Assembly (NCBI RefSeq): GCF_900103485.1
Contig: NZ_FNHW01000001.1
Coordinates: 62,001 to 126,000 of the forward strand
DNA: 64,000 bases
Direction: 5' to 3'
Source of the DNA: Fictibacillus solisalsi
Lineage (GTDB): Bacteria; Bacillota; Bacilli; Bacillales; Fictibacillaceae
Shown here piece after piece: positions 1 through 64,000 of the stretch. The number at the start of each line of letters is the position of its first letter. Within the stretch, counting starts at the first letter, position 1. Both the position numbers and the translations under genes were made by a program. Below the pieces are notes generated by a model that saw only the letters and a list, made by a program, of their open reading frames with translations, was not told where the DNA came from and searched no databases.

Positions 1-1113
1 GGTGGTTTGGTTTTTGGCAGCTTTATTGTTGCTTCCATCGTTCGTCCGATTGGAGTGCTTCACCAAAATATGAAGGAGATCGCTGAGGGGAAAGGTGACT
101 TAACTAAATCCGTAAAGCTTGGCAGAAAGGATGAATTGGGTCAGCTGTCCGACACCTTTGATCAATTTACCGCCAGCCTGAGGACCATGATCATGCAGAT
201 TTCAGAAACCACTTCTGAAGTGGCAGCTTCCTCACAACAGCTGACAGCAAGTGCTGAACAAAATAGCCATGCCGCAAGCCAAGTTACGTTAAGTATTCAG
301 CAAATTGCATCGAATACCGAGGTACAAACAGAAAAATCAACTGAGACTTCCCAAATGATGGAACAGACGGTAAGCCAGCTTGAGGTTATTTCTGAAAATG
401 CCATCCTGGCACGTGACCTGACATCAGCAGCTTCAGAACAGGCTGATGAGGGGCAGGTGCATGTTAATCGGACACATGATCAGATGAAAGACATCGTCGA
501 CTCGGTCGATACGGCCCAACAAGGCATTGAAGAACTTAATGCGCAATCCGAATCCATTGGAGAAATTGTAACCATCATTACCGAGATTGCCAATCAGACA
601 AATTTGCTGGCGCTTAACGCTTCCATTGAAGCCGCCCGTGCCGGCGAAAGCGGAAAAGGCTTTGCTGTGGTGGCATCCGAAGTACGAAAACTTGCCGAGC
701 AGTCGGGGAAATCTGCTCAGTCGATCAGTGACCTTGTTAAAAAGATTCAGGAGGGGACCCATAACTCCAGTGAATCCGTAAAAATGGTAAGAAACAATGT
801 TTTTGCCGGTCTCACAGTAGTCAAGGAAACCGAAAAGCAATTCCAGAATATCCAGAGCTCAACAAAAGAAGTGAATCAGCAAATTATGGGAATAACTGGA
901 TCGATTGCTCAGCTTGCCAAAGGTTCAGAACGCCTTTCGTCTTCATCAGAAATTATTGCAGCAGGCGCAAGAGAGTCGTCCGGCAGTGTTCAAAGCATTG
1001 CCGCCGCCACAGAAGAACAACTGGCATCCATGGAAGAAATTGCAGCATCTGCTCATTCGCTCTCCTTTATGGCCGAAGAACTGCAAAAGATGATATCAAA
1101 ATTCAAAATCTAG
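1..1113 (+). CDS. Methyl-accepting chemotaxis protein, C-terminal part (5' end outside window)
   Basis: The reading frame is open from base 1, so the start and the sensory domain lie upstream of the window; 370 residues remain. The first residues are the end of a membrane segment (GSFIVASIV) followed by a HAMP linker (about residues 10-60), then a long coiled-coil methyl-accepting signalling domain. The highly conserved hairpin tip is present ([20 protein letters not shown], then [18 protein letters not shown]), which binds CheA/CheW in this family. Chemoreceptors work at the inner membrane and control flagellar rotation through CheA. The ligand cannot be predicted because the extracellular domain is missing. 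The gene ends in an intrinsic terminator, so it is probably the last gene of its unit. Confidence 0.93.
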
Positions 1114-1114
1114 C

Positions 1115-1149
1115 AAAAAAAGGAGACTGTTTTTACGGTCTTCTTTTTT
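1115..1149 (+). terminator. Intrinsic terminator of the chemoreceptor gene
   Basis: An A-run and GGAGACTG pair with CGGTCTTC across a TTTTTA loop, followed by TTTTTT. It starts two bases after the stop codon. Confidence 0.7.
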
Positions 1150-1215
1150 AGATAGATATGAAAAAATGCTTAACCGCATAGAATGTAAAAAGTATGAAGG
1201 ATTAGGGGGACTTAA

Positions 1216-2049
1216 ATGATGATGGGTCTGGAGGAAGGAACGGTGTTGTCAAATGGAGTTCATATCCCTTGGATCGGATTGGATTCCTGCAGTATAAATA
1301 ACCCTGAAACAGTAGAAAGAGGAGTGCTGGCTGCGATTGAAGCAGGATACCGTGCCATTGACACCGCCGCATCCTACCAAAATGAACAAGAAATTGGAAA
1401 CGCTTTATCCTCATCCGGCATTGATAGGAAGCGCCTTTTTATTACCGCAAAGTTAAACAGTATTTCTCATGGGTATAATAACACCCTTTCCGCTTTTAAT
1501 GAGAGCAGAAAGAAACTTGGAGTCGATTATATTGATCTTTACATGATTCAATGGCCGGTAAGGGGAGAGCTTGAGGAAACATGGAGGGCGCTTGAAATTT
1601 TGTATAATCGGGGTGAAGTGAGAGCTCTCGGTGTTTGTAACTTTGAAGAAAATGATCTGAAACTGATCATGAGGCACAGCCAGATAAAGCCGCACGTTAA
1701 CCAAATTGAGTATCATCCGCTAAAGTCTCAAAAACACCTGATCCATTTCTGTAAGCAGAACCAGATTCAAGTTCAGGCAAGAAACCCGTATGCAAGGGGG
1801 GAGCTTTTCCAGCAAAAAGTGCTGTTGGACATTGCTGAAAAGCATGAAAAAACACCGGCTCAGATTGCCATGAAATGGGCTCTGCAGAATGGTACTCCTG
1901 TTGTTCCTGCATTCTCGTCCATTAACGAAATCCAGGAAAATATTGAAATGGCGTCTTATACTCTTCCAATTGAGGATATGGTTACTCTGCATTTTTTGAA
2001 TAACAACCGGGTGACAGGTCCGAATACAGGAGAGTACTTTTGCGAATAG
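1216..2049 (+). CDS. Aldo/keto reductase family protein with His-to-Gln change in the tetrad
   Basis: 277 residues, the usual length of a single-domain aldo/keto reductase (NADPH-dependent carbonyl reductase, TIM barrel, cytosolic). The start ATG is preceded by AGGGGGAC; two further ATG codons follow at once, so the exact start is uncertain by one or two codons. Three tetrad residues are visible: Asp49 and Tyr54 (AIDTAASYQNE) and Lys79 (FITAKLN). The fourth, normally His in an HWP motif, is Gln112 (YMIQWPV). That histidine orients the carbonyl and tunes acidity of the Tyr in studied members, so activity or substrate choice may differ. It stands alone between two terminators. Substrate unknown. 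Confidence 0.88.
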   Translation: MMMGLEEGTVLSNGVHIPWIGLDSCSINNPETVERGVLAAIEAGYRAIDTAASYQNEQEIGNALSSSGIDRKRLFITAKLNSISHGYNNTLSAFNESRKKLGVDYIDLYMIQWPVRGELEETWRALEILYNRGEVRALGVCNFEENDLKLIMRHSQIKPHVNQIEYHPLKSQKHLIHFCKQNQIQVQARNPYARGELFQQKVLLDIAEKHEKTPAQIAMKWALQNGTPVVPAFSSINEIQENIEMASYTLPIEDMVTLHFLNNNRVTGPNTGEYFCE

Positions 2050-2060
2050 CCTTTCACATC

Positions 2061-2091
2061 ACCTTCCACTCGTTGGAAGGTTTGTTTTTTT
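2061..2091 (+). terminator. Intrinsic terminator after the aldo/keto reductase
   Basis: ACCTTCCA pairs with TTGGAAGGT across a short loop, followed by TTTGTTTTTTT. Confidence 0.8.
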
Positions 2092-2232
2092 GCCACATTT
2101 TCCATGTCTAAACGTTGTAAAACAGGGGTAATAAAAATAACAGTTAGCCCGGAGCTTATGAAAAATGGAAGTGAAAATAGATTAATTTTTACTCCGCCAG
2201 GGTATTGTAGAGGGGAAGAGGTGAATACAGCT

Positions 2233-2400
2233 ATGGAATCAATTACAGATTGGCTAAAGGACATACTACTGTTTTTGGGCGGTTTTTTAAATGTTAGCAT
2301 ATTGTTGATCATCATAATTGTAATATTCGTCGTTCGGTCGGTCCGACGCAAAAAAAGAAACAGAACGCACGGAGATTATCTTGGAAAAGATGATAAATAG
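2233..2400 (+). CDS. Small single-span membrane protein, unknown function
   Basis: 55 residues beginning MESITDWLKD. The ATG is placed here because AGAGGTGA lies at the right distance upstream; the frame stays open further 5' but without a ribosome site. The protein has an amphipathic N-terminus, one strongly hydrophobic segment (about residues 10-33, ending ILLIIIIVIFVV) and a very basic cytoplasmic tail (RSVRRKKRNR). This is the layout of a small membrane-anchored protein with positive-inside topology. No family recognised. It is monocistronic, with a weak terminator 3'. Confidence 0.6.
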   Translation: MESITDWLKDILLFLGGFLNVSILLIIIIVIFVVRSVRRKKRNRTHGDYLGKDDK

Positions 2401-2408
2401 CATGCAGA

Positions 2409-2443
2409 GTAAGGCGGGTCATTATTTGACCGGCCTTTTTTAT
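2409..2443 (+). terminator. Weak intrinsic terminator
   Basis: An imperfect hairpin (AAGGCGGGTCA with TGACCGGCCTT) is followed by TTTTT. Confidence 0.5.
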
Positions 2444-2506
2444 GGATTTTCCCTCTTGGAACAGATATGATAAAAAGAATTCAGCAGGATAATGAGGGGG
2501 ATTTTG

Positions 2507-3052
2507 ATGAAGGAAAACAATCAATTGGAAAAAGCGACGTTTGCCGGAGGATGCTTTTGGTGCATGGTTAAGCCTTTTGATGAATTGCCGGGAATCCACG
2601 GGATTGTTTCCGGATATACCGGAGGGAATGTGGAAGACCCATCGTATGAACAAGTGAAAACAGGAACAACCGGACATTATGAAGCGGTGGAAATTACATT
2701 TGATCCGGCTATATTTCCCTATCAGCAATTATTGGATCTGTATTGGCCGCAAATTGATCCAACAGATGAGGGGGGACAATTTTTTGACCGGGGCAGCCAG
2801 TACCGAACCGCGATTTTCTATCATAATGAAGAACAGAAAGAGCTCGCGCTGGCGTCCAAACAAAAGCTCGAGGACAGCAGCAAGTTCCGTCAAGCCATTG
2901 TAACGGAAATCGTACCGGCATCTGTCTTTTATGCCGCTGAAGAGGTTCATCAGGATTTCTATAAAAAGAATCCAGATAAATACAAGCAGGAACGAATTGA
3001 ATCTGGCAGAGATGCATTTATAAAAGAAAACTGGAGCAAACAAGGCAGCTGA
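2507..3052 (+). CDS. msrA: Peptide methionine sulfoxide reductase MsrA
   Basis: 181 residues. MsrA reduces methionine-S-sulfoxide in oxidised proteins. The catalytic signature GGCFWCMV sits near the N-terminus; the first Cys is the nucleophile and the second (two residues on) is the only other Cys, so recycling would use this pair and thioredoxin. The typical GYTGG and TGHYEAVEITFDP segments are also present. No MsrB domain is fused and none is adjacent. An in-frame ATG at 2492 exists, but the ribosome site GAGGGGG lies downstream of it and fits the ATG at 2507. A terminator overlaps the stop codon. Confidence 0.95.
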   Translation: MKENNQLEKATFAGGCFWCMVKPFDELPGIHGIVSGYTGGNVEDPSYEQVKTGTTGHYEAVEITFDPAIFPYQQLLDLYWPQIDPTDEGGQFFDRGSQYRTAIFYHNEEQKELALASKQKLEDSSKFRQAIVTEIVPASVFYAAEEVHQDFYKKNPDKYKQERIESGRDAFIKENWSKQGS

Positions 3053-3080
3053 TGACGGCTGTCTTGTTTTTATTTTTTTA
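3041..3080 (+). terminator. Intrinsic terminator overlapping the msrA stop
   Basis: CAAGGCAGC pairs with GCTGTCTTG (one G-U pair), followed by TTTTTATTTTTTT. Confidence 0.75.
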
Positions 3081-3145
3081 GAAAGCGGTTGCAATTCAAA
3101 AAGACCTGTGGTAGTTTCTAGGTGTCAAAAATCACATACAGAATA

Positions 3146-3167
3146 TTAAATCACATATGTGATTTAA
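3146..3167. promoter_or_regulatory. 22-bp perfect palindrome, candidate IclR-type operator
   Basis: The core AAATCACATATGTGATTT (3148-3165) extends to a perfect 22-bp palindrome ending 12 bases before the regulator start. A related half-site, AAAATCACATA, lies at 3127-3137. IclR-family repressors commonly bind such palindromes in their own promoter. The regulated promoter's -35/-10 are not clear. Confidence 0.65.
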
Positions 3168-3179
3168 ATGGAGGGGAAG

Positions 3180-3932
3180 ATGTCAGTTAAATCAGCTCAG
3201 CGGGTAGTCCAGGTTTTTGAGTGCCTAACCATTCACACAGAGGGGCTGTCCATTAAGGAAATTAGTGAAACCCTGGACTTTCCTCAAAGCAGCACCTCAA
3301 ATTTAATTAAAACCTTAGCAGCTGAAGGCTACCTGCGACAGGACACACAAAAAAAGTACAAGCTCGGGCCCAAACTCATTGGAATTGGAACCGCTGCCAT
3401 GGAATCGCTGGATGTTTCGGCGGTAGGCAAGCCCTATCTGAAGACGTTAATGGAAGAAGTACAGGAAACGGTTTTTATGGCGCTGATGGCAGAAGAAGAA
3501 CTTGTTTATGTTGCAAAAATTGATAATAACCGCTCCATCCGCACCACCGCCCAGCCTGGAAACAAAAAGCCAATATACTGCACAGGGCTTGGCAAGGCAT
3601 TCCTTTCCTTCATGCCCGAAGAATCAAAAAACAAGCTGCTTGATTCAACACAGCTGCTTCCGATTACGAGTCACACCATTACAAGCAGGGAACAACTGGA
3701 ACACGAGCTTGCCGAAAGCAGGAAACGGGGCTACGCCATCGATAATGAGGAAAACGAAGAGGGATTATTCTGTCTGGCGGCTCCGGTATATGGGGGCGAC
3801 AGGCAGATGCAGGCTGCGATCAGCGTAGCAGGACCCAAAGAGAGGATGACTGCACGTAAAGATCAGATTGCAAAAGTATTGCTGCTTACTTCAAAAAAGA
3901 TATCAGCCAGTCTCGGCTATTTGGCCAGATAA
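3180..3932 (+). CDS. IclR-family transcriptional regulator of the galactonate operon
   Basis: 250 residues. An N-terminal winged helix-turn-helix (about residues 5-65, LSIKEISETLDFPQSSTSNL) is followed by the IclR effector-binding domain. Starting ATG 3180 is preferred because GGAGGGGAAG lies immediately upstream; ATG 3168 has no ribosome site and overlaps the operator. It leads a co-directional operon of sugar-acid catabolic genes with short gaps, so it most likely senses galactonate or a 2-keto-3-deoxy intermediate. This is the layout of KdgR/DgoR-type local regulators. The ligand is inferred from context only. Confidence 0.9.
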   Translation: MSVKSAQRVVQVFECLTIHTEGLSIKEISETLDFPQSSTSNLIKTLAAEGYLRQDTQKKYKLGPKLIGIGTAAMESLDVSAVGKPYLKTLMEEVQETVFMALMAEEELVYVAKIDNNRSIRTTAQPGNKKPIYCTGLGKAFLSFMPEESKNKLLDSTQLLPITSHTITSREQLEHELAESRKRGYAIDNEENEEGLFCLAAPVYGGDRQMQAAISVAGPKERMTARKDQIAKVLLLTSKKISASLGYLAR

Positions 3933-3953
3933 AAAAGACAAGGAGGGAAAAAG

Positions 3954-4907
3954 ATGGATGTGATCAGCATAGGAGAAGCCATGGTGCTTTTTACTCCCGA
4001 AACGAGCGGGCCTATGAGGTATGCACGGGATTATACCTCGAGAATAGCCGGAGCCGAAATCAATACACTCATTGGGCTGGCTAAACTTGGACATGAAACA
4101 GGATGGATTTCAAGAGTGGGAATGGATGAGTTCGGCGCCATGCTCAAAAACGCCGTAAGAGGTGAAGGGGTGGATGTGAGTGAGGTTGCCGCAGACGATG
4201 AGGCACCAACAGGCATCTTTTTTAAAGAAAATGTATACGGGGACCACGTACGCGTTCATTACTACCGTAAACACTCGGCCGCCAGCTTTCTGAATCCGGA
4301 AAGCATTAACGAAGCCTACCTGTCAAAGGGTAAAGTGCTCTACATAACCGGCATTACCCCAGCTCTGTCCGATTCGTGTTCAAAGGCTGTTTTTCAGGCC
4401 ATCGAAATAGCCAAAAAGCATAAGTTGACCATTGTCTTTGATCCAAACATCAGGTACAAGCTCTGGACAGAGGAGAAGGCACGAAACACCATTCTGCAGA
4501 TTGCAGGCCATTCCGATATTGTTTTTCCGGGTACAAGTGAAGGAGAATTTTTATTCGGAACAAGCCATCCGGAGGAAATAGCAGATGCGCTGCACGAGCT
4601 CGGACCAGATACCATTGTTGTAAAAAAAGGAGAAGAAGGCGCCTACTATTCCTGCCTTTCAAAAAAGGAACAGGGGCATGTGGGAGGTTTTCGTGTCAAA
4701 CAGGTAATCGATCCGGTCGGGGCAGGTGACGGATTTGCGGCAGGAGTGGTATCGGGGCTGCTTGACGGTTTTGCTCTCAAAGAATCTGTTACAAGAGGCT
4801 GTGCCATCGGCGCTATGGTCACCATGGTCAATGGTGATATTGAAGGCCTTCCTGATCGAAAAACGCTTGAGCTTTTCCTATCCAGTAAAAGTGACGTAAG
4901 CCGGTAG
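3954..4907 (+). CDS. 2-keto-3-deoxygluconate/galactonate kinase (PfkB family)
   Basis: 317 residues, PfkB/ribokinase fold. The N-terminus (MDVISIGEAMVLFTPE) is typical of bacterial KDG kinases, and the C-terminal PfkB signature with the catalytic Asp is clear (DPVGAGDGFAAGV). It phosphorylates 2-keto-3-deoxy-gluconate or -galactonate with ATP to the 6-phosphate, the substrate of the aldolase encoded next. The ribosome site AAGGAGG precedes ATG. With a galactonate dehydratase in the same operon the physiological substrate is likely KDGal, although KdgK and DgoK activities are not separable by eye. Confidence 0.88.
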   Translation: MDVISIGEAMVLFTPETSGPMRYARDYTSRIAGAEINTLIGLAKLGHETGWISRVGMDEFGAMLKNAVRGEGVDVSEVAADDEAPTGIFFKENVYGDHVRVHYYRKHSAASFLNPESINEAYLSKGKVLYITGITPALSDSCSKAVFQAIEIAKKHKLTIVFDPNIRYKLWTEEKARNTILQIAGHSDIVFPGTSEGEFLFGTSHPEEIADALHELGPDTIVVKKGEEGAYYSCLSKKEQGHVGGFRVKQVIDPVGAGDGFAAGVVSGLLDGFALKESVTRGCAIGAMVTMVNGDIEGLPDRKTLELFLSSKSDVSR

Positions 4908-4926
4908 AAAAAGAGGAGGAATCATT

Positions 4927-5559
4927 TTGTCTGATGTACTTTCATCCATAAAAGAAAACAAATTGGTTGCCATCATCCGCGGAGCAGAACCAAAGAGCGT
5001 ACTGAAGATTGCACGGGCGCTTCAAGCCGGAGGTATAAGAACGCTTGAGATCACCCTAAACTCACCGGGAGCGCTTAAAGTCATCGAAGAGGTGTCATCG
5101 GAATTGGGAGATGAGCTTTTGGTCGGTGCGGGCACCGTTCTTGATCCGGAGAGTGCGAGATTGGCAATCCTTGCCGGTGCGCAATTTATCCTGGCTCCAA
5201 CCGTGAACTTGAAAACAATACAAATGGCAAAAAGGTATGGAGCGGTAAGCATTCCGGGCGCGTTCACACCAACAGAAATTTTAACCGCCTATGAGCATGG
5301 CGCCGATATTGTCAAAGTGTTCCCTGCTTCTGTCGGGCCCTCTTATATCAAGGATTTGAGGGGGCCGCTCCCCCACATTCCGCTGCTTCCGACAGGCGGA
5401 GTGACGCTTGAAAATGTTTCAGAATTCATGAAAGCGGGTGCTGTCGGATGTGGTATAGGCAGTGCACTTGTGAATACAAAAGAAGAAGTTACAGAAGCGT
5501 ATTTATCAAGGCTTACGGAAAAATCACGTAATTTTGTAAAAGCCGTATCACAAAATTAA
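4927..5559 (+). CDS. KDPG/KDPGal aldolase
   Basis: 210 residues, TTG start after AAAGAGGAGG. A class I aldolase that splits 2-keto-3-deoxy-6-phosphogluconate (or -galactonate) to pyruvate and glyceraldehyde 3-phosphate. Visible motifs are the catalytic Glu in TLEITLNSP, the Schiff-base Lys in DIVKVFPAS, and the phosphate-binding LLPTGGV. It lies between kinase and dehydratase genes, so the operon supplies the complete route to central metabolism. Confidence 0.92.
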   Translation: MSDVLSSIKENKLVAIIRGAEPKSVLKIARALQAGGIRTLEITLNSPGALKVIEEVSSELGDELLVGAGTVLDPESARLAILAGAQFILAPTVNLKTIQMAKRYGAVSIPGAFTPTEILTAYEHGADIVKVFPASVGPSYIKDLRGPLPHIPLLPTGGVTLENVSEFMKAGAVGCGIGSALVNTKEEVTEAYLSRLTEKSRNFVKAVSQN

Positions 5560-5574
5560 TAGGGGGACGAGATC

Positions 5575-6723
5575 ATGAAAATTACAGGATATGAATTGTT
5601 TCAGGTGCCGCCGCGCTGGCTGTTTTTAAAAATTACCACTGATGAAGGAATCGTCGGCTGGGGAGAGCCGGTGATTGAGGGCCGTGCAGCCACGGTTAAA
5701 ACAGCGGTTGAAGAATTGATGGAATACTTGATGGGCAAAGATCCTATGCAGATTGAGGATCATTGGAACCTGATGTACCGGGCAGGCTTCTACCGGGGAG
5801 GTCCGATTATGATGAGTGCCATTGCGGGTATTGATCAGGCGCTCTGGGACATTAAAGGAAAGTATTTTAACGCTCCTGTCCATCAGCTGCTTGGCGGAAA
5901 ATGCCGCGATTCCATTAAGGTATATTCATGGATTGGCGGAGACCGGCCGGCAGAGGTGGGGCTCGCTGCCAAAAAGGCTCAGGCTGCCGGATTTAAAGCA
6001 GTGAAAATGAACGGGGCGGAAGAGCTTCAATATATTGATTCCTATGACAAAGTGGATAAAATTCTGGAAACCGTTGCCACGGTCAGGGAAGCGGTTGGAC
6101 CGCAGTTTGGAATTGGTCTCGATTTTCACGGACGTGTGCATAAACCGATGGCCAAGCTGCTGGCAAAAGAGCTTGAAGTCTATAAGCCTATGTTTATCGA
6201 AGAGCCGGTTCTTCCTGAAAACAATGAAGCGTTGCGCGAGATCGCAAGAGCTACTTCCATTCCAATCGCCACAGGAGAAAGAATGTTTTCTAAATGGGAT
6301 TTCAAACCGCTGCTGATGGATGGATATGTCGATATTATTCAGCCGGATCTATCTCATGCCGGGGGAATTACCGAGTGCAAGAAAATCATGTCGATGGCTG
6401 AAGCTTTTGATGTGGCAGCTGCTCCGCATTGCCCGCTTGGACCGATCGCACTGGCCTCCTGCCTGCAAGTGGATGCAACCTGCCATAATGCGTTTATTCA
6501 GGAACAGAGCCTTGGTATTCATTATAACGAAGGCAGTGACATTCTCGATTATATCGTGGACCGTTCCGTCTTTCATTATGAGGAAGGCTATGTCAAGATT
6601 CCAGATGGTCCAGGTCTGGGTATTGAAATCAATGAAGACCATGTCAGAAAGATGGCCGAGGAGGGTCACAACTGGAGAAATCCGGTTTGGCGGCATAAGG
6701 ACGGCAGTATTGCAGAATGGTGA
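5575..6723 (+). CDS. dgoD: D-galactonate dehydratase (enolase superfamily)
   Basis: 382 residues, the same length as the well-studied E. coli DgoD. It belongs to the mandelate racemase/enolase superfamily and dehydrates D-galactonate to 2-keto-3-deoxygalactonate. Metal ligands are visible as Asp in GLDFHGR, Glu in FIEEPV and Glu in ATGERMF; catalytic His residues are the one in GLDFHGR and that in AAPHCPLGP. The ribosome site AGGGGGA sits 7 bases before ATG. Gap to the aldolase is 15 bp. Close relatives act on other sugar acids, but overall length and motif spacing favour galactonate. Confidence 0.9.
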
Positions 6724-6747
6724 GATCCTAACCATTCATGCCTGATC

Positions 6748-6761
6748 TGTAAGCGCTTCAT
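6748..6761. promoter_or_regulatory. Weak cre-like site before the transporter gene
   Basis: TGTAAGCGCTTCAT matches the first part of the CcpA cre consensus, including the CG core, but the 3' half is poor. It sits in the 58-bp gap before the MFS gene. Low confidence. Confidence 0.3.
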
Positions 6762-6781
6762 CAAAGAAAGGGGTTTGCATC

Positions 6782-8116
6782 ATGTACAAACAAAAGAAGG
6801 AAAGGCGCACAAGGGCGAGGTACGGGGTTCTTGCTCTTGTTTTTATAAATGTCATCATTAACTATATGGACAGAAGCAATATCTCGGTTGCCGCCACTTC
6901 TATGGGAAAAGACCTTGCGTTAAGTTCGGTGCAAGTAGGTTTGATTTTTTCAGCATTCGGGTGGGCATACTCCGCCCTGCAGATCCCGGGAGGATGGATG
7001 GTTGACCGTTTTGGCCCAAGAGTAATGTATGCTGTAAGTTTATGTACATGGTCACTTGCCACCTTATTTCAGGGGTTCACGAAGGGCTTTGCCGGTCTTT
7101 TCGGACTCAGACTTGCGACCGGAGCATTTGAAGCGCCTGCGTTTCCGACGAATAACCGGATCGTCACCAGCTGGTTTCCGGACAATGAACGGGCTTCGGC
7201 CGTTGCCATGTATACGTCCGGACAATTTGTCGGTCTGGCATTTCTGACACCGGTACTTGCCACCATCCAGCATTATACAGGATGGAGAGGGCTGTTCATC
7301 ATTACGGGGATCATCGGTATTGTCTGGTCTCTTATCTGGTATTTGGTCTACAGGGATCCCGATAAAAGCAGAAAAGTAAACAAGGAAGAACTATCTTATA
7401 TAGAGCAAGGCGGAGGACTGGTCAATCCAAAAGGCAAAGAGAATCAGGAAAAAGAGAAGCTGAAATGGAGCGATTTGAAAGAAACCTTATCCCACCGAAA
7501 GCTTTGGGGCATTTATCTCGGCCAGTTTGCTGTCAATTCTACACTCTGGTTTTTTCTGACCTGGTTCCCTACTTATCTGGTGGAATACAGGGGATTGGAT
7601 TTTATTAAATCTGGTTTTCTGGCTTCTCTTCCATTTCTCGCCGCATTTGTCGGTGTTCTGATCTCAGGATTTGTTTCGGATTACATGGCCAAGCGGGGAG
7701 TATCCATGGGTGTTGCGAGGAAAACACCGATTATTACAGGGCTTCTTTTATCCATCGCCATTATTGGAGCAAATTATGTCGACAATACAGCGATGATCAT
7801 CTTTTTCATGACCATTGCCTTCTTCGGAAACGGTCTGGCATCCATTACATGGTCGCTTGTTTCCCAGATCGCGCCTCAGCGTCTGGTCGGGCTGACTGGC
7901 GGGGTTTTCAACTTTATCGGAAGTCTTGCATCCATCATTGTTCCGATTGCCATCGGATACTTGGCGAAAGGCGGAAACTTTGCGCCGGCACTAGTCTTCA
8001 TTGGCGTTCTGGCGCTGTTTGGCGCGTTATCTTATATTCTTTTGGTTGGAAAAGTGGAGAGAATCGCAGAAAAAGGCGATGGTGGGAAACGTCCAAATCT
8101 ATCTCATCATGCATAG
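6782..8116 (+). CDS. MFS sugar-acid transporter (anion:cation symporter family, ExuT/DgoT-like)
   Basis: 444 residues with about 12 hydrophobic segments and a central hydrophilic loop rich in Lys/Glu (about residues 200-235). The N-terminal INYMDRSNISVA is the hallmark of the anion:cation symporter family, which carries hexuronates, glucarate and galactonate. The loop GGWMVDRFGPRV fits the MFS motif A region. As last gene of the galactonate operon it most likely imports D-galactonate with protons. A bidirectional terminator follows. Confidence 0.88.
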   Translation: MYKQKKERRTRARYGVLALVFINVIINYMDRSNISVAATSMGKDLALSSVQVGLIFSAFGWAYSALQIPGGWMVDRFGPRVMYAVSLCTWSLATLFQGFTKGFAGLFGLRLATGAFEAPAFPTNNRIVTSWFPDNERASAVAMYTSGQFVGLAFLTPVLATIQHYTGWRGLFIITGIIGIVWSLIWYLVYRDPDKSRKVNKEELSYIEQGGGLVNPKGKENQEKEKLKWSDLKETLSHRKLWGIYLGQFAVNSTLWFFLTWFPTYLVEYRGLDFIKSGFLASLPFLAAFVGVLISGFVSDYMAKRGVSMGVARKTPIITGLLLSIAIIGANYVDNTAMIIFFMTIAFFGNGLASITWSLVSQIAPQRLVGLTGGVFNFIGSLASIIVPIAIGYLAKGGNFAPALVFIGVLALFGALSYILLVGKVERIAEKGDGGKRPNLSHHA

Positions 8117-8120
8117 ATAG

Positions 8121-8151
8121 AAAAAAGGCAGCGGTCATTGCTGCCTTTTTT
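8121..8151. terminator. Bidirectional terminator between convergent genes
   Basis: AAAAAAGGCAGC and GCTGCCTTTTTT form a perfect hairpin with T-runs on both strands, serving the transporter (+) and the amidohydrolase (-). Confidence 0.85.
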
Positions 8152-8159
8152 CTATGATT

Positions 8160-9311
8160 CTACTTTTCTATCGAATGATCATAAACAATAGCACCATTGA
8201 TAATGGTCGTTTCTACCGTGCTGCGGGCATCAAACGGATCGCCATCCCAAATAACCACATCGGCATCCTTGCCCTTCTCAAGGGAACCAACCCGGTCCTC
8301 TACACCCAGATGTCTGGCCGCATTCAATGTAATAGCCTGCCAGGCTGTTTCCTGCTGAAGGCCATGTTTAACAGCACTGATCGCGCTCAAAATCAGGCTG
8401 TCGATTCCCACTACTGGATGATCGGTGGTGATGGATACCGGCACTCCAGCTGCATTCAACTCTTTAAGCGTATGCCATCCTTTATCAGCCAGTTCAATCT
8501 TGCTTCGTGTGGAAAGGGTCGGCCCTACAGAAACTCGTACATGATGTTCTGCGATAAAGGAAGCAATTTGATGGCCTTCCGTGCAATGCTCGATTGTCAG
8601 GTCAAACCCAAATTCCGTGGCCAGCCGGAGAATCGTGGCGATGTCATCTGCACGGTGGGCATGTGCCCGAATGGGTATTTCTTTTTTCAGGACTTTGATG
8701 AGGTGTTCGATTCCTAAATCAGGTGTGAGTTCTTCACCCTTCTCAAGCTTTTTTAAAGCATGCTGCGCGGCTTTCATCTCCTTACGAAACAGGGCGGCAA
8801 TGCCCATCCGGGTAACCGGTGCTTTACCTTTGCCTCCATAAAAACGTTTGGGGTTTTCTCCGAACGCCGCCTTCATGCCGGAAGGATTGCGGATGACCAT
8901 TTGGTCAATGACCGTTCCTGCCGTTTTTAGGACCACCATTTCTCCTCCGATGACATTGGCACTGCCCGGCATAACCTGAACAGTAGTCACACCGGCTTTC
9001 CGGGCGTCTTCAAATCCTTTCTCGTTTGGGTTAATTCCGTCTATTGCACGCACATACGGAGTTACAGGATTGCTCGTCTCATTGTAATCGTGCCCGGCTG
9101 GGCCGATTCCCTCTTCATGAATTCCCAGATGTGTATGTACATCGATCAAGCCAGGCGTTACAAATTTCCCTTCTGCATCGAGAACAGTCCCTGTTTCGGG
9201 AAGGCCGCTGATTTCGCCGATGCCGGCGATTTTTCCTTGACCCAGCAGAACATCCCCTTTATACATCATTCCTGTACCGGTCATGAGCATTCCATTTTTG
9301 ATCAAAAGCAT
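8160..9311 (-). CDS. Metal-dependent amidohydrolase (imidazolonepropionase/prolidase-like)
   Basis: 383 residues of the amidohydrolase superfamily. Metal-binding residues are recognisable: the HxH motif in DVHTHLG, later His in HAHRADD and IEHCTEG, and the Asp of SITTDHPV. A C-terminal composite beta-sandwich segment (GSLEKGKDADVVIWDGDP) is typical of this superfamily. The family hydrolyses cyclic amides and some dipeptides. It is divergent from an Lrp-type regulator and next to a long peptide-use operon, so an X-Pro or cyclic dipeptide substrate is plausible but not shown. Confidence 0.82.
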   Translation of the reverse strand: MLLIKNGMLMTGTGMMYKGDVLLGQGKIAGIGEISGLPETGTVLDAEGKFVTPGLIDVHTHLGIHEEGIGPAGHDYNETSNPVTPYVRAIDGINPNEKGFEDARKAGVTTVQVMPGSANVIGGEMVVLKTAGTVIDQMVIRNPSGMKAAFGENPKRFYGGKGKAPVTRMGIAALFRKEMKAAQHALKKLEKGEELTPDLGIEHLIKVLKKEIPIRAHAHRADDIATILRLATEFGFDLTIEHCTEGHQIASFIAEHHVRVSVGPTLSTRSKIELADKGWHTLKELNAAGVPVSITTDHPVVGIDSLILSAISAVKHGLQQETAWQAITLNAARHLGVEDRVGSLEKGKDADVVIWDGDPFDARSTVETTIINGAIVYDHSIEK

Positions 9312-9373
9312 GACAAAAATCCTCTCTTTTCAATTTTTTTCAAAAAACACTTGAATAAATATTCTGAAAAAAT

Positions 9374-9424
9374 TATACTATTTAAAAATTACTTATTTCA
9401 ATACCATTTCATAAAAATAGTATA
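9374..9424. promoter_or_regulatory. Long inverted repeat in the amidohydrolase/Lrp intergenic region
   Basis: TATACTATTT (9374-9383) is repeated inverted as AAATAGTATA (9415-9424). A second palindrome, TACTAATAATAGTA, lies at 9441-9454. AT-rich inverted repeats spaced over several helical turns are typical of Lrp/AsnC targets. They lie exactly between the divergent genes, whose starts are at 9311 (-) and 9502 (+). Confidence 0.5.
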
Positions 9425-9501
9425 GTTTTTAGGTAATAAATACTAATAATAGTACTAAATTAGTGATTTTTTGAAGTTTTTTATTACTGAAGGGTGGAAA
9501 T

Positions 9502-9954
9502 ATGGTGTCGGTGGAAATTATTGATCATCTGGATAAGGGAATTATTAAACTTTTATCCAAGGATGGAAGAATGTCATTTACAGAGATTGCGAATCGTTTG
9601 AATGTAACCGAGAAGACAGTTCGTTCCCGGTACAACAACCTTGTGGAAAATAACATACTCGAGGTCGTTGGAGTGGTTAACCCGATTTCTCTGGGTGTTA
9701 AGGTAGGAGCGATCATTCAGATCAGTGTGGTTCCACCAAATATGAATCACACCATTCAGCAATTGAGAGACATTACCGGCATCCGGTTTATTACATTAAC
9801 GTCTGGTGAGTACCAATTGCTCGTTCAGGCAAACGTCAGGGATTATGAGGAGATTACCGAGATTGTAAAAAGCATTCATCAACTCCCTGGTATCAACAAA
9901 ACCAATGTAATCTTACAGATGGACGTGTACAAAAATTCATTTGAATATATTTAA
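9502..9954 (+). CDS. Lrp/AsnC family transcriptional regulator
   Basis: 150 residues. The N-terminal helix-turn-helix (LLSKDGRMSFTEIANRLNVTEKTVRSRYNNL) is typical AsnC/Lrp, followed by a RAM ligand-binding domain (about residues 70-140). Such proteins bind amino acids and form octamers. It is divergent from the amidohydrolase and 71 bp before the M42 peptidase, so it is the natural candidate controller of peptide use. A weak hairpin with a T-run (9953-9975) may terminate or attenuate transcription after it. Confidence 0.9.
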   Translation: MVSVEIIDHLDKGIIKLLSKDGRMSFTEIANRLNVTEKTVRSRYNNLVENNILEVVGVVNPISLGVKVGAIIQISVVPPNMNHTIQQLRDITGIRFITLTSGEYQLLVQANVRDYEEITEIVKSIHQLPGINKTNVILQMDVYKNSFEYI

Positions 9955-10025
9955 GGCCTCCGGGTCTTTTTTATATCAACATCGGGTTCAGAAAATTCCG
10001 TTTCCTTTTAAGGGGGATTGCAGTA

Positions 10026-11090
10026 GTGTATCAATTGATTAAAGGATTGACCGAGCTTCATGGACCATGCGGCCATGAGCAGCAGATCACCCGCTATATC
10101 CGTGAAAAAACAGCAGTGCTTGCAGATTCGGTGGAAGTGGATGCCGTTGGAAATGTGATTTGCAGAACGAAGGGGAGCCAGCCGGGGCCAAGGGTCATTG
10201 TGACGGCCCATATGGATGAAGTTGGATTTGTGATCAAGAAAATAGAAGCGAATGGCCTGCTGCGCTTTGAAAAGTTAGGCGGACACGACGACCGTATCCT
10301 GCTTGCCCAAAAGGTGGAGGTAACGACAGATCAGGGGCATTTAAGGGGAGTCATCGGTACCATTTCCGCCCATTACATGAAATTTGATAATCCGGATGGG
10401 GTCCGAAAACATAAGGAACTATATATCGATATTGGAGCTTCATCTAAGAGTGAAGCTGAATCGCTTGGTGTACAGGTCGGAGACATTGCGACCTGGTGCA
10501 GTGAGACGGAATATCTCGGCAGTGAAAAAACCGGACGAATCGTGGGAAAGGGCTTCGACGATAGAGCCGGATGTGCTGTTCTCATCCAAGTGCTGCAGGA
10601 GTTAAAGAACAGAAACTTTGCAGGAGAGGTTATTGCCCTGTTTTCGGTTCAGGAAGAAGTGGGACTGAGAGGAGCATCCATTGCGGCCAACCATATCGAA
10701 GCAGCAGCCGCCATTGCCGTCGATACCACTGCAGTGAGCGATACACCTGAAAGCACGATGGACAATAGCTTAAAGCTTGGAGACGGGACAGGCATTAAAA
10801 TTATGGATTTTAGTTTGATTGCCCATCCCGCCATCAAAAAATCATTGGTGAATCTGGCGAGAGAACGTGAGATTCCCTTTCAACGAGAGGTCTTTCCGGG
10901 GATCGGGACGGACGGCGGGGCACTTAGCCTTGGCGGACGAGGCATACCAACCGGTGTCCTTTCCATTCCATCAAGATATGCCCACTCACCGGTAGAAGTG
11001 ATTGATATGGGAGATTTGCAAGCCACCGTGGATCTGCTGCTCTCTTTTATCGAATCGTTATCGGAACGTTCATCATTTACATTTTTATAG
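10026..11090 (+). CDS. M42 family metallo-aminopeptidase
   Basis: 354 residues, GTG start after AAGGGGGA. M42 enzymes are large dodecameric cytosolic aminopeptidases. The dinuclear metal ligands are visible in order: His (VTAHMDEVGF), bridging Asp (GKGFDDRAGC), catalytic Glu and metal Glu (SVQEEVGLRG), Asp (AVDTTAVSD) and His (SRYAHSPVE). It leads a run of peptide-degrading and peptide-import genes, and the next gene follows after 10 bp. Confidence 0.92.
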   Translation: MYQLIKGLTELHGPCGHEQQITRYIREKTAVLADSVEVDAVGNVICRTKGSQPGPRVIVTAHMDEVGFVIKKIEANGLLRFEKLGGHDDRILLAQKVEVTTDQGHLRGVIGTISAHYMKFDNPDGVRKHKELYIDIGASSKSEAESLGVQVGDIATWCSETEYLGSEKTGRIVGKGFDDRAGCAVLIQVLQELKNRNFAGEVIALFSVQEEVGLRGASIAANHIEAAAAIAVDTTAVSDTPESTMDNSLKLGDGTGIKIMDFSLIAHPAIKKSLVNLAREREIPFQREVFPGIGTDGGALSLGGRGIPTGVLSIPSRYAHSPVEVIDMGDLQATVDLLLSFIESLSERSSFTFL

Positions 11091-11100
11091 GAGGAGAAAC

Positions 11101-11949
11101 ATGAAAATTTTTATTTCTGCAGATATGGAAGGCATTTCAGGAGTAGCAACGAACATGCAGCTGAAAAAAAACGATGAGTATCAGCGCTTTAGAAAGTTAA
11201 TGACACAGGATGTCAATGCGGCCATTGCCGGAGCGTTTGATGGGGGGGCAACCGAAGTGACTGTAGCTGATGGCCATGGGAATATGTCCAACATCCTTGT
11301 TGAGGAGCTGGATGAAAGAGCGCGCCTTGTATCCGGAAACAACCGGGTGCTATGCCAGCTGGCCGGGCTGGATGACAGCTTCGACGGGATTATGTTTGTC
11401 GGGCACCATGGACGAGAAGCGGGTTCCGAACGTGCGGTGATCAGTCATACGCTCGCCGGTGTCGCGGTTGCTGAAATGAAAATCAACGGAAAGGTTGTCG
11501 GGGAAACAGAAATGAATGCAGGCGCTGCGGGCTTTTTCGGTATACCTGCCATTCTTGCCACCGGTGATGATGCATACATAGAGGAAGTAACGGAGACCTT
11601 GCCGGAAATCGAAGGTGCGGTTGTGAAATTCGCCGTTGACCGGTTTGCAGCAGAACTACTTCATCCCTCAAAGGCAAGGCAGATTATCCGTGAAAAAGCA
11701 AAGCGGGGAGTAGAGAGAGCAAAAGAGATTCCGCCATACGTGGTAGATGGCCCAGTTACGTTTGAAATTGAGTTTAAAGGAACAAATCAGGCGATGATGA
11801 CAACCACTTTGCCGACAGTTGAGCTCATCGGGCCAAAGACGATCCGGTTTACGTGTGAGGATTATATTACCGCCTACAAGCATATGTGGGGTGCAGTCAT
11901 TATCGGTATGGCAGCGACCAATGGAGTGCTGGGACATGCCAACGCCTAA
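11101..11949 (+). CDS. dppA: D-aminopeptidase DppA (M55 family)
   Basis: 282 residues. The signature SADMEGISGV supplies the Asp and Glu zinc ligands; other ligands are His in ADGHGNMS and in FVGHHGREAG, with a conserved SHTLAG. In B. subtilis DppA is a D-specific aminopeptidase encoded ahead of the dipeptide permease, the same order as here. The frame is open further upstream, but GGAGGAG before ATG 11101 decides the start. Confidence 0.93.
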   Translation: MKIFISADMEGISGVATNMQLKKNDEYQRFRKLMTQDVNAAIAGAFDGGATEVTVADGHGNMSNILVEELDERARLVSGNNRVLCQLAGLDDSFDGIMFVGHHGREAGSERAVISHTLAGVAVAEMKINGKVVGETEMNAGAAGFFGIPAILATGDDAYIEEVTETLPEIEGAVVKFAVDRFAAELLHPSKARQIIREKAKRGVERAKEIPPYVVDGPVTFEIEFKGTNQAMMTTTLPTVELIGPKTIRFTCEDYITAYKHMWGAVIIGMAATNGVLGHANA

Positions 11950-11976
11950 AATCTGAAAAGAAAGGAGCGTGGGGAA

Positions 11977-12906
11977 ATGAAGTTCATCCTGAAGCGGCTG
12001 CTGACCATGCTTTTAACCATCTGGGTCATTACAACGCTCACATTCGTAATCATGCATACGATCCCGGGGGATCCTTTTTCATCGGATTCCGATGTGCTGC
12101 CTGAAGAAGTATTGAACAACATGCGCGCAAAGTTCAATCTCGATAAGCCGCTGCCTTTTCAATATCTGTTGTATCTGAAAAACTTGGCATCGTTCGATCT
12201 GGGGCCTTCCATTGAATCGGAAACACGCAACGTGAACACACTCATTGCCGAAGGCCTGCCGGTTTCCGCACTTCTCGGGTTCCAGGCATTGGTCATCGCC
12301 CTTGTCTTTGGACTGATCCTTGGAATCATTGCTTCTCTGTTTCATAACCGGACCATCGACTATGCTGCCATGACGATCGCCATACTCGGAATATCTGTTC
12401 CAAGCTTCATCCTTGCGCCATTGATGATCAAGGTCTTTGCCGTTCAATGGGGGATGCTGCCGGTCGCCTCATGGGGCACATGGAAACATACCATATTGCC
12501 GTCCGTGGCGCTTGCCGCCGGGCCGCTCGCCATTATTGCCCGGTTTACGAGATCAAGCATGCTTGAGGTGCTTAAACAAAATTACATGAAAACTGCAGAT
12601 GCCAAGGGACTTGGTGCAGCAGGAATTGTCGTCAAGCATGGCATTCGCAACGCAATTATCCCGGTCGTTTCCTTTATGGGACCGCTTGTTGCTCATCTTC
12701 TGACAGGAACATTTGTTATTGAAAAAATTTTTGCGATTCCGGGGCTGGGCAAATACTTTGTGGATAGTATCTTTAACCGGGATTATCCCGTTATTCTTGG
12801 AACAACCATCTTTTTCAGCGTAGTGCTGATCGTAACGCTTTTTCTTATTGATCTATCGTACAGGCTTATTGATCCGCGAATCAAATTAAGCAGCAGGGGG
12901 GACTGA
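11977..12906 (+). CDS. dppB: Dipeptide/oligopeptide ABC transporter permease (DppB-like)
   Basis: 309 residues with about six membrane spans. The first segment (LLTMLLTIWVITTLTFVIMH) and following extracytoplasmic loop are characteristic of DppB/OppB permeases, as is the EAA loop that contacts the ATPases (TADAKGLGAAGIVVKHGIRN). It forms a heterodimer with the next protein. AAAGGAG precedes ATG; one base separates its stop from dppC. Confidence 0.93.
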   Translation: MKFILKRLLTMLLTIWVITTLTFVIMHTIPGDPFSSDSDVLPEEVLNNMRAKFNLDKPLPFQYLLYLKNLASFDLGPSIESETRNVNTLIAEGLPVSALLGFQALVIALVFGLILGIIASLFHNRTIDYAAMTIAILGISVPSFILAPLMIKVFAVQWGMLPVASWGTWKHTILPSVALAAGPLAIIARFTRSSMLEVLKQNYMKTADAKGLGAAGIVVKHGIRNAIIPVVSFMGPLVAHLLTGTFVIEKIFAIPGLGKYFVDSIFNRDYPVILGTTIFFSVVLIVTLFLIDLSYRLIDPRIKLSSRGD

Positions 12907-12907
12907 C

Positions 12908-13855
12908 ATGCTGGAAAAAGCTTCACATGATTCACTTTTCAGGCCGCTTGAAAAGGGCCGTCTGAAAAAAGAAGAGATACGGCGGCCAGGTGTCAGCCAG
13001 GCAAAAGAAAGCTTTCGAAGGGTATTGAAAAACAAGCTGGCCGTCACCGGAGCCATCATTTTGCTGCTTATTCTGTTCTTTGCCATCTTTGGTCCCAGAA
13101 TGGTTCCGTATAGCTATTCCGACCAAAGTCTGGCGAGCGGAAATCTTTCGCCCGATGGAAAGCACTGGTTTGGTACGGATGATCTCGGCCGTGATATGTG
13201 GGCAAGAACATGGTATGGCGCCAGAATTTCCTTAACGATCGGGGTCGCCGCTGCGTTGATCGATCTCGTCGTTGGCCTCCTGGTTGGCGGTATTTCAGGC
13301 TACATGGCAGGCAGGGGGAAACTCGGTGACCGGATTGACAACGGTTTGATGCGTATTGTTGAGATTTTGTACAGCATTCCTTATTTGCTCGTCGTTATCC
13401 TGCTTTTGGTGGTTATGAAACCTGGATTATGGACCATTGTTATTGCTCTTTCCATTACGGGGTGGGTATCGATGGCCCGTGTTGTACGGGGCCAGATTCT
13501 CCAGATTAAACAGCAGGAGTTTGTGGCAGCTGCGCAAAAACTTGGAACACCGCACGGAGCCATTATTCTTAAGCATTTGTTTCCCAACATGCTGGGCATC
13601 ATCATCGTCAACCTGACATTTACCATTCCAAATGCCATCTTTGCCGAAGCCTTCCTGAGTTTTATCGGCCTTGGGGTACAGGCGCCTATTGCAAGCTGGG
13701 GGACGATGGCCAACGATGCACTCGGTGTAATTTTAAGTGGGCAGTGGTGGAGATTGTTTTTTCCAGGATTCATGATTTCACTGACGATGTTTGCATTTAA
13801 CGTGTTCGGAGACGGATTGCAGGATGCACTGGATCCGCACCAGGCAAAAGATTAG
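12908..13855 (+). CDS. dppC: Dipeptide/oligopeptide ABC transporter permease (DppC-like)
   Basis: 315 residues. An N-terminal cytosolic extension precedes the first membrane segment, then HWFGTDDLGRDMWAR, a motif typical of DppC/OppC, and the EAA loop (AAAQKLGTPHGAIILKHLFP). It partners with the DppB-like permease. Its ribosome site (GGGGGGA) lies in the end of dppB, indicating coupled translation. Confidence 0.93.
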   Translation: MLEKASHDSLFRPLEKGRLKKEEIRRPGVSQAKESFRRVLKNKLAVTGAIILLLILFFAIFGPRMVPYSYSDQSLASGNLSPDGKHWFGTDDLGRDMWARTWYGARISLTIGVAAALIDLVVGLLVGGISGYMAGRGKLGDRIDNGLMRIVEILYSIPYLLVVILLLVVMKPGLWTIVIALSITGWVSMARVVRGQILQIKQQEFVAAAQKLGTPHGAIILKHLFPNMLGIIIVNLTFTIPNAIFAEAFLSFIGLGVQAPIASWGTMANDALGVILSGQWWRLFFPGFMISLTMFAFNVFGDGLQDALDPHQAKD

Positions 13856-13865
13856 GGGGGAGACG

Positions 13866-14885
13866 ATGGCACAGCTTTTGGAAGTGGATCAGTTAAAAGT
13901 ATCGTTTCGCTCCCATGGGGGCGAAGTTCAGGCGGTCAGGGGAGTCAGCTTTAACATAGGTCACGGCGAGGTGCTCGCTGTAGTAGGAGAGAGCGGCTGC
14001 GGCAAGTCAGTAACCGCTCAGGCGATCATGAAGCTTCTTCCCAAACGAGGCTGCAGGATTAAACAAGGCTCCATTCATTTTGATGGTAAAGACTTATTAA
14101 AGCTGTCAGGAAAAGAAATGAAACAAATTAAAGGCTCGCAGATCAGTATGGTATTCCAGGATCCGATGACCTCCCTCAATCCGACAATGAAAATTGGAAT
14201 CCAGATTGCAGAAGGGATTATCAAGCATAAGGGGCTGAATAAAACGCAAGCGAAGGCAAGGGCACTGGAATTGCTGAAGCTCGCCGGGATACCCAATCCT
14301 GAATCGAGGTACAATCAGTATCCGCATGAACTGAGCGGCGGAATGCGGCAGCGTGTGCTTATCGCCATCGCGCTGGCGTGTGATCCCAAGCTCTTGATTG
14401 CTGATGAACCGACAACTGCTCTTGATGTGACCATACAGGCCCAGATTCTGGACTTAATGAAGGATCTGCAGCACAAGTTCGGCACCTCCATCATGCTGAT
14501 CACCCACGATTTGGGAGTGGTGGCTGAAATGGCTCAGAACGTCATCGTGATGTATGCGGGAATCGTGGTGGAGAGCGGTACGGTGGCAGATATCCTGGAA
14601 CGGCCAAAGCATCCGTATACCATGGGGCTGCTGAATTCTCTTCCTAATTATGAGGAGGGAGAAAAGGAACGGCTCATTCCAATCGAAGGTTCACCTCCGG
14701 ACTTATATGATCCGCCAAAGGGCTGCCCGTTTGCTGCCAGATGTGAATTTGCCATGGAAATTTGTGTCGGGGAGCTTCCTGAGCCGTTCGCCGTAAACGA
14801 CGGCCATCATTCCAGATGCTGGCTGAACGACCCAAGAGCGCCTAAGGTCACTGAATTTGCAGCTGCGGGGAGGGATGAATCATGA
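13866..14885 (+). CDS. dppD: Dipeptide/oligopeptide ABC transporter ATPase (DppD-like)
   Basis: 339 residues. Walker A GESGCGKS, signature LSGGMRQR and Walker B LLIADEPTTALD are intact. The C-terminal oligopeptide-permease extension contains the Cys cluster (CPFAARC, then C and C) that binds an iron-sulfur cluster in related ATPases. ATG 13866 follows AGGGGGGAGA. Its stop overlaps the next ATG (ATGA), so the two ATPases are translationally coupled. Confidence 0.94.
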   Translation: MAQLLEVDQLKVSFRSHGGEVQAVRGVSFNIGHGEVLAVVGESGCGKSVTAQAIMKLLPKRGCRIKQGSIHFDGKDLLKLSGKEMKQIKGSQISMVFQDPMTSLNPTMKIGIQIAEGIIKHKGLNKTQAKARALELLKLAGIPNPESRYNQYPHELSGGMRQRVLIAIALACDPKLLIADEPTTALDVTIQAQILDLMKDLQHKFGTSIMLITHDLGVVAEMAQNVIVMYAGIVVESGTVADILERPKHPYTMGLLNSLPNYEEGEKERLIPIEGSPPDLYDPPKGCPFAARCEFAMEICVGELPEPFAVNDGHHSRCWLNDPRAPKVTEFAAAGRDES

Positions 14886-15829
14886 CAGAAATGCTGCTTG
14901 AGGTGGAAAATCTGAAGAAGTATTTTAATGTAGGAAAGCACTCCTTGAAAGCTGTGGATAATGTTTCATTTTCCGTGAGAAGGGGAGAAACCCTGGGATT
15001 GGTTGGAGAAAGCGGCAGTGGAAAATCCACATTGGGCCGGACGATTGTCGGCCTGAATGAGGCAACAGGCGGAAAAATGGTCTTCGAGGGTAGGGATGTC
15101 AGCACACTTAGTAAAAAGGAAAAAAGAAAGTATAACCGAATTGTTCAAATGATTTTCCAGGACCCGCATGCTTCTCTTAATCCGAGAATGAAAGTAGGGG
15201 ATATCATTGCCGAAGGCATGGATGCCCATAAACTTGCTTCTGGAAAGGAGAGGATGCATCGCATCTTCAGCTTGCTAGAAAGGGTAGGCTTGCAGGGTGA
15301 TCATGCCAAACGTTATCCACACGAGTTCAGCGGAGGACAGCGGCAGAGGATCGGTATTGCACGGGCGCTCGCAGTTGAACCGAAGTTTATCGTAGCCGAT
15401 GAACCGATCTCTGCGCTGGATGTTTCCATTCAGGCGCAGGTGATTAACCTTATGGAAGATCTGCAGCGGGAAATGGGGCTCACGTTTTTGTTTATTGCCC
15501 ATGATCTCGGGATGGTCAAACACATCAGCGACCGTATCGGTGTAATGTACCTTGGAAGCTTCATGGAACTCGCGGACAGTGGTGATCTTTTCAGTGAACC
15601 GCTTCATCCATACACCCAGGCACTTTTGTCAGCGATCCCGGCACCAACGGTTTCCAGAGAAAAGCAGGAGCGGATTATTTTAAAAGGAGATCCGCCAAGT
15701 CCCATCTCGCCGCCGTCGGGATGCCGGTTTAGAACCCGCTGTCCTCATGCCATGGAGGTGTGTGCTGCAGCTGTTCCGGAATGGAAAGAAATACGTCCAC
15801 AACATTGGACAGCTTGTCATTTATATTAA
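14882..15829 (+). CDS. Dipeptide/oligopeptide ABC transporter ATPase (DppF/OppF-like)
   Basis: 315 residues. Walker A GESGSGKS, signature FSGGQRQR and Walker B FIVADEPISALD are intact, and the C-terminal Cys motif (CRFRTRCPHAMEVC) is present. It pairs with the preceding ATPase in the canonical two-permease, two-ATPase importer. It overlaps dppD by four bases. Confidence 0.94.
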   Translation: MTEMLLEVENLKKYFNVGKHSLKAVDNVSFSVRRGETLGLVGESGSGKSTLGRTIVGLNEATGGKMVFEGRDVSTLSKKEKRKYNRIVQMIFQDPHASLNPRMKVGDIIAEGMDAHKLASGKERMHRIFSLLERVGLQGDHAKRYPHEFSGGQRQRIGIARALAVEPKFIVADEPISALDVSIQAQVINLMEDLQREMGLTFLFIAHDLGMVKHISDRIGVMYLGSFMELADSGDLFSEPLHPYTQALLSAIPAPTVSREKQERIILKGDPPSPISPPSGCRFRTRCPHAMEVCAAAVPEWKEIRPQHWTACHLY

Positions 15830-15849
15830 ACAGATGGGGGAATAGGAAT

Positions 15850-17469
15850 ATGATAAAAACGATGAAAAAGCCGTTTGCCGGATTGCTTGTTTTGGTCCTG
15901 ATCATGTCGGTACTGTCTGCTTGCTCGGGCAACAGCAAATCGACTTCCACAGAAGGTGTAAAACAGGAAATTACGATGAACGCGGTAAGTGAACCGCCGT
16001 CTCTGGATCCTGCGCTGGCAACAGACACTACTTCGGGATGGATTTTGGATCATTTGTATGAAGGATTGTACATGAAAAACAAGAGCGGCGATTCTGTAAA
16101 AGGCCTTGCCAAAGGCGTTAAAGTATCAAAGGATAAAAAGGTATATACATTTAAACTTCGGGATGATGCAAAATGGTCCGATGGCGACCCGGTAAAGGCT
16201 CAAGATTTTGAGTATGCATGGAAGCATGTGCTTGATCCAAAAACAGGAAGTTCTTTTGCGTTTTATATGTACTATATTAAAGGCGCAGAAGCCTACAACA
16301 AAGGCAAAGGTTCCGTTGAAGATGTAGGGGTGAAGGCGCTTGATGACAAAACCCTTCAGGTTGAGCTTGCAGCACCCATTGGTTTTATAGAAAAGCTCCT
16401 TTCGTTCTGGGTCTATTACCCCGTAAAGAAAGAAACTGCCGAAGGAAACAAAAACTGGGCTGCCGAGGCAAAAGACTATGTTTCCAACGGCCCTTACAAG
16501 TTAACAGAATGGAAGCATAATCGTTCCGTTGTGATCGAAAAGAACAAGAGTTACTATGGGAAAGACGATGTGAATATGGAAAAGGTAACCTGGAAAATGG
16601 TCAATGACGCCACCACGTATTACCAGATGTACAAATCGGGAGAGCTGGATTTGATCCAAACCCTTCCATCTGATGTTATTAACCAGGAAAAGGATAATAA
16701 AGAATACAAGGTAACACCATATTTCGGCACCTATATGTACATGTTTAATGTGGACAAGGAGCCATTCAACAACCAAAAAGTCCGCGAAGCCTTTAACCTT
16801 GCGATCGACCGCAAGATGATCACGGACAAGATTACACAAGCCGGTGAAAAGCCTGCACAGGCCTTTGTGCCATATGGAGCGGAAAGCGGCGGCAAGGATT
16901 TCAGAAAAGAGAAAGAACAGTATTTCCAGGAAGATGTGAAAAAAGCGAAGCAGCTGATTAAGGAAGCAATGAAAGAAGAAGGCTGGAGCCAGTTCCCTGA
17001 GACAGAACTGAAGTACAATACGTTGGACAGCAACAAAAAGATTGCTGAAGCTGTTCAGGAAATGCTGAAGAAAAACCTTGGAGTCGACGTAAAGCTGACC
17101 AATCAGGAATGGAAGACGTATCTGGATACAACGAAACAAAAGAACTTCCAGATGGCGCGTATGGGCTGGATCGGCATCTATGTGGATCCAACACCAATTC
17201 TTGATTACTATCTTGGAGACAGCCCGAATAACCGTACAAACTGGGTGAATCCAAAATATGACAAGCTGCTTGCGCAGTCTAAAACCGAGCAGAACGAAAA
17301 GAAACGTATGGAACTGCTTCACCAGGCAGAGAATGTACTGATGAAGGATCTGCCATTCATGCCGGTATACTATTACTCTAACAATTACTTAACTTCCAGC
17401 AAGTTCAAGGGAGTGGTTTATCCGGTTAACCGTTATCCGTATGTCCGCTGGGCAGAAAAAACCGAATAA
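15850..17469 (+). CDS. Peptide-binding lipoprotein of the ABC importer (OppA/DppE-like)
   Basis: 539 residues, SBP family 5. It has a lipoprotein signal: basic MIKTMKK, hydrophobic core and lipobox LSAC, so it is lipid-anchored outside the membrane. The motif SEPPSLDPALATDT near the mature N-terminus and DDAKWSDGDPVKAQDF are typical of OppA/DppE peptide receptors. The start at 15850 follows GGGGG; an ATG four codons later is a possible alternative. It delivers peptides to the permeases encoded upstream. Confidence 0.94.
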   Translation: MIKTMKKPFAGLLVLVLIMSVLSACSGNSKSTSTEGVKQEITMNAVSEPPSLDPALATDTTSGWILDHLYEGLYMKNKSGDSVKGLAKGVKVSKDKKVYTFKLRDDAKWSDGDPVKAQDFEYAWKHVLDPKTGSSFAFYMYYIKGAEAYNKGKGSVEDVGVKALDDKTLQVELAAPIGFIEKLLSFWVYYPVKKETAEGNKNWAAEAKDYVSNGPYKLTEWKHNRSVVIEKNKSYYGKDDVNMEKVTWKMVNDATTYYQMYKSGELDLIQTLPSDVINQEKDNKEYKVTPYFGTYMYMFNVDKEPFNNQKVREAFNLAIDRKMITDKITQAGEKPAQAFVPYGAESGGKDFRKEKEQYFQEDVKKAKQLIKEAMKEEGWSQFPETELKYNTLDSNKKIAEAVQEMLKKNLGVDVKLTNQEWKTYLDTTKQKNFQMARMGWIGIYVDPTPILDYYLGDSPNNRTNWVNPKYDKLLAQSKTEQNEKKRMELLHQAENVLMKDLPFMPVYYYSNNYLTSSKFKGVVYPVNRYPYVRWAEKTE

Positions 17470-17476
17470 TTAAAAT

Positions 17477-17520
17477 GGAGGGCCGCCTGCCGTACTTGGC
17501 AGGTTCCTCCTATTTTGTTT
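17477..17520 (+). terminator. Stem-loop after the peptide-binding protein gene
   Basis: GGAGGGCCGCCTGCC pairs with GGCAGGTTCCTCC around a short loop, followed by TATTTTGTTT. It may be a partial terminator or an RNA-stabilising stem-loop, since genes in the same direction follow closely. Confidence 0.6.
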
Positions 17521-17540
17521 CAATGGAGTGGTGGTAGGAT

Positions 17541-17891
17541 ATGAAATTTCTTACAGCTGTCCTTTTATCGGCAGGTGCATGGCTTATATATATGAACGCA
17601 TGGAAACTGGATGCTTTGGACGCAGTCAATCAATCTTTTATTCTCGGACTGTGCTTTCTGGCAGCAGGAGCTTCTGCTGTTGTTCTCTCGAGCGGGTTCC
17701 TTTCACCGCTTAAGCGGGCCTTGGATTTCGTTCGTATGAGAAAACAACACGCCCATTCAGCGGTACGGATGGCTCAAAGGGAAATGGAAGCCTCACTGGC
17801 CGAAAGAAAACCATTCTTGGCTTCCGCTTTACTGGGAATAGGAACAGGATTCAGTACGGTATCCATACTCTTGCTTATGATCCAACACTAG
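17541..17891 (+). CDS. Small membrane protein of unknown function
   Basis: 116 residues with three probable membrane segments (about 3-20, 33-52 and 95-114) and a hydrophilic, basic middle (VRMRKQHAHSAVRMAQREMEASLAERK). The pattern resembles small DUF3899-type Bacillus membrane proteins, but I cannot confirm the family. It lies between the peptide-binding protein and the S9 peptidase genes, same strand, and may be cotranscribed. The start follows GTGGTAGGAT. Confidence 0.6.
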   Translation: MKFLTAVLLSAGAWLIYMNAWKLDALDAVNQSFILGLCFLAAGASAVVLSSGFLSPLKRALDFVRMRKQHAHSAVRMAQREMEASLAERKPFLASALLGIGTGFSTVSILLLMIQH

Positions 17892-17917
17892 AATGATACA
17901 GAGAGAAGGAGTAAAAC

Positions 17918-19921
17918 ATGAAACAGGGAATAAAAGCAGAAGACTTATACAGATTGCAATTTGTCAGCGATCCTCAAATTTCACCGGATGGGGAAAGGGT
18001 TGCTTATGTTGCAAAACGGATTAATCAGGACAAAAACTATGAATCTCATCTTTACATTTGCGGGTTAAACTCCGGCGCATCTGTTCAGTGGACGAATGGG
18101 TGCCACAAAGATTTTAGTCCCCGCTGGTCTCCGGATGGAAAAACGCTTGCTTTTGTATCAGACAGGAGTGGCAAGAATCAGGTTTGGCTCATTTCATCGG
18201 AAGGCGGTGAAGCGGTTCAGCTGACCGGCAGTACTCAAGGAGCGGGAAGCCCGGTCTGGTCTCCGGATGGAAAGTCTCTCCTGGTGACAGTGGCTGTGGA
18301 AGAGGAAAAAGAAGAGGAAAAGGCACTAAAGCCATTGGAAGTTACACACCTGAAATATAAAGCAGATGGAAAAGGCTTACTTAACGAAGTATACAGCCAG
18401 CTTTTGCACATTAATCTGGAGACAAAGGAAGAAGTACAGCTGACTGATGGGGCCTATCATCATTTTGACGCAGCCTGGTCGCCGGATGGACAAAAAATCG
18501 CGTATTGTAAAAGCCGGGGGCAGGGGGATACGATTTCGTTTGCTTCTGATCTCATTGTTCGAACGATGAATGGAAAAGAAGCACGGATTAATCAAGAAAC
18601 AGGCTCCTTTACTGATCCGGTCTGGTCAGCAGATGGAGAACACCTGGCGTTTTTGGGGCAAACGTTTGAATTTGGCAGTGCAACATTAGGAAATGTTTAC
18701 ACAGCTGAGGTGGGGAGCGGGAAAGTCTTGTGCCTGACCAGAGAATTCGATGACCACGCCGGAGATGCAATGGTTGGTGATATGCACTTTGGGCATCCCT
18801 CCCCAAAACCATTCTGGTCAAAAGACGGAAAAGGGATTTTTTTCATTGCAAGTACTGAAGGCAATGCTTCTCTTCATTATGTCACGATGGAAGGAGAAGT
18901 TTCACAGATTACTCAGCAAAAATGCCATCTGTATGGCTACAGCATGGATGTAGAGAGTGATTATGCCGTTTTCGCGGCAAGCTCTCCGACGGTGCCGGGA
19001 GATTTATTTTATGCTTCGCTATCCAATTTGAGCGAAGAAGTAAGGCTGACGGATATGAATGAAGAACTGCTTTCAAGTGTTTCTCTTTCACAGCCGGAGG
19101 AGTTTACATTTATAAATGATGAGGGCTTTACGGTGCAAAACTGGCTTTTAAAGCCGCCTCACTATACAGAGGGATGTAAGTATCCGATGGTGCTCGAAAT
19201 TCACGGAGGCCCTCATGCCATGTACGGTAATACCTTTTTTCATGAACTGCAACTGCTCGCAGCTTCGGGCTATGTGGTGCTGTACAGCAATCCGAGGGGG
19301 AGCTATGGCTACGGCCAGCAGTTTGTAAAAGCGTGCATGGAGGATTACGGAGGCGGTGACTACCGTGATTTAATGGCTGCCGTAGACCATGTGGTAACGC
19401 ATTGTGATTTTGTGGATCCTGATCAGCTTGTGGTTACCGGGGGCAGCTACGGTGGTTTTATGACCAATTGGATCGTGGGGCATACCTCCCGGTTTAAGGC
19501 TGCTGTCACCCAGCGCTCCATTTCCAACTGGCTGAGCTTTTACGGCGTCAGCGATATTGGTTACTATTTTACAAAATGGGAGATTGGAAATCATGTGTGG
19601 GAAGACCCCGAGAAGCTGTGGCAGCATTCTCCTTTACGCCTGAGCAGCAAGGTGGAAACCCCGCTTCTCATTTTGCATGGTGAAGAAGATTTCCGCTGTC
19701 CGATCGAACAAGGTGAGCAATTATTCATTGCTTTAAAACAGCAGGGAAAATCCGTTAAATTCGTCCGGTTTCCAAAGTCCGACCATAATCTTTCACGAAA
19801 CGGAGATCCGGGTTTAAGGGTGAACCGCCTGCAGTATATTGTAAGCTGGTTTGATGATCATCTTGGACAGGCGGAGCAAGGGGGGCGTTTGAATGAAAAC
19901 ATTGCTGCTGACAGGGTTTGA
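17918..19921 (+). CDS. S9 family serine peptidase (acylaminoacyl-peptidase/YuxL-like)
   Basis: 667 residues, prolyl oligopeptidase family. The N-terminal half has beta-propeller repeats (SPDGERVAYVAKR, WSPDGKTLAFVSDRSG and similar), the C-terminal third an alpha/beta hydrolase domain. The nucleophile is the Ser of GGSYGGFMTNW; the Asp and His are expected in HGEEDFRCP and KSDHNLSR. No signal peptide, so it should cleave short imported peptides in the cytosol. AGAAGGAG precedes ATG. Its 3' end overlaps the pcp start by 29 bases. Confidence 0.92.
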   Translation: MKQGIKAEDLYRLQFVSDPQISPDGERVAYVAKRINQDKNYESHLYICGLNSGASVQWTNGCHKDFSPRWSPDGKTLAFVSDRSGKNQVWLISSEGGEAVQLTGSTQGAGSPVWSPDGKSLLVTVAVEEEKEEEKALKPLEVTHLKYKADGKGLLNEVYSQLLHINLETKEEVQLTDGAYHHFDAAWSPDGQKIAYCKSRGQGDTISFASDLIVRTMNGKEARINQETGSFTDPVWSADGEHLAFLGQTFEFGSATLGNVYTAEVGSGKVLCLTREFDDHAGDAMVGDMHFGHPSPKPFWSKDGKGIFFIASTEGNASLHYVTMEGEVSQITQQKCHLYGYSMDVESDYAVFAASSPTVPGDLFYASLSNLSEEVRLTDMNEELLSSVSLSQPEEFTFINDEGFTVQNWLLKPPHYTEGCKYPMVLEIHGGPHAMYGNTFFHELQLLAASGYVVLYSNPRGSYGYGQQFVKACMEDYGGGDYRDLMAAVDHVVTHCDFVDPDQLVVTGGSYGGFMTNWIVGHTSRFKAAVTQRSISNWLSFYGVSDIGYYFTKWEIGNHVWEDPEKLWQHSPLRLSSKVETPLLILHGEEDFRCPIEQGEQLFIALKQQGKSVKFVRFPKSDHNLSRNGDPGLRVNRLQYIVSWFDDHLGQAEQGGRLNENIAADRV

Positions 19922-20543
19922 GCCTTTTTTGGAGCACCCGTTCAATCCGGCGGAATATATTGTCCGCCAACTGAACGGAAAACAAATCGGCTTCTATCAA
20001 ATTGCGGGAAAAGTTTTGCCAGTGGATTACAGAAGGTCGGCTCTTGAGCTGCTCGGCCACTATGAAACACTGCAGCCGGATGCTGTCATGATGCTCGGTC
20101 TTGCGGCAGGGCGAAACCGGATTACGCCCGAGCGGATTGCCATCAATATCAATGACGGACCAAACGACAATTCGGGCGAAGAGATGACGGATGTTCCGAT
20201 TGCGAGCGAGGGTCCAGCCGCTTATTTTTCAACACTTCCTGTCAGAAAATTTGTAAACCTGTTAAATAAAAGAGGATTTCCGGCTGAATTATCGAATACA
20301 GCAGGTGCCTACCTTTGTAATAATGTCATGTACAGTATGCTTCACCACATAAATAAAGTGAAGCACCGTATTCCTGCAGGGTTTATACATGTTCCTCCGT
20401 CAAACGAGCTTGCGGTGAACGATCGCCGGTTGTCCGGCTGGCCGAAGGAAACCTTGCAAAACAGCATTGAAATTCTTATTGAATCTTTGGATCAAAAAAT
20501 AGCGGGAGATGAACGCACATGGAAAAGCTATACGACAGACTGA
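19893..20543 (+). CDS. pcp: Pyrrolidone-carboxylate peptidase (pyroglutamyl peptidase I)
   Basis: 216 residues, C15 cysteine peptidase. It removes N-terminal pyroglutamate from peptides. The N-terminal TGFEPFLEHPFNPA, catalytic Cys in SNTAGAYLCNNVMY and catalytic His in GFIHVPP are all in place; the catalytic Glu is expected in AAGRNRITPERIAIN. The start overlaps the S9 gene and is preceded by AAGGGGGGC within it; its end overlaps the M20 gene by 25 bp. This tight packing indicates coupled translation. Confidence 0.95.
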   Translation: MKTLLLTGFEPFLEHPFNPAEYIVRQLNGKQIGFYQIAGKVLPVDYRRSALELLGHYETLQPDAVMMLGLAAGRNRITPERIAININDGPNDNSGEEMTDVPIASEGPAAYFSTLPVRKFVNLLNKRGFPAELSNTAGAYLCNNVMYSMLHHINKVKHRIPAGFIHVPPSNELAVNDRRLSGWPKETLQNSIEILIESLDQKIAGDERTWKSYTTD

Positions 20544-21721
20544 AGGAATGCTACCCGGAAATGGTGGAAATCAGAAGGCATCTACATGAACATCCTGAAC
20601 TTTCGTTTGAGGAAGTGGAGACGCCGAAGTACATTGCCGCTTATCATGAAAAACTCGGCCATGACGTTCGAACCGGGGTGGGTGGAAGAGGAGTGGTCGC
20701 TGTCTTAAGAGGCGGAAAGCCTGGTCAAACAGTTGCACTACGAGCAGATTTCGACGCGCTTCCCATTCAAGAAGAGAATGACGTGAAGTACAAATCCAAA
20801 GTGGACGGAGTGATGCATGCCTGCGGCCATGACGGACATACGGCTACCCTTCTGGTTCTGGCCAAAGTGCTGAATGGCATGAGGGATGAGCTTGAAGGCA
20901 ACATTGTGTTTATTCATCAGCATGCCGAGGAACTCGCTCCCGGAGGAGCCATTGCCATGATTGAAGATGGCTGCCTTGATGGCGTGGATGTCATTTTTGG
21001 GACACACCTTTGGGCGGTTACGCCGTATGGCCATATTCAGCACCGGACAGGTCCTTTTATGGCTGCCGCTGATAAGTTTGACGTTATTATTCAGGGCAAG
21101 GGAGGACACGGAGCGCAGCCTCACCTTACAAAGGATGCGGTTGTGATCGGTTCACAGCTGGTAATGAATCTGCAGCAGCTGGTCAGCCGCCGGGTAAATC
21201 CGCTGGATTCCGCTGTATTGTCCATCGGGCGGTTTGAAGCGATTAATGCGTTTAACGTCATTGCCGATACGGCCAAGATCACCGGAACCGTACGTACCTT
21301 TAAAGAGAATGTACGGGACTTGATGGAACGGGAAATTGAGCGGGCGGTAAAAGGAACCTGCCTAACAGCGGATGCAGAGTATACGTTGTCGTATCAACGG
21401 GGGTATCCGCCGGTTGTAAATCATAAGGATGAGACCGATTTTGTTGCGAGAGTGGCCGGGGATGTGCCGGGGGTAACCGCCGTCGTGGAATGTGAACCGG
21501 ATATGGGCGGCGAGGATTTTGCTTATTATCTTCAACATGTAAAGGGAACTTTCTTTTATACCGGGGCACAGGACGCAAACCGTGATGAAGTGTATCCGCA
21601 CCATCATCCAAAGTTCAATATTGATGAGCGTGCCATGCTTGTTGCCGCCAACACTCTTGGAGCAGCTGCGGTGACATTTTTGAAAGAAGCAGCAATTAAG
21701 GAAGAAACAACGGTCCAATAA
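20519..21721 (+). CDS. M20 family amidohydrolase (N-acyl amino acid/peptide hydrolase)
   Basis: 400 residues. Metal-site motifs in order: MHACGHDGHTA, HQHAEELAPGG and EPDMGGEDFAYYLQ, with a central dimerisation domain. The family includes N-acetyl-L-amino acid deacetylases and hippurate-type hydrolases. It is last in the peptide operon and followed by a terminator. Substrate is not determined by the sequence. Confidence 0.9.
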   Translation: MEKLYDRLKECYPEMVEIRRHLHEHPELSFEEVETPKYIAAYHEKLGHDVRTGVGGRGVVAVLRGGKPGQTVALRADFDALPIQEENDVKYKSKVDGVMHACGHDGHTATLLVLAKVLNGMRDELEGNIVFIHQHAEELAPGGAIAMIEDGCLDGVDVIFGTHLWAVTPYGHIQHRTGPFMAAADKFDVIIQGKGGHGAQPHLTKDAVVIGSQLVMNLQQLVSRRVNPLDSAVLSIGRFEAINAFNVIADTAKITGTVRTFKENVRDLMEREIERAVKGTCLTADAEYTLSYQRGYPPVVNHKDETDFVARVAGDVPGVTAVVECEPDMGGEDFAYYLQHVKGTFFYTGAQDANRDEVYPHHHPKFNIDERAMLVAANTLGAAAVTFLKEAAIKEETTVQ

Positions 21722-21738
21722 AAAAGTAAGGCAACAGG

Positions 21739-21782
21739 AAGCTGGCTTGCATCAAAGGTGTTTATGATGCATCCAGCTTTTT
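21739..21782 (+). terminator. Terminator of the peptide-use operon
   Basis: AAGCTGG and GCATCA pair with TGATGC and CCAGCTT around a loop, followed by TTTTT. Confidence 0.75.
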
Positions 21783-21891
21783 CATGCTTGCTTTGCACAC
21801 TTTCATCGTCTTTAATAAAACTTATAGGATTGCTTTTAGGATAAAAGGAAATGGCGTCGACTTGTAAAATACAAAGTAAGGAGCATATCCC

Positions 21892-22734
21892 ATGGAAAAG
21901 TTATATAAAGATGAAATTACTTCATATATTGTCGGAGACAGAGAAGATTTTTACAGCAAGTTGTTAAATGAGGCAGACGAAGTGGCTTCAAAAATCAATG
22001 AAATCTTGCAAAAAGGCAATATTGATTTGCTGAAGAATGCGGAGAAGCTGGTTCAGTTTGTGGTGGAAAACAGGGAAGCAGCCCTCATTGCTTTTGCCCG
22101 GCAAGAAGGCATTGCATGGGCCGAGCATTCGTTGACGCTGCAATTTAAATTGGAATGGGTGCATGCTATACGCAGGACCATCTGGCATTATTTGAAGGAT
22201 TATGATAAAGAAGAAAATGCCTATCTTTCCCTTTCGGAATTCAGAATTCTGATCTATCAGATGGAAAAACAAATTAACGACAGCCTTGACCAATTTCTCA
22301 ATAGCTTTTTTATCAGTTATTCGGAATATAAAGACGAATTGATTAACTCCCAGCGTAAAACAGTTGAGCATTTGTCAGTGCCCATCATTCCGCTCAGTGC
22401 TCATGTTGCTGTTCTTCCGCTTATCGGGATTATTGACGTATACCGTATTTATACTATTGAAGAAAAGGTATTGACTGATATTTCCATGCTGAAGATCAGG
22501 ACACTTATCCTTGATCTTTCCGGGATTACCGATATGGATATGGAAGTGATTCATCATTTTCAAAAGGTGCTTGAGGGCATTTCGCTGATGGGATGCAAAG
22601 CAGTAATTACCGGGTTGCGGCCCGAACTGGTGAGAAAAATGATACAACTGGGTGTAACCTTTGATGACAAGGCGGAAACGAAGGGGACACTGCAGCAAAC
22701 ACTTCCAGAATATTATAAACCCGAACGATCTTAA
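21892..22734 (+). CDS. RsbR-type STAS-domain protein lacking one phospho-acceptor
   Basis: 280 residues. The N-terminal 160 residues are helical and resemble the non-heme globin-like sensor half of RsbR paralogues; a STAS domain covers about residues 165-275. In RsbR proteins the RsbT kinase phosphorylates two Thr in the STAS domain. Here the second site is kept (Thr240, AVITGLRPEL), but the first, normally Thr after Asp, is Met217 (ITDMDMEVIHHF). It may therefore be a stressosome subunit with altered signalling, or a non-stressosome STAS protein. AAGGAG precedes ATG. An unknown protein gene follows after 18 bp. Confidence 0.8.
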   Translation: MEKLYKDEITSYIVGDREDFYSKLLNEADEVASKINEILQKGNIDLLKNAEKLVQFVVENREAALIAFARQEGIAWAEHSLTLQFKLEWVHAIRRTIWHYLKDYDKEENAYLSLSEFRILIYQMEKQINDSLDQFLNSFFISYSEYKDELINSQRKTVEHLSVPIIPLSAHVAVLPLIGIIDVYRIYTIEEKVLTDISMLKIRTLILDLSGITDMDMEVIHHFQKVLEGISLMGCKAVITGLRPELVRKMIQLGVTFDDKAETKGTLQQTLPEYYKPERS

Positions 22735-22752
22735 GAAAGACGGAGGCAACCG

Positions 22753-23184
22753 ATGAAAGCAACAAAGCTGCCCATGCCGGCAGGGATGAGGATTGAACAG
22801 GCCCGGGCGGCGGGATTGGAAGATGAGACTCTTTTTCAGGCATTGAAGAACAAAGATCTATCTCTGTTAAACGCCGCTGGGAAAGAATTGGACTGGGAGT
22901 ACTTGTTCTCCTATACCGAACAACATGAAGAACAAATAAAGAGTGCCATTTTTTACGGATATCAGTTTAAATTTCTGACAATCAACGGGTTAAGGAACCT
23001 GCTGGAAACCCGTTTTGCACTGATAGAAGAAAAAGACTTTAAACTAACAAACACAGGTGTGACCATACTCGAAATGAGTGTGGAAGATGCCAAGGAGCTT
23101 GAACACGTGCTGGACGGACACTGGCTTGTGAGCAGGCAAGTTTCCGGTTCTTTTGCTAACTTGAAGGTAAGCCTTTTAAAATAA
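22753..23184 (+). CDS. Conserved-looking protein of unknown function
   Basis: 143 residues, mostly alpha-helical in appearance, with no signal peptide, membrane span or motif I recognise. The C-terminal part (VTILEMSVEDAKELEHVLDG) looks like a small mixed alpha/beta domain. It starts after GACGGAGG, 18 bp behind the STAS protein gene, and is closed by a strong terminator, so the two form an operon and may act together. Confidence 0.65.
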   Translation: MKATKLPMPAGMRIEQARAAGLEDETLFQALKNKDLSLLNAAGKELDWEYLFSYTEQHEEQIKSAIFYGYQFKFLTINGLRNLLETRFALIEEKDFKLTNTGVTILEMSVEDAKELEHVLDGHWLVSRQVSGSFANLKVSLLK

Positions 23185-23203
23185 ACGAATAGACTAAGAG
23201 TTT

Positions 23204-23236
23204 AAACGGCAGGAACAGGCTCCTGCCGTTTTTTTA
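23204..23236 (+). terminator. Intrinsic terminator
   Basis: AAACGGCAGGA and TCCTGCCGTTT form a perfect hairpin, followed by TTTTT. It separates the STAS operon from the bactofilin operon. Confidence 0.88.
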
Positions 23237-23275
23237 TGCTTTTGGAACAAGAACAAGAGAAATCCATTAAACGTA

Positions 23276-23305
23276 TTTACAAACGTAACAGTGTTATGTT
23301 ACATT
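23276..23305 (+). promoter_or_regulatory. Promoter with inverted repeat in the spacer (MerR-type architecture)
   Basis: A -35-like TTTACA (23276-23281) and -10-like TACATT (23300-23305) are 18 bp apart. The inverted repeat GTAACA (23285-23290) / TGTTAC (23297-23302) lies in the spacer and runs into the -10. MerR-family proteins bind such spacer dyads. The first gene of the operon encodes a MerR-like helix-turn-helix. Confidence 0.5.
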
Positions 23306-23333
23306 CTATTCATAAAAGAAAGGAGCATTTACC

Positions 23334-23957
23334 TTGAGCAATGAACTGATATCGAAAAAAGATCTGCTGGATTTGACTGGAATCTCTTACGGACAGCTGT
23401 ACCGCTGGAAAAGGAAGAATCTTATTCCTGAAGAGTGGTTTATCCGCAAGTCCACGTTTACCGGGCAGGAGACGTTCTTTCCAAAGGAAAAAGTGCTTGA
23501 ACGTATTGATAAAATTCAATCGATGAAAGAGACGCTCTCACTTGATGAGCTTGCGGAACGGCTATCCCCCTCATCAGCGGCGGGGATGGAATTTTCGAAG
23601 AATGAATTATTGAAACGAAACATTGTTACGAATACATCTCTTGAACTGTATGGTAATGAAAGTGGGATCAGTGATCCGTTGCCGTTTGATCAGCTTCTGG
23701 AAGTATTTATTTTGGATAAACTTCTGTCTTCCGGGGATATCAGTCTGGATGAAGGAAGGATGCTTCTTCAGGTGTTAAAGGAAGCACGAAGTATACTCGG
23801 CAAAAGCAAACATGAACTTTTACTGATCCGCAAGCTGGGTGTCACATCATGCTTGCTGGTGAACGGTGCAGAAAATATCATAGTGGATCAGGGTTCGAAA
23901 GTAACAGTCAGGCTGTCTGTAAGGAGCTGCATAGAAGAACTGAAAACAAATCTGTAG
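23334..23957 (+). CDS. yhbD: YhbD-like protein (DUF4004) with MerR-like helix-turn-helix
   Basis: 207 residues, TTG start after AAAGGAG. The N-terminus (about residues 5-60, KKDLLDLTGISYGQLYRWKR then a wing) is a MerR-type helix-turn-helix; the rest matches the YhbD pattern of B. subtilis as I remember it, where yhbD precedes two bactofilin genes, as here. It is likely a regulator of the operon, possibly autoregulatory through the dyad in its own promoter. Direct evidence for DNA binding is not known to me. Confidence 0.82.
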   Translation: MSNELISKKDLLDLTGISYGQLYRWKRKNLIPEEWFIRKSTFTGQETFFPKEKVLERIDKIQSMKETLSLDELAERLSPSSAAGMEFSKNELLKRNIVTNTSLELYGNESGISDPLPFDQLLEVFILDKLLSSGDISLDEGRMLLQVLKEARSILGKSKHELLLIRKLGVTSCLLVNGAENIIVDQGSKVTVRLSVRSCIEELKTNL

Positions 23958-23970
23958 TGGAGGAAAAGTT

Positions 23971-24693
23971 ATGGGAAATGGAATGAAAGGAAACCTCATG
24001 ATTAATGGATACGGTTCGTCAAATGGCGGCCATTTTGATCAAGTTAAGCTGAATGGACGTGGCATAGTAAACGGAAACCTGGAATGCGTTATGTTTGAAT
24101 GCAACGGGTCAGGTGCAGTTCATGGTGATTTAAAAGTGGATAACGGAAAGATCAGCGGCAGCGGTAAAGTAAAAGGAAAAGTGGAAGGTAACAATTTTAC
24201 CATTGAAGGGCATGGATCGGTGTCTGAAGGAGTTAGCCTGGTTAACAAAATGAATATTTCGGGATCGGGTAAAATCGGAGGCAGCCTTCGGGCGAATGAA
24301 GTTAAAATCAAAGGGAAAGCAACAATTGCCACTAATTGTGAAACAGAAAGCTTTCGATCGGACGGTCAATTTGCCATCGGCGGGCTGCTGAGTGCTGATC
24401 ACATTGACGTCAGGCTTTATGGGGAGAGCAATGCTGCTGAAATGGGCGGACAGACCATAAAGGTAAAAGGTAAAAGGCGCGGCTTTTTTCAACTATTCAA
24501 ACCTTTTTTTCAAACTAAGCTGACGGTAAATGTCATTGAAGGCGATGAACTTGAACTAGAAAGCACAAAAGCGGAAGTTGTCCGTGGAAAAAATGTGATC
24601 ATAGGGCCTGAATGTGAAATTGATCTGGTGGAATACAAGGAAAGCTTTCGCAGGGTTGAGGGCGCGAAAGTACGGGAGTTTAAAAAAATATAA
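23971..24693 (+). CDS. Bactofilin-type polymer-forming protein (YhbE/BacE-like)
   Basis: 240 residues. A central beta-helix is built of short repeats with alternating hydrophobic residues and Gly (GNLECVMFECNGSGAVHGDL, KISGSGKVKGKVEG and so on). This is the bactofilin/polymer-forming cytoskeletal fold. In B. subtilis the paralogous pair BacE/BacF (YhbE/YhbF) is needed for proper flagellar assembly. It starts 13 bp after the yhbD-like gene behind GTGGAGG, and a paralogue follows. Confidence 0.88.
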   Translation: MGNGMKGNLMINGYGSSNGGHFDQVKLNGRGIVNGNLECVMFECNGSGAVHGDLKVDNGKISGSGKVKGKVEGNNFTIEGHGSVSEGVSLVNKMNISGSGKIGGSLRANEVKIKGKATIATNCETESFRSDGQFAIGGLLSADHIDVRLYGESNAAEMGGQTIKVKGKRRGFFQLFKPFFQTKLTVNVIEGDELELESTKAEVVRGKNVIIGPECEIDLVEYKESFRRVEGAKVREFKKI

Positions 24694-24714
24694 CCACTTG
24701 AAAGGAGGATGGCA

Positions 24715-25425
24715 ATGACGAAAGCAAGTAATTTGATGATGAATGGGTCTGGAAGTGCAGCAGGCGGTTTGTATAATAAAGTAAGAATTATGGGAGAGGG
24801 AATCATCACGGATGACATTGAATGCAATTTTTTTAAGACGTACGGATCAAGTGAAGCGTCTGGAAATGTGAAAGGCGGAAATTTAGAAATCTTTGGTGAG
24901 ACTGAAGTAAAAAGGAATGTGCAGGCAAGTAACCTGAAGGTATATGGAACGCTCTCTATTGGAGAATCAGCCATGGTCGAAAACACGAAAATCCGTGGAT
25001 CTGTGGACGTCGCTGGAAAATTTACTGGCGATAAAGTGGATCTGAAAGGAAGTATTGCGGTGAAAGGCGATTTAGAGGCGGAGGAATTTATCTCAAGCGG
25101 GCTTTTCGAGGTTTCCGGCCTGCTGAATGCGGATGTTATTGACGTGAAGCTGAGGTACAGCACAAGTCAAGTGCAGGAGATGGGCGGACAGACCATCCGT
25201 GTACAAAAGAAGGGGGCGTTCCTGCCGTTCGTGAAGAACGAAGGCTTTCTGGAAGCAACGGTCATTGAGGGGGATGATGTCTTTCTGGAGAATACTACAG
25301 CTGATATCGTACGGGGAAAAATTGTGCGAATCGGTGCAGGCTGTGAAATCCAGCTGGTCGAGTATTATGATGAGTTTAAGGCTCTTTCGGGATCGTCTGT
25401 GAAAGAACACCGGAAAATTGGTTAA
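24715..25425 (+). CDS. Bactofilin-type polymer-forming protein (YhbF/BacF-like)
   Basis: 236 residues, clearly paralogous to the preceding protein: the same order of beta-helix repeats, the same EMGGQTI(K/R)V segment, and the same ending (IVRIGAGCEIQLVEYYDEFK versus VIIGPECEIDLVEYKESF). ATG 24715 is preferred over ATG 24709 because AAAGGAGG ends directly at 24708. The two probably co-polymerise. The operon ends at a bidirectional terminator. Confidence 0.88.
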   Translation: MTKASNLMMNGSGSAAGGLYNKVRIMGEGIITDDIECNFFKTYGSSEASGNVKGGNLEIFGETEVKRNVQASNLKVYGTLSIGESAMVENTKIRGSVDVAGKFTGDKVDLKGSIAVKGDLEAEEFISSGLFEVSGLLNADVIDVKLRYSTSQVQEMGGQTIRVQKKGAFLPFVKNEGFLEATVIEGDDVFLENTTADIVRGKIVRIGAGCEIQLVEYYDEFKALSGSSVKEHRKIG

Positions 25426-25429
25426 ACAA

Positions 25430-25466
25430 AAAAACGTGATGCAGGCCAGTCCGGCATCACGTTTTT
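25430..25466. terminator. Bidirectional terminator between bactofilin and PP2C genes
   Basis: AAAAACGTGATGC and GCATCACGTTTTT form a perfect hairpin with T-runs on both strands. Confidence 0.88.
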
Positions 25467-25472
25467 CGTTGT

Positions 25473-26303
25473 TTATTCTTCCCGGGGAACACGTCTATCG
25501 CTTGGCTCACTGCCTTCCACCGGACAATCTACCTGCCATCCAACCAACGTTGCACTGTCACGGCCGCGTTTTTCTTCGACAGTTTTGAGAAGCTGTTGCA
25601 CACCGGCTTCGGGGTTTTCAGCCTGCTCAAACACCTGATATACGTTTTTTGCATTCTCAAATCCGGTTCCAGGGCATTCGATCATGCCATCAGTTGCCAA
25701 GAGGAGGATAGTATTGCCTTTTCTCAGTTCACGAGTGCCTGAACTAAAACATGGTACCGGTTTTTCAAATGTATTCACCTTTCCGATCCATTCATAAAAG
25801 TTCCGCTGGTTTAACTGGTACTGGTCAAAAGCGGCAAGTTCCGGGTGGAAAAGATAGAGTACGCAGTCACCGATGGAAAGCCACCATACATAGTTTTCTT
25901 TTCGAAAAACGAGCAGACAAGCGGTCTCGCCTTTTACCTTCTGGCACTTGGCACGGAACTCTGCACTTTTAAATAAGGTAATGATGCGGGTTTCAAGCAC
26001 TTTAAAACTATCAGGAACCTCCAGATGGATTCCTTTTAATACATCCGCTTTTATTCCCTCCAGTTCTTTAACGACCAGCTTTGCACTCTCTGCACTACAA
26101 TGGGCGTCGAGGATGGCGGCAAACTCCCAATCTCCTTTTTCGCATGCCCAAACAAGACAGCCATCTTCGTTTTTCTTTGCACCCGATGATGAGTGGCCTC
26201 CATACCTTCCGAGCGTGATATGATAGAGAGCAGAAACATAAGGATGATCAATATAGGGCTCCGAGCTTCCGACCCAGTTTATTTCATGCATTGCCGGTTT
26301 CAT
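25473..26303 (-). CDS. PP2C-type serine/threonine protein phosphatase
   Basis: 276 residues. Metal-binding Asp positions of the PP2C fold are visible in order: GAKKNEDGCLV, AAILDAHCSAE (a variant of the usual DGHG), LLLATDGMIEC and GRDSATLVGW. Cytosolic, no membrane span. It is translated from an ATG overlapping the stop of a 57-residue protein gene. A eukaryotic-type kinase is encoded about 1.3 kb away on the same strand, suggesting an opposing pair, although they are in separate transcription units. Targets unknown. Confidence 0.85.
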   Translation of the reverse strand: MKPAMHEINWVGSSEPYIDHPYVSALYHITLGRYGGHSSSGAKKNEDGCLVWACEKGDWEFAAILDAHCSAESAKLVVKELEGIKADVLKGIHLEVPDSFKVLETRIITLFKSAEFRAKCQKVKGETACLLVFRKENYVWWLSIGDCVLYLFHPELAAFDQYQLNQRNFYEWIGKVNTFEKPVPCFSSGTRELRKGNTILLLATDGMIECPGTGFENAKNVYQVFEQAENPEAGVQQLLKTVEEKRGRDSATLVGWQVDCPVEGSEPSDRRVPREE

Positions 26304-26473
26304 GGTTTGCCTCCAAACGACGCTTCAGATTGATCATGCAATAGCGAACGATAGGCAGGATTTTCTCCATTATCAATATGTCCACTGAAAACATATTCAT
26401 CTTCGAAGATCATTTTGCCTGCTGTACGTATTGTGCGATTATGTTTGCTGCAAATAAAACAGGAATCAGACAT
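26300..26473 (-). CDS. 57-residue protein resembling a truncated HIT-family N-terminus
   Basis: The frame reads MSDSCFICSKHN, then GKMIFEDEYVFSGHI, then ends after about 57 residues. The CxxC-x-H start and IxEDExV strand match the first strands of HIT-family (histidine triad) hydrolases, but the catalytic HxHxH region is absent. AAAGGGG lies about 12 bases upstream. The stop overlaps the ATG of the PP2C gene (ATGA), so it is translationally coupled and probably expressed. It could be a remnant, or a small CXXC metal-binding protein. The HIT assignment is inference. Confidence 0.55.
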   Translation of the reverse strand: MSDSCFICSKHNRTIRTAGKMIFEDEYVFSGHIDNGENPAYRSLLHDQSEASFGGKP

Positions 26474-26564
26474 CGGTGGACAGCCCCTTTTATTGGTATT
26501 TTAGAAAGTATATAGGAATTGCATGTTAAAAGAAATAGTTTTCTATGTGAAAGGGGGAAATGAT

Positions 26565-27248
26565 GTGAGTAAACGATGGGCGCTCTCCTGGAGCGGGGGA
26601 AAGGATGCCTGCATGGTGCTTGATCACCTCATCAAACGGGGAGATGAGGTGGTATGCCTGATTACAACTCTTCCAAAAGAGATCGGAAGGACATTTGGGC
26701 ATGGGGAAAGAACAGAGCTCATTCAAGCCCAGGCGGATGCAATCGGCATCCCGCTTGAATGGATCTCATGTTCGTTCGATACGTATACGAGGGATTTCCT
26801 ATCAACCCTGCAGTCATTGAAAAATAAATATGAAGTGGATGGAGTGGCGTTTGGCGACCTTTATCTGGATGAACACAGAGGATGGGGAGAAAACGTGGTT
26901 GAACAGGCTGGTCTCATGTCCGAATTTCCGCTTTGGATGAAAAAGGAAGATGCTGCTTCGGCCTTAAAGGTTTTTATTGATTCAGGATATAAAGCAAAGG
27001 TGATCCGGATCTCAAACAGCCAGCTTGATGAACTATGGCTGGGTAGAGAAGTGGATGGGTCTTTCTTGAATGAAATTGTGGAAACAGGCATCTGTCCAAT
27101 GGGAGAAGCGGGCGAATACCACACCTATGTGTATGATGGCCCTCTGTTTCAGTTTCAGGTCATGATAGAAAAAGGTGATATTGTGGAATTGGAAACGACG
27201 AAACGAATGGAGCTTTCATTGCAAGAAGAGCGTGTTAAAAAGGGATAA
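26565..27248 (+). CDS. Dph6-related ATP pyrophosphatase (adenine nucleotide alpha hydrolase family)
   Basis: 227 residues, GTG start after AAGGGGG; the frame extends 5' to an ATG at 26523, but with no ribosome site. The PP-loop SWSGGKDACMVL is at the N-terminus, and a later EAGEYHTYVYDGP is typical of the Dph6/MJ0570 family. Eukaryotic Dph6 amidates diphthine, which bacteria lack, so the bacterial reaction is unknown; adenylation of a carboxylate or amide formation is the general chemistry. It is alone on the plus strand between two minus-strand signalling units and overlaps the 3' end of the next minus-strand gene by 14 bp. Confidence 0.85.
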   Translation: MSKRWALSWSGGKDACMVLDHLIKRGDEVVCLITTLPKEIGRTFGHGERTELIQAQADAIGIPLEWISCSFDTYTRDFLSTLQSLKNKYEVDGVAFGDLYLDEHRGWGENVVEQAGLMSEFPLWMKKEDAASALKVFIDSGYKAKVIRISNSQLDELWLGREVDGSFLNEIVETGICPMGEAGEYHTYVYDGPLFQFQVMIEKGDIVELETTKRMELSLQEERVKKG

Positions 27249-27486
27249 ACCAGCCGGGATAAGAATAGTAGGGATAAGAAGAAAAGGGATAAGACACAGA
27301 GTAGGACAAGTGATACGGAGTTGAATAGTAAGGGTGAGTGTAGGAGGAGCCAAAGGCTAACGGAACAGGCGGATGGGGAGCGGGAGTGAAAGGGACTGCG
27401 GGTACTGCTGGCACAGCCGGAACAGCCGGAACTGACACAGCACGTCTGGTTGAATGATCATGATTTTGCTGATGAAAAAGATACAT
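27235..27486 (-). CDS. Pro/Tyr-rich low-complexity small protein with VPA repeats
   Basis: 83 residues. After a His-rich start it contains four tandem Val-Pro-Ala units, then a Pro-rich stretch, then a Tyr/Ser/Pro-rich tail (many Y and S, ending GWFIPF). The ribosome site AGGAGG sits 7 bases before ATG, which argues for a real gene despite low complexity. Such Tyr/Pro/His-rich proteins are typical of spore coat or exosporium components in this family of bacteria, but that is inference. It lies downstream of the kinase gene on the same strand. Confidence 0.6.
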   Translation of the reverse strand: MYLFHQQNHDHSTRRAVSVPAVPAVPAVPAVPFTPAPHPPVPLAFGSSYTHPYYSTPYHLSYSVSYPFSSYPYYSYPGWFIPF

Positions 27487-27551
27487 AAAAGATCCTCCTG
27501 TAATCAGACTTTAACGTAATTTATTCAGCATCCGGATAAAGAGTGAAACAG

Positions 27552-27583
27552 AAAAGGAGAACTGAAAGCCAGTTCTCCTTTTT
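27552..27583. terminator. Terminator-type hairpin at the end of the kinase gene
   Basis: AAAAGGAGAACTG pairs with CAGTTCTCCTTTT; T-runs on both strands. It overlaps the kinase stop codon and would end transcription from the kinase before the Pro/Tyr-rich gene, or from the plus strand. Confidence 0.75.
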
Positions 27584-28403
27584 ACATAGTTTTGGTTATC
27601 TCTCTGCAGTTCTGCATGGATTGTATATGCGAAATAATTTCTTCAGCAGAAGTGAAACATTCATCGATTTGCAGCAAACGCCTGAGCATTCCGTGGACGT
27701 CCGGGGATAAAGAAAGCTCTTCTTCCCAGCTGTTTTCCTTCTTCGATTGGGGTTCATAACCTGAATACAGAAGAAAAAGAAGGAAGTGACCAAGCGCATA
27801 AAAGTCGCTTGTTACAGAAACCTCCCGCATCAGATTCCGGTGCTTTCCTGTTGGTTTGACCTGAACTTTACCGGAGAGCTTGCAGGCAAGTCCAAAATCG
27901 ATGATATACAGCCTGCTGCCAGAAGAAATGATATTGGGAATCCGAAGATCTCTGTGAACGATGCCTTTTCCGTGAATCTTTTGTACAATTTTCACTACTT
28001 GATAAAAAATGGACATAGCATCCTGCTCGGAGTAAACCTTACCTTCTGAGAAAATCAAATCCTCAAAATTTTTCCCGGGCACATAATCCATAACAAGAAA
28101 CGTGCTGTGTTCATTCGGTGATTGTGGATGAACAGCAGGAACTTCTGGTAGAGAAAGCTGCTGAAGAAGTTGCCTCTCCTTGTCAAAGGTTTTTCTTCCT
28201 TCTTCTGTCCAGGATTTCGTTCTTCGAAGTTGTTTAACCGCTACGTGGTTACCGGTCATGTAGTCAATCGCACGGTACGTAATTCCATAGCTGCCCATTC
28301 CAAGTACTTCTGCAATGGTATACCGCTCAAAAAGGAGATACCCTTTAGGGAGCGGCCGGTCCACAATGAACCTGTAAATCGTTTTTGTCCAATGAAAATT
28401 CAT
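27582..28403 (-). CDS. Eukaryotic-type Ser/Thr protein kinase (YbdM-like, soluble)
   Basis: 273 residues, a kinase domain only, without transmembrane or PASTA domains. Key residues: glycine loop LGMGSYGITYRA, Lys57 (HVAVKQL), catalytic loop HRDLRIPN (Asp152, Asn157; Arg replaces the common Lys) and DFG Asp169. The size and layout recall B. subtilis YbdM. No clear ribosome site precedes ATG; it starts 5 bp after a Ser/Lys/His/Tyr-rich small protein gene and is probably coupled to it. That small protein is an obvious candidate substrate. A terminator overlaps the stop. Confidence 0.88.
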   Translation of the reverse strand: MNFHWTKTIYRFIVDRPLPKGYLLFERYTIAEVLGMGSYGITYRAIDYMTGNHVAVKQLRRTKSWTEEGRKTFDKERQLLQQLSLPEVPAVHPQSPNEHSTFLVMDYVPGKNFEDLIFSEGKVYSEQDAMSIFYQVVKIVQKIHGKGIVHRDLRIPNIISSGSRLYIIDFGLACKLSGKVQVKPTGKHRNLMREVSVTSDFYALGHFLLFLLYSGYEPQSKKENSWEEELSLSPDVHGMLRRLLQIDECFTSAEEIISHIQSMQNCREITKTM

Positions 28404-28408
28404 GGTCT

Positions 28409-28597
28409 TTAACTGCTGAAGAATCCGCTTTTTCGACGCTTCCCTTTGTAGTAGGAGTGGCCGTGGCCTTTGCCGTAATGATGCTTTTTATAGCCGCTGC
28501 TGCTGCTGTATTTTCGGTAGGAATGTTTGCGGTGATCACTGCTGCTGTATCGTCTGTGACTGCTGCCAAGTATGGATTTCAGTAATTTTTTAATCAT
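28409..28597 (-). CDS. Ser/Lys/His/Tyr-rich small basic protein, candidate kinase substrate
   Basis: 62 residues. A short amphipathic start (MIKKLLKSILG) is followed by a low-complexity region made almost only of Ser, Lys, Arg, His, Tyr and Gly (HRRYSSSDHRKHSYRKY, SSSSGYKKHHYGKGHGHS). AAAGGAG lies before ATG 28597. It starts the operon with the Ser/Thr kinase 5 bp behind. The composition is reminiscent of spore coat proteins such as CotG, which are kinase substrates (of CotH, a different kinase fold). Function not shown. Confidence 0.65.
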   Translation of the reverse strand: MIKKLLKSILGSSHRRYSSSDHRKHSYRKYSSSSGYKKHHYGKGHGHSYYKGKRRKSGFFSS

Positions 28598-28714
28598 CTC
28601 GATCAACTCCTTTTTTAACTATACGTGTACTTATGGATTTAGTTTCATTTTTACCAAAATGAAAGGCAGGCAATCCACAGGTGGAATGAAAAGAAGGCTG
28701 GATCTCACAATGAT

Positions 28715-28723
28715 TGTTATAAT
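28715..28723 (+). promoter_or_regulatory. Extended -10 promoter element
   Basis: TGTTATAAT is a perfect extended -10 (TGN plus TATAAT). No convincing -35 is seen 17 bp upstream, which extended -10 promoters tolerate. It precedes the 34-residue ORF. Confidence 0.4.
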
Positions 28724-28743
28724 ATGGGGAAGGCTGGGGCGAT

Positions 28744-28848
28744 ATGACGACAATCTGTTCCTTTTTTGGCGGCATCGCATTATTGTACTTGTTGGTCATG
28801 ATTCCTGTTCAATCTTTCATCGGCCCTCGCCGCAAGCTTGATTTATAA
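28744..28848 (+). CDS. Possible 34-residue hydrophobic peptide
   Basis: MTTICSFFGGIALLYLLVMI followed by PVQSFIGPRRKLDL. One membrane-length hydrophobic segment with a basic C-terminal tail. GGGGAAGGCTGGGG just upstream can serve as ribosome site, and an extended -10 lies about 20 bp before. The evidence is the agreement of these three signals; the peptide is too short for family assignment. It may lie in the 5' region of the acetyltransferase transcript. Confidence 0.4.
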   Translation: MTTICSFFGGIALLYLLVMIPVQSFIGPRRKLDL

Positions 28849-28933
28849 AGTAAAGCATGGAAAGCCACAGTAGTTGTTTTTGGGGCAGATCCTTGATAGT
28901 TTTATAGTGAGAGAAGAACAGAGGAGGATCAGC

Positions 28934-29467
28934 TTGGGTACTTTTACTATTGTTAAGCCAGAAGTAAGTGAGGATGTCGTTGCATCTCAGGCTGTTGCAG
29001 CAGAGACCGATGACATTATGGGGCTTCTTGTCCGGACGGCTCAATGGCTTCAAAGCAAAGGATCATCTCAATGGAGTGAGCTGCTTGAAGGCAAAGATGT
29101 TCACGGAATGGCCCAATCCATTACAGATGGAGATGTATTTGTTTTTAAAAAAGCCGGACGGATTGCCGGAGTGGTGATGCTTCCGCAAGAAGCCAGAGAA
29201 TGGGATATCCGGCTATGGGGTAACGAACAGCCGGAGGCCATTTATCTGCATCGCCTGGCCATTGACCGGAGTGTTGCGGGGAAGAACCTCGGGAAAGAAA
29301 TTCTTAACTGGGTGACAGAGGGAATTATTTTTGAAGGGAAAAACGTGATTCGTTTGGACTGTATTGCCACAAATGAGAGTTTGAACACGTTTTACCGTGA
29401 AGCAGGTTTTACCTACAGAGGAACAAGTGATACCGGATTTAACATTTATGATAAACTGAAAAAATAG
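28934..29467 (+). CDS. GNAT family N-acetyltransferase
   Basis: 177 residues, TTG start chosen because GAGGAGGA is 4-6 bases upstream; an ATG-like extension to 28874 has none. The acetyl-CoA-binding segment is seen in IYLHRLAIDRSVAGKNLGKEI, and the C-terminal IRLDCIATNESLNTFYREAGF is typical of GNAT fold strands beta5 and alpha4. Acceptor unknown. It ends at a convergent terminator. Confidence 0.85.
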   Translation: MGTFTIVKPEVSEDVVASQAVAAETDDIMGLLVRTAQWLQSKGSSQWSELLEGKDVHGMAQSITDGDVFVFKKAGRIAGVVMLPQEAREWDIRLWGNEQPEAIYLHRLAIDRSVAGKNLGKEILNWVTEGIIFEGKNVIRLDCIATNESLNTFYREAGFTYRGTSDTGFNIYDKLKK

Positions 29468-29509
29468 AAAAAAGCAACCCTCGGGAGGTTCCCGTTGGTT
29501 GCTTTTTTT
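29468..29509. terminator. Bidirectional terminator between acetyltransferase and alkaline phosphatase
   Basis: AAAAAAGCAACC and GGTTGCTTTTTTT form the stem with an inner GGGAGGTTCCC loop region; T-runs on both strands. Confidence 0.85.
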
Positions 29510-29513
29510 CTGG

Positions 29514-30872
29514 TTATTTCCCAGTGTGGACGATCTTGAAGACCTTTTTCGCCTGGTCTGTGTTGTTGATTAATCCGGCAAACTTTTCTTTGCCAGGACC
29601 GTATGCATATACGTTCACATCCTCGCCAGTATGGCCGGTGGTTGTCCATCCGGTGTTGGAACGAAGATCGGCAATTTTCTCGATGGCGGCATCGATTTTT
29701 GTTACATCTTTTGTTTTAGCCGCTTCCTTTACATTGTTGGTTTCTTCAGGTGTCAGGTTGAGGTCAATGTACTTGTCGAGTGTGGATTCAATATCTGCTC
29801 CGGAAGCAATGGTTTCTGCGAGGAAATCGGGAGTGCGCTTAAACGCTTTGATCGGATCAGTGAGCCAGTTATATTTTCCGTTCGCCCCGACCGATATTCC
29901 CCCTGTCGCATGGTCAGCTGTAGCCACGACGAGAGTATGCTTGTCTTTTTTGGCGAACTGGACCGCAGCCTGGACCGCCTTCTCAAAGTCCTGCATCTCG
30001 CTCATGGTACTGACGATATCATTGTCGTGTTCTCCCCAGTCAATCTGGCTTCCTTCCACCATGAGAAAGAAACCGTCTTTGTCTTTATCAAGCCGCTTAA
30101 TGGCGGAGGTGGTCATGTCCTTAAGTGAAGGCAGGTCATGATTACGGTCAATCATTTTTGGCATTCCGCCTTTAGCAAACAGTCCCAGTACTTGTTCGTT
30201 TTTGTTGCGGAGCAATTGATCCTTTGTGGTCACATAGCTGTATCCTGCGTTTTTAAATTCTTTCACCAGGTTTCTGTCACTTCGTATAAAGTTGGATGAG
30301 CCTCCTCCAAGAAGGACATCGACCTTATGCTTATGGCTGATTTTTTCATCGAAATAATCGTTGGCAATCTCGTTCATGTTCTTACGGCTTGGGTCATGTG
30401 CGCCGAAAGAAGCAGGGGTTGCATGAGCGAGCTCGGAAGTGGCGACAAGCCCGGTAGATTTGCCTCTTGCCTTTGCCGCTTCAAGCACCGTTTTTAATTC
30501 CTTTTGATTCTTATCCACGGCAATGGCGGCATTGTATGTTTTTTCTCCGGTGGACATTGCTGTGGCAGCGGAAGCGGAGTCAGTAATATTCTCTTCGGGG
30601 TCATCTGCGTAGGTCATTTGTTTACCGACGAAATACCGGTCAAAAGTGGTTTTTTCCATTTCCATCGTATCCGGATCATCCTTCCAATACCGTAATGCTG
30701 TGGTGGCGGAAGGGCCCATACCGTCCCCGATCATGAAAATAACATTCTTTATTTTGGGTTCTTGCTTGGTGAGGTTCTTTGCATCGCCATGCATCGACAT
30801 GGAAACGGCTCCAATCCCGACAGCGGTACTAAGGGCAATAGGAAGCCATTTTTTAAAGCGGTCCTTTTTCAA
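29514..30872 (-). CDS. Alkaline phosphatase (PhoA/PhoB type), exported
   Basis: 452 residues, TTG start after AGGAGGG; the frame remains open 5' but without a ribosome site. A signal peptide is clear (MKKDRFKKWLPIALSTAVGI onward), so it is secreted or wall-bound. Motifs: metal site FMIGDGMGPSA, nucleophilic Ser in TDSAASATAMSTG, and metal-binding ATADHATGG and TTTGHTGED. It releases inorganic phosphate from organic phosphomonoesters. Phosphate-starvation control would be expected, but I do not see clear PhoP box repeats. Confidence 0.93.
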   Translation of the reverse strand: MKKDRFKKWLPIALSTAVGIGAVSMSMHGDAKNLTKQEPKIKNVIFMIGDGMGPSATTALRYWKDDPDTMEMEKTTFDRYFVGKQMTYADDPEENITDSASAATAMSTGEKTYNAAIAVDKNQKELKTVLEAAKARGKSTGLVATSELAHATPASFGAHDPSRKNMNEIANDYFDEKISHKHKVDVLLGGGSSNFIRSDRNLVKEFKNAGYSYVTTKDQLLRNKNEQVLGLFAKGGMPKMIDRNHDLPSLKDMTTSAIKRLDKDKDGFFLMVEGSQIDWGEHDNDIVSTMSEMQDFEKAVQAAVQFAKKDKHTLVVATADHATGGISVGANGKYNWLTDPIKAFKRTPDFLAETIASGADIESTLDKYIDLNLTPEETNNVKEAAKTKDVTKIDAAIEKIADLRSNTGWTTTGHTGEDVNVYAYGPGKEKFAGLINNTDQAKKVFKIVHTGK

Positions 30873-30915
30873 TGTCGTTCCCTCCTGTAAAATTTTATAT
30901 TTATCTGTCAATTTA

Positions 30916-30945
30916 AGTATATGCCATCCCCAAGAGTTCCCTCAA
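30916..30945 (-). promoter_or_regulatory. Promoter of the alkaline phosphatase gene
   Basis: On the minus strand TTGAGG (30945-30940) and TATACT (30921-30916) are separated by 18 bp, about 25 bp before the ribosome site region. Confidence 0.5.
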
Positions 30946-31003
30946 TGGACCATAGGTATTGCATAGAATGTACTAGAAGAAAACGGGATGGAAAGAAAGG
31001 CAT

Positions 31004-31128
31004 TAAAAAAAGAGCCGAACAGGTTTCGGCTCAGGGGTTTATATGTAAATAAAAGGTTGATTCATTTATGATAGCTGTGCTAAAATAAAGATTGTGGCTT
31101 GCTAATGTATAATAAACTATAACTATCC
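31004..31128 (-). ncRNA. Candidate orphan small RNA, about 125 nt
   Basis: A near-consensus sigma-A promoter on the minus strand (31164-31135) is followed by about 95 nt without a good ORF and then a textbook terminator (GAGCCGAA / TTCGGCTC with 5-nt loop, seven U). No minus-strand protein gene lies between, so the signals have no other client. The only ORF is an 8-codon one (31065-31039) lacking a ribosome site. A run of C (AAACCCCUG) just 5' of the terminator stem could act as a seed for Shine-Dalgarno pairing, as in other Firmicute small RNAs; that is inference. Confidence 0.6.
31005..31032 (-). terminator. Intrinsic terminator on the minus strand
   Basis: GAGCCGAA (31012-31019) pairs with TTCGGCTC (31025-31032); the U-run is at 31011-31005, so it works only for minus-strand transcription. 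Confidence 0.85.
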
Positions 31129-31134
31129 AAATTT

Positions 31135-31164
31135 ATTATACTATGTAAGCTGATCTGTTGTCAA
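31135..31164 (-). promoter_or_regulatory. Near-consensus sigma-A promoter, minus strand
   Basis: TTGACA (31164-31159) and TATAAT (31140-31135) are both perfect hexamers with an 18-bp spacer. A mirror-image TATAATAAA on the plus strand at 31108-31116 makes an inverted repeat with the -10 region. Confidence 0.75.
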
Positions 31165-31203
31165 GTGATATACGTAAAAATTTATAGATAAAGGAGAGGG
31201 GCC

Positions 31204-33537
31204 ATGAACCAGTGGGAAAAAGAATGGCAGATAGAGCAGGAGCGTGTGAATTCAGTTGTTGAAAAGGCTGATCATAAGATCCGGAGGCTGGAGGAACATC
31301 TCGGCGGTAAAAAAGAAGACGTGGTTGACATCCGTAAAAATTTCTGGGAAGACGTGACCGTCAATTTAGAAGATGCCGATGAAGCGATCGAGACTGCGGC
31401 GAGCATTAAACAGCAGGCGGAATTGCTTTCAGAACTTGAACGCAGCCACAAAAATGCCGAAGATCAAATGAAAAGCCTGGTGCGCTTGAGTGATTCTCCC
31501 TATTTTGGAAGAATCGACTTTAAAGAGAAGAGCGATGCCGATTCTCAGCCGATTTACCTTGGCATTGCCTCTTTCTATGATGAAGAAAAGGATCAATTTT
31601 TGGTTTATGACTGGCGTGCACCCATTTCAAGCCTGTATTATGACTATTCTTTGGGCAAGGCGGAATACGATGCTCCTGGCGGTGTTATTTCGGGTGAAAT
31701 GGAACTCAAGCGCCAATATATCATTCGAAACGCCATCATCAAAAGTATGTTTGACACCGGTGTAACCATTGGTGATGAATTGCTTCAGGAAGTATTGAGC
31801 CGTCAGGCGAACCCGCACATGAAAAGCATTGTGGCGACCATTCAAAAAGAGCAAAACCAGATTATTCGAAATACGAAGGGGTCCCTGTTGATCGTCCAGG
31901 GTGCTGCCGGATGCGGAAAAACCTCCGCTGCCCTTCAGCGTGTGGCTTACCTGTTATACCGTTACAGGGAAACACTGACAGCCAACCAAATCGTTCTTTT
32001 TTCTCCAAACAACGTATTTAACAGTTATGTATCCAATGTCCTTCCTGAGCTCGGTGAGGAGAATATGATGCAAACGACGTTTCAGCAGTATATTCACCAT
32101 CATTTGGGAAGCTCCTTTTACCTTGAGGATCCGCTCGAACAAATGGAAGCGGTGCTGACGGCTGGAGAGGGTTCACAGGATCAGGCAAGGCTGGCCAGTA
32201 TCCAATACAAAGCGTCCTTGGACTTTATGGATATGATTGAAAAGCACATTTCCCGTCTTCGTAATGAGGGAATGATCTTTAAACCGATCAAATTCAGGGG
32301 GAAAGTACTCATCACGGGTGAGGAGATTAAAGAAAAGTTTTATTCCTACGCTCCATCGGTCTCCATTCCGAACCGGATGAAACTTGTTTCCGAATGGCTG
32401 GTCCGTGAGGTGCGCAACTTTGAAAAAGCCGAAAGAAATGAACCATGGGTAGAGGAAAAAATACAGCTGCTCGACAAGGATGTATACGTAAAGCTGTATC
32501 AAAAATTGCAAAAGAAAAAGCAGTACTCAGAAAATACATTCAATGATTTTGAAAGAGAGCAAAAGCTGTTATCGGCTTATGTCGTATCAAGAGCATTTAA
32601 GCCGCTGAAGAAAAGGATTAAAGCTTTAACTTTCATTAATTTAAAAGCACTTTATATGGCGTTGTTCAAAGAGGATGGATTGGTTTCACCTGCAGAAGTA
32701 CCGTCCAGGTGGAAGGAAATATGCCTGCTTACAGCAAAAACTCTCGCCCGGGAAGAGCTGTATTATGAAGATGCTACTCCGTTTTTGTATCTAAAAGAAC
32801 GGATGGAAGGCTTTCAGACCAATACGGCTGTAAGACATGTATTCATAGATGAAGCCCAGGATTATTCACCGTTTCAGTTTGCCTTCATACAACGGCTGTT
32901 TCCGCGGAGCAAAATGACAGTGCTGGGGGATTTGAACCAGTCCATCTATGCGCATTCCACAGGAGACGCTTTTCAAATGCTGTACGACCGTTTTGGCAGG
33001 GAGAATACAGAGCGGATTATTCTGACCAGAAGCTACCGGTCAACAAGGCAAATCGTAGAGTTTACGAGAGAACTGCTGGATGAACCGGATAAGGTCGTTC
33101 CATTTAACAGGGATGGGGAAAAGCCGGTGCTGAAACAATTTTTTGCTCCTGAAGACCATGCCCGCTCAGTTGCAGATACGATTAAACAACTGCAAAACGA
33201 GAAGGTTAAAACGATCGCCGTGATTTGCAAAACCGAACAAGAGTGCAAAGAAGCCTTTGAAGCATTGAAGGATCAAGTGGAAGTAGAATTGATGCTTAAA
33301 GAATCGTCCTCGTTTAAGCAAGGAACACTGATTATCCCGTCCTATCTCGCCAAAGGGATTGAGTTTGATGCTGTTCTTGTCTTCGATGCTTCAAACGAAG
33401 TGTATGGGAAAGAGAGCGAACGGAAATTGTTTTATACGGTTTGCACCCGTGCTATGCATGAACTACATCTTTTTTCCAAAGGAGAACTATCACCGTTTTT
33501 TGAGCGTATTCCTTCAGATACCTTTCATACTGAATAA
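31204..33537 (+). CDS. helD: HelD-type helicase, RNA polymerase recycling factor
   Basis: 777 residues, close to B. subtilis HelD (774). The N-terminal coiled-coil arm (about 1-90) is the part that enters RNA polymerase; the superfamily 1 helicase core has Walker A QGAAGCGKTSAAL (about residue 231) and Walker B FIDEAQDYSPFQ. HelD binds RNA polymerase and uses ATP to remove it from DNA and nucleic acid. AAAGGAGAGG precedes ATG. Some family members also confer rifampicin resistance, but that is a different subclass. A terminator follows directly. Confidence 0.93.
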   Translation: MNQWEKEWQIEQERVNSVVEKADHKIRRLEEHLGGKKEDVVDIRKNFWEDVTVNLEDADEAIETAASIKQQAELLSELERSHKNAEDQMKSLVRLSDSPYFGRIDFKEKSDADSQPIYLGIASFYDEEKDQFLVYDWRAPISSLYYDYSLGKAEYDAPGGVISGEMELKRQYIIRNAIIKSMFDTGVTIGDELLQEVLSRQANPHMKSIVATIQKEQNQIIRNTKGSLLIVQGAAGCGKTSAALQRVAYLLYRYRETLTANQIVLFSPNNVFNSYVSNVLPELGEENMMQTTFQQYIHHHLGSSFYLEDPLEQMEAVLTAGEGSQDQARLASIQYKASLDFMDMIEKHISRLRNEGMIFKPIKFRGKVLITGEEIKEKFYSYAPSVSIPNRMKLVSEWLVREVRNFEKAERNEPWVEEKIQLLDKDVYVKLYQKLQKKKQYSENTFNDFEREQKLLSAYVVSRAFKPLKKRIKALTFINLKALYMALFKEDGLVSPAEVPSRWKEICLLTAKTLAREELYYEDATPFLYLKERMEGFQTNTAVRHVFIDEAQDYSPFQFAFIQRLFPRSKMTVLGDLNQSIYAHSTGDAFQMLYDRFGRENTERIILTRSYRSTRQIVEFTRELLDEPDKVVPFNRDGEKPVLKQFFAPEDHARSVADTIKQLQNEKVKTIAVICKTEQECKEAFEALKDQVEVELMLKESSSFKQGTLIIPSYLAKGIEFDAVLVFDASNEVYGKESERKLFYTVCTRAMHELHLFSKGELSPFFERIPSDTFHTE

Positions 33538-33555
33538 TAAATAATTATGATTGTC

Positions 33556-33588
33556 GAAGCTTGCCGAAATGGCAAGCTTCTGTTTTTA
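33556..33588 (+). terminator. Terminator of helD
   Basis: GAAGCTTGCC and GGCAAGCTTC form a perfect 10-bp stem, followed by TGTTTTT. Confidence 0.85.
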
Positions 33589-33590
33589 TC

Positions 33591-33619
33591 AAAAAAAACA
33601 CACCCGAATGGGTGTGTTA
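33591..33619 (-). terminator. Terminator of the 73-residue protein gene
   Basis: On the minus strand AACACACCC and GGGTGTGTT form the stem, followed by TTTTTTT; it overlaps the stop codon. The convergent genes thus each have their own terminator. Confidence 0.8.
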
Positions 33620-33838
33620 ATTGGCGGCTAGGACTTTATAGCCAATTTCCTCTAGCTCGTGAATGTCCTCTTTGCTGGTTACACAAACGGAATCGTCATT
33701 AATTCTGCAAACAACTGCTTCATTTTCGTGACAATTCTGTAAGGCGCCTACCACCGAGTCGTATTCTTTTCCTTGTATTTCTTTTTGTCCAACTGACCAG
33801 GAACGCTGCCGGCAAACGTGATTGACTAACGAAACCAT
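33617..33838 (-). CDS. Small Cys-containing protein of unknown function
   Basis: 73 residues beginning MVSLVNHVCRQRSW. The ATG at 33838 is chosen because GGAGGTGG precedes it. Four Cys are spread through the chain (HVCRQ, QNCHE, VVCRI, SVCVT) without a classical zinc pattern. The C-terminal half (SKEDIHELEEIGYKVL) looks like a small beta-alpha unit. No family recognised. Monocistronic with its own terminator. Confidence 0.6.
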   Translation of the reverse strand: MVSLVNHVCRQRSWSVGQKEIQGKEYDSVVGALQNCHENEAVVCRINDDSVCVTSKEDIHELEEIGYKVLAAN

Positions 33839-34066
33839 GACGGGACCACCTCCGTATTGGTTTATATAAGAGTAATACCACAATTTTAGCATTTTACTCT
33901 TGTACAGGCAAAAAGAAATTTAATTGTAACAAATTATCTTTTTATGGCGAAAATTCAGTTATTATGCAACGAGCATAACGCGGGGATAAGAAGACAAAAG
34001 CGGACTAGGAATAAGTTTAAGCGGGTATGAAAAGGTAATAGTTAGAGTAGAAGGGAGTTTTGAAAA

Positions 34067-34699
34067 ATGAAAGTAGCTGTTGCAGGAGCAAACGGAACAA
34101 CCGGCAGGCTGATTCTGCAGGAATTGGCTGGCGCAGGACATGAAGCCAAGGCGATTATACGCAATAAGGAACAAGCCTCAGAACTCGAAAAGCTGGGAGC
34201 CGAAACCGTGCTGGCCGATCTGGAAGGGGGTCTTTCAGATGCGATCAGAGGGTGTGATGCCATCATTTTTGCTGCAGGCTCAGGTTCCAAAACAGGTCCG
34301 GATAAAACTGAGGCGGTTGACCGGGACGGGGCCATCAAGCTGATGGAAGAAGCAGAAAAGCAGCAGGTGAAGCGGTTTATCATGTTAAGCAGTATGGGTG
34401 CCGGAAGTCCTGAAAAAGGCCCGGAAGAACTGCAGCATTATTTGCGGATGAAGGGTGAAGCAGATGACCGGCTGGAATCCAGCAGGCTTCACTATACCAT
34501 CGTAAGGCCGGGTGCACTGACCAATGACGAAGGAACTGGAAAAATTAAAATTGGTGGGCAGCTGGGCCATGGGAGCATCCCCCGGGCAGATGTGGCGAAA
34601 GTCATGGTCCAGTCGCTGGATTTGGAGAATGCGAATCACAAGATTTTTGAAATCCTTGAAGGAGACCAGCCTGTAGCCGATGCGCTTAAATCCTTATAA
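34067..34699 (+). CDS. NAD(P)-binding SDR-type protein (YhfK/NmrA-like)
   Basis: 210 residues, a compact Rossmann fold. The dinucleotide motif GANGTTGRLI is at the N-terminus, followed by IFAAGSGSKTGPD and the strand FIMLSSMGAG. This pattern fits the YhfK-type atypical SDRs, whose substrates are unknown; the family lacks a clear YxxxK pair here (the region HYLRMKGEAD gives a Tyr and Lys five apart). Ends in a terminator. Function undetermined. Confidence 0.82.
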   Translation: MKVAVAGANGTTGRLILQELAGAGHEAKAIIRNKEQASELEKLGAETVLADLEGGLSDAIRGCDAIIFAAGSGSKTGPDKTEAVDRDGAIKLMEEAEKQQVKRFIMLSSMGAGSPEKGPEELQHYLRMKGEADDRLESSRLHYTIVRPGALTNDEGTGKIKIGGQLGHGSIPRADVAKVMVQSLDLENANHKIFEILEGDQPVADALKSL

Positions 34700-34708
34700 T
34701 AAAAACAT

Positions 34709-34743
34709 AAAAAAAGCATGCTTTGTAGCATGCTTTTTTTATT
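34709..34743 (+). terminator. Intrinsic terminator
   Basis: AAAAAAAGCATGCT and AGCATGCTTTTTTT flank a 4-nt loop; perfect stem. Confidence 0.85.
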
Positions 34744-34819
34744 TGGGACCTTCTGTACTGCATTTTGAAGGTATTTTCTGTTAGTGTAGGAAATAGGGTT
34801 ATGGAAAGGAGAATAAAAA

Positions 34820-35275
34820 ATGAACCAAGAACTTTACAGGCAATTCGAAATGACAAGAGGATTTTTTTTAAGAAGCATCAGTAAGATTTCACCAGAATTG
34901 GTTGATATTCAGCCACAGGGGTATAACAACACGATACACTGGCACATCGGACACGTGTTAACCGTTACCGAACAGTTTTTATTTGGTAAATTCTTTTCTT
35001 TGCCCGGGAAATATGTCGAATGGTTTGGCAAGGGTACACAGCCGTCTGACTGGCAAGGAGATGTTCCGTCCGTCGAGGAATTGACTCCCGAGCTTGAGAA
35101 ACAGCTTCTCCGCATTAAGGAAATTCCGGAAGAAGCCCTTGAGCAAAAGCTGGAAAAGCCGTTCCTTGGGTTGGAAACGTTCCGGGAATTGGCCGCCATG
35201 TCTCTTTTCCATGAGTCCAACCATTTGGGCCAGCTGCACTCTATGAAACTAATGCTCGAACGCACACCACACTAA
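34820..35275 (+). CDS. DinB family protein
   Basis: 151 residues, four-helix bundle of the DinB/YfiT type. Three conserved metal-binding His are apparent: one in TIHWHIGHV and two in FHESNHLGQLH. Members include thiol transferases using bacillithiol (BstA) and several uncharacterised proteins. AAAGGAG precedes ATG. Monocistronic with terminator. The reaction cannot be assigned. Confidence 0.85.
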   Translation: MNQELYRQFEMTRGFFLRSISKISPELVDIQPQGYNNTIHWHIGHVLTVTEQFLFGKFFSLPGKYVEWFGKGTQPSDWQGDVPSVEELTPELEKQLLRIKEIPEEALEQKLEKPFLGLETFRELAAMSLFHESNHLGQLHSMKLMLERTPH

Positions 35276-35280
35276 AATAG

Positions 35281-35313
35281 CCCGGAGGACATTTCAGGTT
35301 CTCCGGGTTTTTT
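35281..35313 (+). terminator. Intrinsic terminator of the DinB gene
   Basis: CCCGGAG and CTCCGGG form the stem, followed by TTTTTT. Confidence 0.82.
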
Positions 35314-35386
35314 ATGTACAGGTAAAGGGCTGAAAGTAACAGAGGTCTTATGTTTTATGTAAAGGCATTCACCACTAAACTTGAAG

Positions 35387-35527
35387 TCAGGAGTGAATGA
35401 CTGAATGTAAAAAATCGATATCATCTTTAATCTTTTCTTTTAATTGATGATCTCTGCAACGTATATATTCGCCAGTGAGTGTAGCGATTTCTTTCATAAA
35501 CAAAACAACCTCTGTATGTTTTAGCAT
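35387..35527 (-). CDS. 46-residue helical protein of unknown function
   Basis: MLKHTEVVLFMKEIATLTGE to IDFLHSVIHS. ATG 35527 is preferred over an upstream extension because GGCAGGGAGA precedes it. The sequence would form two amphipathic helices with a charged turn (RCRDHQLKEKIKDD). The size and helix-turn-helix hairpin recall Spo0E-type small proteins, but the Spo0E signature is absent. Expression is not supported by other signals. Confidence 0.4.
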   Translation of the reverse strand: MLKHTEVVLFMKEIATLTGEYIRCRDHQLKEKIKDDIDFLHSVIHS

Positions 35528-35723
35528 GCATTCTCCCTGCCTTGATTTAAAATATATAGTTCTTCTTCTCCATCCATTCCTCTTTTTTCGCCAAATTAAA
35601 CCATGTTCTGCGACGTTTTTATAATTTAAGAGAAAAAGGTGTACATCAGTCTGTGACAAAAGGCGGATTGCGTGAAAGTTGAATAGAAGCTATGATGACA
35701 TGGAAAATAAAATATATTTTCTG

Positions 35724-35815
35724 CTAGGGGAGCCCGTAGCCGGGCTGAGAGAGGGGAGCACGATCCCTTTGACCCTTTGAACCTGATCTGGGTTATACCA
35801 GCGTAGGAAAGTAGG
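35724..35815 (+). promoter_or_regulatory. TPP riboswitch (THI element) of thiC
   Basis: The conserved core is present: GGGAGCCC...GGGCTGAGAG, the CTTTGACCCTTTGAACCTGA segment and CTGGGTTATACCAGCGTAGG. Thiamine pyrophosphate binding to this leader lowers expression. A terminator hairpin follows about 50 bp downstream, and thiC is the regulated gene. Confidence 0.95.
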
Positions 35816-35863
35816 AGTCGAAGTTAACGGTATGTTTGTTTGCATGTTTCTTTGTCTATCCTG

Positions 35864-35899
35864 TCGGGTTCTATTGATTAGAACCCGGCTTTTTTATTT
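35864..35899 (+). terminator. Riboswitch expression-platform terminator
   Basis: CGGGTTCTA pairs with TAGAACCCG across 5 bases, followed by GCTTTTTTATTTT. It lies between the TPP aptamer and thiC, so control is by transcription termination. Confidence 0.85.
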
Positions 35900-35932
35900 T
35901 ACCGTTACTTCGCTATTCCCCGTTGCGTGTAG

Positions 35933-37893
<1,961 letters not shown>

Positions 37894-37997
37894 ACTTGCT
37901 GGTGGATGCATATTTCTGGAAAAGGACACTAAACTAGATATAGTGTGTTTATACGTGACACCAGACCAAGAATGCAGGTGAAAACGGAGGAATCGGT

Positions 37998-38375
37998 ATG
38001 AACAATTGGCTGCAGCAAGCTATAAGCTGGACAGAACAAAGACTGGGACAAGCTTCCGAGGGATTCAGGGAAATTTTCAACAAGGTGAAGCAGGAATCCT
38101 CAATGAGTGTGAATGACTTGGCTACATTTATCATGCTCCATCCGGAAACCGTAAAAAAACGGCAGGAATTACTAGGGCTTACCTTTGCCACCTATACTTT
38201 AAAAATGGGAGAGACAGATTTGATTTTGGAAGCAAAGGAGAATTCCTTGCCAAAAGTACTTGAATGCCTGGTGGTCAACAGGAATAAAGTCATTTCCCAT
38301 TATCGTTCCTATGACAAAAAGAATAAGACAATAATGGCCGTACCGGATGACATTAAAAACTATAATAGTCATTAA
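37998..38375 (+). CDS. Protein of unknown function
   Basis: 125 residues, starting MNNWLQQAISWTEQRLGQ after CGGAGGAATCGG. The first half is helical (with FREIFNKVKQES), the second looks beta-rich (LGLTFATYTLKMGETDLILE). No signal peptide or recognised motif. The stop codon overlaps the first unit of the hairpin repeat array, which ends in a terminator. Confidence 0.6.
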   Translation: MNNWLQQAISWTEQRLGQASEGFREIFNKVKQESSMSVNDLATFIMLHPETVKKRQELLGLTFATYTLKMGETDLILEAKENSLPKVLECLVVNRNKVISHYRSYDKKNKTIMAVPDDIKNYNSH

Positions 38376-38588
38376 GGCGGTTCTCAGGCAGTAAGCACCT
38401 CCTGAAGAGAACCGCCAAGGCGGTTCTCAGGCAGTGAGCACCTTCTGAAGAGAACCGCCAAGGCGGTTCTCAGGCAGTGAGCACCTTCTGAAGAGAACCG
38501 CCAAGGAGGTTCTCAGGCAGTGAGCACCTTCTGAAGAGAACCGCCAAGGAGGTTTGCAGACTGAGAGTCCCTCTTAAAAAGAACCGCC
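38374..38588. repeat. Five tandem 43-bp units carrying terminator-like hairpins
   Basis: Units start at 38374, 38417, 38460, 38503 and 38546. Each reads AAGGCGGTTCTC, a 20-bp middle, then GAGAACCGCC. Units 2 and 3 are identical; unit 1 differs at two bases in the middle, unit 4 has GGAGG for GGCGG, and unit 5 is strongly diverged. GAGAACCGCC of one unit and GGCGGTTCTC of the next form a 10-bp hairpin across the AA joint; a stem within each unit is also possible. The last arm (GAACCGCCAATGCGGTTC) is the final terminator. There are no unique spacers. Confidence 0.9.
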
Positions 38589-38607
38589 AATGCGGTTCTT
38601 TTTTTAT
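38576..38607 (+). terminator. Terminator ending the hairpin array
   Basis: AAAAAGAACCGC and GCGGTTCTTTTTTT form a strong stem with CAAT loop; T-run follows. Confidence 0.88.
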
Positions 38608-38896
38608 TAAGATTTTTTAGAATATTTAAAAAGTACTTGTAAGAAAAGAGGAATCATATTAAGATTATGTCGAAACGTTTCAATTTTTACCCTCCTATTT
38701 TTATTCATCAAGAAGAGTAATTACCTCAATAATGTAAGCGGTCTTACCTGTTGCTAATTGACCATTTTTGCGTACACCTTGATGGACACTGCAGTAAAAC
38801 GCAGAATGTAGTTCTTGCGGATCTGGAAATCCAGCGAAACAAAGATCATTGTAAAAAAAAGAAATGACAGCATTGCTGCAATAAGGAGGGATCGAT
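38608..38896 (+). other. Intergenic region with a cre-like site and a GAAACGTTTC palindrome
   Basis: Contains GAAACGTTTC (38672-38681), a LacI/CcpA-type half-symmetric core, and TGTAAGCGGTCTTA (38733-38746), which fits the CcpA cre consensus at 13 of 14 positions and also contains the arms GTAAG/CTTAC. No clear ORF or RNA gene. A carbohydrate-related gene follows. Confidence 0.55.
38733..38746 (+). promoter_or_regulatory. Candidate cre (CcpA) site
   Basis: TGTAAGCGGTCTTA matches TGWAANCGNTNWCA except for one base near the 3' end. It lies about 150 bp before the TIM-barrel isomerase gene, suggesting carbon catabolite control. Confidence 0.5.
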
Positions 38897-39685
38897 ATGC
38901 AAAGAAAAGCCTTACAGCTTTATACGATTAAAGAACTGTGTGAGAAGGACTTTATCGGAACGCTGAAAAATGTGGCACAGTGGGGATATGAAGGTGCCCA
39001 GTTTGCCGGATTTTATGATACACCAGCCCGGCAGTTGAAAAACACGCTGTCTGAACTGGGATTGAAGCCTGCAGGCAGTCATACGGGTCTGGACCAGCTA
39101 AAAGAAGATGCCCTTAAGCGGCAAATCGAATACAGCCATGAAATTGGGAATGAACTTATCATTCTGGCTTATTTGACGGAAGAGAACAGACGGAACCTGA
39201 ATGATTATAAACGGGTAGCCGATACTTTGAACAAAGCTGGCGACCTTTTGAAATCAGAGGGGCTGAAACTCGGATACCACAATCATGATTTTGAGTTTAA
39301 AAAGCAGGAAGCGCTTACCGGTTATGAGATTCTCTTGTCGGAGACCGATCCGTCACTTTTGTCTTTTGAACTGGATGTGTATTGGGCAGCCTATAAAGGT
39401 TATGACGTTGTTCAGTTTATGGAAACACTTCGTGACCGTCTCATCACCCTCCATGTGAAAGACATGGCAGTAAAGGGAACAGAGCGCAAAAGCACGATTT
39501 TGGGTACAGGTGAACTTGATCTTGCGTCAATTGTATCAAAAGGCAAAGAGATGGATGTTTCCTGGTTCGTCGTCGAGCAGGAGGACTTTGAAACCGATCT
39601 GGAGACGGCTGTCCGGGAAAATGTTAAAGTTCTTCAAGACCTTTTAAATAAGAAAACTGATAAAACGGGGATTTCAGGAGAATAA
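38897..39685 (+). CDS. Sugar phosphate isomerase/epimerase-type TIM barrel protein
   Basis: 262 residues, AP endonuclease 2/xylose isomerase-like TIM barrel. Typical metal-ligand segments: KLGYHNHDFEF, LSFELDVYWAAYKG, LITLHVKDM and WFVVEQED. AAGGAGGG precedes ATG. Relatives include inosose dehydratase and 3-keto-sugar-acting enzymes; the exact sugar is unknown. A cre-like site upstream and a glucanase gene convergent downstream suggest carbohydrate catabolism. Confidence 0.85.
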   Translation: MQRKALQLYTIKELCEKDFIGTLKNVAQWGYEGAQFAGFYDTPARQLKNTLSELGLKPAGSHTGLDQLKEDALKRQIEYSHEIGNELIILAYLTEENRRNLNDYKRVADTLNKAGDLLKSEGLKLGYHNHDFEFKKQEALTGYEILLSETDPSLLSFELDVYWAAYKGYDVVQFMETLRDRLITLHVKDMAVKGTERKSTILGTGELDLASIVSKGKEMDVSWFVVEQEDFETDLETAVRENVKVLQDLLNKKTDKTGISGE

Positions 39686-39686
39686 G

Positions 39687-39722
39687 AAAATGCCTGCCAG
39701 GCAAAGCTGGCAGGCATTTTCT
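39687..39722. terminator. Bidirectional terminator
   Basis: AAAATGCCTGCCAG and CTGGCAGGCATTTT form a perfect 14-bp stem between convergent genes. Confidence 0.88.
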
Positions 39723-40950
39723 ATAGAGGTTTCTCGGTGAAACCGGTCAGTTCCAGTCCTTTTTTGGCAAATTTGTTTTTCATGAACCATTTCCAGACCA
39801 GCCCGGTACGGTGGTTTTCAATCATGAGCAGTGAAATGCCCTTATCAATCCCGATGACATCGCGGCCATACCAGGGAGGAGAAACATCCAGATTGTAGGC
39901 ATCCCTGAATCCGTATTCTCCCCAAAGCTCAGGAACATGAGTATAATAATGCTGCATCGCATCCAGGCTTTCTTTTGGTGTAAAAGGAATGGAACCGATG
40001 GCGCCTGCCGGAGGAACGGTTCCATCAGAATGATGCTGATCGTTGGCTCCTGACCGCCCGGAAGGGGGTGCTCCGTAATCTCCTCTGTAGCCGTAAGGCC
40101 CATCGCAGGCCGTAAGCCCCCATGAGTTGGAACCAAGCGTCTTGAAGGCTTCCGATTCATCCATGCTATATTGACGGTGGGCACGCGTGGCTTTAACCGA
40201 GTTCTCCCACCAGTCAAGGCCGTCCCGGTCCGTCTTGTTCTGTAAATCAAACCAGGCATGGGAAAATTGATAAGTGAACAGAGAGCCAGTCCAGGTATAA
40301 ATGAACAGAGGAACATCACCATATGTACTGACCTGCCGGTGGAAATCGTAAAACATCTCAGGATCCACCGGATGTGTAGGAGAAGCTGCCGCGAGAAAAT
40401 ACATCATGAATTGCTCGGCATACATGTCCCAGGCGCCCCAATGGCCTCGCTCAGGTGTATATCCTTTGTAAAACTGGTTGGTCTCCGGATTTCTATACCA
40501 CTCCCAATCCACGCGTTCAAAAAGCTGTTGTGCTTTTTCCTTCAACTTTCCGCCAAAATATTCACCAGCCGTAATGGCCCCGCACACGGCAATGGCTGTA
40601 TCAATGATGGAAATCTCGGAATTATCATACCGTTTGCCCGTTTCCATCGAAAGAAAGTGATAGAAAAATCCGTTCAATTCTTCTGCGTGCTGCAATAGTG
40701 TATCAAGTGTCCCCTCGGCGCGCTGCCGAGCTTCATCCGTGGTTATCCACCATCGTTCTGCACCGATGACAAGCGCAGTTAATCCGAATCCGACCGAAGC
40801 GACAGAGCACTTCTCGGGATCACCCGGAGAACGGTCTCGAAGTAATCCGAAGCCCGGGCTGCCAGGAGTGCTATTGGCCTCCCGCCAGAAAAACAGGAAG
40901 GAATGTTTGCTTTCAAGTTCCATTAATTCTTCATTGGAAAGTGGTGTCAT
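39721..40950 (-). CDS. Glycoamylase-domain protein (GH144-type beta-1,2-glucanase-like)
   Basis: 409 residues, (alpha/alpha)6-barrel glycoamylase-like domain. Landmarks are HSFLFFWREANSTPGSPGFG near the start, DNSEISIIDTAI, FQFSHAWFDLQ-type motif (YQFSHAWFDLQ) and SWGLTACDGPYGY. The GH144 family hydrolyses beta-1,2-glucans. No signal peptide, so it acts in the cytosol, perhaps on imported oligosaccharides. GAGGAGG precedes ATG. Activity on beta-1,2-glucan is a family inference. Confidence 0.8.
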   Translation of the reverse strand: MTPLSNEELMELESKHSFLFFWREANSTPGSPGFGLLRDRSPGDPEKCSVASVGFGLTALVIGAERWWITTDEARQRAEGTLDTLLQHAEELNGFFYHFLSMETGKRYDNSEISIIDTAIAVCGAITAGEYFGGKLKEKAQQLFERVDWEWYRNPETNQFYKGYTPERGHWGAWDMYAEQFMMYFLAAASPTHPVDPEMFYDFHRQVSTYGDVPLFIYTWTGSLFTYQFSHAWFDLQNKTDRDGLDWWENSVKATRAHRQYSMDESEAFKTLGSNSWGLTACDGPYGYRGDYGAPPSGRSGANDQHHSDGTVPPAGAIGSIPFTPKESLDAMQHYYTHVPELWGEYGFRDAYNLDVSPPWYGRDVIGIDKGISLLMIENHRTGLVWKWFMKNKFAKKGLELTGFTEKPL

Positions 40951-41089
40951 TATTCAACCTCCTCAACAGTTGATACGTTTTTAGCTATGCAATCCTCAAA
41001 CCCAGTGTAACATAAGAAAATTTCTGAATTTTATAAAAAGTAAAGAATAAGTGGGTATATAAGTAATAAATCCAAAGGAGGAGATACAT

Positions 41090-41881
41090 ATGGGAACCGT
41101 TTATAGTCAGGAAGAAGGCAAAGTGGCCGTTGTCACAGGTGGAGGATCGGGAATCGGAAAGGCCTCCTGCATTGCGTTTGCGAAAGAGGGAATGAAGGTC
41201 TGCGTCCTGGACGTCAAGGAAGAGCGTGCGGAAGAAACCGCAAAGGAAATCAGGGAGGCCGGAGGGGAGGCCATTGCTGCCGAAGTGGATGTCACAAAGG
41301 AGGACCAGGTCAAAGCAGGTATTGAAAAAGCGGTAAAGGAATGGGCCAGGCTGGATGTTCTGTATGCCAATGCCGGAATAAATGGAACTCTCTCTTCCAT
41401 TGAGAAATTTAAGCTGGAAGACTGGAACACGACCATTTCCACCAACTTAACCGGTACCTTTTTAACGGTTAAGCATGCGGTGCCTCATTTAAAAAAGGGG
41501 GGTGGAAGCATTGTCATTACCGCTTCCATTAATGGAAACCGAAGTTTTTCAGGATTTGGGATGTCGGCATACAGCTCTACCAAGGCAGCACAGGTGGCCT
41601 TTATGAAAATGGCGGCACTGGAACTTGCCCGATATAAAATACGGGTCAACGCCATCTGTCCGGGAGCCATCTCCACGAACATTGGGCAAAATACCCATCC
41701 AACGGATGACGTAAAAGAAATCAGCATTCCTGTCGAATACCCGGAGGGAAATCAACCACTTGAACATAAGGCTGGTGAGCCCGAACAAGTAGCGGACCTT
41801 GCCCTGTTTCTCGCGTCCGAACGGTCGAGCCATATATCGGGCACGGAAGTCTATATTGACGGGGCAGAAACACTGCTGTAG
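41090..41881 (+). CDS. Short-chain dehydrogenase/reductase
   Basis: 263 residues, classical SDR. Cofactor motif VVTGGGSGIGKA, structural NAGIN, catalytic Ser in SIVITAS and Tyr/Lys in MSAYSSTKAAQ. The C-terminus (SERSSHISGTEVYIDGAETLL) fits the family. AAAGGAGGAG precedes ATG. The upstream GGGTAT at 41052 is suggestive of a sigma-B -10 element but no -35 is seen. Substrate unknown. Confidence 0.9.
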   Translation: MGTVYSQEEGKVAVVTGGGSGIGKASCIAFAKEGMKVCVLDVKEERAEETAKEIREAGGEAIAAEVDVTKEDQVKAGIEKAVKEWARLDVLYANAGINGTLSSIEKFKLEDWNTTISTNLTGTFLTVKHAVPHLKKGGGSIVITASINGNRSFSGFGMSAYSSTKAAQVAFMKMAALELARYKIRVNAICPGAISTNIGQNTHPTDDVKEISIPVEYPEGNQPLEHKAGEPEQVADLALFLASERSSHISGTEVYIDGAETLL

Positions 41882-41898
41882 TAAAGAATTATTATATG

Positions 41899-41930
41899 GA
41901 AGAAAGAGCCCTTGAGGCTCTTTCTTTTTT
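41899..41930 (+). terminator. Intrinsic terminator of the SDR gene
   Basis: GAAAGAGCC and GGCTCTTTC form the stem, followed by TTTTTT. Confidence 0.85.
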
Positions 41931-42016
41931 GCTGAATGGTGTGGAAAAAAGAGGAATTAAAGGTGATTTTGAAGAAGTAGATAGAGTAAAAAAATTTATA
42001 ATCGGGAGACGATCAA

Positions 42017-42721
42017 GTGAGCGAAGACATTCTGAATAAAGAGGACCTTTTCAAGATGCTGGATTCTTTATTGAGAGAGCCGGCGTCTTTTTGGGATGGA
42101 TTCTATAAAGACCGTACAAAAGACATTCCTTTCTTTCATAACGTTCCGGACGAAAACCTGGTCAGTTATTTTGAAAAGGGTTTGCTGACTCCGGGAAAGG
42201 TTTTGGAATTGGGCTGTGGACCCGGGAGAAACGCCCTATACTTAGCTGACAAAGGGTGTAATGTGGAGGCAGCAGATGTATCGGAGGAAGCGTTGGAATG
42301 GGCAAAGGAACGGGCTCGGAAGGAACAAAAGAATATTCATTTTATTCACAAAAACATTTTTGAACTGGACCTGATATACGAATCGTATGACCTCATTTAT
42401 GATTCGGGCTGTTTTCACCATTTAGCCCCACATCGAAGACTTACCTATGTTGATCTGCTGAACAAATGGCTAAAGCCTGGCGGCCATTTTGGCCTGGTTT
42501 GTTTTTCACCCGGGGGCGATTTTGGAGGTTCTGAATTGTCCGATTGGGAAGTGTACCGCTCACGTTCTTTAATGGGCGGCATGGGATATACAGAAGAGAA
42601 ACTTATGAAAATATTTAATGGCTTTACGCTAGTGGAAATCAGAAAAATGAAGGTCATGGAAGAAAATGAGAGATGTTTTGGTCTCCCAGGTTTCCAGACA
42701 ACTTTGTTCAGAAAAGCATAA
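42017..42721 (+). CDS. Class I SAM-dependent methyltransferase
   Basis: 234 residues, GTG start after CGGGAGA. The SAM-binding motif VLELGCGPGRNALYLA is clear; YDLIYDSGCFHHLAPHRR is the motif IV/post-loop region. The size and pattern resemble TPMT/TehB-like small-molecule methyltransferases. The next gene begins 43 bp downstream, so the two may be cotranscribed. Acceptor unknown. Confidence 0.85.
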   Translation: MSEDILNKEDLFKMLDSLLREPASFWDGFYKDRTKDIPFFHNVPDENLVSYFEKGLLTPGKVLELGCGPGRNALYLADKGCNVEAADVSEEALEWAKERARKEQKNIHFIHKNIFELDLIYESYDLIYDSGCFHHLAPHRRLTYVDLLNKWLKPGGHFGLVCFSPGGDFGGSELSDWEVYRSRSLMGGMGYTEEKLMKIFNGFTLVEIRKMKVMEENERCFGLPGFQTTLFRKA

Positions 42722-42764
42722 CATTCAGGATTCTTACATATTAAAAGACAGGAGAGATTTTGTC

Positions 42765-43622
42765 ATGACATATTCAATTGTGGGCTTTGACCCTATTGAA
42801 AAAGAATGGGGGATTGCGGTCCAGTCCAAATTTTTGGGAGTGGGTGCGGTCGTTCCCTGGGCAAAGGCAGGCGTTGGTGCTGTTGCCACACAGTCCTATG
42901 CGAATACCTCATACGGGCCGCAGGCACTTGATGCCATGGAGCAAGGAGAATCAGCGGAGGAAACGCTGAAGATGTTAATCGAAAAGGATGAACAACGTGA
43001 AATGCGCCAGATCGGCCTGATTGATGGAAACGGAAATGCCGCTACCTTTACCGGAAAAGAATGCTACGACTGGGCGGGAGGAAGAACGGGTGCCCATTTT
43101 GCTGCCCAGGGCAATATCCTGGTCAGTTCAGCAACTGTGGAAGCGATGGGGAAGACCTTTTCTGAAACGGGGGGATCACTCGCCGAACGTTTGCTTGCCG
43201 CCTTGCAGGCAGGACAAGCAGCTGGCGGGGACAGCAGAGGCCAGCAGTCCGCCTCTTTGCTGGTTGTGAAAGACCAGGGAGGGTATGGCGGATACAATGA
43301 CCGGTATATTGATTTAAGAGTGGACGATCATCAAGAACCCATTAATGAACTGAGACGAATCTATAAGCTGCACCAATTATACTTTGCGCCTTCCAAACCG
43401 GAAAATATTATAGAGATTAATGAAGAAGTTAAGCAGGAAATCAGCAGGGAGCTGCTCAGGTTAAACTATCTGAAAGGAGCATCGGCTGACGACAGCAAGT
43501 TGTATAAAGCACTAACCGCCTATATCCACACTGAAAACTTTGAAGTCAGGGAACAGGAGAAAGGAAGGGTTGATACGGAAGTTTTGGCATATATGAAACA
43601 GGACAAAATGATCAAAAAGTAG
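42765..43622 (+). CDS. DUF1028 family protein (Ntn-hydrolase-like)
   Basis: 285 residues starting MTYSIVGFDPIEKEWGIAVQ, which is the DUF1028 opening; the Thr/Ser near the start resembles an autoprocessing Ntn-hydrolase fold. QIGLIDGNGNAATFTGKEC and AAQGNILVS also fit. GACAGGAGAGA precedes ATG 42765; the upstream frame extension lacks a ribosome site. The C-terminal 80 residues form an extra helical part. The substrate is not known for this family. Confidence 0.85.
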   Translation: MTYSIVGFDPIEKEWGIAVQSKFLGVGAVVPWAKAGVGAVATQSYANTSYGPQALDAMEQGESAEETLKMLIEKDEQREMRQIGLIDGNGNAATFTGKECYDWAGGRTGAHFAAQGNILVSSATVEAMGKTFSETGGSLAERLLAALQAGQAAGGDSRGQQSASLLVVKDQGGYGGYNDRYIDLRVDDHQEPINELRRIYKLHQLYFAPSKPENIIEINEEVKQEISRELLRLNYLKGASADDSKLYKALTAYIHTENFEVREQEKGRVDTEVLAYMKQDKMIKK

Positions 43623-43737
43623 TACAATCTTACCAATTAACGTTATTTTGCAAAAATTTTTAAAAAACAGGTTTAAAATTCAGATTGTTTTTTGTATGAT
43701 AAGACGATAAACATATAAGTCATTTTTTGGGGGAAAG

Positions 43738-44184
43738 ATGATGCATTCATGGAAACGGAGATTACAGAACCATAGAGGCATGGAGTTTGCTTTGTTTTAT
43801 CTTGTACTGCTGTTTGGGGTAGGAGCGTATCAAACCATTAAAGTATTTATGAATATCGATTTGTATTCCGAGCAAGTGCTTTTTGGTTTATCGTCCCATT
43901 CCTTTATTGCAGCTCTTCTTTTTTTCTGGGCGGTTGTCAGCATTTTTTGGATCACGGCTTTGCGTGTTCTCGACTGGGCACACCGCACTTCACTGACAAC
44001 AACTAAAAACGCGATATTCGGATCGGCTGTTCTATTTTTCGGTGTTCCGATTGGCATTTCCATTCAAATCTACAATGCAATGGCCTTTAATTCGCTTCTA
44101 AGCTCGATTACTGAGGCGTTGCTCATTACGACAATCATTTCATTTGCAATTGGTATTTCAGGAAAATACAGAAAAACGGCATAA
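43738..44184 (+). CDS. Four-span membrane protein of unknown function
   Basis: 148 residues with four hydrophobic segments (about 18-37, 50-72, 85-106 and 119-141), basic ends and no recognised motif. GGGGGAAAG precedes ATG; a second ATG follows at once. Monocistronic: a TATGATAAG -10-like element lies upstream and a terminator follows. No function suggested. Confidence 0.65.
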   Translation: MMHSWKRRLQNHRGMEFALFYLVLLFGVGAYQTIKVFMNIDLYSEQVLFGLSSHSFIAALLFFWAVVSIFWITALRVLDWAHRTSLTTTKNAIFGSAVLFFGVPIGISIQIYNAMAFNSLLSSITEALLITTIISFAIGISGKYRKTA

Positions 44185-44189
44185 TCCCA

Positions 44190-44218
44190 AAAACCGGCAA
44201 ACGCCGGTTTTTTTATTT
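44190..44218 (+). terminator. Intrinsic terminator
   Basis: AAACCGGC and GCCGGTTT with a 4-base loop, followed by TTTTATTTTT. Confidence 0.85.
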
Positions 44219-44293
44219 TTATGGAGGAAAATGCAAACCTGGTGAGGAAAAAGAGAGTACAAACGGTTTGGCTTGGCAGGAGGAGACGGCATA

Positions 44294-44749
44294 ATGGAAC
44301 TAAGGAACGTCGATCGTGAAAATTGGGAAGAAGCAATAAGATTAAAGGTGAAGAAGGGGCAGGAGAAACTGGTACCGTCAGTCGCAGTATCTTTGGCTAA
44401 AGTGTATATCAAACCCGACGGTGATGACGTTGAATATCTGCCCTTCTCCATTTATGTTAATGGCAGAATGGTGGGTTTCATTATGCATGCGTATGTGCAA
44501 AAAACAGATAACATGTATTGGATTAATGGCTTCCTTATTGATGAACAGCACCAAGGCAAAGGATATGGAAAGAAAGCGTTGAATGAGATGATTTCTTGGA
44601 TTGAAAGGAAATTTCCCCATTCAAAAGAAACGCGGCTCACCGTAAACAAGGAAAATCACCATGCGAAGGCTCTTTACGAGAAGTTGGGTTATGTGCCGAC
44701 AGGAGAAGAATATGATGGAGAAATCGTCTGCAGACGAAAACGGGTATAA
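44294..44749 (+). CDS. GNAT acetyltransferase (BltD/PaiA-like polyamine acetyltransferase)
   Basis: 151 residues starting MELRNVDRENWEEAIRLKV; ATG chosen by CAGGAGGAGAC upstream. The acetyl-CoA motif DEQHQGKGYGKKALNEMI is clear, and the KLGYVPTGE ending is typical GNAT. The pattern SLAKVYIKPDG...YVNGRMVGFIMHA matches spermine/spermidine acetyltransferases of the BltD type as I recall them; substrate assignment is tentative. Confidence 0.82.
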   Translation: MELRNVDRENWEEAIRLKVKKGQEKLVPSVAVSLAKVYIKPDGDDVEYLPFSIYVNGRMVGFIMHAYVQKTDNMYWINGFLIDEQHQGKGYGKKALNEMISWIERKFPHSKETRLTVNKENHHAKALYEKLGYVPTGEEYDGEIVCRRKRV

Positions 44750-44757
44750 GCTATTGA

Positions 44758-44786
44758 AATCAGTTTCGAAGGAAACTGATTTTTTA
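44758..44786 (+). terminator. Intrinsic terminator
   Basis: AATCAGTTTC and GAAACTGATT with a 4-base loop, followed by TTTTT. Confidence 0.82.
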
Positions 44787-44794
44787 TTGAGCTT

Positions 44795-44821
44795 AAAACC
44801 AATATGCGATATATTGGTTTT
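44795..44821. promoter_or_regulatory. Inverted repeat over the GntR start, candidate autoregulatory operator
   Basis: AAAACCAATAT (44795-44805) and ATATTGGTTTT (44811-44821) are perfect 11-bp arms with a 5-bp spacer. The repeat ends directly at the chosen start codon and covers the alternative ATG at 44804. FadR-subfamily regulators bind such short palindromes. It would overlap the transcription or translation start. Confidence 0.55.
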
Positions 44822-45469
44822 ATGAAAAACATTCAACGAATTAAACGACAATCATTACGTGATGAAGTGTATCACAATTTAAAGGATGCCATTCTCTCAC
44901 TGGAGCTTGAACCCGAAGAGAGGATTAATGACAAGGATTTGGCAGAACAGTTTGGAATCAGCCGGACCCCGGTAAGAGAGGCACTAAAACGACTGGAAGA
45001 TGAGGGACTGGTGGAGGCGATGCCAGGTTCTGCGACACGGGTGGCCCCGCTACATAAAGAGGAGGCAAAACACGCTTTTACCGTGGTTGCAGCTTTACAT
45101 GCACTTGCCGCCAGGCTGGCTGTTCCTGTCTTCCACAATGGCGATGTTCGAACATTGAAGGAATACAACCAACGTCTAAAAAAAGCGATGGAAGAAAAAA
45201 ACGTAAGTGCTGCGATTGCAGCGGATGAACGTTTTCATGAAGTGTTTTTGGAGGCCGCCGGCAACCCTGAGCTTAGAAAAGCCCTGGTGGCCAGCACGGC
45301 AAAAATTCGCCGGCTGGAAATGGCGCAATTCGGGTCATTAAAAGGAATTCAATCCGTGCAGCAGCATGAGCAAATTATCTCTGCCTGCATAGAAAAAGAT
45401 AGGGAGAAGACGGCGCAGTTAACGGAAAAGAACTGGCTGAGTCTTGGAGAACTGCTCATACAAGAATAA
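44822..45469 (+). CDS. GntR family regulator, FadR subfamily
   Basis: 215 residues starting MKNIQRIKRQSLRDEVYHNL. N-terminal winged helix (DKDLAEQFGISRTPVREALK) and an all-helical FCD effector domain with expected metal-binding residues (Asp in AADERFHEVF and later His). No ribosome site is seen; the ATG at 44804 is another possibility. The next gene, a drug/metabolite transporter, starts 16 bp later, so the two form an operon and the transporter is the likely regulated function. Confidence 0.86.
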   Translation: MKNIQRIKRQSLRDEVYHNLKDAILSLELEPEERINDKDLAEQFGISRTPVREALKRLEDEGLVEAMPGSATRVAPLHKEEAKHAFTVVAALHALAARLAVPVFHNGDVRTLKEYNQRLKKAMEEKNVSAAIAADERFHEVFLEAAGNPELRKALVASTAKIRRLEMAQFGSLKGIQSVQQHEQIISACIEKDREKTAQLTEKNWLSLGELLIQE

Positions 45470-45485
45470 AACTAGAGGTGTTGTC

Positions 45486-46457
45486 ATGCGTCCGGTATTG
45501 ATTGGTATAGGTTCAGCGTTCTTTTTTGCTTTTACGTTTGTTCTTAATTCATTAATGGAAGTTTCGGGAGGAAGCTGGATTTGGAGTGCTTCACTCCGTT
45601 ATTTGTTCATGGTGCCGTTTCTTTTTATCATTGTGGGCATAAGAGGAAATTTGAGGGCTCTTTTACAGGTGATGAGGGAGGACCCAAAAGCATGGGGGAT
45701 TTGGAGCATCATTGGGTTTGGCCTTTTTTACGCTCCCATTTGCTTTGCCGCGGCTTATGAACCGGGATGGCTTATTGCCGGTACCTGGCAGATTACCATC
45801 ATCTCCGGATCACTTTTGGTGCCTTTTTTTAAGGAAACGGTTCAAACACCGAATGGGATGGAAACCGTGCGTGGGAAAATCCCGTTTAAAGGGCTGTCGA
45901 TGTCGCTCATTATCCTGCTCGGCATTGTTTTATTGCAGCTGGAGCAGGCAAGAACATTGTCGTTTAACGATGTTCTGCTTGGCGTCCTTCCTGTGATTGT
46001 TGCCTCGTTTGCATATCCCCTCGGGAACCGGAAGATGATGGAGGTGTGCAGGGGAAGACTCGATGCGTATCAGAGGGTGTTCGGTATGACACTGGCGAGC
46101 CTGCCATTATGGATCATTCTCTCTGTAATAGGGATAGCAACCGTGGGGCCGCCTGCCAAAGCACAAATCTTACAAACAGGAATTGTGGCTCTTTCTTCAG
46201 GTGTAATCGCTACTGTGCTGTTTTTTTATGCGACTGACCTGGTACGGGGAAGCATGCAGCAGCTTGCAGCGGTGGAAGCAACTCAGTCGGCAGAAGTTTT
46301 GTTTGCGGCAGCAGGCGAGATTTGGCTGCTTTCACTTCCACTGCCAACTGCTTTAAGCTGGCTTGGAATGTTTCTGGTTATGCTTGGCATGGTGCTTCAT
46401 AGCTATTTCTCCCGCTCTTCTGTAAAGGAGACGCTAAGGAAGGCAAGTGCATCGTGA
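45486..46457 (+). CDS. EmrE-type multidrug/metabolite transporter (DMT superfamily)
   Basis: 323 residues, about ten hydrophobic segments, resembling the multidrug-resistance efflux family PF13536. ATG 45486 follows AGAGGTG; earlier starts are inside the GntR gene. It is directly behind the GntR regulator, which may respond to a transported compound. Substrate unknown. Confidence 0.82.
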   Translation: MRPVLIGIGSAFFFAFTFVLNSLMEVSGGSWIWSASLRYLFMVPFLFIIVGIRGNLRALLQVMREDPKAWGIWSIIGFGLFYAPICFAAAYEPGWLIAGTWQITIISGSLLVPFFKETVQTPNGMETVRGKIPFKGLSMSLIILLGIVLLQLEQARTLSFNDVLLGVLPVIVASFAYPLGNRKMMEVCRGRLDAYQRVFGMTLASLPLWIILSVIGIATVGPPAKAQILQTGIVALSSGVIATVLFFYATDLVRGSMQQLAAVEATQSAEVLFAAAGEIWLLSLPLPTALSWLGMFLVMLGMVLHSYFSRSSVKETLRKASAS

Positions 46458-46524
46458 TAAAAGGAAGTTCTTTCCTTGCCTATTTTTTAGGTGAACAGGG
46501 TAATATTCTGATAAAAAGGAAGGG

Positions 46525-46956
46525 ATGACAAAAATCATGGCTTGGTTGGAGAATCATCTTCTGCTTGTTATTCTTGCTGTCGTGGCCATACTTGTTTTTA
46601 TTTTCTTGCTGAAGCTTGCTGTACGTGCTGCCATTCTTTTTGGAATTATTGCCCTCATCGCAATTGTTGTATTTGGAGTCAGCCCGGGAAAAATTGCGGA
46701 TATCGGTAAAGAAGGCGCAAATTCCGCATCAAAGGCTTATGAGAAAACCATTGAGCCAGTGATCAACAAAGAGCTGGGAAATGCCAAACATGTAGAAAAG
46801 AAGGACGGAAGCTTTGTTATTAAGAGCAAAAGCGTGAAGATTACGGGCAGGGATGGGGATGACAAAGCCAAAGTGACATACAACGGGAAGACATACAATG
46901 TGGATATGAATGTGATCAAACCGATCAGAAATCGCATAGAAACAACCAAACAATGA
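46525..46956 (+). CDS. Membrane-anchored protein of unknown function
   Basis: 143 residues. Two hydrophobic segments at about residues 10-31 and 32-50 form a hairpin or a long anchor; the rest is hydrophilic with a basic C-terminus and short beta-like repeats (GSFVIKSKSVKITGRDGDD, AKVTYNGKTYNVDM). AAAAGGAAGGG precedes ATG. No homology recognised. Ends in a strong terminator. Confidence 0.65.
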   Translation: MTKIMAWLENHLLLVILAVVAILVFIFLLKLAVRAAILFGIIALIAIVVFGVSPGKIADIGKEGANSASKAYEKTIEPVINKELGNAKHVEKKDGSFVIKSKSVKITGRDGDDKAKVTYNGKTYNVDMNVIKPIRNRIETTKQ

Positions 46957-46972
46957 TACGTTATAGAGTTCG

Positions 46973-47003
46973 GGCCCGGAACAAAAATTGTTCCGGGCCT
47001 TTC
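46973..47003 (+). terminator. Intrinsic terminator
   Basis: GGCCCGGAACAA and TTGTTCCGGGCC form a perfect 12-bp stem, followed by TTTCC; the T-run is short. Confidence 0.75.
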
Positions 47004-47079
47004 CATGTCACTGAAACATTCATATTTCAGGAGGGAGTGGCAATAATTTATAAGAAGGAAGAAACAAAGAGGTGTTGTT

Positions 47080-47694
47080 ATGAAACGAAAATGGGTGCTT
47101 ATGCTCAGTCTGGCTTATACCGTTTTTATGGCGGTTTTGTTTTTTTACTATTTTTCAAAAGGAACAACGCACAGCTATCAGGTTGCTCTTGCAGGCGTAT
47201 TATGCGGAGCCATCCCGCTCTTGCTGGCGAAGTTCACGAAACTCACGTTTAACCTATCGGTTACACTTTCCTATCTCGCGTTTCTATTTGCTTCCCAATA
47301 TTTAGGGTCGATTCTGCATTTTTACGGATTAGGATGGTGGGATACCTTTCTTCATTTGCTAAGCGGGGCGCTGCTGGCATTTGTGGCCATCGCTCTTTAT
47401 GAACGTCTGGTCCACAGAGAAGGGAAAAAAGAAGTTTCCCCTTGGCTTCTTTTTTGGTTTGTGGTTTCTTTTGCTGTGTTAGGCGGGGTGGTATGGGAAA
47501 TGTACGAATTCAGCATGGATCAACTGTTTCACATGACCCTGCAGGGCGGCGGCAACAGCGATACAATGGTGGATTTAATCGCGGATACGACAGGTGGTTT
47601 GGTGATTGCCGTCATTTCTCTTATCAAAACAAAATCAAAACTAGATAAACCTACCCTGAAAAAAGAGCCGCTGCCACCAGAATCAATGGCATAA
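47080..47694 (+). CDS. YjdF/DUF2238-type membrane protein
   Basis: 204 residues with about six membrane segments. Conserved-looking polar motifs sit in the membrane: GLGWWDTFLHLLSGALLAF, GVVWEMYEFSMDQLF and DTMVDLIADTTGGL, which fit DUF2238 and suggest metal or proton coordination by His, Glu and Asp. GAGGTGTTGTT precedes ATG. The role of the family is not established. Confidence 0.8.
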   Translation: MKRKWVLMLSLAYTVFMAVLFFYYFSKGTTHSYQVALAGVLCGAIPLLLAKFTKLTFNLSVTLSYLAFLFASQYLGSILHFYGLGWWDTFLHLLSGALLAFVAIALYERLVHREGKKEVSPWLLFWFVVSFAVLGGVVWEMYEFSMDQLFHMTLQGGGNSDTMVDLIADTTGGLVIAVISLIKTKSKLDKPTLKKEPLPPESMA

Positions 47695-47699
47695 GGAAG

Positions 47700-47730
47700 G
47701 CCCGAATCGCTAATGATTCGGGCGCTTTTT
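47700..47730. terminator. Bidirectional terminator
   Basis: GCCCGAATC and GATTCGGGC form the stem, followed by GCTTTTT on plus; convergent genes on both sides. Confidence 0.8.
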
Positions 47731-48235
47731 ATTTTACATGCCAATACTGGAGCAGAGGGCCGTCTGTTCCGAATAAAGGGTCTGTTTCAGGAAGTGGAAC
47801 CGCACCAATCTCCTCAAGAACACGTGGACGTTCCCCGTCAACACCACGCATCAGGTTATGGTCCATCCCATGTGGATAAGCACCGGCGACTTGAAAATCG
47901 GCGCTGGAATCCACATTCATATGTCCGGTCCCTGCAGGGAGAACAAGTACATCTCCGGTATGGATCTGAAGTTCCTCACCTGATTTCCCACCAATTTTTA
48001 CTGTCGCAAAACCCGAAACCACACCCAGGGCTTCATGAGTATTGCTGTGATAATGGTGAAAATCGTATACTCCTCCCTGCCAGCTGTTCAGCCAGTTATT
48101 GGAATGGAAAATTTCTTCTGCCTGCTGAGGTTTTTCGGATAAAACACCTTCATAAAACAAAACGGGCAGACGTGGGTTGTTAGGAATAAAGCCATCGTCC
48201 TCAAGAAAATACGTTTTCACTTCATAGATTTTCAT
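47729..48235 (-). CDS. Cupin-domain protein (YjlB-like)
   Basis: 168 residues. A cupin barrel with metal ligands in YHSNTHEALGVV and later GTGHMNVDSS. The N-terminus (MKIYEVKTYFLEDDGFIPNN) resembles B. subtilis YjlB. GAGGAGGA precedes ATG. It is divergent from a nitroreductase across a 171-bp region with two inverted repeats and is probably coregulated. Activity unknown. Confidence 0.82.
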   Translation of the reverse strand: MKIYEVKTYFLEDDGFIPNNPRLPVLFYEGVLSEKPQQAEEIFHSNNWLNSWQGGVYDFHHYHSNTHEALGVVSGFATVKIGGKSGEELQIHTGDVLVLPAGTGHMNVDSSADFQVAGAYPHGMDHNLMRGVDGERPRVLEEIGAVPLPETDPLFGTDGPLLQYWHVK

Positions 48236-48285
48236 GGTGAATCCTCCTCATTAGGGTTTTAAAAAGAATTCCCGCTATTACTCAG

Positions 48286-48310
48286 AATTAACCATACTAA
48301 TCGGTTAATT
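48286..48310. promoter_or_regulatory. Inverted repeat in the cupin/nitroreductase region
   Basis: AATTAACC (48286-48293) and GGTTAATT (48303-48310) with a 9-bp spacer lie between the divergent genes. Confidence 0.45.
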
Positions 48311-48327
48311 TATTTTTTACCTTGTAC

Positions 48328-48367
48328 TTGACGTAATGAAATATAATAATTATACTAACTTGTATAA
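48328..48367 (+). promoter_or_regulatory. Nitroreductase promoter with overlapping inverted repeat
   Basis: TTGACG (48328-48333) and TATACT (48351-48356) are 17 bp apart. TTATAC (48350-48355) and GTATAA (48362-48367) form a dyad covering the -10 and the start point. This position suits a repressor, such as a MarR or DUF24 quinone/aldehyde sensor; the regulator is not in the window. Confidence 0.6.
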
Positions 48368-48406
48368 AGTAATTAACATTAAAAAATGTTGGAGGGAAAC
48401 ACCATC

Positions 48407-49006
48407 ATGGCAAAGGATTTTTTGAAGTCAGTTGAAGATCGACGTACGTATTATGGAATCAGTAAAGAAGCAGTTGCTTCTGATGAGAGAATTCAGGAAG
48501 TTGTGGAGCATGCAGTAAAGCATACGCCTTCTTCCTTTAACTCTCAAAGTGCACGTGTTGTTGTGCTACTGGGTGATAATCATGACAAGCTATGGAACAT
48601 TACGAAAGAAACACTGCGCAAAATGGTGCCTGCAGACAAATTTGCTCCAACCGAAGATAAAATGAATGCTTTTGGCAGCGGCTATGGTACGGTATTGTTT
48701 TTTGAAGACCAAAAGGTGGTTGAAGGACTTCAGGAAGCATTTGCGTCCTATGCTGACAACTTCCCAATCTGGTCTCACCACTCATCAGGGATGCTGCAAT
48801 TTGTCATCTGGACTGCTCTTGAAAACGAAGGCTTTGGTGCTTCACTTCAGCACTACAATCCACTTATCGATAATGAGGTAAAACAGGAATGGAATGTGCC
48901 TGAAAGCTGGAAGCTGATTGCACAAATGCCGTTTGGCAAACCGGTTGCCGTACCTGGGGAAAAAGAATTTCAGCCGCTTGAAAACCGTGTGAAAATCTAT
49001 AAATAA
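48407..49006 (+). CDS. Nitroreductase family protein (YdgI/YodC-like)
   Basis: 199 residues, FMN-dependent NAD(P)H oxidoreductase fold. The opening VEDRRTYYGISKE and HTPSSFNSQSARVVVL are typical; ALENEGFGASLQHYNP contains the FMN-contact loop. GGAGGG precedes ATG 48407; an upstream ATG has none. Such enzymes reduce quinones and nitroaromatics and are often induced by electrophiles, consistent with the operator-like dyads upstream. Confidence 0.88.
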   Translation: MAKDFLKSVEDRRTYYGISKEAVASDERIQEVVEHAVKHTPSSFNSQSARVVVLLGDNHDKLWNITKETLRKMVPADKFAPTEDKMNAFGSGYGTVLFFEDQKVVEGLQEAFASYADNFPIWSHHSSGMLQFVIWTALENEGFGASLQHYNPLIDNEVKQEWNVPESWKLIAQMPFGKPVAVPGEKEFQPLENRVKIYK

Positions 49007-49007
49007 T

Positions 49008-49037
49008 AAAAAAGAGACCCTAAAAGGTCTCTTTTTT
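49008..49037. terminator. Bidirectional terminator
   Basis: AAAAAAGAGACC and GGTCTCTTTTTT form a perfect stem between convergent genes. Confidence 0.88.
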
Positions 49038-49051
49038 GTGCAACCGAATCA

Positions 49052-50047
49052 TTAAAGAAAACAATTTGCCAGCCTTTCATACGATTTTTTTCTTTCATCA
49101 AAGGAATAAAGGTTGGTCAACACCATAAACTCATTCGTTTGATAACGTTCGGCCAGGCTTTCCAACTGGTCTTTTACCGTTTGGGATGAGCCAATCACCA
49201 TTCGCTTTCTATTGATCCTGATTTTTTTCCGATCAGCTTGTGAATAGGAATAGGCGTGCGCTTCCTCAAGACTCGGGAGTCTGCTGTCGAGCCCTTTTTC
49301 CACACGAAGAAGCCATAAATCCTGGCTTAATGCCAGCTCTTCGGCATGTTCATCACTCGCCCCGCATATAACAAAGATCGCCGTAATCCCTGCGGCGGGT
49401 TGTTTAAGAAGTGGGGAGGAAGCAAAATTTGAATAGTACGCTTTGTATGCCTCCTGTCCACGGTCAGGGTCGATAAAGTGTCCGAAAACATATCCAATTC
49501 CGAGTTCAGCTGCCTGCAGTGCACTGTTTTCTCCGAGACCGAGCTCCCAAACCGGGGGAGGTGAAGAAACAGACGGGACGGCCTTTATACCGTAGTAAGG
49601 ATGATCCGAAGGGAGAGTTCCTGACAAATAGTAAGTAAGGTCCTGAAGCTGACGGGGAAATTGCGTCATGCTTTTTTTGATGCTGTCAGTCAGGGCAAGC
49701 CTCGTTTTCATCGTTCCTCCAGGTGAACGGCCCACACCGAGGTCAATTCGCCCGGGATACAATGTTTCAAGCTGCAAAAAGGTTTCAGCGACTTTAAAAG
49801 GGCTGTATTGTGGAAGCAGCACCCCGCCTGAACCCACACGGATTGTTTTCGTCCGGGCGGCGATATGTGCCATCATGATTTCAGGGGCTGTGCTTGCCAG
49901 CCCTTTTGTACTGTGGTGTTCAGCAAACCAGTAGCGCTTGTAGCCCCATTGTTCGGCAAGCATTGCAAGCTCGCCACTTTGAACCAGGGTCTCTGAGGCG
50001 GTTTGTCCTTTAGAAATGGGGACTTGATCAAGTATGCTTAAGTGCAT
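49052..50047 (-). CDS. LLM-class flavin-dependent oxidoreductase (luciferase-like)
   Basis: 331 residues, TIM barrel of the luciferase-like monooxygenase family. Landmarks: LAEQWGYKRYWFAEHHS, RVGSGGVLLPQYSP and RIDLGVGRSPGG. ATG 50047 follows GGGGAGGC. Members oxidise alkanes, nitrilotriacetate or sulfonates with reduced flavin; the substrate here is unknown. A monooxygenase-like ABM protein gene lies upstream on the same strand and may be cotranscribed. Confidence 0.88.
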   Translation of the reverse strand: MHLSILDQVPISKGQTASETLVQSGELAMLAEQWGYKRYWFAEHHSTKGLASTAPEIMMAHIAARTKTIRVGSGGVLLPQYSPFKVAETFLQLETLYPGRIDLGVGRSPGGTMKTRLALTDSIKKSMTQFPRQLQDLTYYLSGTLPSDHPYYGIKAVPSVSSPPPVWELGLGENSALQAAELGIGYVFGHFIDPDRGQEAYKAYYSNFASSPLLKQPAAGITAIFVICGASDEHAEELALSQDLWLLRVEKGLDSRLPSLEEAHAYSYSQADRKKIRINRKRMVIGSSQTVKDQLESLAERYQTNEFMVLTNLYSFDERKKSYERLANCFL

Positions 50048-50098
50048 GAAAAATATGCCTCCCCGCAAGGTCTTATGTAGTCAGTCAAAAGGCTGCTT

Positions 50099-50389
50099 TT
50101 AATCGATTTGATTCCACTTATGAACGTGACGATCATGAATAAGAGGTTTGATGTTAATCCGATAGGCTTTGTAATGAGCTGTATCCATATGGCGGTCGAG
50201 GGACTCCTGGCCGCTCCAAAGTTCATACAGCATAAAGGTTTGCGGGTTATCTTGTTCTTGATGCAGGTTATAGTGAAGACAGCCTTCTTCATTTCTGGAA
50301 TGTTTCATGACTTTGAGCAATACATCCTGTGTTTGTTGTTCTTTTCCTGATTTGGCTTTCAATGTAGCTATAACAGCAACAGCACTCAT
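50099..50389 (-). CDS. Antibiotic biosynthesis monooxygenase domain protein (YgiN-like)
   Basis: 96 residues, a single ABM ferredoxin-like barrel. Motifs: ATLKAKSGKEQQTQDVLLKV, HYNLHQEQDNPQTFMLYELW and HMDTAHYKAYR. The family includes quinol monooxygenases and heme-degrading enzymes. GGAAAGA precedes ATG. It lies 51 bp before the LLM oxidoreductase on the same strand. Confidence 0.88.
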   Translation of the reverse strand: MSAVAVIATLKAKSGKEQQTQDVLLKVMKHSRNEEGCLHYNLHQEQDNPQTFMLYELWSGQESLDRHMDTAHYKAYRINIKPLIHDRHVHKWNQID

Positions 50390-50465
50390 TATTCTTTCCT
50401 CCCGTTTTTTGGTTGTTTATGCCACTATACCGGACGTGATTTAAAAAGTCATTTGATTTGCCCAT

Positions 50466-50504
50466 GAAAAAGCCAGTCTCTATAACTTAGAGTCTGGCTT
50501 TTTT
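50466..50504 (-). terminator. Hairpin terminator after ohrA
   Basis: AAAAAGCCAG and CTGGCTTTTTT form the stem with T-runs on both strands. It separates the ohrA gene from the ABM gene. Confidence 0.8.
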
Positions 50505-50505
50505 A

Positions 50506-50931
50506 TTATTCTGCTGAAACGTGAAGAGTAACCGCAATATTTCCACGAGTCGCCTTAGAGTAAGGGCAAACCTGGTGAGCCTGTTCGATCAGTTGCTCTG
50601 CTTCTTCCTGGCTTGTTCCTTTCACCTTTGCATGTAAAGCGACGGCAAGGCCAAAGCCCCCATCTGTATCTTTCCCGATGCTGACTTCTGCTGTCACGCT
50701 GGATTCAATCCGCTTTCTTGCCTGGCGGGCTGCAAGCTGAAGAGCACTGTCGAAGCATGCCGCATAGCCGGCTGCGAATAATTGTTCAGGATTGGTTGCA
50801 CCTGCTTCTTCCTTTCCGCCAAGTGATTTTGGCATCGACAATGAAAAGTCGATGGTGCTGTCACTGGATTTAACTTTACCCTGCCGTCCACCGTCTGCTG
50901 TTGCTTTTGCTGTATATAAGGCATCTAACAT
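50506..50931 (-). CDS. ohrA: Organic hydroperoxide resistance protein (Ohr)
   Basis: 141 residues. Ohr is a thiol peroxidase that reduces organic and fatty-acid hydroperoxides using lipoyl groups. Two catalytic Cys are present (YAACFDSAL and HQVCPYSKA) with the family's SLSMPKSLGGKE segment. ATG 50931 follows GAAGGAGAG; the upstream extension is not used. It is divergent from the OhrR repressor gene with OhrR-type palindromes between. Confidence 0.96.
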   Translation of the reverse strand: MLDALYTAKATADGGRQGKVKSSDSTIDFSLSMPKSLGGKEEAGATNPEQLFAAGYAACFDSALQLAARQARKRIESSVTAEVSIGKDTDGGFGLAVALHAKVKGTSQEEAEQLIEQAHQVCPYSKATRGNIAVTLHVSAE

Positions 50932-50963
50932 AAAAAATCTCTCCTTCACCATTTATATTGTGT

Positions 50964-50976
50964 GCAATTTAATTGC
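50964..50976. promoter_or_regulatory. OhrR operator-like palindrome
   Basis: GCAATTTAATTGC is a near-perfect palindrome resembling the known OhrR box TACAATTAAATTGTA. A weaker second copy lies at about 51022-51040 near the ohrR promoter. On the minus strand TTGACA (51013-51008), 17 bp, TAAATT (50990-50985) gives the ohrA promoter, so OhrR would block ohrA by covering the region just downstream. Confidence 0.7.
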
Positions 50977-51037
50977 TTGACGATAATTTAACACACCTCT
51001 AAACAATTGTCAAAAATTAAATTTTGCACAACTTAAT

Positions 51038-51066
51038 TTGACGCATCTTTTTTCAAGGATTATAGT
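51038..51066 (+). promoter_or_regulatory. Promoter of ohrR
   Basis: TTGACG (51038-51043) and TATAGT (51061-51066) are separated by 17 bp. Confidence 0.6.
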
Positions 51067-51102
51067 GTAGTAAGGAATTGAAAAGAGAAATGAGGTGTTA
51101 GA

Positions 51103-51537
51103 ATGGAACAGGACCAATTAAAATTGGAAAATCAAATCTGCTTTATGGTTTATGCTGCTGCTAGGGAGATGACCAAACAGTACCGTCCGCTTCTGGAGAA
51201 GCTCGATGTAACCTATCCCCAGTACCTGGTATTGCTGGTGCTTTGGGAACAGAAGAAACTTTCGGTCAAAGAACTCGGAAAGAAATTATTCCTTGATTCG
51301 GGTACGCTGACACCGATGCTGAAACGTATGGAGTCACATGAGCTGATTTTTCGGCAGCGGTCAAAACAGGATGAGCGGAGTGTCATGGTTTCTCTGACAG
51401 AAAAAGGGGAAGCCCTGCAGGAGGAGGCGGCATGTATACCAGGCGCCTTGCTCGAAAATATGAATCTTGATGACCAGGAGGTTTTTCAATTAAAGAAATC
51501 ACTCGGAAAAATACTCAACAGCATTCAGAAAGATTAA
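51103..51537 (+). CDS. ohrR: OhrR, MarR-family organic peroxide sensor with a second Cys
   Basis: 144 residues. Reactive Cys13 sits in NQICFMVYAA as in OhrR of B. subtilis (Cys15). The DNA-binding helices and wing (LGKKLFLDSGTLTPMLKRM, QDERSVMVSLTEKG) are conserved. An additional Cys111 (EEAACIPGALL) is found where the B. subtilis protein has Asp. One-Cys OhrR depends on small thiols, two-Cys OhrR forms a disulfide; Cys111 could turn this into the second type, which is inference. AGGTG precedes ATG. Confidence 0.93.
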   Translation: MEQDQLKLENQICFMVYAAAREMTKQYRPLLEKLDVTYPQYLVLLVLWEQKKLSVKELGKKLFLDSGTLTPMLKRMESHELIFRQRSKQDERSVMVSLTEKGEALQEEAACIPGALLENMNLDDQEVFQLKKSLGKILNSIQKD

Positions 51538-51570
51538 AAAACCTCATTCCGCCTGGAGTGAGGTTTTTAA
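51538..51570. terminator. Bidirectional terminator
   Basis: AAAAACCTCA and TGAGGTTTTT form the stem between ohrR and the AraC gene. Confidence 0.82.
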
Positions 51571-52463
51571 TCTAAAAATACATTTGTAAATTTGCGGTGT
51601 CTGGTGCGTTCACGGAAACTGCTCGGTGATTCACCTGTATACCGCCTGAATACCTTGCTAAAGTAATTCGGGGTATCAAACCCGCTTTGCCGCGAGATTT
51701 CCTGGACCGGAATGGTGGAATTCGACAGCCGGGCCATTGCCTGTTCGATTCTTTTTTTTGTAACGTACTGCATAGGGGTTGTCTGGAGGTGGGATTGAAA
51801 CAGCTGGATAAAGTAAAATTTGGACAAGCCAGCCACATCAGCCAATTCCTCCAGGTGAAGAGGCAAGCCGAGATTTTGATGGATATGGGTAATCGCCTGC
51901 TGCAAGCTTTCCGGCATGGAGTCGGTATCCTCGGTATACCCCTGGCCAAAACGGTGCAAGGCCATGACAAATTCATAGGCGCGGCTTGAGGCCATATAGG
52001 CATCCTTGATTTCTTTGTTGGCAGCTTCCTGGTTGATTTGATGAAGAAGCTGAATCACGCGGGAAGAGTAGGGGATCTTGAGGACGGGTCCCCTTTTTTC
52101 CGTGAATGCCTCCCAGCACATTTTTGTGCTTTCGCCCACCAGGGTGATAAACATGAATTCCCATTCACTGCTCTCATCCGGCAGCCAGTATTCGTGGTCA
52201 CTTGGAACATCCACAAGAAACGCGTCTCCCGGAAACAGAGAATAGGTTGTTTCATTCACCCTGATCTTTCCTTCCCCCTTTGTTGTGTATTGAAAGATAA
52301 ATGTGTTATCACCATCATTCCTTGTATTCCCATTCCACCGGTAGGCGGAAGAGGTTTGGAGCTCCCATCCTGCATACCACAAGTTAGCGGGCATGGATAT
52401 ATCCTTTTTCCGATATTGAAATACACTATTGCCGTATGGCTTCTCTAACACCTGGTTCAGCAA
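51567..52463 (-). CDS. AraC family transcriptional regulator
   Basis: 298 residues, TTG start behind TTGGAGGGT; longer in-frame starts have no ribosome site. A cupin-type sugar-binding N-terminal domain (FQYTTKGEGKIRVNETTYSL, FPGDAFLVDVPSDHEYWLP) is followed by two AraC helix-turn-helix motifs (LEELADVAGLSKFYFIQLFQ and VQEISRQSGFDTPNYFSKVF). It is divergent from the GH4 alpha-galactosidase gene and is the likely activator, with an alpha-galactoside as inducer (inference). Confidence 0.9.
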   Translation of the reverse strand: MLNQVLEKPYGNSVFQYRKKDISMPANLWYAGWELQTSSAYRWNGNTRNDGDNTFIFQYTTKGEGKIRVNETTYSLFPGDAFLVDVPSDHEYWLPDESSEWEFMFITLVGESTKMCWEAFTEKRGPVLKIPYSSRVIQLLHQINQEAANKEIKDAYMASSRAYEFVMALHRFGQGYTEDTDSMPESLQQAITHIHQNLGLPLHLEELADVAGLSKFYFIQLFQSHLQTTPMQYVTKKRIEQAMARLSNSTIPVQEISRQSGFDTPNYFSKVFRRYTGESPSSFRERTRHRKFTNVFLD

Positions 52464-52506
52464 TTTATTACCCTCCAAAAACAGTTTTTTACCATTGATA
52501 ATAGAA

Positions 52507-52520
52507 TGTAAGCGATTTAA
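52507..52520. promoter_or_regulatory. Candidate cre site between araC-like and melA
   Basis: TGTAAGCGATTTAA matches the cre consensus TGWAANCGNTNWCA at 13 of 14 positions. It lies between the divergent starts at 52463 (-) and 52599 (+), consistent with CcpA control of sugar use. Confidence 0.55.
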
Positions 52521-52598
52521 TATTGAGTATAACAAATATTCTTACAAGTATCTTTTAAAAAAACGATAACAATAAATTGCATGTTGGAGGAGAGCGTA

Positions 52599-53927
52599 AT
52601 GAAAAAGATTACCTTTATCGGAGCAGGAAGCACCATTTTTGCCAAAAATGTTTTGGGAGATTGCATGCTGTCACCTGCGCTGCAAAATTTTGAATTTGCG
52701 CTGTTTGATATTGACCTTAAACGTCTCAGTGAATCAGAGGCCATGCTGAACCAGCTTAAAAGGAATTTGAAATCTGACGTCACGATTAAGTCATATACGG
52801 AGAGAATCCCCGCTTTAACAGGAGCTTCCTATGTTATAAACGCGATTCAGGTGGGAGGCTATAAACCAAGCACAGTGATCGACTTTGAAATTCCGAAAAA
52901 ATATGGCCTGGAACAAACGATTGCTGACACAATTGGAATCGGCGGAATTTTCCGTGCTTTGCGAACGATCCCGGTTATGCTTGATCTTGCAAAAGACATG
53001 GAAAACGTATGCCCGGATGCCTGGCTTCTGAACTACACCAATCCGATGGCCTCCCTGACAGGAGTTGTTTTACGCTTTACGTCCATAAAGGCTGTCGGTC
53101 TTTGCCACAGTGTGCAGGTTTGTACGAGAGACTTACTACAATCGCTGGATCTTCCGGCAGATGGCATAGAAGAGCGCATTGCGGGGATTAACCATATGGC
53201 GTGGCTTTTGGAAATCAAACGCAACGGGGAAGACCTTTATCCGGAAATCAAGCGCCGTGCAAAGGAAAAGCAAAAAGAAAAACACAATGATATGGTGCGC
53301 TTCGAGTTGATGGATAAATTCGGCTACTATGTGACGGAGTCTTCAGAGCATAATGCAGAGTACCACCCATATTTTATTAAAAGAAACTACCCTGAACTGA
53401 TCGACAAATTCAATATCCCGCTGGATGAATATCCACGACGATGTGAGCAGCAGATCGCGGAGTGGGATAAAATGCGTGACAGCATCGTGGAAAATGAACA
53501 GCTGTCTCATGTGCGTTCACATGAATATGGATCAAGGATTATCGAAGCAATGGAAACGAATCAGCCGTTTGTATTTGCCGGAAATGTGCTGAATGTAGGA
53601 AACTTGATCTCCAATCTTCCGTCAAAAGCGGTCGTTGAAGTTCCGTGTGTCGCAGACCGGAACGGAATCAAACCATGCTATATGGGTGAGCTTCCGGAAC
53701 AACTCGCAGCCCTTAACCGTACCAATATCAACACACAGCTGCTGACAATTGAGGCAGCAGTTACGGGGAGCCGCGATAACCTTTACCAGGCAGCGTTTTT
53801 GGATCCTCATACCGCTGCAGAGCTATCACTGGATGATATCGTAGCGCTATGTGACGATCTCATTCAAGCGCACGGAGACTGGATTCCGGATTTTTCCAAA
53901 GAAGAGGCAGAAACCATTAATTCATAA
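52599..53927 (+). CDS. GH4 family alpha-galactosidase/alpha-glucosidase (MelA-like)
   Basis: 442 residues. GH4 enzymes need NAD+ and Mn2+ and work by an oxidation-elimination mechanism. Visible parts: Rossmann motif ITFIGAGSTIFAKNVLGD, cysteine metal ligand in VGLCHSVQ, and His in GINHMAWLLE. ATG 52599 follows TTGGAGGAG. Divergent from an AraC regulator with a cre-like site between. Alpha-galactosidase is favoured by resemblance to MelA; alpha-glucosidase cannot be excluded. Confidence 0.9.
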   Translation: MKKITFIGAGSTIFAKNVLGDCMLSPALQNFEFALFDIDLKRLSESEAMLNQLKRNLKSDVTIKSYTERIPALTGASYVINAIQVGGYKPSTVIDFEIPKKYGLEQTIADTIGIGGIFRALRTIPVMLDLAKDMENVCPDAWLLNYTNPMASLTGVVLRFTSIKAVGLCHSVQVCTRDLLQSLDLPADGIEERIAGINHMAWLLEIKRNGEDLYPEIKRRAKEKQKEKHNDMVRFELMDKFGYYVTESSEHNAEYHPYFIKRNYPELIDKFNIPLDEYPRRCEQQIAEWDKMRDSIVENEQLSHVRSHEYGSRIIEAMETNQPFVFAGNVLNVGNLISNLPSKAVVEVPCVADRNGIKPCYMGELPEQLAALNRTNINTQLLTIEAAVTGSRDNLYQAAFLDPHTAAELSLDDIVALCDDLIQAHGDWIPDFSKEEAETINS

Positions 53928-53960
53928 TCCATAAAAAAATGGGTTAAAGGCTCATAGCGG

Positions 53961-53997
53961 GAGCAAAACGGGTTGAATTCTTCCACCCGTTTTGCTC
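53961..53997. terminator. Strong inverted repeat between convergent genes
   Basis: GAGCAAAACGGGT and ACCCGTTTTGCTC form a perfect 13-bp stem with an 11-nt loop. No real T-run follows on either strand, so it may be a terminator of weak type or a transcript-end stabiliser. Confidence 0.55.
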
Positions 53998-54000
53998 TGT

Positions 54001-55353
54001 CTATACCTGGCTTTTTAGAAGCACTTCAATTGCTTTTCCGATTTTTTGAATCCCTTTGGGGATCAGATGTTTATCAACCTGAGAGACGCTGAGCCGCACG
54101 GTATTAAACTTTTTGAAATCAGGCAAATACATTTCCTCCATGCTTTCCAGCAAGACTCCATCTTTCTTTACACGGTGAATAAAAGGGTTTGCTTTTAATG
54201 GATAGGGCAGCTGAATACTTGAATAAAATCCAGAGTTAGAACCTGTATAGACAGTATTTGATGGTAAGTAATGTTGATAAGACTGCTGTACAATTTTTCC
54301 TTTTTGATGATATAAACTTCGTAATTTACCAATATGAGCTCCGTACATTCCGCTTTTTAAATAAATTTCAAGTGCCCCTTGAGTAAGAACGGGGGTATGG
54401 ACATCCATTCCGAATTTTCCCCGTAGAAAGTTCTCTTTTAATGACTCAGGAAGGACGGCTAAACCAAGCCGTAAGCCGGGGAGGAGCACCTTGGAAAAGC
54501 TTTTTGTATAGATCACTCTTCCGGATGGGTCAAAAGCAAACATCGGATCTTGCTTTTTGTTGTGGTCCAAATCTCCCATATAGTCATCTTCCACGATAAA
54601 TACATCATATTTCTGGGCGAGCTCAACGATTCTTTTTCTTTGTTTATTTGAATAACTGTAGCCGGTCGGATTGTGAAATCGTGAAACGGTATAAAAAAAT
54701 TTAATATCTTCGTTTTGAAAAAAATACTCCAATTGCTGCAAATCAGGACCGTCTCTGTGAATCTCGATACCTATCGTTCTCGCCTTCTGGTGACGCAGGG
54801 ACTCTATCATGCTGGGATGGGTCGGCTGTTCAACGCAAATGGCATGCTTTCCATTCGGGAAAGGAAGTGAGATGAGGAGATGGAGCGCCTGCTGAGAACC
54901 GGTTACTACTATAATCCGATCAGGGTTGGTGAATACTTGAAGCTCTTGCAATTGCTGTGCCAGTTCGTTACGAAGAGAAGGGAGTCCCTGGATGTCAGAG
55001 TAGGCAAACATGTTTTCTTTATAAAAATCAATCGCTTCGTTTATACAATGCTTATAATCGATGTACGGCATTAGTTTGTAGTCGGGTCCCGCAGAATGAA
55101 AATCAATCAATGGCTCATCTTCAGATCTCTTCAATACCGGACGGTGATCTTTAACTACGTAGTACCCGCTTTGCGGGACAGAATAGATGACATGCCGCTG
55201 TTCAAGTTCCTGGTATGCTTTTATTACCGTATTGATACTGCATGAAGCAACCTCTGAAAGTGCCCGGATGGAAGGAAGCCGGCTTCCTGGAGCAAACTCA
55301 CCCTGAATCACTTTGTTGTGTATCATGTCCATTATCTCTACATATTTCTTCAT
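54001..55353 (-). CDS. MocR-type regulator (GntR helix-turn-helix fused to aminotransferase)
   Basis: 450 residues. N-terminal winged helix (about 10-75, GEFAPGSRLPSIRALSEVAS) joined to a fold-type I PLP aminotransferase domain. The PLP Lys is in YTKSFSKVLLPGLRLG and the PLP-phosphate and pyridine-contact segments (VVTGSQQALHLL, FIVEDDYMGDLD) are intact. It is divergent from a class D beta-lactamase with a 163-bp region between. MocR proteins usually control PLP or amino-acid genes; regulation of the neighbour is possible but not shown. Confidence 0.9.
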   Translation of the reverse strand: MKKYVEIMDMIHNKVIQGEFAPGSRLPSIRALSEVASCSINTVIKAYQELEQRHVIYSVPQSGYYVVKDHRPVLKRSEDEPLIDFHSAGPDYKLMPYIDYKHCINEAIDFYKENMFAYSDIQGLPSLRNELAQQLQELQVFTNPDRIIVVTGSQQALHLLISLPFPNGKHAICVEQPTHPSMIESLRHQKARTIGIEIHRDGPDLQQLEYFFQNEDIKFFYTVSRFHNPTGYSYSNKQRKRIVELAQKYDVFIVEDDYMGDLDHNKKQDPMFAFDPSGRVIYTKSFSKVLLPGLRLGLAVLPESLKENFLRGKFGMDVHTPVLTQGALEIYLKSGMYGAHIGKLRSLYHQKGKIVQQSYQHYLPSNTVYTGSNSGFYSSIQLPYPLKANPFIHRVKKDGVLLESMEEMYLPDFKKFNTVRLSVSQVDKHLIPKGIQKIGKAIEVLLKSQV

Positions 55354-55516
55354 ACTCTGGTAACCCCCTTTGTATCTGTATGGGTACAGCCACTCAAAAG
55401 TGTAGTTTTTCTTGCCGCTATGTACAAGTATACTTTAGATATCAGATTTAGTGAGCTAAGTTTGTAGCCGGAGTGAAGGCCTGCACTGCGGAAATTAAAA
55501 CATAGGAGATAAAGAG

Positions 55517-56314
55517 ATGAAAGGTTTAAAAAGAGTTCTGTTATTCTTTGTAATCTTGCTTGTTTCAGGTACAATTGGCATTCAATTTACTTCGGCAAGT
55601 GGTCTGAAGGAAAAGAAGCTGGATGATCGAACGGTATTTAATCATACAGAAGGAACTTCCGTGATCAAGAACCTCAAAACGGGGCAGACCTATATTTTTA
55701 ATCCGAAGAGGAGCAAGGAGCGCTTTACTCCGGAATCAACATTCAAAGTGCTCAATGCACTGATTGGCCTCCAAGCCAAAGCGGTACGAGATGAGTATGA
55801 AGTGAAGCGATGGGACGGGATTACTCGTGAGATTCCGGACTGGAACAGAGACCATACACTCGCATCCGGAATGAGGTATTCTGTCATTTGGTATTATCAG
55901 GACATGGCTCGTGATATAGGACAAGAGAGAATGCAAGACTATGTCACAAGAGTTGGGTATGGAAACCGGGACATCAGTGGTGGAATTGATCATTTTTGGT
56001 TAAGCAGCAGTTTAAAGATTTCCGCATTGGAACAGGTTCAATTTATGGAGAGACTCGTCAAAGAAAAGCTTCCTTTTGATGAACAGGTGATGAGAACCGT
56101 TAAAAGAATCATGATTAATGAGGAAGCTGATTCGTACGTTATCCATGGAAAAACGGGCACACGTTTATCTGATATGGGACTAGGGTGGTATTCCGGATAT
56201 GTCGAAACCAAGAAGGGGAAGTGGGCGTTTGCCACCAATGTAGACAACAGCGGTACGGTGGCAAAGACCATTACTTTAGAGGAACTGAAAGACTTGAAAA
56301 TTATTAAAGACTAA
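55517..56314 (+). CDS. Class D beta-lactamase-like serine hydrolase (YbxI/BPU-type)
   Basis: 265 residues with signal peptide (MKGLKRVLLFFVILLVSGTI). Active-site motifs: PESTFKVLN (Ser74, Lys77, the STFK box), YSVIWYYQ where class D usually has SxV (here Ser122-Val-Ile124), YGN at 148-150 and HGKTGT (KTG at 212-214). The family hydrolyses penicillins to different degrees; the V-to-I change may affect Lys carbamylation pocket. GAGATAAAGAG precedes ATG. Activity is unproven. Confidence 0.88.
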   Translation: MKGLKRVLLFFVILLVSGTIGIQFTSASGLKEKKLDDRTVFNHTEGTSVIKNLKTGQTYIFNPKRSKERFTPESTFKVLNALIGLQAKAVRDEYEVKRWDGITREIPDWNRDHTLASGMRYSVIWYYQDMARDIGQERMQDYVTRVGYGNRDISGGIDHFWLSSSLKISALEQVQFMERLVKEKLPFDEQVMRTVKRIMINEEADSYVIHGKTGTRLSDMGLGWYSGYVETKKGKWAFATNVDNSGTVAKTITLEELKDLKIIKD

Positions 56315-56317
56315 GAA

Positions 56318-56350
56318 TAAAAGGACGAACGGGTTTTGTTCGTCCTTTTT
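56318..56350. terminator. Bidirectional terminator
   Basis: AAAAGGACGAAC and GTTCGTCCTTTTT form the stem; T-runs on both strands between convergent genes. Confidence 0.86.
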
Positions 56351-56359
56351 CTTGTAGAG

Positions 56360-57997
56360 TTATCGTGATATTCCCAGTAGGCTAAGTTCTTCATCAATTT
56401 GCTTAAGGTCAATTCGTTCAAACAGCGGGGATACGCCGGAAACAACAATATCTTTTGGAGTAACCATTTTCCATGATGCACCACCGTCCAGCTTGAGCGC
56501 CTCACGTACTTTTTGACTGGAAAAAGGCAAAAAGGGTTCCAGAAGCTGTGCGAGATTAGCAATGATAACCACACAAGTGGCGAGTGTCCCGTTGACCCCT
56601 GTTTGATCTTCATCCTTGATCTGCTTCCAGGGCTGCTGCTCATCAAAATATTTATTGGCAGAACGGATGTAGGAAAAGATCTCGTCCAGTCCTTCTCTAA
56701 AGCGCGATCCTTCGATAAGAGAGCCAATTTTATCATAGAGAGGAGGCAGCTCGTCTATTGCAATGCTGGCGATTTTTCCATCCGGAACTCGGTCCTGGAA
56801 CGACCTTTCGATAAACTTCAAGGTGCGGTTAACGAAATTCCCGTATGCTCCAAGTAGTTCACTGTTGTGGCTGTAAATAAACTCACGCCATGAAAAATCG
56901 GTGTCACGATTCTCTGGTGCATTGATCGTCAGAAAGTAACGAATGGAATCGGGATGATATCGTTTTAAAAGATCCGGAACCCATACTGCCCAGTTTTTGC
57001 TGGTTGAAAGCTTTTTCTTTTCCAATGTCAAGTATTCATTCGAAACGATATGCCGGGGAAGGGCAGGATTCTCAATTCCATGCAGGATCGCCGGCCATAT
57101 AACGGTATGAAAGGGAATATTATCTTTGCCATGTACATAATAGGTTACGGTATCCTCCTGCCAGAACAGAGAATCATCTTTCCCTGTCAGCTGCGCCCAA
57201 AGTTTACTGGCAGAGTAATATCCGGAAACCGCTTCAATCCACACGTAAACTTTCTTATCTTCATAGCCTTCAATCGGAACTGGAACACCTACAGGAAGGT
57301 CACGCGAAACGGCCCGGTCGATCAGCCCTTCCCGCAGATAACGTTTGGTCAGCTGGATGGCATTAGTACGCCAGGCGTGCTTCTTATCTGCTTCTTCCAC
57401 ATCTTTTTCGAGTACCTGTTGAAAGGAGCGGAGAGCAAAGTATAGATGATCGGTCCGCTTGAAGACGGGTGGCTTTCCGCAAAGTTTGCACGTTCTGTCA
57501 AGGAGGTCTGCCGGATCAAGGATCGTCGAGCAGTTGTCACATTGATCTCCCCGTGCATGGCTTCCGCAAACCGGACAGGTGCCTTCGACATAACGGTCAG
57601 GAAGAAATTGTTCATAGGTTTCGCAATACGCCTGTTCGATTTCTTTAGAATAAATGTATCCTCCCTTGTATAGAGAAAGAAAGATTTCTTGAACAATTTT
57701 ATGATGATGAGGATGGTCTGTGCGGGTATAACAGTCATACGAGAATCCTAGCGAGTTAAAGCTATTTTCAAACTCCGTGTGATAGCGGTCCGCTACTTCC
57801 GCCGGTGTTATGCCTTCCTGTCTTGCCCTGATCGTAATGGGGGTTCCGTTGCAGTCGCTGCCTGATACATACAGCACCTTTTCGCCTTTTAACCGGTAAT
57901 AACGCGCCAGTATATCTCCGGGCAGCAAGCTTGCAATGTGACCTGTGTGAAGAGATCCGTTCGCATAGGGCCATGCCCCTCCAATAAAAATAGCCAT
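56360..57997 (-). CDS. Methionyl-tRNA synthetase, second (short) type
   Basis: 545 residues. Class I MetRS: HTGH within [10 protein letters not shown], a zinc-knuckle insertion with CPVC, CDNC and CKLC pairs (about residues 140-180), and KKLSTSKNW as the KMSKS loop. It lacks the C-terminal tRNA-binding extension that the usual Bacillus MetS (about 660 residues) has, and looks like the alternative MetRS known from B. anthracis and pneumococci that resists MetRS inhibitors. It is controlled by a T-box leader. The cell probably has another MetRS, not in this window. Confidence 0.88.
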
Positions 57998-58069
57998 CAG
58001 TATTCCTCCTCATTGTTGAGCCCGGTTCGTACTACCCTTTCCCGGAGCTGCTGTTATTCATACTAAACA

Positions 58070-58390
58070 ACAAAAAACCCGCCCATATCTAAAAAACAGA
58101 TAAGGACGGGGTCGGTCTGCCCGTGGTACCACCTTTATTCATGAGAGGCTTGCGCCTGTCATCTCAGCAAGTACGGAGTGAGTAAAAAGAGCACTCGTAT
58201 ACTGTGGTTTTGATAACAAGTGCCACCACTCGCTGCTCCCTACTTACAAGGTTCTGATTTCAGGACAGAGCTCTGAGACCATGTTCGAATCTTCATTATT
58301 GCTTCTTTTCAGCTGCCGAAGCTCTCTGTGTAAAAATGGTTAGATTCTACTCTTTCTCATCATCGCTTTTTTTATAAAGGAATTGTTTCC
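58070..58390 (-). promoter_or_regulatory. T-box riboswitch with methionine specifier, leader of the second metS
   Basis: Read on the minus strand, the region has an AGTAGA S-turn (in AAAGAGTAGAATC), a helical arm with an ATG triplet (58282-58280) at the specifier position, the T-box core GGTGGTACCACGG (58133-58121) and a terminator (CCCCGTCCTTATCT with AGATATGGGCGGG, then TTTTTTG, 58111-58070). Uncharged tRNA-Met would stabilise the antiterminator and allow metS transcription. The specifier reading is my alignment and would need folding to confirm. Confidence 0.85.
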
Positions 58391-58392
58391 TT

Positions 58393-58401
58393 ATTATAAC
58401 A
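58393..58401 (-). promoter_or_regulatory. Extended -10 promoter of the T-box/metS unit
   Basis: On the minus strand TGTTATAAT (58401-58393) is a perfect extended -10; a -35-like TTCACT is 17 bp upstream. Confidence 0.55.
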
Positions 58402-58507
58402 GGTTATTCTCTTTCAGTGAAAGCCTTTGTATATTCGGGTAAAAGAAGTAAACTATGGGAATGGATAATAAAACAAAGGCACTGATCCAACCAAGAGGTG
58501 TAGAGAT

Positions 58508-60112
58508 ATGAGAAAAGGGAAATGGAGCCTGCAGTTCACCATTATGATCCTGGTTTGCGGAGTCGTGGCGCTCTCGCTTTTTGTAACGGATATTCTGATC
58601 AGCCGCACAGTTTCCGAAACGATTGAAAAAAGCCAGGGTGAAAAAGCGGAGAATATTGCACGTACTGTTGCCCGTACTCCTCTGGTTATGGGGGCTTTGA
58701 CAGGAAAAGATCCGGAAGGGTCTGTGCAAAGCTACGCCAATAAGATTCGAAAAGCAACAGGTGTGGAGTTTATTGTTGTCATGGATAACAAAGGAATCCG
58801 CAAATCCCACCCGGATCCCTCCAAGATTAACCGTAAGTTCGAAGGTGGAGATGAGGGACAGGTTCTAAAAGGAAAAGAGCATATTTCCATTTCGAAAGGA
58901 ACTTTGGGGAGATCGCTGCGTTCGTTTACTCCGGTTTATGATGAAAAAGGCAAACAGGTAGGAGCTGTGGCTGTGGGCATCTCATTACAAACCGTTCAGG
59001 AAGCTGTAATAAAAAACAGGCTTAATATATATACCGGTACACTTTTTGGAATTTTAGCCGGTATTCTTGGCGCCGTTTTACTGGCAAGATATATTAAAAC
59101 CATATTGTTCGGGCTCGAGCCGGTCGCGATTGCCAAACTGTTGAAAGAGCGCAGTGCCATCCTGCAGTCGGTTCATGAAGGAATTATCGCTGTTGATCCT
59201 GAATCAAGGATTACCCTTGTCAACAAAGCGGCGAGGAATACATTAAAAAAAGCAGGCATTCCCGATAATCCGTTTGGGAAGAAGGCGGAGTACTTTTTTA
59301 CGGCATCGAAGCTGGAAAAAGTACTGAAAACAGGGAAGGAAGACCTGAATGAAGAGATGGACTTAAAGGGCACGCATCTTTTGGTAAACAGATTGCCGGT
59401 CATCGTGAATGATCAAATCGTCGGTGCAGTATCAACCTTCCGGGACAAGACGGAAGTCCAGCAGCTGGCTGTTCAATTAACCGGCGTGCGAATGTATGCC
59501 GAAGCGCTGAGATCACAATCGCATGAATTCATGAACAAGCTCCACGTCATCCTTGGCATGGTACACATGAAGGATTATGATCAATTATCCCAATATATCA
59601 GTGAACTTGTAGGACGCAGCAGGGATGAGATGAATTCCATAACCGAGTACGTTAAAGATCCGGTACTGGCCGGGTTTTTGATCGGGAAAATGAGTCATAC
59701 ACGGGAAAGGGGAGCACGATTGAATGTATCCTCCGATTTTCCCTTGCCGGAACCTGCTGACTCGGAAATCACCCATGAATTGATTACGATCGTCGGGAAT
59801 TTAATCGATAATGCTGTGGATGCGGTCGAGAAAAGGCCGGTAAAATCCATACACGTTATGTTTGATTATGCTGACGAGATATTAACCATCGAAGTGCGCG
59901 ACACCGGAACGGGCATCTCAACGGCCGATTTGGATAACATTTTTAATAAAGGATACTCGACAAAAGGAGAAAACAGGGGTATAGGTTTGCATTTGTTGAA
60001 GGAAAGTCTGGCAAAATTGGGAGGGGAGCTGGACTACTCTTCAAAAGTAGAGGAAGGAACGAAATTTGTGGTCTATATTCCATATAAAGCAAAGGGGATA
60101 CAGGATGATTAG
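58508..60112 (+). CDS. DcuS/CitA-type sensor histidine kinase (malate/C4-dicarboxylate sensor, MalK-like)
   Basis: 534 residues. N-terminal membrane segment (about 15-36), an extracellular Cache-type sensor (about 37-165), a second membrane segment (about 170-190), a PAS domain and a SpoOB-type kinase with His in LRSQSHEFMNKLHV and ATP-binding NLIDNAVDAV, DTGTGI and GIGLHLL. The partner response regulator overlaps by 8 bases. Followed by malic enzyme and malate permease genes, the pair most likely detects malate as B. subtilis MalK/MalR (YufL/YufM). Confidence 0.9.
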   Translation: MRKGKWSLQFTIMILVCGVVALSLFVTDILISRTVSETIEKSQGEKAENIARTVARTPLVMGALTGKDPEGSVQSYANKIRKATGVEFIVVMDNKGIRKSHPDPSKINRKFEGGDEGQVLKGKEHISISKGTLGRSLRSFTPVYDEKGKQVGAVAVGISLQTVQEAVIKNRLNIYTGTLFGILAGILGAVLLARYIKTILFGLEPVAIAKLLKERSAILQSVHEGIIAVDPESRITLVNKAARNTLKKAGIPDNPFGKKAEYFFTASKLEKVLKTGKEDLNEEMDLKGTHLLVNRLPVIVNDQIVGAVSTFRDKTEVQQLAVQLTGVRMYAEALRSQSHEFMNKLHVILGMVHMKDYDQLSQYISELVGRSRDEMNSITEYVKDPVLAGFLIGKMSHTRERGARLNVSSDFPLPEPADSEITHELITIVGNLIDNAVDAVEKRPVKSIHVMFDYADEILTIEVRDTGTGISTADLDNIFNKGYSTKGENRGIGLHLLKESLAKLGGELDYSSKVEEGTKFVVYIPYKAKGIQDD

Positions 60113-60812
60113 GGTAATGATTGTGGAAGACGATCCAATGGTAGCGGAATTTAACAAGCGTTATCTTGAACAAATTGAAGGGTTCGAAGCGGCTGTCATC
60201 TGCCGTTCTGCAGAAGAGGCGATGAAGGAACTGGAGAATCACAGTGTAGAGTTGCTTTTACTCGATATTTTTATGGCTGGGCAAAGCGGTCTCGACCTTC
60301 TTGGGTATATACGTAAAAGTGAGAAGGAGATAGACGTGATCGTTATTTCTGCAGCATCGGATAAAGAAAGAATCCAAAAGGCCATGCGGCTCGGGGCGGT
60401 TGATTACTTAATCAAACCGTTTGAATTCCAGCGCTTTAATGCGGCTTTGTCTTCCTATAGGGAAAAGTCGCTTTCTTGGAAGGACCAGAAGACGTTAAAC
60501 CAGGAAGAACTGGATCAGCTGATTCACCATCAAGAGGACAAACTGCTTCCCGAAGAATTGCCAAAGGGTTTATCACAGGAAACGCTTAGAGTCATCTGGG
60601 ACGTTATTGAACAATTAAGGTCTACGGCATTCTCAACAGATGATATTGTGTCCCAAACAGGGATTTCCAGGGTTTCCGTGCGAAAGTACCTCAAATTTTT
60701 AAGCGACATAGGTTTGCTTGAGGTTAACATTCATTATGGAACAGTTGGACGGCCGGTTTCACAGCATACCCTTAAAGAAGATCAAACGCATAGAATTCAC
60801 CATTATTTGTAA
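60105..60812 (+). CDS. Response regulator of the malate two-component system (MalR/CitT-like)
   Basis: 235 residues. Receiver domain (MIRVMIVEDDPMVAEFN; phospho-acceptor Asp in LLLLDIFM; Lys in YLIKPFEFQ) and a C-terminal helix-turn-helix of the CitB type (DIVSQTGISRVSVRKYLKFL). ATG 60105 is inside the kinase gene end, with AGGGGATACAGG as ribosome site. It is expected to activate the malic enzyme and permease promoters downstream. Confidence 0.92.
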   Translation: MIRVMIVEDDPMVAEFNKRYLEQIEGFEAAVICRSAEEAMKELENHSVELLLLDIFMAGQSGLDLLGYIRKSEKEIDVIVISAASDKERIQKAMRLGAVDYLIKPFEFQRFNAALSSYREKSLSWKDQKTLNQEELDQLIHHQEDKLLPEELPKGLSQETLRVIWDVIEQLRSTAFSTDDIVSQTGISRVSVRKYLKFLSDIGLLEVNIHYGTVGRPVSQHTLKEDQTHRIHHYL

Positions 60813-60840
60813 GCAGCCCTTCCCGCTGCTTACTTTTTTT
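60809..60840 (+). terminator. Intrinsic terminator of the two-component operon
   Basis: GTAAGCAGC and GCTGCTTAC form the stem, followed by TTTTTTT; it overlaps the stop codon. The malic enzyme gene therefore has its own promoter. Confidence 0.86.
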
Positions 60841-61058
60841 AATTACATAATGCTTAACTAAGTGAAATAAACTGGTGGAATGTGCGTAATGCTACTAACA
60901 TAATACAAGTAAAAATGAAGTGTATACCGCTGTAATAAGCCTGACTGATTACAGGCTGAATATACGTTTTTTTGATAGGTGAATGGCTGAGGTTCGAATC
61001 GCAGCTGTTCTTTATTTTGGTTATGCTTCAGTAAACTTTTTAGAAAGAAGGATGTTTC
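60841..61058 (+). other. Regulatory intergenic region before maeA
   Basis: 218 bp with no supported ORF. Contains the inverted repeat AGCCTG / CAGGCT around 60937-60956. The response regulator would be expected to bind here; no definite -35/-10 recognised. Confidence 0.4.
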
Positions 61059-62756
61059 ATGACGAATGCAGTTATGACAAGAAAAGTTCTCAAAACAACC
61101 TTGAAGGGGAAAGAGGTTCTCAGCAACCCCTTTATCAATAAAGGCGTTGCTTTTACAAAGCAGGAAAGGGAAACGCTGGGTCTGCAGGGCTTGCTGCCAT
61201 CTCAAGTGCTGAACCTGGATGAGCAGGCCAAGCGTGCGTATGAACAGTTTTCTGCTCAAACAAGCAATATCCGCAAAAATGGACTTCTTTATGATCTATA
61301 CAACCGAAATGTAGTTCTTTTTTATCGATTGCTTCAGGATCATTTAAGTGAAATGCTTCCTATTATCTATACGCCAACGGTCGGGGAAGCGATTCAAAGG
61401 TACTCACATGAATATCGCCGTCCAGGTGGACTGTATCTTTCCATTGATGATCTTGAAGGTATGGATCAGGCATTTGAAAATCTGAATCTTGCAGGAAGCG
61501 GTGTTGACCTGATTGTTGTAACAGATTCCGAAAGTATTTTGGGGATTGGTGACCAGGGAGTGGGCGGTATTAACATCGCGATTGGCAAATTGGCCGTTTA
61601 TACTGCAGCTGCAGGAATTGATCCAAGCCGTGTGCTTCCGGTTGTGCTCGATGTAGGTACCAATAATCAGGCGTTGATTGAAGATCCTCTTTACATCGGT
61701 AACAAATTCAGCCGGGTTCGCGGCAAACGCTATGAGGATTTTATTGATGAATTTGTTCAGAAGGCCACCACATTCTTCCCTGATGTCCTGCTTCATTGGG
61801 AAGACCTTGGCAACGTGAATGCAAGAAACATCATCGACAAATATGGTGATCAGATTTTAACCTTCAATGACGACATTCAGGGTACCGGTGCAGTGACGCT
61901 CGCGGCCATCATGTCTGCACTTCAGGTAACGGAAGTTCCTCTGAAAGATCAGCGGGTTCTTGTCTTTGGACCGGGAGCTGCAGGAATCGGGAATGCAGAT
62001 CAGATCGTTGAGACCATGACGCTTGAAGGATTATCTCTACAAGAAGCCTATGACCGTTTCTGGGCTGTAGATTATCGTGGCCTTCTTACCGATGATGATG
62101 ATGTATTTAAATTCCAGAAGCCTTACACTCGAAAAGCGGAGGAAGTGAAAGACTGGGAACGAAATGAAGAAGGCATTATTCCCCTATTGGAAGTCATCAA
62201 ACAAGTGAAACCAACCATCTTAATTGGTACTTCTGGACAAGCAGGAGCGTTCTCAGAGGAAGTTGTAAAAGAAATGGCTAAGTATGTGGAACGTCCGATT
62301 ATTATGCCAATGTCCAATCCAACACCTTTAGCAGAAGCGACTCCGGAAGACTTGATCAAATGGACAAACGGCAATGCCTTAATCGCAACAGGAAGCCCGT
62401 TCCAACCTGTTGATTATGAGGGTGTGTCCTATGAAATTGGACAATCCAACAATGCTTTTGTTTTTCCGGGTCTGGGACTTGGGGCAATTGTCGCAAAAGC
62501 AAAAGTTATTTCAAAAGGAATGCTGGCAGCAGCTGCAAACGCGGTAGCCGGAATGTCGGACAGCAGTACACCAGGTGCATCGCTTCTGCCTTCCATTGAC
62601 CAGCTTCATGAGGTTTCGAAGGCTGTGGCCATTGAAGTGGCTAAGACAGCAATCGCAGAAGGCATTGCCTCGGCCGATAGTTCTGACATTGAGCAGGCGG
62701 TATCCGAAGCGATGTGGAAACCGGAATACAAAACCATCACAACGCTTGCGATGTAA
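61059..62756 (+). CDS. maeA: NAD-dependent malic enzyme
   Basis: 565 residues. Oxidatively decarboxylates malate to pyruvate. Motifs: [48 protein letters not shown] and Rossmann [22 protein letters not shown] precedes ATG. Together with the next gene it matches the B. subtilis maeA(ywkA)-ywkB pair, which is under MalK/MalR control; here the two-component genes lie directly upstream. Confidence 0.95.
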
Positions 62757-62869
62757 GGTTTATCCTATTCAGGGAGTACCCTGCCTCCGCCTCATTAAAA
62801 AGCTAAGGCGAGTTCTTCCTGCCATTTTTAAGCAACGCCAATTTTAGGGGAAAGTGAAGTGCAGTTATT

Positions 62870-63817
62870 ATGTCTATAGGGAGTATTTTTTTAACATTGA
62901 TCCCGATCTTTTTTACGATCATCATCGGATATATGGGCGGCTATTTTAAGGTCTTTAACAAAGATTCCTCGAAGGGCCTGAATACACTGGTGACCAAATT
63001 TGCTTTGCCAGCCCACTTGTTTATCGGAATTACGTCAACATCCAAAGAAACGCTGATCAGCCAATGGGCGTTCTTTTTAACAATGACGCTTTGTATTATC
63101 GGGTTTTACATCATTATGCTGATTATCGCCCGTTTTGCCATTAAATACGATTTAACAAAAGCGTCCATGTTTTCATTGAACTCCACCCAGCCAGCATTTG
63201 CTTTCATGGGGATTTCCGTTCTGGGAAGTTTATTCGGTGCTCAGGAAGTGGCCATTCCGATTGCAGTAACTGGTATTGTGGTCAATGCACTGCTTGATCC
63301 ACTGGCTACAATTGTTGGTACCATCGGACAAAGCGGCAAAGGAAAAGCAGAAGGTGAGAAATCAGGCAAACTGGGCATCATTCTTCATGGACTGAGTGAA
63401 CCGTTGGCTTGTATTCCATTGATTGCCGTGGTTTTGACCTTGTTTGGTTTCCAGGCACCTGAACTGATGAAAAGTGCTTTGGATCAAATTGGTTCAGTTA
63501 CATCTGGTGTCGCTCTGTTCGCGGTCGGTGTAACGGTCGGTATCCGCAAAATCAGCTTCCAGCCAGTTGCGGTCGGCATTTCAGTGTTAAAAGTAGTAGC
63601 TCTTCCGTTATTCATGGTTTTGGTTTCAAACGTGATCGGACTTAATCACGCTGATACCGTAAAGGCCATTTTGCTTGTGGCATTTCCAGGCTCCGCCGTT
63701 GCTGCTATGATATCTACTCGTTTTGATTCTTTATCTACTGAAACAGCTTCTTCGTTTGTTATCAGTACAATTTTATCGTTAATTTCATTGCCGATTTATA
63801 TCTCTTGGTTAATGTAG
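62870..63817 (+). CDS. AEC family transporter, malate permease-like (YwkB-like)
   Basis: 315 residues with about ten hydrophobic segments of the auxin efflux carrier fold. Internal repeat symmetry is suggested by the central hydrophilic loop ([16 protein letters not shown]). The start ATG is the only sensible one; AGGGGAAAG lies somewhat far upstream. It is 113 bp behind maeA and presumably imports malate for it. Confidence 0.85.
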
Positions 63818-63828
63818 AGCCCTTTTAC

Positions 63829-63853
63829 TCCCTCCCGATCACGGAGGGAGTTG
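63829..63853 (+). terminator. Stem-loop after the permease gene, poor T-run
   Basis: ACTCCCTCC and GGAGGGAGT form a perfect stem. Only TGTTC follows, so it may be an RNA end stabiliser or a weak terminator. Confidence 0.5.
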
Positions 63854-63947
63854 TTCATAAAAAGTATGCTCAGTTTTTCACAAACTTATTATAGCGCACT
63901 TTTTTCTTTTTGAAAAGTACTTTCCCCTGTTGAAAAATATCCAAAAC

Positions 63948-63994
63948 CTGTAAAAATAGCTCATTGTGTCTATTGCCTGGTCCTATTTTTACAG
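63948..63994. repeat. 12-bp inverted repeat at the right window edge
   Basis: CTGTAAAAATAG (63948-63959) and CTATTTTTACAG (63983-63994) are perfect arms 23 bp apart in an AT-rich intergenic stretch. The neighbouring gene is outside the window. Could be an operator or a stem. Confidence 0.45.
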
Positions 63995-64000
63995 CATACA

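Follow-up and report, generated by a model that had tools for sequence, protein, structure and literature searches.

The window (the whole stretch of 64,000 nucleotides of Fictibacillus solisalsi DNA analysed here) contains, at the end of a 125-codon ORF, a 43-bp tandem array that is probably a young single-locus minisatellite grown at the site of an ordinary Rho-independent terminator, with its last hairpin as the working terminator and units 1–4 as near-neutral passengers. The array (43 bp × 5.3) would have grown by local tandem duplication at the terminator that ends the transcript of the ORF. Repeats of this kind can grow by replication slippage or by hairpin-assisted template switching, and we infer growth by one of these routes here.

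Structure of the tandem array

TRF reports a tandem array at 38374–38599 with a period of 43, 5.3 copies, 90% matches, no indels and a score of 340, against best scores of 37 to at most 59 across 30 dinucleotide shuffles of the window. The array is far above chance, and the 43-bp repeat described in the first-pass annotation is borne out by this comparison. The ORF and the units are as follows.

37998..38375, plus strand: 125-codon ORF, its stop codon touched by the array
38374..38416, plus strand: unit 1 (U1), 40–41/43 identical to U2–U4, 5′ arm beginning straight after the TAA
38417..38459, plus strand: unit 2 (U2), identical to U3
38460..38502, plus strand: unit 3 (U3), identical to U2
38503..38545, plus strand: unit 4 (U4), C-to-A in the 5′ arm (GGAGG), 3′ arm without compensation
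38546..38588, plus strand: unit 5 (U5), diverged (31–32/43), GGAGG in common with U4, 3′ arm forming the left arm of the terminator
From 38589, plus strand: truncated sixth unit, following U5

The first two bases of the array are the A's of the TAA stop codon (38373–38375), and the overlap with the upstream gene that had been noticed earlier amounts to these 2 bases. Units U1–U4 agree with one another at 40–43 of 43 positions and U5 agrees with the other units at 31–32 of 43, as had been described (four near-identical units and a diverged fifth); this pattern would fit recent duplication of one unit. The statement that all five units carry both arms holds loosely, but the exact 5′ arm GGCGGTTCTC is confined to three units (U1–U3) and the exact 3′ arm GAGAACCGCC to four (U1–U4), the variant arms being GGAGGTTCTC in U4 and GGAGGTTTGC and AAGAACCGCC in U5. 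The unit is palindromic with 10-bp inverted ends, the array is intergenic, and its head-to-tail copies of a unit within the range of about 10–100 bp are those of a minisatellite. A CRISPR array was considered and rejected: the units are contiguous, their 21-bp middle part is itself repeated, and there are no unique spacers.

The terminator at the end of the array

The last hairpin of the array is an intrinsic terminator by its features.

38576..38605, plus strand: intrinsic terminator, 12-bp stem 38576–38587/38592–38603, loop CAAT, T-run 38599–38605

The 3′ arm of U5 pairs here with the 5′ arm of the truncated U6, across the unit border, forming a G+C-containing stem with a short loop and a run of seven T's (38599–38605) at once after it; the stretch 38575–38606 folds at −15.5 kcal/mol. 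The terminator is reported on both strands in our own scan and is absent on either strand from a stricter consensus scan. The A-run at 38576–38580 before the stem is a weaker 5-T run on the minus strand, and to judge from the sequence the last hairpin may be bidirectional, stopping antisense transcripts too.

The T-run is present once, after the last hairpin only. None follows the hairpins of units 1–4, which thus lack the form of an intrinsic terminator: GGCAGTGA or GACTGAGA comes after the inter-unit hairpins (1/2 to 4/5), and AAGG after the intra-unit ones. Because only the last hairpin has a T-run, the array is not a set of five terminators, and the hairpin formed by U5 and truncated U6 is likely to be the one working terminator. 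The earlier observation that the array ends in a T-run terminator built of the same arms was therefore correct, whereas the proposal that a normal terminator had been duplicated head to tail stands only in part. Terminator-type arms are indeed found in tandem where relatives keep one normal terminator, but the whole terminator was not copied, since the T-run lies nowhere inside the array; the pairing of the working terminator across the unit border likewise argues against duplication of a terminator contained within one unit.

A promoter-like element lies downstream.

38637..38681, plus strand: promoter-like TTGTAA-17-TAAGAT (by eye, 8/12), some 32 bp past the T-run, and then palindrome GAAACGTTTC

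The element at 38637 does not reach the consensus scan's cut-off, and its promoter-like part is kept in two congeners (F. enclensis and F. fluitans). From its position, the last hairpin would insulate this element, as a single terminator would in the congeners. The palindrome GAAACGTTTC itself (38672–38681) lies just past the promoter-like element, and we take it to resemble a LacI/CcpA-type operator.

The orthologous site in congeners

The 125-codon ORF, for which no Pfam or NCBIfam family was found, has matches in 10 of the 60 genomes searched, comprising its own genome, five of congeners and four that are more distant; a sixth congener (G001) has no match to it. With one genome per species in the sample, the terminator comparison covers the five congeners, F. 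enclensis (ORF identity 96%), F. fluitans (85%), F. terranigra (62%), Fictibacillus sp. FJAT-27399 (58%) and G006 (60%); in the four distant genomes the ORF is 30–37% identical. All five congeners have one plain terminator directly after the ORF, and the array is absent. Both flanks of the terminator align in F. enclensis and F. fluitans, including the downstream promoter-like element.

Arms of AACCG/CGGTT are found in four of the five congeners, as in the window's terminator, and G006 has CCCG/CGGG. Within 664 kb of the F. solisalsi genome such arms occur in 5 of 321 terminator-like rows, corresponding to three hairpins of which two are counted on both strands; two of the five rows are the array's last hairpin on its two strands. 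The rarity of these arms (5/321), a motif chosen after looking, favours the view that the present terminator descends from a terminator shared with the congeners.

The further notion that the 43-bp unit descended from the relatives' terminator is suggestive at most. Ten local alignments, of two array pieces (U5 plus terminator, and U2U3) with the terminators of the five relatives, were each compared with 500 shuffles and with 284 other terminators of the F. solisalsi genome. The numbers of controls as good as observed (of 500 shuffles; of 284 terminators) are given below.

F. enclensis: U5 plus terminator 22; 86. U2U3 104; 26
F. fluitans: U5 plus terminator 198; 214. U2U3 2; 0
F. terranigra: U5 plus terminator 0; 33. 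U2U3 14; 15
FJAT-27399: U5 plus terminator 40; 86. U2U3 38; 15
G006: U5 plus terminator 4; 41. U2U3 305; 144

Only F. fluitans against U2U3, one among ten alignments, is set apart by both controls; F. terranigra and G006 against U5 plus terminator are set apart by the shuffles only, and the others are nearer chance.

Gene content downstream of the terminator was inspected by eye (38690–38896 of the window; L014 4666–8200; L044 6770–7377). F. fluitans has an 821-codon ORF with a glycosidase-like look and a 363-codon oxidoreductase-like ORF. F. enclensis showed no intact counterpart of either at this place, and in the window the end of the oxidoreductase survives as a mere remnant, with NVVLADLE at about 38808 (cf. 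NVVLAALE).

Folding and pairing

Two partners are open to each 3′ arm, namely the 5′ arm in its own unit and the one in the unit that follows. The intra-unit 41-nt hairpins of U1 to U5 fold at −19.9, −19.7, −19.7, −14.0 and −10.5 kcal/mol, and the inter-unit 24-nt stretches at −17.3, −17.3, −11.6 and −5.0 kcal/mol, with −13.2 kcal/mol for the last one. U4 and U5 have in their 5′ arms a C-to-A change, GGCGG to GGAGG, that disrupts one base pair without compensation, and U5 has further changes. The weakening of the intra-unit hairpins in U4 and U5, together with the uncompensated arm change, is what is expected without selection on pairing.

The array region as a whole has a very strong fold (−116.8 kcal/mol, z −8.15 against shuffles), as is to be expected wherever an inverted repeat is itself repeated. 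This fold and the strong intra-unit hairpins of U1–U3 (−19.7 to −19.9 kcal/mol) speak for a functional 3′-UTR stabiliser or transcription barrier kept by selection, the stacked hairpins of which would stop 3′ exonucleases or slow down RNA polymerase; roles as 3′ protectors or transcription barriers are discussed for REP/BIME arrays in PMC3733652. We nevertheless consider this explanation unlikely, given that the array is absent at the site in five of the five congeners examined, that the arm change in two units is uncompensated, and that T-runs are absent inside the array. Under the preferred explanation, a minisatellite grown at a terminator site, units 1–4 are hairpins without T-runs that would be near-neutral and would provide at most a highly structured mRNA 3′ end, perhaps with some added 3′-end protection.

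In equilibrium folds, from which co-transcriptional folding may differ, the computed terminator probability is 0.49 for the natural array, 0.90 with U5 alone, and 0.87 when all bases through the 15th past the stop codon's T are masked, as by a ribosome. Replacement of the last unit gives 0.17 with U2, 0.02 with U1 and 0.87 with U4, and in local folds the length of the folded stretch decides between the terminator and a nested alternative. The idea that selection tuned the divergence of U5 so that its own hairpin spares the terminator was rejected. U4 in the last place gives 0.87, and randomly diverged last units were as good or better for the terminator in 178 of 200 trials in the array and, when the unit stood alone, in 82 of 200; the divergence of U5 is therefore no evidence of tuning. 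Selection for pairing or for terminator tuning is not visible. A ribosome at the stop codon would cover the first 5′ arm, and the mask raises the computed terminator probability from 0.49 to 0.87, so read-through into the promoter region downstream could be adjusted by translation of the 125-codon ORF, copy number and arm variants serving as dials; the switch of pairing register that this would entail, with 3′ arms pairing in their own unit or with the next and the terminator forming in the second register, is very improbable.

Copy number and uniqueness of the repeat

The identity of U2 and U3 and the division of the genome assembly into 14 contigs would be compatible with the array being partly an assembly artefact of uncertain copy number. 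Such an artefact is nonetheless improbable: substitutions tell U1, U4 and U5 apart, so a multi-unit array must exist, and ordinary paired reads can reach across 226 bp.

The 43-bp repeat has no second place in its own genome, and its unit core, allowing up to 3 mismatches, is found in 0 of 6 congeners. No copy beyond its own genome was detected among the 60 genomes searched, none beyond its own locus in 397 genomes of the order or in plasmids and phages (searches in which a diverged short unit would be missed), and none in viral contigs by exact 25-mer search. A REP/MITE-like origin, in which a small palindromic element, mobile or dispersed, inserted here and then multiplied, would accord with the unit's inverted 10-bp ends, palindromic form and intergenic position, but is largely refuted by these searches and has hardly any probability left. 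Assignment to REP/BIME was rejected for want of many dispersed genome copies, and assignment to MITEs, despite the inverted ends, for want of dispersed copies, the array being a single locus in both respects.

The array unit folds at −0.50 kcal/mol per base, and no other tandem array (period at least 18, score at least 60) with a unit fold below −0.31 kcal/mol per base was found in 46 stretches (964 kb) of its own genome and the congeners. Other tandem repeats were seen along the way. FJAT-27399 (G002) has neighbouring two-copy repeats of 100, 66 and 34 bp (L048 16193–16392, 17692–17823 and 17871–17938), two of which share a CAGGAGTCTCGCA core, and the F. solisalsi genome has a G+C-rich 27-bp repeat × 4.4, possibly inside a gene (L063 15700–15818; G000:C4 near 2665700).

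A known RNA family was also rejected. Rfam gives 7 matches on 35000–41000 at E up to 1, of which only the upstream TPP riboswitch passes its gathering score, and the four overlapping the array are far below theirs (score/gathering: rsmX 23.4/56, mir-9229 21.8/71, MIR4374 20.8/105, TLS-PK3 20.1/80). The TPP riboswitch (85.8 bits) lies upstream of thiC in an ordinary arrangement at 35716–37720. Among open-licence papers searched by title or abstract start, none was found to describe the expansion of a terminator into a tandem array.

Comparison with known systems

An ordinary local repeat is the likeliest description of the array, which is mildly curious at most and probably recent and incidental. 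It offers a clean example of a terminator site turned into a minisatellite within one lineage, with the terminator still present at the end, and if copy number changed read-through it would provide a natural 1-to-5 unit series for upstream hairpins competing with a terminator.

Like REP/BIME elements and tandem REPIN clusters, its units are palindromic, intergenic and in tandem; REPs occur as many dispersed copies (PMC3733652, PMC3116915), whereas the unit of the array occurs at one locus only. Bacterial intergenic minisatellites or VNTRs offer another comparison. The 'BrickBuilt' MITE of P. gingivalis contains a 23-bp minisatellite (PMC4596501) and shares with the array a short unit placed head to tail, an intergenic position and, in some cases, proximity to a terminator; the array differs in being a single locus without MITE ends around it and in having a unit that carries terminator-type arms. 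Its last hairpin is like a Rho-independent terminator in its 12-bp stem, 4-nt loop, 7-T run and position shortly after an ORF, and a terminator stands at the orthologous position in five congeners; it is unlike one in that five direct-repeat units, sharing its arms and without T-runs, precede the hairpin in the window.
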